A stretch of DNA of 33,385 bases from Bacillota bacterium (GTDB taxonomy: Bacteria > Bacillota > Limnochordia > Darwinibacteriales > Darwinibacteriaceae): the NCBI GenBank assembly GCA_012521465.1, contig JAAYMI010000171.1, positions 1 through 33,385 of the forward strand, written 5' to 3'. The notes below the pieces were generated by a model that was not told the origin of the DNA, made no database searches, and saw nothing but the letters and a program-made list of their open reading frames with translations. The position numbers and the translations under genes are program-made. This document shows positions 1 to 33,385 of the stretch, piece by piece (positions within the stretch are counted from its first letter, which is position 1; each line of letters opens with the position of its first letter).

Positions 1-19
1 GCCCCTGCCGCTCGGTCAT

Positions 20-556
20 TCAATCATCGTCACGGTCGTCATCGTCTAGGTCATCATTCCAGTCATCGTCTCCGCTGTCCTTGTTCTGAAAATCAACAGC
101 ACCGCGGGTGCCGTTAGTGAGTTCGTACTCAAACTCGAATTCGCGCACATCTCCTTCCGCGATGGCCAATTGGTCCAGGACAGACTGAATCAGGGTCAGA
201 GGTTCACTGGTCGGGAGAGAGGGTATGGCAGCGGCAATTGCCTCGGTCTGGTCTACAGCCGCTTGTCCTGTGACTTCCCCTTCGTCTGGGCGGTCGCCTC
301 GCCGGAGCATGGCTCTTGGATCCTGGCCCTCCTGGGCGTTGTAAGCCAGTTTGATTTCGGCATCGTTCACCAGCTCAATCTCTAGATCCAATCTCCTCAG
401 GTCCTCCAAGCGGTTACCAGGGGTGGCGGCTTGGGAGCGTATTTCTTCCTCGACGGTGCCAGAACGGGGCTTAGTCTGCAGCCAGCCTTGCGCGTAGGCC
501 AAAGCTACTAGAATTACAGCGATGACTAAGACTGGAATGAACCGCTGGATCTTCAT
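20..556 (-). CDS. YusW-like secreted protein with Asp-rich tail
   Basis: The product is about 178 aa. It has an N-terminal hydrophobic segment (roughly residues 5-22, ending near AYAQG) that is a signal peptide or membrane anchor. The middle part carries alternating strand-like stretches (ELVNDAEIKLAY, then EFEFEYELTNGT) that resemble YusW-like exported proteins; this family match is from memory and moderate. The last 20 or so residues are almost all Asp/Asn with a single Arg, a highly acidic tail that could bind cations. I chose the ATG at 556 because AAAGGAGC lies 8 nt upstream of it. An in-frame ATG at 574 sits upstream of that ribosome-binding site and is unlikely to be used. The gene is divergent from dps. 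Its function is unknown. Confidence 0.6.
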   Translation of the reverse strand: MKIQRFIPVLVIAVILVALAYAQGWLQTKPRSGTVEEEIRSQAATPGNRLEDLRRLDLEIELVNDAEIKLAYNAQEGQDPRAMLRRGDRPDEGEVTGQAAVDQTEAIAAAIPSLPTSEPLTLIQSVLDQLAIAEGDVREFEFEYELTNGTRGAVDFQNKDSGDDDWNDDLDDDDRDDD

Positions 557-692
557 GGCGCTTGCTCCTTTCATATGGTCCTAAGCGATAGTCTGCCCAA
601 AATGGCTGGGCTTGAAACGCCGAGAACCCATGCTGCATTGCAGAGGAGCTTTCGGGAAAGCATCATTGTGAGGTGGTGGCTAGGAAAGGGGC

Positions 693-721
693 TTGACATT
701 TCAATTAATGAGAGGTATTAT
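693..721 (+). promoter_or_regulatory. Vegetative promoter for dps
   Basis: TTGACA (693-698), a 17-nt spacer and TATTAT (716-721) give a near-consensus sigma-A promoter about 48 nt upstream of the dps start. I could not find a convincing PerR or Fur palindrome over it. Confidence 0.8.
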
Positions 722-768
722 CAATATAGACAGCTGATGGATGATATTAGCAAAGAGGAGGCTGAAAC

Positions 769-1242
769 ATGAGCAAGAATAATGTAGGATTACCAGTGGA
801 TGGCAGCAAACGGGTAGTGGAACAGCTTAACAAGCACCTCGCGAATTTGCATGTGCTCTACACGAAGCTGCACAACTATCACTGGAACGTGGAGGGCAGA
901 GGTTTCTTTACAATTCATGCCAAGTTGGAAGAACTCTATGACGGAGTCGCGGAAGAAATCGACGCCGTAGCAGAAAGAATCCTCATGCTTGGAGAGCGCC
1001 CGCTGGCCTCCATGGCTGACTATCTCAAATATGCAGAACTCGAGGAAGCCCCCAGCGAAGCCATTCAAAGCGATGAGCTTGCCAAGGTCTTACTGAAAGA
1101 CTTCCAGACTCTCATTAACAACCTGCGGGCCGGAATCGAAGTGGCGCAGGAAGTAGGCGATGAGGTTACCGTCGATATGATGATTGGTTCTCTCAGCAAT
1201 CTCGAGAAGAGTGTCTGGATGCTGGATGCATTCCTGAAGTAA
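769..1242 (+). CDS. dps: Dps family ferritin-like DNA-binding protein
   Basis: This is a 157-aa Dps/mini-ferritin. Such proteins oxidise Fe(II) with peroxide and store the iron in a dodecameric shell, protecting DNA from oxidative damage in the cytoplasm. The inter-subunit ferroxidase ligands can be read directly: His38 (NYHW), His50 (FTIH), Glu54, Asp65 and Glu69, spaced as in Listeria-type Dps. There is no extended Lys-rich N-terminal tail, so direct DNA binding is uncertain. The start is set by GAGGAGG at 755-761. The gene stands alone between its own promoter and a terminator-like hairpin. Length and motifs are normal for the family. Confidence 0.95.
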   Translation: MSKNNVGLPVDGSKRVVEQLNKHLANLHVLYTKLHNYHWNVEGRGFFTIHAKLEELYDGVAEEIDAVAERILMLGERPLASMADYLKYAELEEAPSEAIQSDELAKVLLKDFQTLINNLRAGIEVAQEVGDEVTVDMMIGSLSNLEKSVWMLDAFLK

Positions 1243-1255
1243 ACTCTGAATCAAG

Positions 1256-1285
1256 AGCCAGCCTGCCACCTACGGTAGGCTGGCT
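1256..1285. terminator. Terminator-like hairpin between convergent genes
   Basis: A 12-bp stem (AGCCAGCCTGCC pairing with GGTAGGCTGGCT, one G-T pair) has a 6-nt loop. It lies between the 3' ends of dps and the convergent 2H phosphoesterase gene. The U-tract is poor on both strands, so termination strength is uncertain. Confidence 0.55.
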
Positions 1286-1298
1286 TATTCGCGTGCGG

Positions 1299-1796
1299 TC
1301 AGCTCAGCAGCTGCCAGCGCTTGCCCCGTCCTGCATCAATCAGCTGGAAGATGCCCGCTCTTGTGAAGGAGAACTCATAGCTCGGATCGTAGTCAGCCAG
1401 TTCCTCCACATATGCCTGAAAGCGCTGCGGCGTCAGCCTTGTGGCGAGGGTGATGTGGGGATGGTACGGCCTTGTTTCCACGGGCACACCGAATTGCTCC
1501 AGTTCTCCGGCCAAATCCCGCTGAAAAGCCAGCAGTTCCGGTGAGGGTTCTACCTTGACAAACAGCACTGCTTTACCAAAGCTGCCGATGCCTGCGCCTC
1601 TGATGGTAAACTGCGGGCGTCGGGATGCTGTCGACTGCACAACGGCAGCTAGCTCCGCATAGCTGTGGTCCCACTGGAAGGGCGGGATCAAAGTGATGTG
1701 GGGTGCGGTCCGGGGCGCGTGGAACCTGCGGCGCCAAGCTTCGATTTCGGCTTCCAGGGCAGGAGGCAGCGTGATGCCGATAAAATAGCTTTCCAT
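1299..1796 (-). CDS. thpR: 2H phosphoesterase, RNA 2',3'-cyclic phosphodiesterase (LigT/ThpR-like)
   Basis: This 165-aa protein of the 2H phosphoesterase superfamily carries both catalytic HxT motifs, His33-Ile-Thr (PHITLIPPF) and His114-Ile-Thr (HPHITLA). Family members hydrolyse 2',3'-cyclic phosphate ends of RNA and can join 2'-5' linkages in vitro; the physiological substrate is unclear. The ATG at 1796 has AAAGGA 8 nt upstream and begins MESYFIGI, typical for the family. An in-frame ATG at 1805 lies too close to that ribosome-binding site. Only 27 nt separate this start from the divergent SIS gene, so its promoter must lie inside that gene; a TATAAT occurs on this strand near 1877-1883. 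Confidence 0.85.
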   Translation of the reverse strand: MESYFIGITLPPALEAEIEAWRRRFHAPRTAPHITLIPPFQWDHSYAELAAVVQSTASRRPQFTIRGAGIGSFGKAVLFVKVEPSPELLAFQRDLAGELEQFGVPVETRPYHPHITLATRLTPQRFQAYVEELADYDPSYEFSFTRAGIFQLIDAGRGKRWQLLS

Positions 1797-1823
1797 GTAC
1801 AGCATCCTTTCTCAGGGGGTAAG

Positions 1824-2462
1824 ATGATGCCGAATGATCGAAATACTCTTTTGACGCGTTATCCTGAGCTTACGTCTATTATAGCGGAAATTGAGCGGGC
1901 TTGCGATGTTCTGGAAGAAGCTTTCCGGACGGGCAGAAAGCTGCTCGTCTGCGGTAATGGCGGCAGCGCTGCGGACAGCGAACACATTGTGGGTGAGCTG
2001 ATGAAGGGGTTTCTCAAAACGCGCACTGTCGCAGAGGCTTTTAGGCAGCGCCTTGCGGAACTGGCGGGCAGTGAAGGAGAGGCTTTAGCCTGCAAGCTGC
2101 AGCAGGCTCTGCCTGCCATTTCGCTCACCAGTCAGACATCTCTCATCACAGCTATCGGCAACGACAATGGCTATGAGTTCGTCTTTGCCCAACAAGTGTT
2201 GGGTTACGGACAGCCAGGTGATGTGCTGCTCGCCATCACCACATCAGGCAGCTCCCGCAATGTGGTGAATGCCTGCCTTGCCGCGAGGGCTCTCGGCATG
2301 ATTGTGCTCGGCTTTACGGGGCAGGGAGGTGGTAGAGTGGGTGAACTGAGCCACTACCTCATTGCAGTCCCCGAAGGAGAAACAGCGCATGTCCAGGAAC
2401 TGCAGCAGGCAGTCTATCACTATATCTGTGCTGAAATCGAGCGGCGGTTTTTTCCCCAGTAA
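1824..2462 (+). CDS. SIS-domain phosphosugar isomerase, GmhA-like
   Basis: The product is about 212 aa with a single SIS (sugar isomerase) domain. Hallmarks are the phosphosugar-binding loop CGNGGSAAD, the ITTSGSSRNV loop and the conserved AIGNDNGYEFVFAQQV segment seen in sedoheptulose-7-phosphate isomerase (GmhA) and relatives. Compared with classical GmhA it has an insertion of about 25 residues (roughly 62-90) between the first helix and the TSLITAI strand. It may therefore belong to a related clostridial SIS group and not be a true heptose enzyme. The ATG at 1824 (or 1827) follows AGGGGGT at 1814-1820. A heptose or other sugar-phosphate role in envelope synthesis is plausible but unproven. 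Confidence 0.8.
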   Translation: MMPNDRNTLLTRYPELTSIIAEIERACDVLEEAFRTGRKLLVCGNGGSAADSEHIVGELMKGFLKTRTVAEAFRQRLAELAGSEGEALACKLQQALPAISLTSQTSLITAIGNDNGYEFVFAQQVLGYGQPGDVLLAITTSGSSRNVVNACLAARALGMIVLGFTGQGGGRVGELSHYLIAVPEGETAHVQELQQAVYHYICAEIERRFFPQ

Positions 2463-2481
2463 CGCCTTGCGCCGCGTTCTG

Positions 2482-2510
2482 TTGCGTTGAGGTACGACAT
2501 AGGGTATAAT
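2482..2510 (+). promoter_or_regulatory. Promoter for the TetR/exporter operon
   Basis: TTGCGT (2482-2487), a 17-nt spacer and a perfect TATAAT (2505-2510) lie about 65 nt before the regulator start. I did not see a clear TetR operator palindrome in the leader. Confidence 0.6.
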
Positions 2511-2575
2511 TAAGCCAGGCAAAGATTCGAACGAACGACCGATTTATCCCGTGGAAAGAGAAGGTGTTTAGCGCT

Positions 2576-3127
2576 GTGAACAAGACCCAAGAAGAGCAGA
2601 TCTTGTCGGCGGCTTATATATGCATTGCCAGGGAAGGTTATGGCAGCGTCAGCCTCAGACAGATTGCACAGGAGGCAGGTGTGGCAGTCAGCCAGATCAG
2701 CTATCACTTCAAGAATAAGGAAGGACTGCTCCTGGCTGTCATAGCTCAAGCTGCGGAAAAATACCACAACTTGATGCGGCAGACCATCGCTGACATCCAA
2801 TCTCCAGCGGAAAAAGAAGAAAGGCTGATTGCTCTTTTTAAAGAGGTGCTCATGAAAGACACGGCGTTGTTCCGAGTGATTTATGACTCTGCGGGCCTAG
2901 CTTTGTTTTCCGAGACATTTAGAACCAAGATGCAGGAAGTTTTCGCCGGCATCAGGCAGCAAATCGTGGACGAGATCCAAACTGCGGTGGAAGATCCGGC
3001 CGATGTGGCGCCCATCTCGCGGCTCATGTTTGGAGTGATTCTTGGCACCGCGATTCAGTTTCTCCTTGAACCAGATGATCCAGCAATTCTTGACTCCCTC
3101 GACATGCTTGGGCGTTTCTTCAGCTAG
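2576..3127 (+). CDS. TetR/AcrR family transcriptional regulator
   Basis: The product is about 183 aa with an N-terminal TetR helix-turn-helix: ILSAAYICIAREGYGSVSLRQIA, AGVAVSQISYHFKNKEGLL, in the usual positions 7-52. It is followed by an all-helical ligand-binding domain (FRVIYDSAGLALFSETF). Regulators of this type repress exporters and release DNA when a hydrophobic ligand binds. I prefer the GTG at 2576 because AGAAGGTG precedes it by 9 nt; a GTG at 2564 is the alternative. The exporter fusion starts 18 nt downstream, so this is most likely the first gene and the repressor of the 2576-7461 operon. The ligand is unknown. Confidence 0.85.
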   Translation: MNKTQEEQILSAAYICIAREGYGSVSLRQIAQEAGVAVSQISYHFKNKEGLLLAVIAQAAEKYHNLMRQTIADIQSPAEKEERLIALFKEVLMKDTALFRVIYDSAGLALFSETFRTKMQEVFAGIRQQIVDEIQTAVEDPADVAPISRLMFGVILGTAIQFLLEPDDPAILDSLDMLGRFFS

Positions 3128-3145
3128 ACCAGTGAGGTGGTATGC

Positions 3146-6100
3146 ATGCATCGGCTGATCAAGTCCGTCCTGCGGCGGCCGTGGCTTTACTTGACCCTAG
3201 CACTGCTCGTAACCCTTATTACAGCATCGTTTATTCCCCGGCTAGAATTTGATGCCAGTATCATGTCCATGATCCCTGACGATGATCCGGTGTTGGAAGA
3301 ACTGCAGGAAGTTACTCGCGAGTTTGGTTCGCAGGAGCTTTTTGCTGTGACGCTCCGAGCGGAGGACATCTATGAGCCTGCAGTCCTGAATAAACTCGCC
3401 GCGCTGGAAAAGGAAATAGCCGCTCTGCCAGGAGTAAGCCGAGTGGACAGTCCATTCAATGTCCAGCTGGTGGAAAGTGGGTTTTTTGGCATCGATATTC
3501 GGCCTGTTACAGCAGCAGTTCCCCAGACACCTGAGGAGATTGCCGATTTTCGTGCCGCATTCGCCCAAACGCCATACGCCGGTCGATTGATCACAGCGGA
3601 TGGACGCGGTGCCATGCTGCTGGTCGAGTTTGAGCCCTGGGATGATGAGGAAAAGCGGCTGGTGGTGAAAGACATCGAGCGAATCGCTCAGTCCTATGCC
3701 GGTCCAGAGGAGATTTCAGTTGTCGGCGACCTCTATGTTTTCCACTATACAGAATATGCCATGCAGCAGGACCTCCTGCGCTTGGTTCCATTTGTAGTTG
3801 TTGCGATTATTGTTGTCTTGTATTGGACGTTCCGTTCTTTCTTGGGCGTTGCTGTTCCGCTTGTGACCGTCTCTCTGAGCTTGATTTGGACAGTAGGCCT
3901 GATGGCTTTGTTTAAGGTGCCCATATCGATTATCTCCATGGTTCTGCCCATGATTCTCTTAACATTGGGAGTTGCTTCTGGCATTCATATTCTCAATAAA
4001 TACCAGGAGCTCTTGGCGTTAGGCCTAGAAAAGACGGTCGCTCTGGAGCGGACGTTCACAGAAATTGCCTCCCCCGTGATCATGGCCGCCTTAACCACAT
4101 GCGCAGGCTTTGCCTCCCTGATTACCGCCTTTGTCCGCCCGATTCGGGAGTTCGGCGTGTTTACCGCCTTCGGGGTGGCGGCAGCGATGGCGCTCTCCCT
4201 CACAGTGGTTCCCGCCGCGCTTGTGTTGGTGAGGCCGCCGAAAACAAAGACCCAGCACCCCGGCAAGCCGCGGTCCGGCCTACTCACCGTTGGACTAGAC
4301 CGCATTGCTCGGCTGGCACTGTACCGCAACCGTCTGGTAATTGTGGTGGGTATCGGTTTGCTGGTGGTGATGGGGATCGGCGGCAGTCTGATTCAGCTGG
4401 AGAGCAATATCGTGAACTACTTTGATGAAGAGACGCCGATTAGGCGAGCAACCACCACGGTGGAAGAGGTCTTTGGGGGAAGCATGCAGCTGGCAGTCGT
4501 TTTCGACACTGGTCAGCCAGATGGGATCAAAGACCCAGCTGTGCTTCGGAAAATTGAAGAAACCGCGGAGTATCTCGATACGTTTACCACCATCAACCAT
4601 GCCACTTCCATCGTAGATGTGCTGAAACTGCTTAACCAGGCTCTCTGGGACGGAGACCCAGAGTTCTACAGGGTTCCTGAGACCCGGGAAGCCGTTGCGC
4701 AGCAGCTTCTCCTGTTTACGATGCAGGGTGGTTCTGGGCTGGATTCCCTCGTAAGCTACGATTACCGGCAAGCCATCATTAACGCCCAGATGAAAACCCT
4801 TGATGCCAAGCAGCTGGCTGATGTGATTCAAGCAGTGGAAGACTACGTGGAGCAGGAGTTTGGTCATGACCAAACCCTAAGAGTGACTGTGACAGGTACT
4901 CCTAAGGTTATGATGCGGTTGATGGACCGCTACGTGCAGACCCAGGTTTCCAGCCTGATTACGTCCACTATCGCTGTAGGCCTCATTGTTATGCTCTTGA
5001 TGGGTTCGGTGGTCTTAGGGCTGCTCTGCCTTGTTCCCCTGGCGTTCACTGTGGCAGTTAATTTTGGTGTCATGGGTTTTGTGGGCATCCCTCTGGACGC
5101 AGTTACCTCGATTATTGCCAGCTTGGCTATAGGGCTAGGCATCGACTATGCCGTTCACTACGTGAGCCGCTATCGGCAAGAACGGGAGGCGGGCCGTAGT
5201 TTCGACGATGCCATTCTTGTCACAGGAACCACAGCTGGGCGGGGAATCTTCTATAATTCCGCAGCTTTGGTCGTTGGACTGCTCGTACTTGTCTTCTCCA
5301 GATATTTTCGGGCGATCGGGATTTTTGGCTACCTCATGGCCCTGACTATGGTAATCAGCAGTTTAGCCACTTTAGCGCTCATACCGGTATTTCTGCGAGT
5401 CTACGAAAATCGCACGCTAAGAGGGGGTAAGCACATGAGAAGGGCAGTCTTTGTCCTAGCCCTGGTACTGCTGGGGTTGTCCAGCACAGCATTAGCTCAA
5501 GAGTTGACGGGCAGCGAGATTCTCGAACAAATCGCACTAACTAATCTCTTGGCAGGATCAGGAACTGCACAGCTGGAGCTGATTACGGAGAACGCCACCG
5601 GTGCCCGGCGGAGTTACAGCCTGCAGATATTCCGCCAGCAGGATAGTGCAGGGGAAAAGCAGTTGCTGGAATACCTCGGGCCTGCGGATGTGCGGGGAAC
5701 CAAGTTCCTGGCCATCAAAGAGGGAGATGGGCCCCGCCAGATGTGGCTCTATATGCCTGCGCTGGGGCGAGAACGGCGGATCGCGGCCAATATGACCGGA
5801 GACAAGTTCATGGGCACTGACTTTACTTACGAAGAGATCGCAGGTGACTTTGATTACAAGGAGCAGTACGAAGCGGAGCGGCTTCCAGATGAGGTATTAG
5901 ACGGGCATAATGCCTATGTGCTGCTGATGCGGCCGGCGGAGAATGCGCCCTACCAAGAGGTAAGAATGTGGGTGCAGCAGGATGGAATGCTGCCCATCAA
6001 AATAGAGCTGTTTGAACAGAATGCAGCAGCGCCCACCAAGACACTCCGACTTGGTGATTTCCGGGATGTAGATGGCGAAGTGGTACCCCACTACTTAGAG

Positions 6101-6205
6101 ATGCGGGATGAACTGGCAGGCACCCGCACCATCCTGCAGCTTTCTGAGATCAGCAGTGAACGGGTCTCAGACGATATCTTTTCCCTGCGTTACTTGCGGC
6201 GCTAG
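3146..6205 (+). CDS. MMPL/RND-family exporter fused to a LolA-like lipoprotein-sorting domain
   Basis: The open frame runs 1019 codons. Residues 1-763 are an MMPL/RND permease with two equivalent halves. Each half has one membrane helix, a large external loop and a bundle of five helices (for example around GVASGIHILNKY in half one and GLGIDYAVHYVSRY in half two). These proteins move lipids or hydrophobic compounds using the proton gradient. Residues 764-1019 begin with a complete signal peptide (MRRAVFVLALVLLGLSSTALA, cleavage before QE). A LolA/LppX-like sorting fold follows (QMWLYMPALGRERRI, GDKFMGTDFTYEEI, PIKIELF). Genes for these two parts are usually separate neighbours. The start at ATG 3146 follows GAGGTGG; an upstream GTG at 3137 overlaps that site. 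Part of the TetR/exporter/barrel operon. Confidence 0.8.
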   Translation: MHRLIKSVLRRPWLYLTLALLVTLITASFIPRLEFDASIMSMIPDDDPVLEELQEVTREFGSQELFAVTLRAEDIYEPAVLNKLAALEKEIAALPGVSRVDSPFNVQLVESGFFGIDIRPVTAAVPQTPEEIADFRAAFAQTPYAGRLITADGRGAMLLVEFEPWDDEEKRLVVKDIERIAQSYAGPEEISVVGDLYVFHYTEYAMQQDLLRLVPFVVVAIIVVLYWTFRSFLGVAVPLVTVSLSLIWTVGLMALFKVPISIISMVLPMILLTLGVASGIHILNKYQELLALGLEKTVALERTFTEIASPVIMAALTTCAGFASLITAFVRPIREFGVFTAFGVAAAMALSLTVVPAALVLVRPPKTKTQHPGKPRSGLLTVGLDRIARLALYRNRLVIVVGIGLLVVMGIGGSLIQLESNIVNYFDEETPIRRATTTVEEVFGGSMQLAVVFDTGQPDGIKDPAVLRKIEETAEYLDTFTTINHATSIVDVLKLLNQALWDGDPEFYRVPETREAVAQQLLLFTMQGGSGLDSLVSYDYRQAIINAQMKTLDAKQLADVIQAVEDYVEQEFGHDQTLRVTVTGTPKVMMRLMDRYVQTQVSSLITSTIAVGLIVMLLMGSVVLGLLCLVPLAFTVAVNFGVMGFVGIPLDAVTSIIASLAIGLGIDYAVHYVSRYRQEREAGRSFDDAILVTGTTAGRGIFYNSAALVVGLLVLVFSRYFRAIGIFGYLMALTMVISSLATLALIPVFLRVYENRTLRGGKHMRRAVFVLALVLLGLSSTALAQELTGSEILEQIALTNLLAGSGTAQLELITENATGARRSYSLQIFRQQDSAGEKQLLEYLGPADVRGTKFLAIKEGDGPRQMWLYMPALGRERRIAANMTGDKFMGTDFTYEEIAGDFDYKEQYEAERLPDEVLDGHNAYVLLMRPAENAPYQEVRMWVQQDGMLPIKIELFEQNAAAPTKTLRLGDFRDVDGEVVPHYLEMRDELAGTRTILQLSEISSERVSDDIFSLRYLRR
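5435..6205 (+). CDS. Possible internal start: LolA-like outer-membrane lipoprotein-sorting protein
   Basis: Inside the fused frame, an ATG at 5435 is preceded by GAGGGGG (5421-5427) at 7 nt and opens with a textbook signal peptide. It would give a separate 256-aa exported protein. The 14 bases before it look like an intergenic spacer: each of the other two frames has a TAA there (5418-5420 and 5428-5430). The LolA-like protein may therefore be made independently, as a cleaved part of the fusion, or both. A sequencing or assembly indel could also have joined two genes. LolA-type proteins carry lipoproteins or lipids across the periplasm. Confidence 0.5.
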   Translation: MRRAVFVLALVLLGLSSTALAQELTGSEILEQIALTNLLAGSGTAQLELITENATGARRSYSLQIFRQQDSAGEKQLLEYLGPADVRGTKFLAIKEGDGPRQMWLYMPALGRERRIAANMTGDKFMGTDFTYEEIAGDFDYKEQYEAERLPDEVLDGHNAYVLLMRPAENAPYQEVRMWVQQDGMLPIKIELFEQNAAAPTKTLRLGDFRDVDGEVVPHYLEMRDELAGTRTILQLSEISSERVSDDIFSLRYLRR

Positions 6206-6228
6206 CAGCTGAGAGGGAGGAAAAAGCA

Positions 6229-7461
6229 ATGCGCAAAGGGATCTACACTGTGACTCTGGTTCTCGCAGCACTGGTGATGAGTACCGCTGCCGATGCCGCT
6301 TCAGTAGGTGGCGAACTGCAGGCCAGTGTTGTGTATGAGCTTGAGGCAGGAATCAGCTCAGCCCCCTTGCACCTGACCGTCGCAGTGAGCGACGATCTTT
6401 CCGGTAAGGGGAAACTGCATGCTGCGCTCAAGGGCAGGCTCGACCCGGTGGAAGACGTCTACAGCGCGGCGCTCGGTGAAGTATATGGATCATTTTACCT
6501 GGGGGATGTAGATCTGACAGTGGGGAGGAAGATCATCAGCTGGGGGACGGTGGATGCCTTTGGCCCCACCAATTACTTCGCCAGGCTGAGCGAAGATGCC
6601 CTGGTCCAGGGTTCGATGGCGGGCGAACCAGTCACCGGTGTGCAGGCAGCCTATTACGGTCCGGGATGGACCATAACAGGTGTAGTGCTGCCCGTCTTTA
6701 AGCCTCAAGCCGTTACCCCGCTGATGCGGGAGAAGATACTGGCAGAGCCTAATGGAGAATTGCTCCTGGCGGCAATCGAAGAAACAGCCCCGCCCCCGTT
6801 CGGCTTGGAAAACATGGAACTTGGCGTGAGGGTGGAGACTTCGGCACAAGGTTGGGACGTACAGCTCAGCGCCTACCGCGGCTTCGAACCGCTGCCGGGC
6901 GTGAGGGCAGTAACAACCCTCATTCCCTTTACTACCACCTTGGAGGGCGAGTACCGCCGCCAGACATATGTGGGAGCCGCCGTGGTCGGCTTCGTCGGCG
7001 ATGTTGGTATTCGCGCAGAGGTTGCTTACGGTGGGCCAACTCCGTTTCCTGAAGCTCGAAGCTGGACAATTGTTACGCCTCTGTCGCAAAACAAGTCGGC
7101 TTGGAAAGGCGCGGTCGGGGTGGAATACCTTTTTCCCATAGGGAACGGCTTGCTGGCTCAAGGTCAGTACATCTATGAAGGGCGTGGCAGCCTGTTCAGC
7201 CCCTATTTCGACCCTACGGTTGAGCCAGAACCAGCCCATTACCTCATGGGTAGGATCTCCTACAACTTCACACTGGAAAACCGCGTGGAGCTCACAGCCC
7301 TATACAGCCGGCAGGACGGCAGTGCACTACTGCTGCCTAGTTTCACCTATCGCCTTACCCAGGGCCTGGAGCTTAGAGGTTCCTGTCTCAAGAACGTGGG
7401 GGACGGTGAGCTCACTTTACTGCCAGACCAAGTGCGTGCTGTCGCGGTCTTAAGGTTCTAA
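6229..7461 (+). CDS. Putative outer-membrane beta-barrel protein (DUF1302/porin-like)
   Basis: The product is 410 aa with a signal peptide (MRKGIYTVTLVLAALVMSTAADA, cut before AS). The rest is mostly alternating amphipathic strands with few long hydrophobic helices, as in outer-membrane barrels. The segment LTVGRKIISWGTVDAFGPTNY matches the pattern of DUF1302-type barrels (GRQ..WG....D..NP). The final residue is Phe (AVAVLRF), the usual C-terminal aromatic signal for the BAM machinery. In Gram-negative bacteria DUF1302 barrels are found beside MMPL exporters and a sorting protein, as here. It starts 23 nt after the exporter gene with GAGGGAGG as ribosome-binding site. The exact family is inferred from pattern, not from a search. 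Confidence 0.65.
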   Translation: MRKGIYTVTLVLAALVMSTAADAASVGGELQASVVYELEAGISSAPLHLTVAVSDDLSGKGKLHAALKGRLDPVEDVYSAALGEVYGSFYLGDVDLTVGRKIISWGTVDAFGPTNYFARLSEDALVQGSMAGEPVTGVQAAYYGPGWTITGVVLPVFKPQAVTPLMREKILAEPNGELLLAAIEETAPPPFGLENMELGVRVETSAQGWDVQLSAYRGFEPLPGVRAVTTLIPFTTTLEGEYRRQTYVGAAVVGFVGDVGIRAEVAYGGPTPFPEARSWTIVTPLSQNKSAWKGAVGVEYLFPIGNGLLAQGQYIYEGRGSLFSPYFDPTVEPEPAHYLMGRISYNFTLENRVELTALYSRQDGSALLLPSFTYRLTQGLELRGSCLKNVGDGELTLLPDQVRAVAVLRF

Positions 7462-7499
7462 AACTGGAGGTATGGGCAAAAAGCGGCAGGGACTCAGAG

Positions 7500-7528
7500 G
7501 AATGCCCTGGACTACAGCGCACACACTA
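7500..7528 (+). promoter_or_regulatory. Sigma-G-like promoter of tlp
   Basis: GAATG (7500-7504), 17 nt, then CACACTA (7522-7528) fits the forespore sigma-G pattern GHATR / CATNHTA with one mismatch. It lies 32 nt before the tlp start. This is consistent with known forespore expression of small acid-soluble proteins but was found by eye. Confidence 0.4.
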
Positions 7529-7560
7529 AGCACGATACTGTGCAGAAAGGTGGAGCAGCT

Positions 7561-7797
7561 GTGCGAAAAGAACCTAAACCAGATGATCGGCGCGACAATG
7601 TCGACCGCTTGCAGGAACAGGTCGTGAATACCATTGAAAACCTGGAGGCGGCTCATGAGACGCTTCGCAACGAGGATCTTCCTCCTGAACAGCGAGAGCG
7701 GATTATCGCGAAAAACCGCCGGCGGGAGGAGGCCATTGCCGCCAAGCGAGAGGAGATTAAGGACGAATACGAGTTCCAACAGCGGCAGAAAGATTAG
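7561..7797 (+). CDS. tlp: Small acid-soluble spore protein, Tlp family
   Basis: This 78-aa, highly charged protein has the Tlp signature: PDDRRDNVDRLQE near the N-terminus, NTIENLEAAHETL, then KNRRREEAIAAKREEIKDE. Bacillus Tlp is about 83 aa and is made only in the developing forespore, where it is a minor spore-core protein. The GTG at 7561 is preceded by AAAGGTGG at 7 nt, and its MRKEPKPDDR start fits the family better than an upstream in-frame GTG at 7540. No signal peptide is present. The gene is the clearest evidence in the window that the organism makes endospores. It probably has its own forespore promoter, and a terminator follows. Confidence 0.9.
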   Translation: MRKEPKPDDRRDNVDRLQEQVVNTIENLEAAHETLRNEDLPPEQRERIIAKNRRREEAIAAKREEIKDEYEFQQRQKD

Positions 7798-7816
7798 CTA
7801 TTCCGAGGTTCAAGGT

Positions 7817-7849
7817 GCGTGTGCTGGCACTCCAGGCACGCGCTTTTCT
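7817..7849 (+). terminator. Rho-independent terminator after tlp
   Basis: The stem GCGTGTGCTGG / CCAGGCACGCGC (one bulged G, one G-T pair) with a CACT loop is followed by TTTTCT. Confidence 0.7.
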
Positions 7850-7919
7850 ATCATAACAGGATTCAGCGCCTGTGGCGGCAAATAGTAGTATTGTAAAGAA
7901 AAGGAAGGAGTGGATCGAC

Positions 7920-8426
7920 ATGGATGTTCGTACCGCCATTGAAAAGCGGCGCAGTATCCGAAGCTACACTGACCAGAAGCTCAGCAGGGAGCAGATTGAC
8001 CGCCTCCTCGCTGCGGCTCACCTTGCGCCTTCAGCTCGCAACCGCCAGGAGTGGAGATTCATCGCCGTCACAGATAGCACACTCATTGCCAAGCTTGCGC
8101 AGCTGTCGGAGCAGGAGTTTATGGCGGAGGCTCCCTTAGTGATCGTTGGTGTTGGCCTAGAGCCAGAGCGAGTGATGCGGTGCGGGATACCGCCTTACAT
8201 CGTCGATGTGACAATTGCCCTCACTCAGGTTTCACTGCTAGCCGTCGAAATGGGCCTCGGCACCTGTTGGATCGGGGGGTATCCGCAGGAGGAAATCAGG
8301 CAGCTCTTAGGAGTTCCCGACAAACATACCATAGTTATGCTCATGACTGTGGGCTATCCCGCTGAAGAACCAGCTCCAAAGCCGCGCCTTCCCTTTGCTG
8401 AAGTTGTCTCGTATGACAAGTTCTAG
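7920..8426 (+). CDS. Nitroreductase family FMN-dependent oxidoreductase
   Basis: This compact 168-aa nitroreductase-fold protein shows the FMN phosphate-binding pattern EKRRSIRSYTDQKL at the N-terminus and LAPSARNRQEWRFI near residue 40. The C-terminal half has LGTCWIGGYPQEEIRQLLGVP. Such enzymes use NAD(P)H to reduce nitro compounds, quinones or other electron acceptors; the substrate cannot be read from sequence. The start at ATG 7920 follows AAGGAAGGAG. The tlp terminator separates it from the gene upstream. The MscS channel gene follows 20 nt downstream, so the two may be cotranscribed. No iron-sulfur domain is fused. Confidence 0.85.
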   Translation: MDVRTAIEKRRSIRSYTDQKLSREQIDRLLAAAHLAPSARNRQEWRFIAVTDSTLIAKLAQLSEQEFMAEAPLVIVGVGLEPERVMRCGIPPYIVDVTIALTQVSLLAVEMGLGTCWIGGYPQEEIRQLLGVPDKHTIVMLMTVGYPAEEPAPKPRLPFAEVVSYDKF

Positions 8427-8446
8427 GCAGGGGAGGCTGTGCTGAA

Positions 8447-9265
8447 ATGGACGCCATGTCTGTTGTTTCTGGTCTTTGGGGTATTGTGGTGCAGTATGCT
8501 GGCAGGTTGATACTGGCTGCTGTAGTTTTCTTCGGTGGGCGCCAATTGGTAAACCTTGCGATCAATCTGACAGAGCGGCGGATGAGCAAGGTGAATGTGG
8601 ACGAATCGCTGCACACATTTTTGTCTTCCCTTCTCCGCATGGCACTGCAGGCCTTGCTGCTGCTGTCGGTAGCAGCGACAGCAGGAATAGAAGTAACATC
8701 GTTTGTGGCCCTGATCGGGGCAGCGGGCCTAGCCATCGGCCTAGCTTTCCAGGGCTCCCTATCAAACTTCGCCGGCGGAGTCCTGATTCTGCTCTTGAAA
8801 CCCTTTAAAGTCGGAGACTTTATCGAAGCTGGGGGTTATTCCGGTACAGTCAAGGAGATTCAAGTGTTCTATACTATCCTGCACACCCCCGACAACCAGA
8901 AGGTAATTCTGCCTAACTCGACTCTGTCGAACGCCACTACAGTCAACTACTCCGCGAATCCAATTCGCCGGGCGAATATCAAGGTGTTAATATCCTACGA
9001 CTCTGACATTCAGCAGGTGAAAGAAGTACTTCTCAATGCTGCAAAGTCCATCCCACAGGTGCTGGATGACCCTGCGCCTTTTGTGGCCTTCGGTGAGTTC
9101 AACCCCCACGGTATGGTGTTTTATGTGAGGGTATGGGCACCTCTGCCAGACTTTTGGACATGTTACTTCAAGCTGCATGAGAATATCAAGGAGGGACTAG
9201 ATGCCGCAGGCATTGAGATCCCCTACGACCAGCTGGATGTGCACCTTAGACAGGAAGCAAAATAA
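8447..9265 (+). CDS. mscS: Small-conductance mechanosensitive channel (MscS family)
   Basis: This 272-aa channel is close to the E. coli MscS length (286 aa). Three N-terminal membrane segments are visible. The third is the pore helix, with the Gly/Ala-rich GAAGLAIGLAFQGSLSNFAGG pattern, followed by LLLKPFKVGDFIEAG, which starts the cytoplasmic beta domain. A conserved TPDNQKVILPNSTLSNATTVNYS segment and an alpha/beta C-terminal domain follow. MscS channels open under membrane tension and release solutes during hypo-osmotic shock. The ribosome-binding site GGGGAGG lies about 10 nt before ATG 8447 (a second in-frame ATG is at 8456). The gene ends in a strong bidirectional hairpin. Confidence 0.93.
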   Translation: MDAMSVVSGLWGIVVQYAGRLILAAVVFFGGRQLVNLAINLTERRMSKVNVDESLHTFLSSLLRMALQALLLLSVAATAGIEVTSFVALIGAAGLAIGLAFQGSLSNFAGGVLILLLKPFKVGDFIEAGGYSGTVKEIQVFYTILHTPDNQKVILPNSTLSNATTVNYSANPIRRANIKVLISYDSDIQQVKEVLLNAAKSIPQVLDDPAPFVAFGEFNPHGMVFYVRVWAPLPDFWTCYFKLHENIKEGLDAAGIEIPYDQLDVHLRQEAK

Positions 9266-9291
9266 GAAAACCGGCAGCCGCCGGTTTTCTT
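9264..9291. terminator. Bidirectional terminator between mscS and ugpE
   Basis: A perfect 12-bp stem (AAGAAAACCGGC / GCCGGTTTTCTT) with a 4-nt AGCC loop overlaps the mscS stop codon. A-rich and U-rich arms on both strands let it serve both convergent genes; ugpE ends 4 nt away. Confidence 0.85.
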
Positions 9292-9295
9292 ACTT

Positions 9296-10123
9296 CTACT
9301 TGGTTGTCTGCATCGCAATTCCCTGCGCAAACTGCCGGCGGAAGATGATGAGCACAATCAGCGGCGGCAGCATGATAATGAGAAGGCCCGCCATAATGAT
9401 GTGCCACTCCGCTGCTCCTCGCTCGGAGGTGTACAGCATGCGCAGACCAATCTGGGCCACCCGCATATCCGCTGCGGTAGTGGCGATGTTCGGCCAGAGG
9501 TATTCATTCCACATATAGACGAACTCAATCACCAGCAGCGCCGCCACATTGGTCCAGGACAGCGGCAGGAGGATGTGCCACAGGTACTTCATGGGCGTGG
9601 CGCCATCGACGCGGGCCGCATCAGCCAATTCCTCTGGCACTGTGAGGTAAAACTGCCGGAAGAGAATGATTCCCGTAGTACTGGCAAAATACGGAATGGT
9701 GAGGGCTCGATAGGTGTTCAGCCAGTTCCAGTTGGCCATCATCCGGTACAAAGGGATGACGCGCACTGGGAGCGGCATCATCTGAGTCACCATACACAAG
9801 GGAAACAGGAACCAGTTCCCGCGGAACTTGAAGTGGGTAAAGGCGAAGGCCGCGAGGATGGAGAACACAATCTTGCCGAATGCCACCACTACTGCGATGA
9901 TCGAGCTGTTAGTCAGGAGCCTGCCCATGTTGACCCTCACCCAGGCTTCTTTGAGATTGTTCCAAAGCTGGTTTCCTGGGCGGAGGATGGGCGGGAAAGC
10001 GTAGGCATCCTGATGGGTGTGGGTGGCCATGACAAAGGCATAGTACATCGGAAAAGCAACCGCCACTAAGGTGATAATCAAGATGGCGTGGGTCAGCACG
10101 GTATTGATCGTTTTGCGTTTCAT
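9296..10123 (-). CDS. ugpE: ABC transporter permease, glycerol-3-phosphate type (UgpE)
   Basis: This 275-aa permease has six predicted membrane helices and the EAA loop that contacts the ATPase (ELADAARVDGATPMKYLWHILLPLS). Its N-terminus (FPMYYAFVMATHT), LPVRVIPLYR and VYMWNEYLWP segments closely follow E. coli UgpE, more than MalG. It forms a heterodimer with UgpA to import glycerol-3-phosphate or glycerophosphodiesters. The ribosome-binding site is GGGAGGGTGA. It is the last gene of the ugpB-ugpA-ugpE operon, 17 nt after ugpA. No ATPase gene is linked, so a shared UgpC/MsmK-type ATPase encoded elsewhere would be needed. Confidence 0.88.
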   Translation of the reverse strand: MKRKTINTVLTHAILIITLVAVAFPMYYAFVMATHTHQDAYAFPPILRPGNQLWNNLKEAWVRVNMGRLLTNSSIIAVVVAFGKIVFSILAAFAFTHFKFRGNWFLFPLCMVTQMMPLPVRVIPLYRMMANWNWLNTYRALTIPYFASTTGIILFRQFYLTVPEELADAARVDGATPMKYLWHILLPLSWTNVAALLVIEFVYMWNEYLWPNIATTAADMRVAQIGLRMLYTSERGAAEWHIIMAGLLIIMLPPLIVLIIFRRQFAQGIAMQTTK

Positions 10124-10140
10124 GGGCTGTCACCCTCCCT

Positions 10141-11022
10141 TTAGCGGTGATAAACCGCTTTTCTAGTAGATGTGTAGATCTGTACAGCCCCCACTACGGC
10201 AATCAGCACAAAGAGAAATACTGATTGGGCGGCAGCCTGCCCTTCCTGCATCCGGCCGAATCCATCCCGGTAGATCTTGTAAATCAGAAACTCGGTAGCC
10301 CGGTTTGGTCCGCCTTGGGTTACCACGTCGATCATACCGAACGATTGGAAGAAGGCATACACTGTATTGACAAACACCAAGAAGGCGGTGGTAGGGCTCA
10401 GCATGGGGAACGTCACGACCCAGAAGGTCTGCCAGGTAGTGGCTCCATCGATCCAGGCTGCCTCTTTCAGTTCATGGGGAACATTTTGCAGACCTGCCAC
10501 GAAGAAGCAGATGTTGTAGCCCAGCATTACCCATACAGATGCAGCTGTTACCAGCAGAAATGCTGCTACAGGATCAGTGAAATAATTGATGGAAAAACCT
10601 GTGGCACTGCTGATGAGGCGCGCCATGATTCCAATGGAAGGGTCGAAGATCAGAGACCACATGACACCGGCAATGATGGGCGACATTGCGTATGTCCAGA
10701 TAAATGCGATCTGATAGAAAGCTGCACCGCGAATCTTCTGGGTGGTGAGGAGCGCGATACACAGGGCAATGGTTAAGCCCACGCCGATTACTAGTACGGA
10801 GAAGATCATGGTGTTTCTGAAGCTGAACAGGTACTCAGATGAGGCAAACATCTCAACGTAGTTCCGCCATCCCACGTTGCGCAGCGCACCAAATGGGGAA
10901 ACCCGGTGGAACGACAGATAAATCGCCTGCCCAAATGGAATGATCAGAAAAATGAAAATCACGGCAACGGATGGCAAAACCAAGCCATAGGGCAGAAAGC
11001 GGTGATTGGGGAATCTATTCAA
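10141..11022 (-). CDS. ugpA: ABC transporter permease, glycerol-3-phosphate type (UgpA)
   Basis: This 293-aa permease has six membrane segments and the EAA loop KEAAWIDGATTWQTFWVVTFPML. Similarity to E. coli UgpA is visible in LPYGLVLPS, VSPFGALRNVGWRNYVEMF, VYAFFQSFGMIDVVTQGGPN and TEFLIYKIYRDGF. It pairs with UgpE. The start is a TTG at 11022 with GAGGAGG 7 nt upstream; no better ATG exists. Two hairpins separate it from ugpB, which may lower permease expression relative to the binding protein. Neighbouring genes support glycerol-phosphate uptake, although sugar specificity cannot be excluded by sequence alone. Confidence 0.9.
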   Translation of the reverse strand: MNRFPNHRFLPYGLVLPSVAVIFIFLIIPFGQAIYLSFHRVSPFGALRNVGWRNYVEMFASSEYLFSFRNTMIFSVLVIGVGLTIALCIALLTTQKIRGAAFYQIAFIWTYAMSPIIAGVMWSLIFDPSIGIMARLISSATGFSINYFTDPVAAFLLVTAASVWVMLGYNICFFVAGLQNVPHELKEAAWIDGATTWQTFWVVTFPMLSPTTAFLVFVNTVYAFFQSFGMIDVVTQGGPNRATEFLIYKIYRDGFGRMQEGQAAAQSVFLFVLIAVVGAVQIYTSTRKAVYHR

Positions 11023-11055
11023 TTTAGAACCTCCTCGTACTCCTTAAATGTAAAG

Positions 11056-11084
11056 ATCACCGGAGGAAAGGCTCCTCCGGTGAT
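11056..11084 (-). promoter_or_regulatory. Intercistronic stem-loop between ugpB and ugpA
   Basis: A 12-bp perfect stem (ATCACCGGAGGA / TCCTCCGGTGAT) with a 5-nt loop lies in the 94-nt gap after ugpB. On the transcribed strand the following sequence is only weakly U-rich (CTTTACATTT). Partial termination or mRNA 3'-end protection that favours binding-protein expression is likely, as known for other ABC operons. Confidence 0.6.
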
Positions 11085-11091
11085 AACATTC

Positions 11092-11106
11092 AGGAGTAGC
11101 ACTCCT
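11092..11106 (-). repeat. Small second hairpin after ugpB
   Basis: AGGAGT-AGC-ACTCCT forms a perfect 6-bp stem 10 nt past the ugpB stop codon, just before the larger stem-loop. Confidence 0.45.
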
Positions 11107-11116
11107 AAAACAGATC

Positions 11117-12445
11117 TTATTCGAAGAACTCGTTGTATTCTGCCAAGAGTGCGTTGATCTGCTGGGCAGAATACTCGAGAGCGGCCCGCTGATCCTCGCC
11201 GTTGGCGATCCTCTCAAGGGCGGTTCTGACCCATTCCCGAGCTTGAGCGAAGGGACCCATCCTCATGCCGGCAGAGGCATCGGTATCAGTTTTGCCGCTG
11301 AGGATCTGCAGGAACGCAGTGAGGTGATTCGGGCTCTGAGTGAACCAGCCTTCGTCCATGAGGGCCTTCACCGCGGCGTTCGTTGCCGGGAAGTAGCCGG
11401 TGTTCTTATGCCAGTACACGCTCACATCGGTGCGGGAGAGGTACTTGAAGAACTCAAAGATCACCCGCAGTTCGTCGTTGCTTACCCGATTGGAGACATA
11501 CAAGCTGTTGCCGCCGATCAGGGAGTTGCCCCGAGCGTACTTCGGATTGGCCAGGCGAGGCAGGAATGTGGTGCGCACTTCGAAACTATCCCCAACGGTT
11601 GTCAGAATACCGTCCAGGGAGGAGGTAGACTGCATCAGGAATGTGATTTCGCCGCTCTGAAAAGCAGCATTGGCGTTGTATTCAGCACCACCGTAAATCC
11701 ACACATCGTCCTCTGCCATCTTGGCCCAGATGGAAAGGAGCTCATCAGTGAACTCGTTCGGCCAGCTGACTTCGGTCGGACGGCCGGAGCGGCCGTTACC
11801 CATGTTAGCGTATTCCAGATCATGGAGCGCCAGGGCATTTTCAAACATCCAATCCGGCCAGCCAAAGGATAGAGCGTTCTTCACAACGCCAGCCTGGACA
11901 AGCTTGAGGCCGTATTCATACATCTCTTCCCAGGTTGTGGGAGGCTTATTAGGATCAAGGCCCGCTGCCCGGAAGTGGTCAGCATTGTAGTAGATCATGG
12001 CCGTGGACGAAGCAAAGGGCCAGGACCAGAGATTGCCATCCTTGGAGTAATACTGCACGATCGGCCTGATGTACTGCCCGAAGTCCCAGGTTTCGCCCAG
12101 CCGTTCTGGAATCTGGTATGCAGGAATGATCATGCCGCTGTCATGCATGGTTTGGGTTCCCACTTCATAGATCTGTACGATACCTGGCTCTTGGTTAGCT
12201 TGATAAGCAGCTCTAAACCGTGTCAAGCACTCTTCATAGGTTCCAACAAGAACTGGTTCAATCTGCATCAAGGGATTGAGGGCGTTAAAGTCTTCTACTA
12301 CTTTGTTCAGTACATTCAAGCGCGAGCCTGTCATGCTGTGCCAGAACTCAACGGTGACCGGCTGCTGCGCTGCCGCGATCCCGCTCAAGGTGAGGATCAG
12401 GGCGAGCGCTACAAAAAAAAGACTTGATTTTCGCATTCGATACAT
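11117..12445 (-). CDS. ugpB: Glycerol-3-phosphate-type ABC substrate-binding protein (UgpB)
   Basis: The product is about 442 aa. A signal peptide (RKSSLFFVALALILTLSGIAAAQ) with an AAA-Q type cleavage site and no lipobox Cys points to a soluble exported protein. Similarity to E. coli UgpB is clear: VEFWHSMTG, IVQIYEVGTQTMHDSG, the FASSTAMIYYNADHFRAAGLDP region, IGGNSLYV and VYWHKNTGYFPATNAAV. It captures glycerol-3-phosphate or a related ligand and delivers it to UgpAE. The ATG at 12445 has AGGAGG 8 nt upstream; an upstream in-frame GTG overlaps that site and a later ATG (12436) is less well placed. It is the first gene of the ugp operon. Confidence 0.92.
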   Translation of the reverse strand: MYRMRKSSLFFVALALILTLSGIAAAQQPVTVEFWHSMTGSRLNVLNKVVEDFNALNPLMQIEPVLVGTYEECLTRFRAAYQANQEPGIVQIYEVGTQTMHDSGMIIPAYQIPERLGETWDFGQYIRPIVQYYSKDGNLWSWPFASSTAMIYYNADHFRAAGLDPNKPPTTWEEMYEYGLKLVQAGVVKNALSFGWPDWMFENALALHDLEYANMGNGRSGRPTEVSWPNEFTDELLSIWAKMAEDDVWIYGGAEYNANAAFQSGEITFLMQSTSSLDGILTTVGDSFEVRTTFLPRLANPKYARGNSLIGGNSLYVSNRVSNDELRVIFEFFKYLSRTDVSVYWHKNTGYFPATNAAVKALMDEGWFTQSPNHLTAFLQILSGKTDTDASAGMRMGPFAQAREWVRTALERIANGEDQRAALEYSAQQINALLAEYNEFFE

Positions 12446-12466
12446 TACAAGCACCTCCTAGTGTAT

Positions 12467-12480
12467 TTACGCCGACGTAA
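12467..12480. promoter_or_regulatory. Operator-like palindrome upstream of ugpB
   Basis: TTACG-N4-CGTAA is a perfect 5-4-5 inverted repeat 21 nt before the ugpB start. It sits within a weak promoter-like region (TTTGGC, 17 nt, TAAATA on the minus strand). A repressor could bind here, but no regulator gene is linked. Confidence 0.35.
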
Positions 12481-12532
12481 CAATTCGCCAAAGGCGCCTG
12501 TTTTCCTGCTGTGCAGATCTTATTTTCGCAAC

Positions 12533-12564
12533 AAAAGACCAACAACTACCGCTGTTGGCCTTTT
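12533..12564 (-). terminator. Rho-independent terminator after patB
   Basis: On the minus strand a 12-bp stem (AAAAGGCCAACA / TGTTGGTCTTTT, one G-T pair) ends in a U-rich arm, 21 nt after the patB stop. Confidence 0.8.
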
Positions 12565-12585
12565 GCCCGTTAACACTGCTTCACA

Positions 12586-13758
12586 TTACAGCTTTTCGAA
12601 GGCATTTTCCATTTGAAGGAGGGCTTTCGTAATGGTCTGGCGCGGGCAGGCAATATTCATGCGCTGAAAACCTACTCCCATTTGGCCAAACATCGCACCG
12701 TCATTGAGGGCGACCCTGGCTTCTGTTGCGAGGAAACGGTTCAGTTTATCGGGAGGGATAGGCAGTGCCCGGCAGTCCAGCCACAATAGATATGTCCCTT
12801 CCGGTGGGAGCACCTTAATGGCAGGCATACGCTTTTCTAGCTCCGCTAGTGTATATTCCACATTTCCTTTGAGGTAATCCCTAAGCTCATCGAGCCAAGG
12901 GGCACAGTGCCTGTAGGCCGCTTCTGCGCCTCGTACGCCAAAGGCGTTCATTCCCCCGAGGGATAGTCTCTGCATGGTCTTGCAGTATCTTTCGCGCAGC
13001 TCATCGTTGCGGATGATCACATTAGAGAGGTGGAAACCCGCTACATTAAAGGTTTTGCTGGGTGCCATAAAGGTGATGCACCGGGAAGCTATATCTTCGT
13101 TCAGTGATGCTAAGGGTCGGTGGCTGTGACCGGGCAGAGTTAGGTCTGCCCAGATTTCGTCTGCCAGTACCAATACCTCATACTGCTTGACCAGCTCAGC
13201 TAACTGCTGCAGTTCTGTTTCAGTCCACACCCGACCGACGGGATTGTGGGGGCTGCAGAAAATCATTGTCTTAGCCCCCTGCGCGAACTTGCGCTTCAGA
13301 TCCGCAAAATCAATGCGGTATTGCCCACCCTCAACGACCAGCTCGTTTTGGACCAGAACGCGCTCGTTGCGCTCGATCACCGCAAAGAAAGGGTGGTAGA
13401 CTGGCGGCTGGATAACGATCTGATCTCCAGGACTTGTAAAGGTTTCGACAGCCAAGGAAAGACCGGCCACCACTCCCGGACTGAACGCCAGCCACTCCTC
13501 GGGTACGTCCCACCCGTGGCGCACCGCCAGCCAGTTGCGAAAGGCCTCTACATAGCTCTCGGGGGTGCTTTCATATCCATAAAAGCCAAGCTGTGCTCGC
13601 TGTACAACTGCCTCCACCACCGGTTCCGGGGGGACAAAGTCCATATCTGCCACCCACATGGGAATCGCGATGCTGCACCCGTAGATGTCCTGGACCTTAT
13701 CCCACTTGATGGAGTTCATGCCAGAACGCTCGGTAACTACATCGAACCTACACGCCAC
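12586..13758 (-). CDS. patB: PatB/MalY-type PLP-dependent C-S lyase (aminotransferase fold)
   Basis: This 390-aa fold-type I PLP enzyme resembles Bacillus PatB along its length: NSIKWDKVQDIYG, IPMWVADMDF, FSPGVVAGLSLAV, PPVYHPFF and CSPHNPVGRVW. Asp200 (LADEI) and the Schiff-base Lys235 (APSKTFNVAG) are present, as is a C-terminal Arg (RMNIACP). PatB/MalY enzymes split cystathionine or cysteine to release a thiol, pyruvate and ammonia; some also transaminate. The start is a GTG at 13758 overlapping the malic enzyme stop codon by one base (TAGTG), so translation is probably coupled. The N-terminus from this GTG matches the family length. A terminator follows. Confidence 0.88.
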   Translation of the reverse strand: MACRFDVVTERSGMNSIKWDKVQDIYGCSIAIPMWVADMDFVPPEPVVEAVVQRAQLGFYGYESTPESYVEAFRNWLAVRHGWDVPEEWLAFSPGVVAGLSLAVETFTSPGDQIVIQPPVYHPFFAVIERNERVLVQNELVVEGGQYRIDFADLKRKFAQGAKTMIFCSPHNPVGRVWTETELQQLAELVKQYEVLVLADEIWADLTLPGHSHRPLASLNEDIASRCITFMAPSKTFNVAGFHLSNVIIRNDELRERYCKTMQRLSLGGMNAFGVRGAEAAYRHCAPWLDELRDYLKGNVEYTLAELEKRMPAIKVLPPEGTYLLWLDCRALPIPPDKLNRFLATEARVALNDGAMFGQMGVGFQRMNIACPRQTITKALLQMENAFEKL

Positions 13759-14927
13759 TACATCGCCCCCCGCGCTACTCCAGTTGCCACCGCGGTCTGG
13801 CTCACAGCAGCAGCCACCCGCTCTACGACCCGCCTATCGAAGGGTGATGGGATGATTAGGTCAGCAGTCGGCTCTTCTACAATGCTGGCGATGGCCTCGG
13901 CCGCAGCAATCTTCATGGCATCATTGATGTCAGAAGCGCGGACGTCAAGGGCGCCGCGAAAAATGCCGGGGAAGCCCAGGACATTGTTGACCTGGTTGGG
14001 ATAGTCAGATCGGCCTGTGGCTACCACGGCCGCGCCTGCACGCTTGGCTTCTTCCACGGAAATCTCAGGTTCCGGGTTAGCCAGGGCCATAATCACCGGG
14101 TTGGGGTTCATCCCCTTGACCATTTCTCCTGTCAGGACGTTGGCTGCAGAAACACCGATAAATACATCGGCTCCCACCAAGGCTTCTGCCAGTGATTGCC
14201 GCTCACCATTGGGATTGGTGGCCTGTGCAATCTCTTCCTGGGCAGGGTTGTTCGCGGGATTGCCTGGATAGAGGCGGCCTTGCTTGCCGCAGGCGCGGAG
14301 GTTGGTGTAGCCAGCTACCCTCAGCAGACGCACAATAGCGGCCCCAGCGGCTCCAATTCCATTCACTACAATAGCAGCAGATTTGTCCTTCCCCACAACC
14401 TTCAGGGCATTGATCAGGCCAGCCAGGACTACCACTGCGGTGCCGTGTTGGTCGTCGTGGAAAATAAAAATATCCGTTTCTTTTTTGAGCCGCTCTTCAA
14501 TCTCGAAACAGCGGGGTGCCGAAATGTCTTCCAGGTTGACCCCGGCGATACTGGGCTCCAAGGCCTTCACAACTCGGACAATCTCATCGGGGTCCTGTGT
14601 GTTCAGCACAAGGGGAATCGCGTTGACATCGGCAAACTCCTTAAACAGGATGGCCTTACCTTCCATGACAGGTAGGGCGGCTTCGGGTCCGATGTTGCCT
14701 AAGCCAAGGACTGCCGATCCGTCAGAGACCACGGCAATGGTGTTGCCCCGGCCGGTGTATTCAAAGATCTTTTCCTTGTCTTTGGCAATTTCACGGCATG
14801 GCTGGGCAACCCCAGGCGAATAGGCCAGGCTGAGTTCAGCGGCCGTTTTTATTTCCACTTTGCTCCTGAAGTCCAACTTCCCCCGCCACTGGCGGTGGCA
14901 TTCTAGTGCCTTTTGATATACGTCCAA
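13758..14927 (-). CDS. NAD(P)-dependent malic enzyme
   Basis: This 389-aa malic enzyme of the short bacterial type lacks a phosphotransacetylase tail. It oxidatively decarboxylates malate to pyruvate, linking the C4 and C3 pools. Visible residues include Tyr36 in LAYSPGVAQPC, Lys91 in MEGKAIL, the metal ligands in NLEDI (about 132-135) and the FHDDQHGTA motif (157-164). The nucleotide-binding VNGIGAAGAAI is near 190. The start is a TTG at 14927 with AAGGAGG 9 nt upstream; no ATG alternative keeps the N-terminus. It forms a two-gene unit with the PatB-like lyase, both producing pyruvate. Cofactor preference cannot be decided by eye. Confidence 0.9.
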   Translation of the reverse strand: MDVYQKALECHRQWRGKLDFRSKVEIKTAAELSLAYSPGVAQPCREIAKDKEKIFEYTGRGNTIAVVSDGSAVLGLGNIGPEAALPVMEGKAILFKEFADVNAIPLVLNTQDPDEIVRVVKALEPSIAGVNLEDISAPRCFEIEERLKKETDIFIFHDDQHGTAVVVLAGLINALKVVGKDKSAAIVVNGIGAAGAAIVRLLRVAGYTNLRACGKQGRLYPGNPANNPAQEEIAQATNPNGERQSLAEALVGADVFIGVSAANVLTGEMVKGMNPNPVIMALANPEPEISVEEAKRAGAAVVATGRSDYPNQVNNVLGFPGIFRGALDVRASDINDAMKIAAAEAIASIVEEPTADLIIPSPFDRRVVERVAAAVSQTAVATGVARGAM

Positions 14928-15000
14928 AACGCTTGCCCTCCTTATCTAGTCTAGCCAAGAGATTCTAATAACGGCTGGATAAATCCTTCCCGGCACCAGC

Positions 15001-15027
15001 AAAAACCCGTTGGCAAACGCCAACGGG
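15001..15027 (-). terminator. Rho-independent terminator after the RelA/SpoT-domain gene
   Basis: A perfect 9-bp stem CCCGTTGGC / GCCAACGGG with a 4-nt loop is followed on the minus strand by five U residues. It ends 15 nt downstream of the stop codon. Confidence 0.88.
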
Positions 15028-15041
15028 ACGCTCCAAACGGT

Positions 15042-16352
15042 CTAGTGGTATTCGGCTCGGTCTAGATATTCGCGCAGGGAGTGCTCCACATCAGGGCTGT
15101 GTTTGGCCAGCTTCTGTAGGAGTTTCTGCAGAAACCTGCCTGCTCGGGTGAGTTCTTCTTCACTGGGCCAATGGTCGCCGTAGAGAATCTGGTCCCGCAG
15201 GCGGTGCACGTGCTCGAGTTCAGCTAGGGTGTCACCGTCGAGTCCGTTGCGGATCTGCTGCAGCGAGGCGGCAAAATCTCCAGAACTGAACAGCACGCTG
15301 CCCACGATATCGCTGAGGATGGTCTCCACAGCAATCCACTGCCGCATAAAGAGGCCTAGGCCCCGCTTGTCGGAGAAGTAGGACACTGCTTCATGGGGAG
15401 AGCCAAACGGATCAGTGCGGCTGATTTCCTGACGCGCTCGATTATACGCGGCGTAAAACTCTTCGTTTTGAGCGAGAATCACGTCTACGATCTGCTCGGC
15501 GATGGGTTTGTTTTGCGCTCTGGGATTGCACTTCCTCAGATACGGTTCAAGATCCTTGACCGTATCCAAACCAATGATCTGCAGAAACCGGAACAAGATA
15601 TCAGCACGTCCGATAAAAGGCTCTCTGCCTTCTGGGTTGTTCTGGCGGAGGTAGTCATATAAGTAGGCGGATAGTTCGTAGTGATTGGAGAAGGGCTGCG
15701 ACTCAGTTTGGATCCGCCGTTTCACTGCTTCCTGCAGTCTTTCCAACGCTACTTCGCCAGCATGCATCAGACCGTTAAGTTCGTCGAGAATAGCATACTC
15801 CTCGTAGGACAGCTGCCCTGGGCGGTTTTTGTAGACGAGGTCGTGCTCCACTTCCGCCCACGAATGCATCAAAACTGACCCCACCTGCAGCTCCACCAGC
15901 AGGTTGGCTAAGTGCTGGTCTTCGGGAGCGAGCGTAGAGGGCTTCAGACGGATGCGGTAATGGCGGGCAGAGTAACCCGAGAAACGCTTGGGATACGGAT
16001 AAGTATAGTCGATGTCCTCTGGGAAGTTTTTCACGTGTTCCACGATAAACTGAGAGCGTATGAACGCATCCACTTCTGTGCGGTCGCCAGGAAAGTACAG
16101 CGCGATGCGTACCCCTGCTAGGTCCACGATATCTTCGTAGATTTCATCTATGGACTGGTAGTTTTTTTCTGCATTGCGGGAAGTTACCTTTTCCAGCAGG
16201 CTGTCCAGGCGCTTAGCCCGATAGGTCACTAAAGCTCGCAGCCCGTTTCTCCTCAGACCACTTTCGCATTGAATCGCACACAGCTGCGCTAAACGTTCGT
16301 AGCGGTCCATGTGCTGCTTGTAGTCTTCCAGGAACTGATCAATTATGGACAT
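15042..16352 (-). CDS. RelA/SpoT nucleotidyltransferase-domain protein with long C-terminal extension
   Basis: The product is 436 aa. Residues about 40-175 form a (p)ppGpp-synthetase-type domain: YRAKRLDSLLEKV (44-56), the DLAGVRI strand (77-83), PKRFSGYSARHY (121-132) and VELQVGSVLMHSWAEVEHDLVYK (153-175), matching the ExQ, W-AE-EH and YK synthetase motifs. No HD hydrolase domain precedes it and no TGS/ACT domains follow, so it is not a full-length Rel. The remaining 260 residues are helical and of unknown family. The end (RDQILYG at 386-392, then a helical hairpin) resembles a HEPN domain with the usual His replaced by Tyr. It has its own promoter and terminator. It could be an alarmone synthetase or a toxin-like pyrophosphotransferase. 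Confidence 0.75.
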   Translation of the reverse strand: MSIIDQFLEDYKQHMDRYERLAQLCAIQCESGLRRNGLRALVTYRAKRLDSLLEKVTSRNAEKNYQSIDEIYEDIVDLAGVRIALYFPGDRTEVDAFIRSQFIVEHVKNFPEDIDYTYPYPKRFSGYSARHYRIRLKPSTLAPEDQHLANLLVELQVGSVLMHSWAEVEHDLVYKNRPGQLSYEEYAILDELNGLMHAGEVALERLQEAVKRRIQTESQPFSNHYELSAYLYDYLRQNNPEGREPFIGRADILFRFLQIIGLDTVKDLEPYLRKCNPRAQNKPIAEQIVDVILAQNEEFYAAYNRARQEISRTDPFGSPHEAVSYFSDKRGLGLFMRQWIAVETILSDIVGSVLFSSGDFAASLQQIRNGLDGDTLAELEHVHRLRDQILYGDHWPSEEELTRAGRFLQKLLQKLAKHSPDVEHSLREYLDRAEYH

Positions 16353-16398
16353 TGACCTCTCCTATTCTGTTAAAATTCTGTTTGCATTCTCCATATAT

Positions 16399-16427
16399 AA
16401 TATATACTCGTTGGCGGAAAAGGTAAA
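16399..16427 (-). promoter_or_regulatory. Promoter of the RelA/SpoT-domain gene
   Basis: On the minus strand TTTACC (16422-16427), 17 nt, then TATATT (16399-16404), inside an unusually AT-rich patch, lies about 47 nt before the start codon. Confidence 0.55.
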
Positions 16428-16449
16428 CATGTCCGTTAGAAAGGAAGGA

Positions 16450-18333
16450 CTACAGGAAGTTGAAGTTCCACATCAGCCATGTTACTGCCACACTGCAGAG
16501 GGTTAAGCAGGTGTAGTGCAGCCGCATCCACCCAGTACCGAGGCGCTTAAACCAGGCATAGAGAGTCAAAACAGCCATGATACTCGCCAGTCCTCCCAAT
16601 ACTCTAGACATGCTTGTGAGAGTATCAAGTGGCCCCGATTGCTGCAGGAACATGCGCGGCGTTTGGAAATCGGGATGGATATCTAGAGCTGCCCGGAGGA
16701 GAATGACCACCTGTGAGAAAAAGCCCAGGATAAACAAGGTGCCTACTAGTTTCGGCAGCCCAAAGCGCTGCTTTCTCCGGGAGCCCTTTACCAGTTGGAC
16801 AGCCCACACCACAAGCGTAAACAGCATGAAGGCGATGGCTGCTAAAAGCGCAGACACTACTATGGGCATAGCCAGATACCAGGGAGCCCTGATCAGAGAA
16901 TGGGGTCCTGCTCTATGAATTGCCGCTACTTTACCATCGCGAAAGGCTAGGGCGATCTTGTCGGGACTGTCCAACTTCTGGAACAAACCGGGTGCAATTT
17001 CCCCGTAACGGGACGTGGAGCCTTTCGTGCTGATGGTGAGGTAGCCTTCATCATCTACATCTACCTGGTATGCCATGACCAATCGAGCGATGGATTCGGG
17101 CATCGTAAAATTGCTGCGAGTGGAGTGATAGGTCCCTACGTAATTTGGCGCAGCCCCCAAAGGGATTGGCTTAGGCGTGACTTGCGTTTCCGTTTGGGCG
17201 GGAAAATAGCGGTTCATAAAGGCTTCGAAGAGTTCAATGCGCGCTCCGGATGTATTCATCATGTTGTAGACCACATATAAGCCCACGTGTTCTTCTGGAA
17301 TAAGAAACAGCCCGGAGTGGAAGAGTCCAGTATCTCCTCCTTGTTCCAGAATGCGGTAGCTGTTTACATAGTTCTCGATGAAACCGTAGGCCATTCCAGG
17401 CAGTTCAGGGTGGTTTGTGTACTGCTGGGACTGCATGAGCTGCGCAGTCTCTTCTGCCAGGACACGGTTCTCGCCGTATGCACCCAACTGCAGGTGGGCA
17501 ATCATCAGTTTGGCCATATCAAGGGCGGTAGTGGTCAGGCTGCCCGCGGGATATGCCTGAGCATATTCAAAGTCCCCTGCGATGTGCCTGCCGCGGCTCC
17601 AGTGGTACCCTTTTGACATGTAGGGTGCCAGGTTATCAGGCAGAGGCTGCCGGAGCGTGCTGTTTGTCATGTCCAAGGGAGCAAAAATGTGTTCCTCTAC
17701 GTACTCGTAGAAGGGTTGGCCGGATACCCGTTCTACGATGTAGCCCGCAAGGGCTGACCCGTAGTTAGAGTAGGCGAGCATAGTCCCGGGCAGTGCAACG
17801 CGAGCTGGCATGCGTACCTGCAGGTATTCACCGAGGGGGCGGAGGTCTCCTTTGTCCAGCACGAATGTCTCCGTCAGCACATCCTCGAATCCCGCCGTAT
17901 GTGTCAAGAGGTGGTGCAGGGTGATAGGAGGGGCTTGGACGCCGGAATGGAGCTGAGCGGGGATCTTGAAGTCTAGATACTCGTTAACATCCTTATGGAG
18001 ATCGAGTTTCCCCGCTTCCACAAGCTGCATCACCGCTGTCCACACCAAGACTTTCGTGTTCGAAGCGGCTCGGTGCAGCGTGCGGACTGGATCGACGGGC
18101 TCTTTATTGGCCAAGTCTGCATATCCGTATCCTTTGGCCAAGAGCACTTCCCCATCCTTGACCACGGCTACCGCGATCCCAGGAACGTTGTACTGGAGCT
18201 GCTGGATCGCGAACACTCCGTCGAAGAACGCTTCCAGATCGGCGGTATCGTTCAAGGATAGGGCCCGGGCCCCGGTGCTGGCGACCAAAACAAGACAGAG
18301 CAGGATCGCGACTCTACCTAGCCGTGCTGCCAT
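16450..18333 (-). CDS. Membrane-anchored serine beta-lactamase-fold hydrolase (class C/PBP4*-like)
   Basis: The product is about 627 aa. It has a signal peptide or anchor (roughly residues 5-25), then a serine hydrolase domain with Ser91-Asn-Thr-Lys94 (SxxK), Tyr188-Ser-Asn190 (YxN) and His339-Ser-Gly341 (the KTG equivalent). A linker or lipocalin-like domain follows (YVGTYHSTRSNFTMPESI), then about four membrane helices at the C-terminus. Family members act on D-amino-acid peptides, cell-wall stems or esters outside the membrane. I place the start at ATG 18333, 6 nt after GAGGTGG; ATGs at 18336 and 18348 are alternatives. The open frame extends further upstream but without a start signal. 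The gene is divergent from the Gfo/Idh/MocA gene. True beta-lactamase activity is unlikely. Confidence 0.85.
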   Translation of the reverse strand: MAARLGRVAILLCLVLVASTGARALSLNDTADLEAFFDGVFAIQQLQYNVPGIAVAVVKDGEVLLAKGYGYADLANKEPVDPVRTLHRAASNTKVLVWTAVMQLVEAGKLDLHKDVNEYLDFKIPAQLHSGVQAPPITLHHLLTHTAGFEDVLTETFVLDKGDLRPLGEYLQVRMPARVALPGTMLAYSNYGSALAGYIVERVSGQPFYEYVEEHIFAPLDMTNSTLRQPLPDNLAPYMSKGYHWSRGRHIAGDFEYAQAYPAGSLTTTALDMAKLMIAHLQLGAYGENRVLAEETAQLMQSQQYTNHPELPGMAYGFIENYVNSYRILEQGGDTGLFHSGLFLIPEEHVGLYVVYNMMNTSGARIELFEAFMNRYFPAQTETQVTPKPIPLGAAPNYVGTYHSTRSNFTMPESIARLVMAYQVDVDDEGYLTISTKGSTSRYGEIAPGLFQKLDSPDKIALAFRDGKVAAIHRAGPHSLIRAPWYLAMPIVVSALLAAIAFMLFTLVVWAVQLVKGSRRKQRFGLPKLVGTLFILGFFSQVVILLRAALDIHPDFQTPRMFLQQSGPLDTLTSMSRVLGGLASIMAVLTLYAWFKRLGTGWMRLHYTCLTLCSVAVTWLMWNFNFL

Positions 18334-18448
18334 CATGTCCCACCTCATAAACGTTTTGTTGTTCCTGTTCTTCAACACCACAAGGGATCCTGCCTCTGCA
18401 GGGAGAAGTTGGGAATTATTATAAACTCTGTAAGGTGGTGGGAAAACA

Positions 18449-19447
18449 GTGGAGAAACCGGTGAAGTGGGGTATTCTCGGAGGAGCAAAGATCGCCCACA
18501 CGCAGTTTCTGCCGGCCCTCGCTAATGCGAGGAACGCGGTACTGCATGCCGTAGGCAGTCGGAGCGCGATGAAGGCTGAGGCCGTGGCCGAGGAGTGGGG
18601 AGCACCGCGGGCGTACGGCAGCTACGAAGCTGTGCTGGCGGACGCTGAAGTAGAGGCGGTGTATGTTCCGCTGCCCAACAATATGCACCACGAATGGACA
18701 ATCAAGGCGCTGCGCGCCGGCAAGCACGTGCTGTGTGAAAAACCCATGGCTCTCAATGTGGAACAATGTAGGGAGATGCTGCAGACCGCCCAGGCTGAGG
18801 GCCGGCTTTTCATGGAAGCTTTTATGTATCGCTTCCACCCTCAGATCTTTAAGGTACAGGAGCTGATTCAGTCTGGGCGTATAGGCAGGGTGCAGCTCAT
18901 TAGGGGGAGCTTCAGCTTTTTCTTGGACGATGAAACTAACATCCGCTTGGCACCAGGTCTCGGAGGCGGCAGCCTCATGGATGTGGGCTGCTACCCAATC
19001 TCATTTGCCAATCTGATCTTTGGTGAACTACCCGAGCGTGTGAAAGCGGCTGGTGTCTACAGGCTGGATTCGCCCGACATTGACCTTACGATGTGCGGAA
19101 TTCTAGAGTACTCCCAGGGGCGGCTTGCAGTGTTTGACAGCAGTTTTGCCATGGAAGCTCGGCAGGGAGTAGAAATTGTGGGCACTGGGGGAACCATTCA
19201 GATCAACCGACCGTGGCGGCCCGACCGCGCGGAAGTATCAATAGTGGTGCAGCAGGGGACCGTGCGCGAAGAGATTGCATTCCCTGCGAGCAATCCCTAT
19301 CAACTTGAGATTGAGCATTTCTCAAACTGCATCCGCACCGGGGAGCCCCCGCTGCTGCCTGGGGAATTTGGCTTGGGAGTGGTGGCTGTAATGCAGGCTT
19401 GTCACCGCTCAGCTTCATCGGGCGAATGGGCAGCTCCCAAAGCATGA
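18449..19447 (+). CDS. Gfo/Idh/MocA family NAD(P)-dependent oxidoreductase
   Basis: This 332-aa oxidoreductase has an N-terminal Rossmann fold (KWGILGGAKIAHTQFLPAL), the catalytic-lysine motif CEKPMALN near residue 97, and MEAFMYRFHPQ. Its C-terminal domain includes GGGSLMDVGCYPISFANLIFGE. Family members oxidise or reduce hydroxyls of sugars, inositols or trans-dihydrodiols. The GGSLMDVGCY pattern is common in the dihydrodiol/xylose dehydrogenase-like branch. The start is a GTG at 18449 with AAGGTGG about 10 nt upstream. The 3' end overlaps the convergent membrane-protein gene by 46 bp. The substrate is unknown; no sugar operon is adjacent. Confidence 0.9.
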   Translation: MEKPVKWGILGGAKIAHTQFLPALANARNAVLHAVGSRSAMKAEAVAEEWGAPRAYGSYEAVLADAEVEAVYVPLPNNMHHEWTIKALRAGKHVLCEKPMALNVEQCREMLQTAQAEGRLFMEAFMYRFHPQIFKVQELIQSGRIGRVQLIRGSFSFFLDDETNIRLAPGLGGGSLMDVGCYPISFANLIFGELPERVKAAGVYRLDSPDIDLTMCGILEYSQGRLAVFDSSFAMEARQGVEIVGTGGTIQINRPWRPDRAEVSIVVQQGTVREEIAFPASNPYQLEIEHFSNCIRTGEPPLLPGEFGLGVVAVMQACHRSASSGEWAAPKA

Positions 19448-19890
19448 TAGGCCCAAATGGCGAAGGTAAACCAGGCGAGGAATGTGAGATACATGGGGAT
19501 AGGGAAAAACCAGGGCTTAAAGTCGTACAGCTCGACGTTGCGAACCAATAGGCCGTAGCCCACGGCCAGGGCTGCCCAGGCTGCGGTGTACAGGTAGCGG
19601 AGAATTCGCAGATGTCTTGGGAAGAAGTAGAAGTAAAACACCATGACCAAAGTCCAGCCGATGGGCGAGAAGAAGTGCTGATTGGCGCATTCCCAGATCC
19701 CGTGGTTCATAAACCAGATAATGCCCAGTACGTCCTGGAAGAGCCAAACAGTGATCACGTCTCCGAGTCCGCCCAGGACAGCAGCCGCGGGAATCAGGCC
19801 GCGCAGCTGGCCGCGGGGAATGAAGAGAAGAATCGCCACCGCCATTGCAACGACGAATGCAGGGTAAAACACGGCTTGCACTAGTTCCAC
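19402..19890 (-). CDS. Small integral membrane protein of unknown function
   Basis: The product is about 162 aa with five hydrophobic segments and conserved-looking Trp/His/Glu residues between them (WFMNHGIWECANQHFF; FPRHLRIL; DFKPWFFPIPMY). The pattern recalls small membrane proteins of clostridial and bacillar genomes such as the CBO0543 group, but I am not sure of that assignment. The GTG at 19890 is preferred because GGGAGG is 8 nt upstream; the GTG at 19896 is too close to it. Its 3' end overlaps the oppositely oriented oxidoreductase gene. A role cannot be stated. Confidence 0.65.
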   Translation of the reverse strand: MELVQAVFYPAFVVAMAVAILLFIPRGQLRGLIPAAAVLGGLGDVITVWLFQDVLGIIWFMNHGIWECANQHFFSPIGWTLVMVFYFYFFPRHLRILRYLYTAAWAALAVGYGLLVRNVELYDFKPWFFPIPMYLTFLAWFTFAIWAYHALGAAHSPDEAER

Positions 19891-19935
19891 TGCCACTACC
19901 TCCCTGTGCCAGGTATCTGCTCATAGAATACCCAA

Positions 19936-19965
19936 AATAACCCCGCACAATCATGCGGGGTTATT
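19936..19965 (-). terminator. Terminator after the LysM gene
   Basis: A perfect 12-bp stem AATAACCCCGCA / TGCGGGGTTATT with a 6-nt loop lies 9 nt past the stop codon. The U-rich arm serves the minus strand (TTATTTTGG). Confidence 0.8.
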
Positions 19966-19974
19966 CCTGGTAAA

Positions 19975-20574
19975 TTACCTTGGGCAGCACTGGTTGAACT
20001 GGCCAATTAAAGCAATGCGATTCAAATTGGGCGTCGTTACAGGGAATCCAATCTCAGCCGTGACCACAATGTCTTGGAACGGGGCGATTATTTCTCCAGG
20101 TCCGAATACAAATGCGCCAACATATACGCCAGGCTCAATGGCAACGGGGCCGGTGCGGAACAGCTGGATTGGAATGGGAGGTGCGTTAACTCTCCTAATC
20201 CAAGCGACATAAATGTTACCGCCGAGGGATTGGGGCGGCGGAAGTCCGATGGCGGAAACCAAGACATTACCTGATTGTCCGGAGCGCTGGAATACCCGGG
20301 CCACTCCGCCGGCTTCAGCTGCAGGATTAAACGGAATGTTCGCAGTCCTAAACAGCAGCATAGCGCATTCCACAGTGGGCACGGAGGGTTGTGTTGCAGG
20401 AATACAGATTACCTGGCCGGGGAAAATCAGATTCGGATTAGGAATCTGGGGATTCGCGGCAATTAGTGCTGATAGTGGTACGCCGAAGCGCCGGGCAATC
20501 GTAAATAGGGTATCGCCTGGTTTGACAGTGTAATAAAAACCGCTGCAGTTTGCGGGTGGGGCTGGGAATAACAC
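19975..20574 (-). CDS. LysM-domain protein, possible spore-coat or cell-wall protein
   Basis: The product is 199 aa. A single LysM domain spans about residues 14-58 (YYTVKPGDTLFTIARRFGV through PGQVICIP) and would bind peptidoglycan or other N-acetylglucosamine polymers. The C-terminal 130 residues are strand-rich (VFQRSGQSGNVLVSAIGLP, PGVYVGAFVFGPGEII) and of unknown family, ending in a Cys pair (CCPR). No signal peptide is seen. That is odd for a wall protein but usual for spore-coat proteins assembled from the mother-cell cytoplasm. The start is GTG 20574, 7 nt after AAAGGAGG. The upstream region has CATACACT (minus strand), similar to a sigma-E/K -10 box, but no matching -35. Confidence 0.78.
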   Translation of the reverse strand: MLFPAPPANCSGFYYTVKPGDTLFTIARRFGVPLSALIAANPQIPNPNLIFPGQVICIPATQPSVPTVECAMLLFRTANIPFNPAAEAGGVARVFQRSGQSGNVLVSAIGLPPPQSLGGNIYVAWIRRVNAPPIPIQLFRTGPVAIEPGVYVGAFVFGPGEIIAPFQDIVVTAEIGFPVTTPNLNRIALIGQFNQCCPR

Positions 20575-20648
20575 AGGGACGCCTCCTTTCGTCTCAACTC
20601 TGGTAACAGTGTATGCATCCTAGAGCTGAAACGCATAGGATTGGGGCG

Positions 20649-21569
20649 TCATTTTCCCTGCAAAACCCTCTCTAGATCGGCGCTTAAGCTGCGCACTGCC
20701 TCCCAGCGGATGCTGAACCTGGCACTGGCATCGTCTCCCACATGCAGCCATAAGAGCCCTGCAAGGCGGAGGGCAACAAGGTGGTGGTGCACCGTACTCT
20801 TGGCCAGGCCGCTTCTCTGAACTAGTTCTGTGAAGCGGATAACACCGTTTCCGATTGCCCGCAGCAGCTGGATCCGGCTGGGATCGGCCACAGCTCTCAG
20901 CACCCGCTCGAGGCGGGCCGTTCCATCTTCCCGGGGCAGCACACTGCCTGAGACGGGATAAAACACCACGCCGTGATCTCCACCAATCACGTAGACAGGC
21001 CATGGACTGAGGTGACCCTGTGGAATCATCGTGATCTCTGTGACGGCATCAGCTTCCCAAACAAGGCTTTGGGTCAGTTCCTTGACCAATTCCTGGGGCC
21101 GCTGTTCGAAGTCCTTTGCCCTAACCCGTCCCGCAGCAGCGATCTCTGCAAGCTCACCGGTCACCTTGTTTGCTATGCGGCTGAAATACTGCTCGTGCCA
21201 CATTCCCAGACCTTTTGCCAGTACTTGGCACATCTTGCGCAGGCTTTCCGGCGGTCGGCGCTGCGTGTTGGGGTCGAAAGAGTAGATGATCTCATATGCC
21301 TCTTTGCCGGACAAGGACCCAACCCATTTAACGAACTCAGCTGCTCCCGCATGGGGGCAGCTCAAGAGGAGAGCAATGGGAACGGCCTGCTCCATCCGGC
21401 GGATTTCGTCGATGAGAACGAGGTTCTGCGGTGAAAGCTTGGCCTGGCACCAGTTGAACCACTCTCTGCTCAGATCGAGGGATCCCTGCTGCTTGACGAA
21501 AGCGGCAGCCCAGGCACTGACCAACAGCTCGTAAGCTTCTTTGAACTCCACACTAATCTGTAAGATCAT
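20649..21569 (-). CDS. ArsR-type winged-helix regulator with long N-terminal domain
   Basis: The product is 306 aa. The C-terminal 85 residues are an ArsR-type winged helix-turn-helix: RVLRAVADPSRIQLLRAIGNG, FTELVQRSGLAKSTVHHHLVALRLAGLL. The first 220 residues form a mostly helical domain without metal-binding Cys motifs, similar in layout to the larger ArsR-like regulators with an N-terminal DUF5937-like part. The effector is unknown, and the usual metal-sensing CVC motif is absent. The start is ATG 21569 with AGGAG 8 nt upstream. It is divergent from the NUDIX gene (68-nt gap) and could regulate it, though this is speculative. Confidence 0.82.
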   Translation of the reverse strand: MILQISVEFKEAYELLVSAWAAAFVKQQGSLDLSREWFNWCQAKLSPQNLVLIDEIRRMEQAVPIALLLSCPHAGAAEFVKWVGSLSGKEAYEIIYSFDPNTQRRPPESLRKMCQVLAKGLGMWHEQYFSRIANKVTGELAEIAAAGRVRAKDFEQRPQELVKELTQSLVWEADAVTEITMIPQGHLSPWPVYVIGGDHGVVFYPVSGSVLPREDGTARLERVLRAVADPSRIQLLRAIGNGVIRFTELVQRSGLAKSTVHHHLVALRLAGLLWLHVGDDASARFSIRWEAVRSLSADLERVLQGK

Positions 21570-21637
21570 GCCTCATTCTCCTATCATGAACAGGACTTCT
21601 GCCCGCGGGCAAGAATAGCTTCTACGAGGTGAGAAAC

Positions 21638-22141
21638 GTGTTTATTAGATTTGTCACTAAAGATGCCTGGATCGGCGGCCAAGTGCGTCAGTTTAGGATG
21701 GTTGACCATCCTGGTGCCGCGGCTGTATTGGTTGTCCAAGACGGCCAAGTTCTCATGGTGGAACAGTATCGCCCAGCAGCGAACCGCAACATGCTGGAGA
21801 TTCCCGCTGGTTCCATCGATGGAGAAGAGAGCCCCGCGGAATGCGCTCTGCGCGAACTCGAGGAAGAAACTGGTTACCGCGTGCAAAAACTAGAACCAAT
21901 GGGTTATCTCTACCCCACGCCCGGCTATACCAATGAAGTACTCTACCTCTTCTTAGGCGAAGGTCTCATTCCTGGAGAGCCGCACCCCGTCGATGGTGAA
22001 GATATTGAGGTGCGGTGGGTTCCCCTGAAAGAGGCGGAGCAGCTGATTGATGAAGGCGCGATTCACGATGCTAAGACTATCATTGCCATTTTCAAATACA
22101 TCCGTATGATGCGTGAGAGCGAGCGCCAGCGCAGTCACTAA
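21638..22141 (+). CDS. nudF: NUDIX hydrolase, ADP-ribose pyrophosphatase-like
   Basis: This 167-aa protein has a perfect Nudix box at 58-80 (G-x5-E-x7-REL-x-EE-x-GY). The preceding VEQYRPAANRNMLEIPAG is typical of ADP-ribose pyrophosphatases. They split ADP-ribose into AMP and ribose-5-phosphate, removing a reactive NAD breakdown product. The GTG at 21638 is best placed (GAGGTGA at 21627-21633); an in-frame GTG at 21629 overlaps the ribosome-binding site. The gene ends only 5 nt from the convergent nucleotidyltransferase gene, with no terminator between them. Confidence 0.88.
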   Translation: MFIRFVTKDAWIGGQVRQFRMVDHPGAAAVLVVQDGQVLMVEQYRPAANRNMLEIPAGSIDGEESPAECALRELEEETGYRVQKLEPMGYLYPTPGYTNEVLYLFLGEGLIPGEPHPVDGEDIEVRWVPLKEAEQLIDEGAIHDAKTIIAIFKYIRMMRESERQRSH

Positions 22142-22146
22142 GGAAC

Positions 22147-22878
22147 TTACTTGGCGTTCTCTTCAGCCAGCAGGGCGTTGATTGCCTCCAGGTCTTCGGG
22201 GCGGCCGATGTCGCGCCAGTAACCGAAGATCCTGTGGGAACGCACTTCTAAGCCATCGTCGATCATCAGGCGCAGGGCGGAACTCAGTTCATACTCTCCC
22301 CGGGGTGATGGTTGGATGCGGTCGATGTAGTCGAAGATGAACGGGGGGTACACATACACGCCGGCATTGTTCCAGTGGGTTGTCGATGTGCCCTGGGGCG
22401 GTTTTTCGATGATGCGTTCCACTGTATCGTCTGGACGCAAGTAAACGGCTGCGCCAGCGTAGGGGTCGTCCACCCAGTTTACGGTGTTGGTAGGATACTT
22501 GCCCCCCTCAGAGCGTTCCAGAAGGGCTCGGTAGTTACCGGGATGAATAATAATATCTCCATAGGAGAGCATGATGGGTTCACCACCGGCTAGGTCGCGG
22601 GCCAGCATCGCGGCCCGAGCCGTCCCATACACGGATAGGTCTTGGGTGAGGTAAGTAATCTCCACCCCGAGCTTCTCGCCAGATCCGTACCGCTCGCGAA
22701 TCTGTTCGCCCAAATGTCCAATCACAATGCCAAAGCGGGTAATGCCCGCTTCTTTCATGCCCAGTACAATGTGTTCGAGACAAGTCTTGCCGCCCACTTC
22801 CAGCAGGACTTTGGGGATGGTTTTCCCGAGGCTCTGCAGCCTTGTACCTTTACCAGCCGCTAAGACAACTCCAAGCAT
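22147..22878 (-). CDS. Sugar-phosphate nucleotidyltransferase
   Basis: This 243-aa single-domain NTP-transferase has the N-terminal signature VVLAAGKGTRLQSLGKTIPKVLLEVGG, the metal/nucleotide region MLSYGDIII, EKPP near residue 158 and NNAGVYVYPP. Such enzymes join a sugar 1-phosphate to an NTP to make NDP-sugars (RmlA, GalU, HddC types). The nucleotide and sugar cannot be told by eye. Its ATG directly abuts the stop codon of the upstream phosphohexomutase gene, so the pair probably converts a sugar 6-phosphate to 1-phosphate and then to an NDP-sugar for envelope polysaccharide or glycogen-like polymers. No left-handed beta-helix acyltransferase domain is attached. Confidence 0.87.
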   Translation of the reverse strand: MLGVVLAAGKGTRLQSLGKTIPKVLLEVGGKTCLEHIVLGMKEAGITRFGIVIGHLGEQIRERYGSGEKLGVEITYLTQDLSVYGTARAAMLARDLAGGEPIMLSYGDIIIHPGNYRALLERSEGGKYPTNTVNWVDDPYAGAAVYLRPDDTVERIIEKPPQGTSTTHWNNAGVYVYPPFIFDYIDRIQPSPRGEYELSSALRLMIDDGLEVRSHRIFGYWRDIGRPEDLEAINALLAEENAK

Positions 22879-24315
22879 CTAGACACCATTCCTTACTGTG
22901 AGATTTAAGCGTTCCTCGTTGAGCACAACTTCCTTTAAACGCTGAGCGTCTTCCCCGCTGCGAGCTTCCATAAAAATCCGCAGGATAGGTTCAGTACCGG
23001 AAAAGCGGATGGAGAGCCAAGTTTCATCCGCGAAGTAGAATTTCACGCCATCCATGTACGAGACCTGGTTGACCTCTTTACCGAAGTCGGGTACGTATTT
23101 CTCGGCAAACAGGAGAGTTTCCAACCGCTTGCGCTCAGCTGGCGCATAGGAAATGTTGATAAAATCAAAGTGCAGGCTGCCATACTGATCGTTGATTTCA
23201 GCCAAGAGCTGGCTGAGGGTCTTCCCGGTCTTGGCGAGCATTTCTACAGCTAGCAGGGCCGCGAGGATCCCGTCCTTGCCGTTGACGTGCCCGCGGATCT
23301 TCAAGCCGCCGCTGCTTTCGCCGCCTAAAAGGAGGTCTTCCTCGTCCATTTTCTGGGAAATGTATTTAAAGCCAACCGGCACTTCAAAGGCTGGTTCCCC
23401 GAAAGAATGGGCGATGCGGTCAAGGATGTGCGTGGTGGTGAGGTTGCGCACAACACCACCCCGCTCGCTGCGGTACTTCTTTAAGTAGTAGTAGAGAAGC
23501 TTGAGGATTTCGTTGGCGTCAATGTAATTGCCCTGTTCATCGTAGAGACCGATCCGATCTGAGTCGCCGTCGGTGGCAATTCCAATATTGTACCTACCGC
23601 GCTTCATGCGGTATTCCATGTCTTGGAGCGTTTCCCGGGACGGGGAAGGAACTCCTTGACCGAACATGGTATCGCGCCCCGCGTTCATCACATCGACAGA
23701 ACAGCGGAGCGATGCCAGGCACATGGCCATAATATCTTTGGATACACCAAACATGGGGTTAAACAGCACTTTAAGATTGAGCTTCTGCACTGCTTGGACA
23801 TCGATCTGGGCCAACAGCGAGTCTATGTAGGCGTTCTTGTTGGAGTACAGCTGAATCTTCCCCTGCTGAAGCAGAACGTCAAAGCCAACATCAGGGGCTG
23901 GCAGGGCGGGAATGGGCGCAATCAACTCTTCCAAGCGATCGGTTACTTCTTGCGGTGCGTCTTTGCCCCCTTCCACAATCACTTTGATGCCGTTGTACTG
24001 AGATGGATTGTGGGAGGCGGTTATCATGATGCCTATGGCAAGACCCTCTTGATCCACGGCATGCATCAGCATGGGTGTGGGTACTACGTCTTCGATGTAC
24101 CACACAGGAATATCTTCATGGGCGAGGATCTCAGCGAATGCCCGGGAGAACCTTCCCGACAGAAAACGCAGGTCGCGCCCGATTACTACAGGCTTATGGG
24201 CCTGGCCAATTTCCCGCAGATAGCACGCCACACCCTTTGCCACCCGGCGCACATTGCTGAATGTGAAATCTTCAGCGATCACAGCTCGCCAGCCGCCAGT
24301 GCCAAACTTAATCAT
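22879..24315 (-). CDS. Phosphoglucomutase/phosphomannomutase family protein
   Basis: This 478-aa alpha-D-phosphohexomutase has all four active-site loops: phosphoserine Ser101 in TASHNPSQYNG, the Mg-binding DGDSDR (249-254), the sugar-recognition GGESSGG (331-337) and the phosphate-binding RFSGTEPILRI near the C-terminus. It interconverts hexose 1- and 6-phosphates in the cytoplasm. Glucose versus mannose specificity cannot be read safely. The ribosome-binding site is GAAGGTGA upstream of ATG 24315. It is followed without a gap by the nucleotidyltransferase and preceded by the ZIP gene at 96 nt; the three may be cotranscribed. Confidence 0.92.
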   Translation of the reverse strand: MIKFGTGGWRAVIAEDFTFSNVRRVAKGVACYLREIGQAHKPVVIGRDLRFLSGRFSRAFAEILAHEDIPVWYIEDVVPTPMLMHAVDQEGLAIGIMITASHNPSQYNGIKVIVEGGKDAPQEVTDRLEELIAPIPALPAPDVGFDVLLQQGKIQLYSNKNAYIDSLLAQIDVQAVQKLNLKVLFNPMFGVSKDIMAMCLASLRCSVDVMNAGRDTMFGQGVPSPSRETLQDMEYRMKRGRYNIGIATDGDSDRIGLYDEQGNYIDANEILKLLYYYLKKYRSERGGVVRNLTTTHILDRIAHSFGEPAFEVPVGFKYISQKMDEEDLLLGGESSGGLKIRGHVNGKDGILAALLAVEMLAKTGKTLSQLLAEINDQYGSLHFDFINISYAPAERKRLETLLFAEKYVPDFGKEVNQVSYMDGVKFYFADETWLSIRFSGTEPILRIFMEARSGEDAQRLKEVVLNEERLNLTVRNGV

Positions 24316-24411
24316 TTACTTCACCTTCTCTAGCAGAGTATCCGTATTGCATTATCTCATTCGCCTTCTGGCGTGCGTTTCCTGTTCGGGTAGAGTCTAG
24401 GCGCGGAGGCA

Positions 24412-25134
24412 TCACAGCAAAAAACCCACAATAATCCCTGTGACTGCGCCATAATATGTTGTGGCTGGGCGGTTCAGGGTGTGGGATTGTGGGAGCAGTT
24501 CATGGAAAACGAGGTACAGCATGGCTCCTCCGGCAGCGCCCAGCGCCGCCGACAGCCAAGCAGTGGATACTTCGCCAAACAGCGCCCCAGCGAAGGCGCC
24601 CAAGCCCATGGGAAGGCCTGCAGCTGCGGTCCATAGAGCAGTCCAAAGGGGGGCGACTTTCCCGGCGATCAAAGGGCCTGCCATGGCCATGCCTTCCGGG
24701 ATATTGTGCAGCGCCAGTGCAATGGCTAACCCCAAGCCCAGACTGTCCGAGGCTGCATAGCCAGCACCGATCGCTAATCCTTCCGGGAAGTTGTGCATCG
24801 CAATGCCAACTCCGATCAGGAGGCCGATGCGAAGAAAAGCACGGCTTTCCTGGGAGTTAGGGTGGATATGGGGAACAACATGATTCAGAGCAAACATGGC
24901 TGCAATGCCACCGCACAGGCCGGCTAAAGTTGAGAACGGATTCCCAAGCGCCAAGGCCTCTGGCAGCAGATCCCGGCAGACAACAGTGAGCATGATCCCT
25001 CCGGAAAACGCCAGTAAGAATCCCAACACAGTGCGGTGTGGCTTACCAAACAAAGCGATAAGCAGCCCGCCCAAGCCTGTGCCTAGAACTCCCGCTAGAG
25101 AACCGATAACGCTGACCTGCCAGATATATGTCAT
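24412..25134 (-). CDS. ZIP family divalent metal transporter
   Basis: This 240-aa membrane protein has about eight helices. The two hallmark metal-binding motifs, [10 protein letters not shown] (helix IV) and HNIPEGMA (helix V), are intact. A His-containing loop ([12 protein letters not shown]) lies before helix IV. ZIP proteins import Zn, Fe or Mn into the cytoplasm; this is the bacterial ZupT/YkvQ-like size. The start at ATG 25134 follows GGGGG at about 9 nt; longer in-frame starts upstream overlap the promoter and are rejected. A near-consensus promoter lies directly upstream. Metal specificity is unknown. Confidence 0.9.
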
Positions 25135-25153
25135 TGGACAATACCCCCGTTCC

Positions 25154-25182
25154 ATTCTACGGCTGCTCAAAGACCCTGTCAA
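25154..25182 (-). promoter_or_regulatory. Vegetative promoter of the ZIP transporter gene
   Basis: On the minus strand TTGACA (25177-25182), 17 nt, TAGAAT (25154-25159). It would start transcription about 13 nt before the ATG, giving a very short leader. A perfect AGACC-G-GGTCT palindrome lies just upstream (25186-25196). Confidence 0.75.
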
Positions 25183-25275
25183 TCAAGACCGGGTCTCGCT
25201 GTTAAAACTAAGTGTAGCACCCCAAGCCTGGCAGTTGTATACTTAAAAGAAAACTACAGCGCGGAGGAGTGTTTT

Positions 25276-26292
25276 ATGCAGGAATCCAGCAGGATCAGAA
25301 GGCTGCCGCCGTATTTGTTTGCCCAAATCGAAGAGCGGATTGCTGAGGCAGTGAAGAGTGGAAGAGATGTGATCAGCTTAGGGATTGGTGATCCGGACCT
25401 GCCCACTCCTCCCCGGGCAGTGGAAGCGTTGGCTGAGGCCGCGATACTGCCTGGCAACCATCGCTACCCGTCGTCAGCGGGACTGTTGGAGTTTCGCCAA
25501 GCCGTAGCCGATTGGTATCGCACCCGTTTTGGGGTCGAGCTTGATCCGAAGACTGAAATCACCACGCTCATTGGCTCAAAAGAGGGGATCGCCAACCTGC
25601 CCCTGTGCTTTGTGGAAAACGGCGACATCAGCTTGGTGCCCGATCCGGGGTATCCGGTGTATACCAGCGGCACCCTGCTTGCGGGAGGCGAAGTGTATAA
25701 CCTGCCCTTGCTGGAGGAGAATAGCTTCTTGCCTGACTTTGCTGCAGTTCCAGCGGAAGTGCTGCGCCGCACTAAGCTCCTATGGCTCAACTATCCCAAC
25801 AACCCGACCGGGGCTGTGGCTGGGCGAGAATTCTTCGAGCGAGCTGTGGCGTGGGCGCGAGAACACCAGATTCTCATATGCCACGATGCAGCTTATTCTG
25901 AAATCGCTTTCGACGGTTTTCGCCCCCCCAGTATTCTGGAGGTGGATGGGGCCAAGGATGCGGCCATTGCCGCATTGTCTGAACCAGTTGCATCGGACCT
26001 GATTGCTGTCTACCAGCAGCGGCGCGATTTGGTTGTGGAACAGCTCAGCGCCTTGGGGTGGAACGTGGCACCGCCGAAGGCGGGGATCTATATCTGGGCT
26101 CCAGTACCTTCTGGGTACAGTTCACTGGAGTTCGCAGAGCACGTGTTTGAGCAGACGAACGTAGTCATAACCCCTGGTGTGGGGTACGGCAGACATGGCG
26201 ACGGCTATTTCTGCATTTCGATCTGCCTCCCAGCTGAGCGCATTGCAGCCGCTTTCCAGCGTTGGGAGACCCAGGGTATCCGCTTTGCATAG
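25276..26292 (+). CDS. DapL-like class I/II aminotransferase lacking the PLP lysine (likely inactive)
   Basis: The product is 338 aa, while the family (LL-diaminopimelate aminotransferase-like) is usually about 385-390 aa. The N-terminal two thirds are normal: [33 protein letters not shown] with Asn176, and [18 protein letters not shown] with Asp204 and Tyr207. Directly after GAKD (about 228) the protein jumps to IAALSEPV and [12 protein letters not shown]. This skips about 50 residues that should hold the SLSKTYNMTGWR-type motif with the Schiff-base Lys. The C-terminal substrate-carboxylate Arg (normally GYFRI) is Cys313 (TGC). Both changes predict loss of transamination. The frame is otherwise open, with GGAGGAG before ATG 25276, so it is a recent pseudogene or a repurposed protein. 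Confidence 0.8.
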
Positions 26293-26307
26293 AAATCATG
26301 CAGTTTT

Positions 26308-26353
26308 GTGGGTTCCTATCGGCTTATTCGGCCTGGTAGGGCCCACTTTTTTT
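26308..26353 (+). terminator. Rho-independent terminator after the aminotransferase gene
   Basis: A GTGGG(T)TCCTA / TAGGGCCCAC stem with one bulge and a large loop is followed by seven T (26347-26353). Confidence 0.7.
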
Positions 26354-26379
26354 GTGCTGCAAGAATTGCGTTTTTCCTA

Positions 26380-26408
26380 TTGACATTCTAGGCCGTTGTG
26401 GGTAGAAT
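26380..26408 (+). promoter_or_regulatory. Promoter of the polyamine regulator-transport operon
   Basis: TTGACA (26380-26385), 17 nt, TAGAAT (26403-26408) is a near-consensus vegetative promoter. The expected start of transcription falls on the first operator repeat. Confidence 0.85.
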
Positions 26409-26414
26409 ACTCTT

Positions 26415-26431
26415 GTTTAGTGACTCTAAAC
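26415..26431. promoter_or_regulatory. Operator-like inverted repeat 1
   Basis: GTTTAG-N5-CTAAAC is a perfect 6-5-6 palindrome placed at the expected transcription start of the XRE-cupin regulator gene. Its position is right for autorepression. Confidence 0.6.
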
Positions 26432-26436
26432 CTTTT

Positions 26437-26453
26437 GTTTAGCCTTAGAAAAC
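26437..26453. promoter_or_regulatory. Operator-like inverted repeat 2
   Basis: GTTTAG-N5-GAAAAC repeats the architecture of repeat 1 exactly 22 bp downstream (about two helical turns). The left half is identical and four of six bases match in the right half. It sits directly before the ribosome-binding site. Confidence 0.5.
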
Positions 26454-26464
26454 AGGGGTATACT

Positions 26465-27004
26465 ATGAAAATCGGCGAGAAGATCAGAAGACTGCGCATG
26501 AAACACAATCTTACGCAGGAGGAATTGGCCGACCGCTGCGAGCTTACAAAGGGCTTTATCTCGCAGGTGGAGAGGGAGCTGACTTCTCCTTCCATTGCTA
26601 CGCTCGTGGACATCCTGGAGTCTTTGGGTACTAATCTGCGCGACTTCTTCAACGATGACATTGAGGAGAAGATCGTATTCTCCAAGAAGGACGTCTTCGT
26701 AAAGACCAATTCGGAGATGGGATCAGAAGTCCATTGGATCATTCCCAATGCCCAGAAGAATGTCATGGAACCGATTCTCGTGGTGGTGGAAGCGGGAGGC
26801 CAAACACCTCTAGATGACCCCCACGACGGCGAAGAGTTTGGCTATGTGCTCCGGGGAAGCATTATCCTCCACCTGGGCGCAGAACAGTTTAAGGTGCGTG
26901 CGGGAGAGTCATTCTATTTCCGCCCGTCAGCTGCACATTACATCGCTAATACGGGCGCATCAACAGCGAAAGTTCTCTGGGTATCAAGCCCGCCGAGTTT
27001 CTAA
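26465..27004 (+). CDS. XRE-cupin transcriptional regulator (PuuR-like), likely polyamine-responsive
   Basis: The product is 179 aa. The N-terminal XRE helix-turn-helix (IGEKIRRLRMKHNLTQEELADRCELTKGFISQVE, residues 3-36) is followed by a C-terminal cupin_2 domain (residues about 105-175: DGEEFGYVLRGSIILHLG, RAGESFYFRPSAAHYIANTG). This is the PuuR architecture; PuuR represses polyamine genes and senses putrescine. The linkage to potABCD, which follows 21 nt downstream, supports a polyamine ligand. The start is ATG 26465 after AGGGG. The promoter with tandem inverted repeats upstream suggests that it represses its own operon. Confidence 0.9.
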   Translation: MKIGEKIRRLRMKHNLTQEELADRCELTKGFISQVERELTSPSIATLVDILESLGTNLRDFFNDDIEEKIVFSKKDVFVKTNSEMGSEVHWIIPNAQKNVMEPILVVVEAGGQTPLDDPHDGEEFGYVLRGSIILHLGAEQFKVRAGESFYFRPSAAHYIANTGASTAKVLWVSSPPSF

Positions 27005-27025
27005 CGAATGGAAAGGGGGAGCTCA

Positions 27026-28075
27026 ATGACTGATCAGCAGTTGGTTAATCTAATTGGAGTGTCAAAGTACTATGATGGAACAGCGGCTTTGAAAGGAATC
27101 GATCTCTATATACGCCGCAATGAATTCCTGACACTCCTTGGGCCGAGCGGGTGCGGCAAAACCACTACTTTGCGATTGATTGGCGGTTTTGAACAACCGA
27201 CAACCGGCAAGATCTTGTTTGAAGGGACGGACATCAGCGAGGTTCCCCCGTATAAACGCCGTGTTAATACCGTATTTCAGCGCTATGCGTTGTTTTCGCA
27301 CATGAATGTGTTTGAGAATATCGCCTTTGGCCTGCGCATTAAGAAAATGGACGAGAAGACGATCAGGGCCAAGGTGGGGAAGATGCTGGAACTGGTTAAT
27401 CTGGCGGGTTACGAGAAGCGGTCCGTCGATTCCCTCAGCGGCGGCCAGCAGCAGCGGGTAGCTATTGCTCGGGCCTTGGTTAACGAGCCGGAAGTCCTTT
27501 TGTTGGACGAGCCCTTGGCTGCTCTTGACCTTAAGCTTCGCAAAGAAATGCAGCACGAACTGAAGAACATGCAGAAGCAGTTGGGTATCACGTTTTTGTT
27601 CGTGACCCATGACCAGGAAGAAGCGCTCTCTATGTCCGACACCATTGCGGTGATGAAGGACGGGGAAATCCAGCAGATCGGTACTCCCGAAGATATCTAT
27701 AACGAGCCAAAGAATGCCTTTGTGGCTGGTTTTATTGGGGAAAGCAACATTGTAGATGGAATTATGCACCGCGACAAACTAGTGGAGTTTGCCGGAAAGT
27801 GCTTTGACTGCGTGGACGGCGGATTTGCTCCCCAGGAAGCAGTGGATGTGGTGATTCGGCCCGAGGACATCAAACTGGTATCCCCCGAAGAAGCGAAGCT
27901 TCAGGGCGTGGTGCGCTCTGTGACCTTTATCGGAGTGCATTACGAGATGATTGTGGAGGCTGCTGGGCTTGAGTGGCTTGTGCACAGTACGCTGATGGAG
28001 CCGACCGGCAGCGAGGTGGGGCTGCACGTTACGCCCATGGACATCCACATCATGAAGAAGGTGACAGCCGGATGA
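27026..28075 (+). CDS. potA: Spermidine/putrescine ABC transporter ATPase (PotA)
   Basis: This 349-aa ABC ATPase has Walker [11 protein letters not shown]-loop [11 protein letters not shown], signature [15 protein letters not shown], Walker [13 protein letters not shown] and the H-loop in [12 protein letters not shown]-terminal TOBE domain follows ([25 protein letters not shown]). The [10 protein letters not shown] sequence just before the TOBE domain is characteristic of PotA. It powers uptake of spermidine and/or putrescine through PotBC. The start at ATG 27026 follows AAGGGGGAG at 4-5 nt; an in-frame ATG at 27008 lies upstream of that site. Its stop overlaps the potB start (ATGA). Confidence 0.95.
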
Positions 28076-28896
28076 CTCGGTCAAGGGCAATGCTGCCGTA
28101 CGTGGTCTGGATGGCGATATTCATTGTAGCGCCGCTGTTTCTCGTTGTGTACTATGCCTTCACCCATACAGGCTTTAACGGTGCAGAGTTTACCTTGGCC
28201 AACTTTCAGCGGGTGTTTCAGCCTATCTATCTTAGGGTGTTGTGGCGTTCTGTAAACCTAGCCGTGGCAAGTACAGCGATCTGCCTGATCGTAGGCTATC
28301 CTGTGGCTCTGATCATGGCTGGGAATGCTTTCAGCCGCAAGAATACTATTCTGATGCTGTTTGTCATTCCCATGTGGATGAACTTCCTCCTGCGCACTTA
28401 CGCCTGGCTGACGCTCCTGGAGCGCAACGGGGCTCTTAACCAGCTGCTCATGGCCGCTGGGCTCCCTACGATCAACATCTTGTACACCGATTACGCTGTG
28501 GTTTTGGGTATGGTCTACAACTTCTTACCGTTTATGATCTTGCCGATCTACTCCGTGCTCAGCAAGATCGATCAGGGAGTACTTGAGGCAGCAAGCGATT
28601 TGGGGGCCAACAAACTCGTGAGTTTTTGGCGAGTGATTCTTCCCCTGAGCCTACCGGGAGTTGTGTCTGGGATTACCATGGTGTTCATGCCGGCTCTCAC
28701 CACCTTTGTGATTTCTCGTCTGCTCGGCGGCGGGCAGTACACGTTGGTAGGCAACCTCATTGAACAGCAGTTCCTTGTAGTAGGCGATTGGGGCTTTGGG
28801 TCAGCCATTTCTATGGTGATGATTGTCTTAATTCTGATCAGCATGGCTGTCATGTCGTTCTTCGAAGACCCAGAGGAGGGAACGACATTATGGTAA
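28072..28896 (+). CDS. potB: Spermidine/putrescine ABC transporter permease (PotB)
   Basis: This 274-aa permease with six membrane helices has the EAA loop [27 protein letters not shown]. The [22 protein letters not shown] segment is strongly conserved in PotB. It forms the membrane channel with PotC. The ATG at 28072 overlaps the potA stop by four bases (ATGA), and the stop overlaps potC by 7 nt, so translation is coupled through the operon. Confidence 0.94.
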
Positions 28897-29744
28897 GATT
28901 CCTGCAGCGCACATACGTCTTTTTAGTCTTTACGTTTCTGTACGCACCCATTGCCGTGCTGATCGTCCTGTCGTTTAATGCAGCCAGGTCGCGCGGTGTG
29001 TGGGGAGGATTCACCCTACAGTGGTATGTGGAACTGTTTCAAGACCGTGTCATCATGAGTTCTCTCTATACCACCTTGTTTATCGGTGCTGCCAGTGCTC
29101 TGGCTGCTACCGTAATCGGCACTGCCGCTGCGATCGGTATATACAACAGCCGGGGCTGGCAGCGCAGACTGGTGATGAACCTTACGTACATTCCGGTTCT
29201 CAATCCGGAAATCGTCACCGGCATTTCCCTGATGATTCTGTTTGTCTTTGCCAAGATGCAGTTTGGCTATGTGACTTTGCTGTTGTCCCATATTACGTTT
29301 AACATTCCTTATGTGATCCTGTCTGTTCTGCCCAAGCTCCGGCAGCTGAATAAGCACCTCTACGAGGCGGCGCTGGACTTGGGGGCAGGGCCGTGGTACG
29401 CTTTCTGGCGGGTGATCCTTCCGGAAATCATGCCGGGAGTCGTCACGGGGCTATTATTGGCCTTTACCTTGTCAATTGATGATTTTGTGATCAGCTTTTT
29501 CACTACCGGGTCGGGAGTATCTACCCTGTCGATTACGGTATACTCCATGGCCAGACGGGGGATCAACCCCAAACTAAATGCCCTATCTACAATCATGTTC
29601 TTGGCCGTACTGCTGCTGCTGGTCATAGTGAACGTGCGGCAGGTTCGGGATGAAAGGAAAGGAAGGAAGCAGAGTGAGCAAGCCCAAGATCTTAGTTTTC
29701 TCGGCAATCGTGATGCTGTTGGTCTTGACCCTGAGCGGGTGTAG
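28890..29744 (+). CDS. potC: Spermidine/putrescine ABC transporter permease (PotC)
   Basis: This 284-aa permease has six membrane helices, the EAA loop YEAALDLGAGPWYAFWRVILPEIMPGV and the PotC-typical TLSIDDFVISFFTTGSGVSTLSITVYSMARRG. E. coli PotC is 264 aa. Here about 30 hydrophilic residues (from VRQVRDERKG to DPERV) continue past the last helix and overlap the start of potD by 71 nt. The start is ATG 28890, inside the end of potB, with GAGGAGGG just upstream. Confidence 0.93.
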   Translation: MVRFLQRTYVFLVFTFLYAPIAVLIVLSFNAARSRGVWGGFTLQWYVELFQDRVIMSSLYTTLFIGAASALAATVIGTAAAIGIYNSRGWQRRLVMNLTYIPVLNPEIVTGISLMILFVFAKMQFGYVTLLLSHITFNIPYVILSVLPKLRQLNKHLYEAALDLGAGPWYAFWRVILPEIMPGVVTGLLLAFTLSIDDFVISFFTTGSGVSTLSITVYSMARRGINPKLNALSTIMFLAVLLLLVIVNVRQVRDERKGRKQSEQAQDLSFLGNRDAVGLDPERV

Positions 29745-30714
29745 CGGAAAGAAAGAGGCCCTGTATGTTTACAACTGGGGAGACTATATCGATGAGTCGG
29801 TTATAGCAGAGTTTGAGAAGGAAACGGGCATCAAGGTAGTATACGACACCTTTGCCACTAACGAAGACATGTATGTCAAGATCAAGTCTGGCGGCAGCCA
29901 ATACGACTTGATCTTCCCCTCGGACTACATGATCACGCGCATGCGGGACGAGGGTATGCTGGAAAAGATCAACCTCGCGAATATCCCTAACTTCAAATAC
30001 ATCGATGACCGCTTTAAGGGCAACGACTACGATCCCAAGAATGAGTATTCCGTGCCTTACATGTGGGGGACTATCGGGATTCTCTACAACACAACCATGG
30101 TGGATGAGCCCGTTGACAGTTGGGATATTCTGTGGGATCCGAAGTACGCCAAGCAGATTATCATGCTGGACAGCCAGCGAGAGGCAATCGGGGTTGCCTT
30201 GATCAGGCTGGGGTATTCCATCAACAGTACCGATGTCAACCAGCTCAACGAGGCGGCGGAGCTCCTCAAGGAGCAGAAACCTCTGGTTCTGGCTTACGCC
30301 CTTGATGAAACCAAAGATAAGATGGTAGCAGGAGAAGCCGCGCTTGCGTTGGTGTGGTCCGGGGAAGCACTGTACGCGATGGACGAGAACCCAGATCTCG
30401 ATTACGCTATTCCGCAGGAAGGCACCAATCTGTGGTTTGACGGTATGTGCATTCCGAAGGGAGCTAAGAACAAGGAGGGAGCAGAGAAGTTCATCGACTT
30501 CCTCTGCCGCACCGACATTGCCTTCCGCAACGCAGACTACACTGGGTACGCCACGCCCCATACAGAGGCGCGTGAGCTCCTCGATCCAGAGATCCGGAAC
30601 AACAAGGCCGCGTATCCCGATGAGGAAGACTTAGTGAATGCAGAAGTCTTTGTAAGCCTTGGGGAAGTCGTGCGGGAGTATGACCGGATTTGGACAGAAG
30701 TGAAGGCATTCTAG
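29674..30714 (+). CDS. potD: Spermidine/putrescine-binding lipoprotein (PotD)
   Basis: This 346-aa substrate-binding protein has a lipoprotein signal peptide whose lipobox LSGC puts the lipidated Cys at residue 23. The mature part starts LYVYNWGDYIDESVI, diagnostic for PotD/PotF, and includes YDLIFPSDYMITRM, the PYMWGTIGILYN region and LVWSGEALYAM. It captures polyamines outside the membrane and passes them to PotBC. I chose the GTG at 29674 because GGAAGG is 7 nt upstream; an in-frame ATG at 29650 precedes that site. It is the last gene of the operon, and a hairpin follows. Confidence 0.94.
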   Translation: MSKPKILVFSAIVMLLVLTLSGCSGKKEALYVYNWGDYIDESVIAEFEKETGIKVVYDTFATNEDMYVKIKSGGSQYDLIFPSDYMITRMRDEGMLEKINLANIPNFKYIDDRFKGNDYDPKNEYSVPYMWGTIGILYNTTMVDEPVDSWDILWDPKYAKQIIMLDSQREAIGVALIRLGYSINSTDVNQLNEAAELLKEQKPLVLAYALDETKDKMVAGEAALALVWSGEALYAMDENPDLDYAIPQEGTNLWFDGMCIPKGAKNKEGAEKFIDFLCRTDIAFRNADYTGYATPHTEARELLDPEIRNNKAAYPDEEDLVNAEVFVSLGEVVREYDRIWTEVKAF

Positions 30715-30728
30715 AGAAGTTAACAACT

Positions 30729-30750
30729 CAGCCAGGCGCCAGCCTGGCTG
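30729..30750 (+). terminator. Terminator after potD
   Basis: A perfect 9-bp stem CAGCCAGGC / GCCTGGCTG with a 4-nt loop is followed by TTACTTTATTT, 14 nt after the stop codon. Confidence 0.8.
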
Positions 30751-30812
30751 TTACTTTATTTCTCCGGAGGAAAGGGTTTAGAGATCTTGTTGAGAACATA
30801 ATCTATGGAATT

Positions 30813-30828
30813 GCAGTTGCAGAACTGC
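30813..30828. promoter_or_regulatory. Palindrome in front of the alpha-mannosidase gene
   Basis: GCAGTT-N4-AACTGC is a perfect 6-4-6 inverted repeat just upstream of the ribosome-binding site AGGAAGGAG. It could be an operator or an mRNA hairpin. No convincing promoter hexamers were found near it. Confidence 0.35.
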
Positions 30829-30846
30829 TCAGGAAGGAGTGACCTT

Positions 30847-33385
30847 GTGTACTTTACCATTGAAAAAGCGCAAAAATACCTAAGCGATCTAGCAAACTAT
30901 ATCTATGTAGAGCAGATCTGCTTGGAGAGTCTTAAACACTGGCCGGAAGATCTCGCTGGTGCCCATCTGCCGGAGTTTGACGATAGCAATTGGCCTGAGT
31001 TTAAGGTTGGCAGCTCTTGGGGCGGCCGGGACCAGACCTATTGGTTTCGCCGGAAAGTGACCATTCCCCCGGAATGGAAGGGAAAAAAAGCCGCCCTGTA
31101 TCTAGTAGTGGGTTCAGGGGAATCGGGCGGTATCAGGGGCGCAGAGAGTTTGGCCTACATAGACGGTGCACCGGTGCAGGGTTTGGACGTCAATCATTGG
31201 GAAATTCTCCTTAAGCCTGAATGGATGGAGGCTGGTGAGATTCAGCTCGCCATCAAGTCTTGGAGCGGACTCCAGGATGAACTGCGCTGGTTTACCAAAG
31301 CAGCACTTGTGCGCATTAACGAGGAGGCTGAAGATTTCTATTTCCGGGCCGCCACCATGCTGGCTGCAATTCGGATGCTGGCCGAAAATGACCTTACACG
31401 CATCAACCTGATTAACATCCTGAACAAGGCGATCAACGCCACTGATTTTCGCCGGCCTGGTTCCGCGGAGTTCTATGCTTCCATCGCCAAGGCCAATGAG
31501 CAGTTAAGAGCAGATCTGGCAGCATGTAAGGCGGAGTCAGGCAGGACGCCGACGGTAATCGCCGTGGGTCATTCCCACATTGATGTTGCTTGGCTGTGGC
31601 GGCTGAAGCATACGCGGGAAAAGTCGAGCCGCACTTTCTCCACGGTGAACTACTTGATGGACCAGTATCCCGAATACCAGTTTCTCCAGAGCCAGCCGCA
31701 GCTGTATGAGTATATCAAACATGATTACCCCGAGATCTATGCAAGGATCAAGGAGAACATTCGGGCGGGCCGCTGGGAGGTCACCGGAGGCATGTGGCTG
31801 GAAGCGGACTGCAACGTCACCTCTGGTGAATCGCTAGTGCGGCAGTTCCTCATGGGGCAGAAGTTTATGGAAGAAGAATTTGGCATTCGCTCGCGCGTGC
31901 TGTGGCTGCCTGATGTGTTTGGCTATTCCTGGGCGCTGCCGCAGATCATTAAGAAGAGCGGCCATGAGTATTTCATGACGACGAAGATCAGTTGGAACCA
32001 GTATAACCGGACACCGTATGATACGTTCATGTGGCGCGGCATTGATGGTACTGAGGTCTTAACGTACTTCATTACAACTACGCCAAGTCCGGATCCTGAT
32101 TATTTCACGTACAACGGCGTGCTTGATCCCGAGAGTGTGGTCTATAGCTGGCACCACTACCAGCAGAAAGACATTAACGACGAACTGCTGTTCAGTTTCG
32201 GGTATGGTGACGGAGGCGGCGGCCCGACCAAACAGATGATTGAAACTGGGCGGCGGATGCAGGAGATTCCCGGCCTGCCCCAGGTCAAGTTCGGCAAAGC
32301 CGAGCCTTTCTTCGACAGGTTGGCAGCGCGGGTTAAAGGCAACCCCAGGCTGCCGGTAGTAGATGGCGAGCTTTATCTGGAGTATCACCGGGGCACGTAT
32401 ACGTCCCAAGGCCGGACTAAGCGCAACAATCGCCTGAGTGAGATTATGCTCCATGACGTAGAGTTCTTCAACACGTTAGCTATATCCAAGGTGCCAGGCC
32501 ACAAGTACCCCCAGGACCAGATTAACGAGAACTGGAAGACAGTACTGCGGAACCAGTTCCATGATGTCTTGCCTGGCTCTTCTATTGCGGAAGTATACCA
32601 AGACAGCAGCGCCGAGTATGCCCAAGTTCTGGACTCCAGCAAGGAACACCTAAATGCTGCCCTCACTGCCTTAGCGGCTCGAGTGGACCTACCTGGTGAG
32701 AAACTCGTTGTGTTCAATTCCCTCTCCTGGGCGCGGGGTGGAAAAGCTGTTCTTCCTTGGACTGAGAGGCTCGCGGGCAAGGCGTTTGTGGACGAGGATG
32801 GCAGCCTGCTCGAGTCCCGTGTCGTGGAAACCACAGTGGCCCGTGTTGTGGAAGTGGAAGTGCCTGAAATCCCGAGTTTCGGTTATAAATCCTTTAGGGT
32901 TGTGGACGGTGCAGAGATTCCTGGCAGCACTGATGCCGGGCCCGAGGAGGCGGTGCGCATCACTGGCAGCACGATCGAATCGCCTTACTACCGTATTGTC
33001 CTTAACGACGCTGGCCAAATCACGTCCCTCTTTGATAAACAGGCCCAGCGGGAAGTGGTTCCTGAAGGCATGGCTGCTAACGTGATCGAGGCCTTTGAAG
33101 ATAAGCCCATGGAACACGATGCGTGGGATATTGACATTTACTACCGGGAAAAGCGCTATTCCGTACAGCAGGCATGTGAGTGGGAAGTGTTGGAGAACGG
33201 TCCCAGCCGGGTGGTGCTGGCCTTTACGTGGCCTTTTCTAGAGTCCACCATCAAGCAGAGGATGATCGTCTACGCCAATAACCGCCGCATCGACTTCGAG
33301 ACAGAAGTAGATTGGCATGAGCGTCAGATCTTGCTGAAAGCGGCCTTTCCTGTGGCTGTTCGAGCAACGAAGGCGACATACGAGA
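30847..33385 (+). CDS. GH38 alpha-mannosidase (3' end outside window)
   Basis: At least 846 residues are visible and the frame is still open at the window edge; full-length relatives have about 1000 or more. The N-terminal 235 residues form a beta-rich domain (WPEFKVGSSWGGRDQTYWFRRKV). The GH38 catalytic domain begins with the zinc motif HSHIDVAWLW (His244, Asp246). It includes EADCNVTSGESLVRQ, WLPDVFGYSWALPQ with nucleophile Asp356, FGYGDGGGGPT and the zinc ligand in NQFHDVLPGSS. It hydrolyses alpha-mannosides, probably in the cytoplasm since no signal peptide is present. The start is GTG 30847 after AGGAAGGAG. It is likely part of a sugar-catabolic locus continuing downstream. Confidence 0.93.
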   Translation, partial: MYFTIEKAQKYLSDLANYIYVEQICLESLKHWPEDLAGAHLPEFDDSNWPEFKVGSSWGGRDQTYWFRRKVTIPPEWKGKKAALYLVVGSGESGGIRGAESLAYIDGAPVQGLDVNHWEILLKPEWMEAGEIQLAIKSWSGLQDELRWFTKAALVRINEEAEDFYFRAATMLAAIRMLAENDLTRINLINILNKAINATDFRRPGSAEFYASIAKANEQLRADLAACKAESGRTPTVIAVGHSHIDVAWLWRLKHTREKSSRTFSTVNYLMDQYPEYQFLQSQPQLYEYIKHDYPEIYARIKENIRAGRWEVTGGMWLEADCNVTSGESLVRQFLMGQKFMEEEFGIRSRVLWLPDVFGYSWALPQIIKKSGHEYFMTTKISWNQYNRTPYDTFMWRGIDGTEVLTYFITTTPSPDPDYFTYNGVLDPESVVYSWHHYQQKDINDELLFSFGYGDGGGGPTKQMIETGRRMQEIPGLPQVKFGKAEPFFDRLAARVKGNPRLPVVDGELYLEYHRGTYTSQGRTKRNNRLSEIMLHDVEFFNTLAISKVPGHKYPQDQINENWKTVLRNQFHDVLPGSSIAEVYQDSSAEYAQVLDSSKEHLNAALTALAARVDLPGEKLVVFNSLSWARGGKAVLPWTERLAGKAFVDEDGSLLESRVVETTVARVVEVEVPEIPSFGYKSFRVVDGAEIPGSTDAGPEEAVRITGSTIESPYYRIVLNDAGQITSLFDKQAQREVVPEGMAANVIEAFEDKPMEHDAWDIDIYYREKRYSVQQACEWEVLENGPSRVVLAFTWPFLESTIKQRMIVYANNRRIDFETEVDWHERQILLKAAFPVAVRATKATYE

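Follow-up and report, generated by a model that had tools for sequence, protein, structure and literature searches.

In this study, an apparently locally regulated RND-LolA-barrel cassette was characterized in a diderm, spore-forming member of the Bacillota. The cassette lies at positions 2482 to 7461 of the window, by which we mean the whole stretch of 33,385 bp that was analysed, and is read from the plus strand in the order promoter, tetR, MMPL-LolA and barrel gene, with intergenic gaps of 18 and 23 bases. It is real and well conserved, and we hold with moderate confidence that it would encode an inducible exporter carrying a hydrophobic or amphiphilic compound across the envelope, in one operon repressed by TetR. 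The sequence-only reading of this region was correct in most respects.

An ORF check of the window confirmed the ORF positions, and the Pfam domains bore out a TetR regulator followed by MMPL and LolA in one frame and by a signal-peptide barrel protein. The gene for the TetR-family repressor (2576–3127, plus strand; PF00440, E = 1.6e-14) has its longest ORF from 2564; GTG 2576 is probably the start, because it fits the ribosome-binding site and the alignments of relatives begin at that codon. The frame 3137–6205 matched both MMPL (E = 2e-51) and LolA_like PF17131 (E = 9.1e-46). Its first part encodes an HAE3-like MMPL/RND inner-membrane pump (3146–5434, plus strand; PF03176, E = 2e-51; longest ORF from 3137), which probably starts at ATG 3146. 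PF03176 matched the pump in two stretches, and 12 hydrophobic stretches, the predicted helices, precede the LolA signal in the hydropathy profile. The best NCBIfam model was HAE3 TIGR00921 with 299 bits, under its cut-off of 351.9; judged from these matches, membership of the MMPL proteins is secure and that of HAE3 only likely. The HpnN models gave 144 bits of a 751.85 cut-off and 82 of 1100. In one relative (locus L045, G012:C32) the pump gene shifts frame near residue 100, which probably reflects a misassembly or a broken gene copy.

The second part of the frame encodes a LolA-like periplasmic carrier with its own signal peptide (5435–6205, plus strand; PF17131, E = 7.1e-47; signal sequence MRRAVFVLALVLLGLSSTALA), with 3bk5 and 9tp6 as solved relatives. 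It scored 156–160 bits against a PF17131 gathering cut-off of 30, with a weak DUF1329 match; the match is not to classical LolA. Inside the long frame lie an internal Shine-Dalgarno sequence (AGGGGG, 5422–5427) and an ATG (5435–5437) for this carrier, together spanning 5422–5437 on the plus strand. No RNA families were found in an Rfam scan of the window.

Upstream of the operon, a gene for a GmhA-like SIS isomerase (window 1824–2462) separates it from a 2′-5′ RNA ligase gene in this genus only; elsewhere in the family the ligase gene is directly upstream of the operon. On the other side, the gene for spore protein Tlp (window 7561–7797) had been placed a few bases from the barrel gene; it begins 99 bases past the barrel stop. 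In other family members this distance reaches about 3 kb, with other genes between, so that Tlp is a neighbour rather than a member of the operon.

Regulation was examined by aligning the regions before tetR from 18 family loci. Only two stretches matched: TATAAT and, just 3′ of it, the partial dyad TTCGAACGGTCGTCCGATYGAA. In the window, the promoter (2482–2510, plus strand) consists of a weak −35 element (TTGCGT, 2482–2487), a 17-base spacer and a perfect −10 box (TATAAT, 2505–2510). For the single promoter that had been proposed, the −10 box was kept in 18/18 loci; the −35 element is poor, and a generic promoter scan did not list the site. The operator-like partial dyad TTCGAACGAACGACCGATTTAT (2526–2547, assigned to neither strand), the presumed TetR site, is likewise conserved, as TTCGAACGGTCGTCCGA, in all 18 upstream regions checked. 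When 15 family genomes were scanned with TTCGAACGNNCGNCCGA, allowing ≤1 mismatch, 14 had one site each, always before this tetR, and 12 of these were exact; the pattern was not found in the fifteenth genome (G010). With the reversed pattern as control, roughly one site per genome turned up by chance. In the window's own genome the dyad is the sole such site. Restricted to this operon in 14 of 15 genomes, the operator is the mark of a local repressor, and a conserved, near-unique site of this kind is a strong footprint of what would be an autoregulated, single-target repressor. The ligand-responsive repressor of the sequence-only reading is thus supported by an operator conserved at the repressor's own promoter, at which TetR would bind and from which a ligand would release it.

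The barrel gene (6229–7461, plus strand) encodes a protein of 410 residues with a signal peptide and a C-terminal Phe. A Pfam scan of this protein alone found no match to DUF1302 or any other family. The guess that it is DUF1302-like gained its support through relatives, as 22 of the 27 family members scanned matched PF06980 (DUF1302), with a best E of 4.1e-13. Homologues of the barrel were gathered from relatives, the named ones including a Limnochordaceae bin and many "Bacillota bacterium" bins; the complete relatives listed have an apparent signal peptide at the start and Phe at the end. The motif to which the first reading had drawn attention, GRKIISWGTVDAFGP, comprises residues 99–113, and its G99, W105, G106, T107, D109 and P113, as well as the C-terminal F410 also singled out in that reading, are invariant in 28 aligned sequences. 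Structure prediction with AlphaFold2 from 46 sequences gave a beta-barrel-type model with roughly 18 long strands (pLDDT 91.5, pTM 0.84), in keeping with the fold that had been expected; folding without an alignment was useless (pLDDT 31). The best Foldseek matches to the model were the Veillonella porin OmpM1 (E = 1.3e-10), OmpC/OmpF-type porins and AlgE, with TM-scores near 0.5 that suggest a shared general fold and not close kinship. Searches of PDB sequences with the barrel sequence or its profile returned nothing meaningful. The modelled fold, taken with the signal peptide and the C-terminal aromatic residue, identifies the product as a predicted outer-membrane beta-barrel.

The pump and carrier are indeed in a single frame here, as had been reported, but this state is unstable among relatives. 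A shared frame for MMPL and LolA was seen at 13 close loci; at 9 they are separate genes, namely 7 in family genomes, one in a genome of another family of the same order (G029) and one in an unplaced Bacillota bin. Separate genes are 0 to 5 bases apart or overlap by ATGA, and the pump tree implies about four switches between the two states. An assembly error was rejected as the source of the fusion, the same one-frame state being present in 13 loci. Whether fused or separate, every copy retains both the start codon and the signal peptide of LolA, and a clear LolA Shine-Dalgarno sequence is present in nearly all, the weakest being that of G008. Where the pump frame enters the LolA start region, one phase reads through and the others run into a stop, either at ATGA or at a TAG or TAA within the spacer. 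With read-through at the tight junction depending on phase, the one-frame state is a changeable outcome of how closely the genes are packed and not a fixed new protein, and the fusion is less special than first held. Since ribosome-binding site, start and signal peptide are retained, free LolA is probably made as well as the long form. Twelve helices would put the C-terminus of the pump in the cytoplasm, with basic residues, from where the LolA signal sequence would lead outward; both products are therefore topologically workable in the model, and the long form, the short form or both may be made.

The cassette was present in 21 of 23 family genomes and was not found in G010 and G017; in G008 it is interrupted by a contig end. 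A close barrel homologue occurs in 20 of the 23, pump and carrier adjoin in nearly all, and TetR is found where the contig is long enough. A further copy, again at a contig end, is in G029. Further families of the class also have the order MMPL-LolA-barrel, as do Halanaerobiales, Bacteroidota, Deltaproteobacteria, WOR-3 and Fermentibacteria, the Halanaerobiales copies having their own, different TetR. Neighbourhood comparison found no recurring biosynthesis gene beside the copies. A gene for a secreted patatin-like phospholipase of about 550 aa lies downstream of, and convergent to, the barrel gene in many family members (loci L034, L035, L036, L039, L042, L043 and L047), and one is also near a Halanaerobiales copy (L090); none was found beside the window's own cassette.

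The host genome (2.52 Mb, 98.6% complete) encodes BamA/Omp85 (E = 9.5e-53), on a contig that also carries FlgI, OmpH, LptF/G and the start of an OstA/LptD-like gene, so the search for outer-membrane genes was positive. Neither of the conditions named as refuting the first reading, a genome devoid of BamA and other outer-membrane genes or a predicted fold other than a barrel, was observed. BamA was found in 59 of 61 genomes of relatives searched, and its origin as contamination of the bin was rejected on this ground; SpoIVA was found in 55 of 61, the host included. As BamA and SpoIVA occur together in the host genome and are found in its relatives as well, the picture of a diderm, endospore-forming cell is right, but it is already known for the class Limnochordia, to which the host probably belongs, to judge from its named relatives, and whose members are diderm and include the Gram-negative spore-former Limnochorda pilosa (PMC11456536).

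LpxC was not found in the host genome, in any of 37 searched genomes of the order, or in family f6; each of the 21 other members of the class that were searched has it. An LpxB-like protein was found in 57 of 61 genomes, with weaker matches in this order. As LpxC is absent from the host and the whole order, the outer membrane is probably not one of canonical LPS, and a glycolipid exported in this order is probably not canonical lipid A. In a sister genome (G001), one cluster contains LptB and LptC over cut-offs, LptF/G, LptA-like and LptD-like proteins and FabZ; the Pfam model of LptD gave no match, and the LptD-like protein was found by position and weak matches. This nearly complete Lpt set adjoins BamA (G001:C1:43500-63400, L197); in the host the locus concerned is G000:C82 (L132). 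The cluster also includes a large SLH-domain protein that matched a porin model weakly (L197:17206-19662), possibly an OmpM-type tether. The missing LpxC is an observation in its own right, from which it does not follow that the cassette substitutes for LPS; a role as general LPS replacement was rejected, the cassette being absent or weakly matched in most f3 genomes, which belong to the same order and likewise lack LpxC.

That this cassette type is already known from ordinary Gram-negative bacteria follows from two systems, one of them a related exporter. In the gammaproteobacterium Thalassolituus oleivorans, TOL_3187-TOL_3188 comprise, by description, an MMPL plus LolA-like domain protein beside a porin-like protein, as here; they differ in their induction by n-C28 alkane, and a TetR was not described (PMC6304351). 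In AmeABCD of Castellaniella defragrans, an HAE3 pump, a LolA-superfamily periplasmic protein and a DUF1302 outer-membrane protein are encoded together, and deletion of ameABCD made the cells less tolerant of monoterpenes and increased their accumulation of Nile Red (PMC6394551). The Ame carrier is a DUF1329 protein, whereas that of the window is PF17131, and the Ame barrel has 605 aa against 410; AmeABCD further has a fourth protein, AmeC (COG4447), and a setting in a monoterpene island, neither of which is seen here. No AmeC-type (COG4447) gene was found between the promoter and 7461, and for want of this subunit the cassette, as judged from its genes, resembles Ame and is not an Ame cassette. 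The aryl polyene transporter ApeL-ApeM-ApeN of E. coli shares an RND pump and a LolA-like carrier with the cassette but has a LolB-like protein, no barrel in the listed cluster and a place among biosynthesis genes (PMC8253772). The hopanoid transporter HpnN is a pump of the same HAE3/MMPL type and, unlike the pump here, acts without a cotranscribed carrier or barrel (PMC6394551).

Inducible hydrophobic export is favoured because of the stand-alone, repressor-controlled layout and the AmeABCD precedent. TetR, bound to the operator just 3′ of the −10 box, would silence its own operon until released by a ligand, probably the cargo itself or a molecule akin to it. By family and fold, the proton-driven RND pump would take up the molecule in the inner membrane and move it to the periplasmic face; the LolA-like protein would then ferry it over the periplasm, and the DUF1302-type barrel would hand it into or through the outer membrane. 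In this genus, with pump and carrier in one frame and free LolA probably made too, the long form could in addition be a substrate of signal peptidase. Conservation of TetR-MMPL-LolA-barrel order in the family and of MMPL-LolA-barrel across phyla, the operator confined to this operon, the lack of a recurring biosynthesis neighbour, the separate TetR of the Halanaerobiales copies, the barrel fold with its DUF1302 kinship and the BamA available for barrel insertion speak for such an exporter. Cargo and direction of transport are putative, being read by analogy, and three points speak against this reading: related sets are induced on long-chain alkanes (PMC6304351) or benzene (PMC13101534), where uptake is equally likely; a counterpart of AmeC is missing; and the patatin phospholipase neighbours of many relatives suit a lipid role too.

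Lipid delivery is the main rival and uptake the next. In the former, which we regard as a fairly unlikely alternative, an endogenous lipid or glycolipid would be moved to or from the outer membrane for envelope building or repair, as with HpnN, ApeM/ApeL and MmpL3. The characterized pumps nearest in sequence (MmpL3/4 and HpnN) carry lipids or siderophores, an outer membrane made without LpxC may hold unusual lipids, and the patatin genes, near the Halanaerobiales copy as well, point the same way; however, the window copy has no patatin beside it, a dedicated single-target repressor would be odd for constitutive envelope building, and most f3 genomes lack the cassette or match it only weakly. 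A hopanoid cargo is itself unlikely, since no squalene-hopene cyclase was found in the host genome. Import of an alkane, terpene or fatty acid, admitted by the barrel, carried by LolA and passed on by the pump, which might instead export the excess, is improbable: TOL_3187 and TOL_3188 were strongly up on n-C28 alkane (PMC6304351) and a similar set was highly expressed in a benzene-degrading culture (PMC13101534), but catabolic genes were not found beside the cassette and the Ame mutant data indicate export (PMC6394551). Slightly less probable still, and speculative, is that the cassette delivers a non-LPS lipid in the LpxC-less outer membrane, with the shifting fused and separate states giving pump-tethered and free carrier.

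A function of the LolA-like part in outer-membrane sorting of lipoproteins or barrel proteins, which the database name of PF17131 ("outer membrane lipoprotein-sorting protein") would suggest, is very improbable, given that the match is PF17131 with weak DUF1329 rather than classical LolA, and that the host's second PF17131 protein has MacB-like ABC permeases and a DUF1302-like barrel of its own as neighbours, so that the carrier accompanies barrels. Encoded with that second protein (G000:C73, L133:1-5286) are the barrel, two permeases and an ABC ATPase of the MacB/LolD-like kind: the same carrier-barrel pair, but driven by an ABC transporter in place of the RND pump.

What is new here is the conserved operator, the spread of the cassette in diderm Bacillota and an explanation of the labile fusion. 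A "fusion protein" can appear or vanish where tightly packed genes leave the second gene its start signals. In diderm Bacillota, the RND-LolA-barrel export module known from Gram-negative bacteria is widespread and, as its operator suggests, locally regulated, and under the preferred reading of inducible export the sharply conserved operator would offer a direct handle on the inducer and hence on the cargo.
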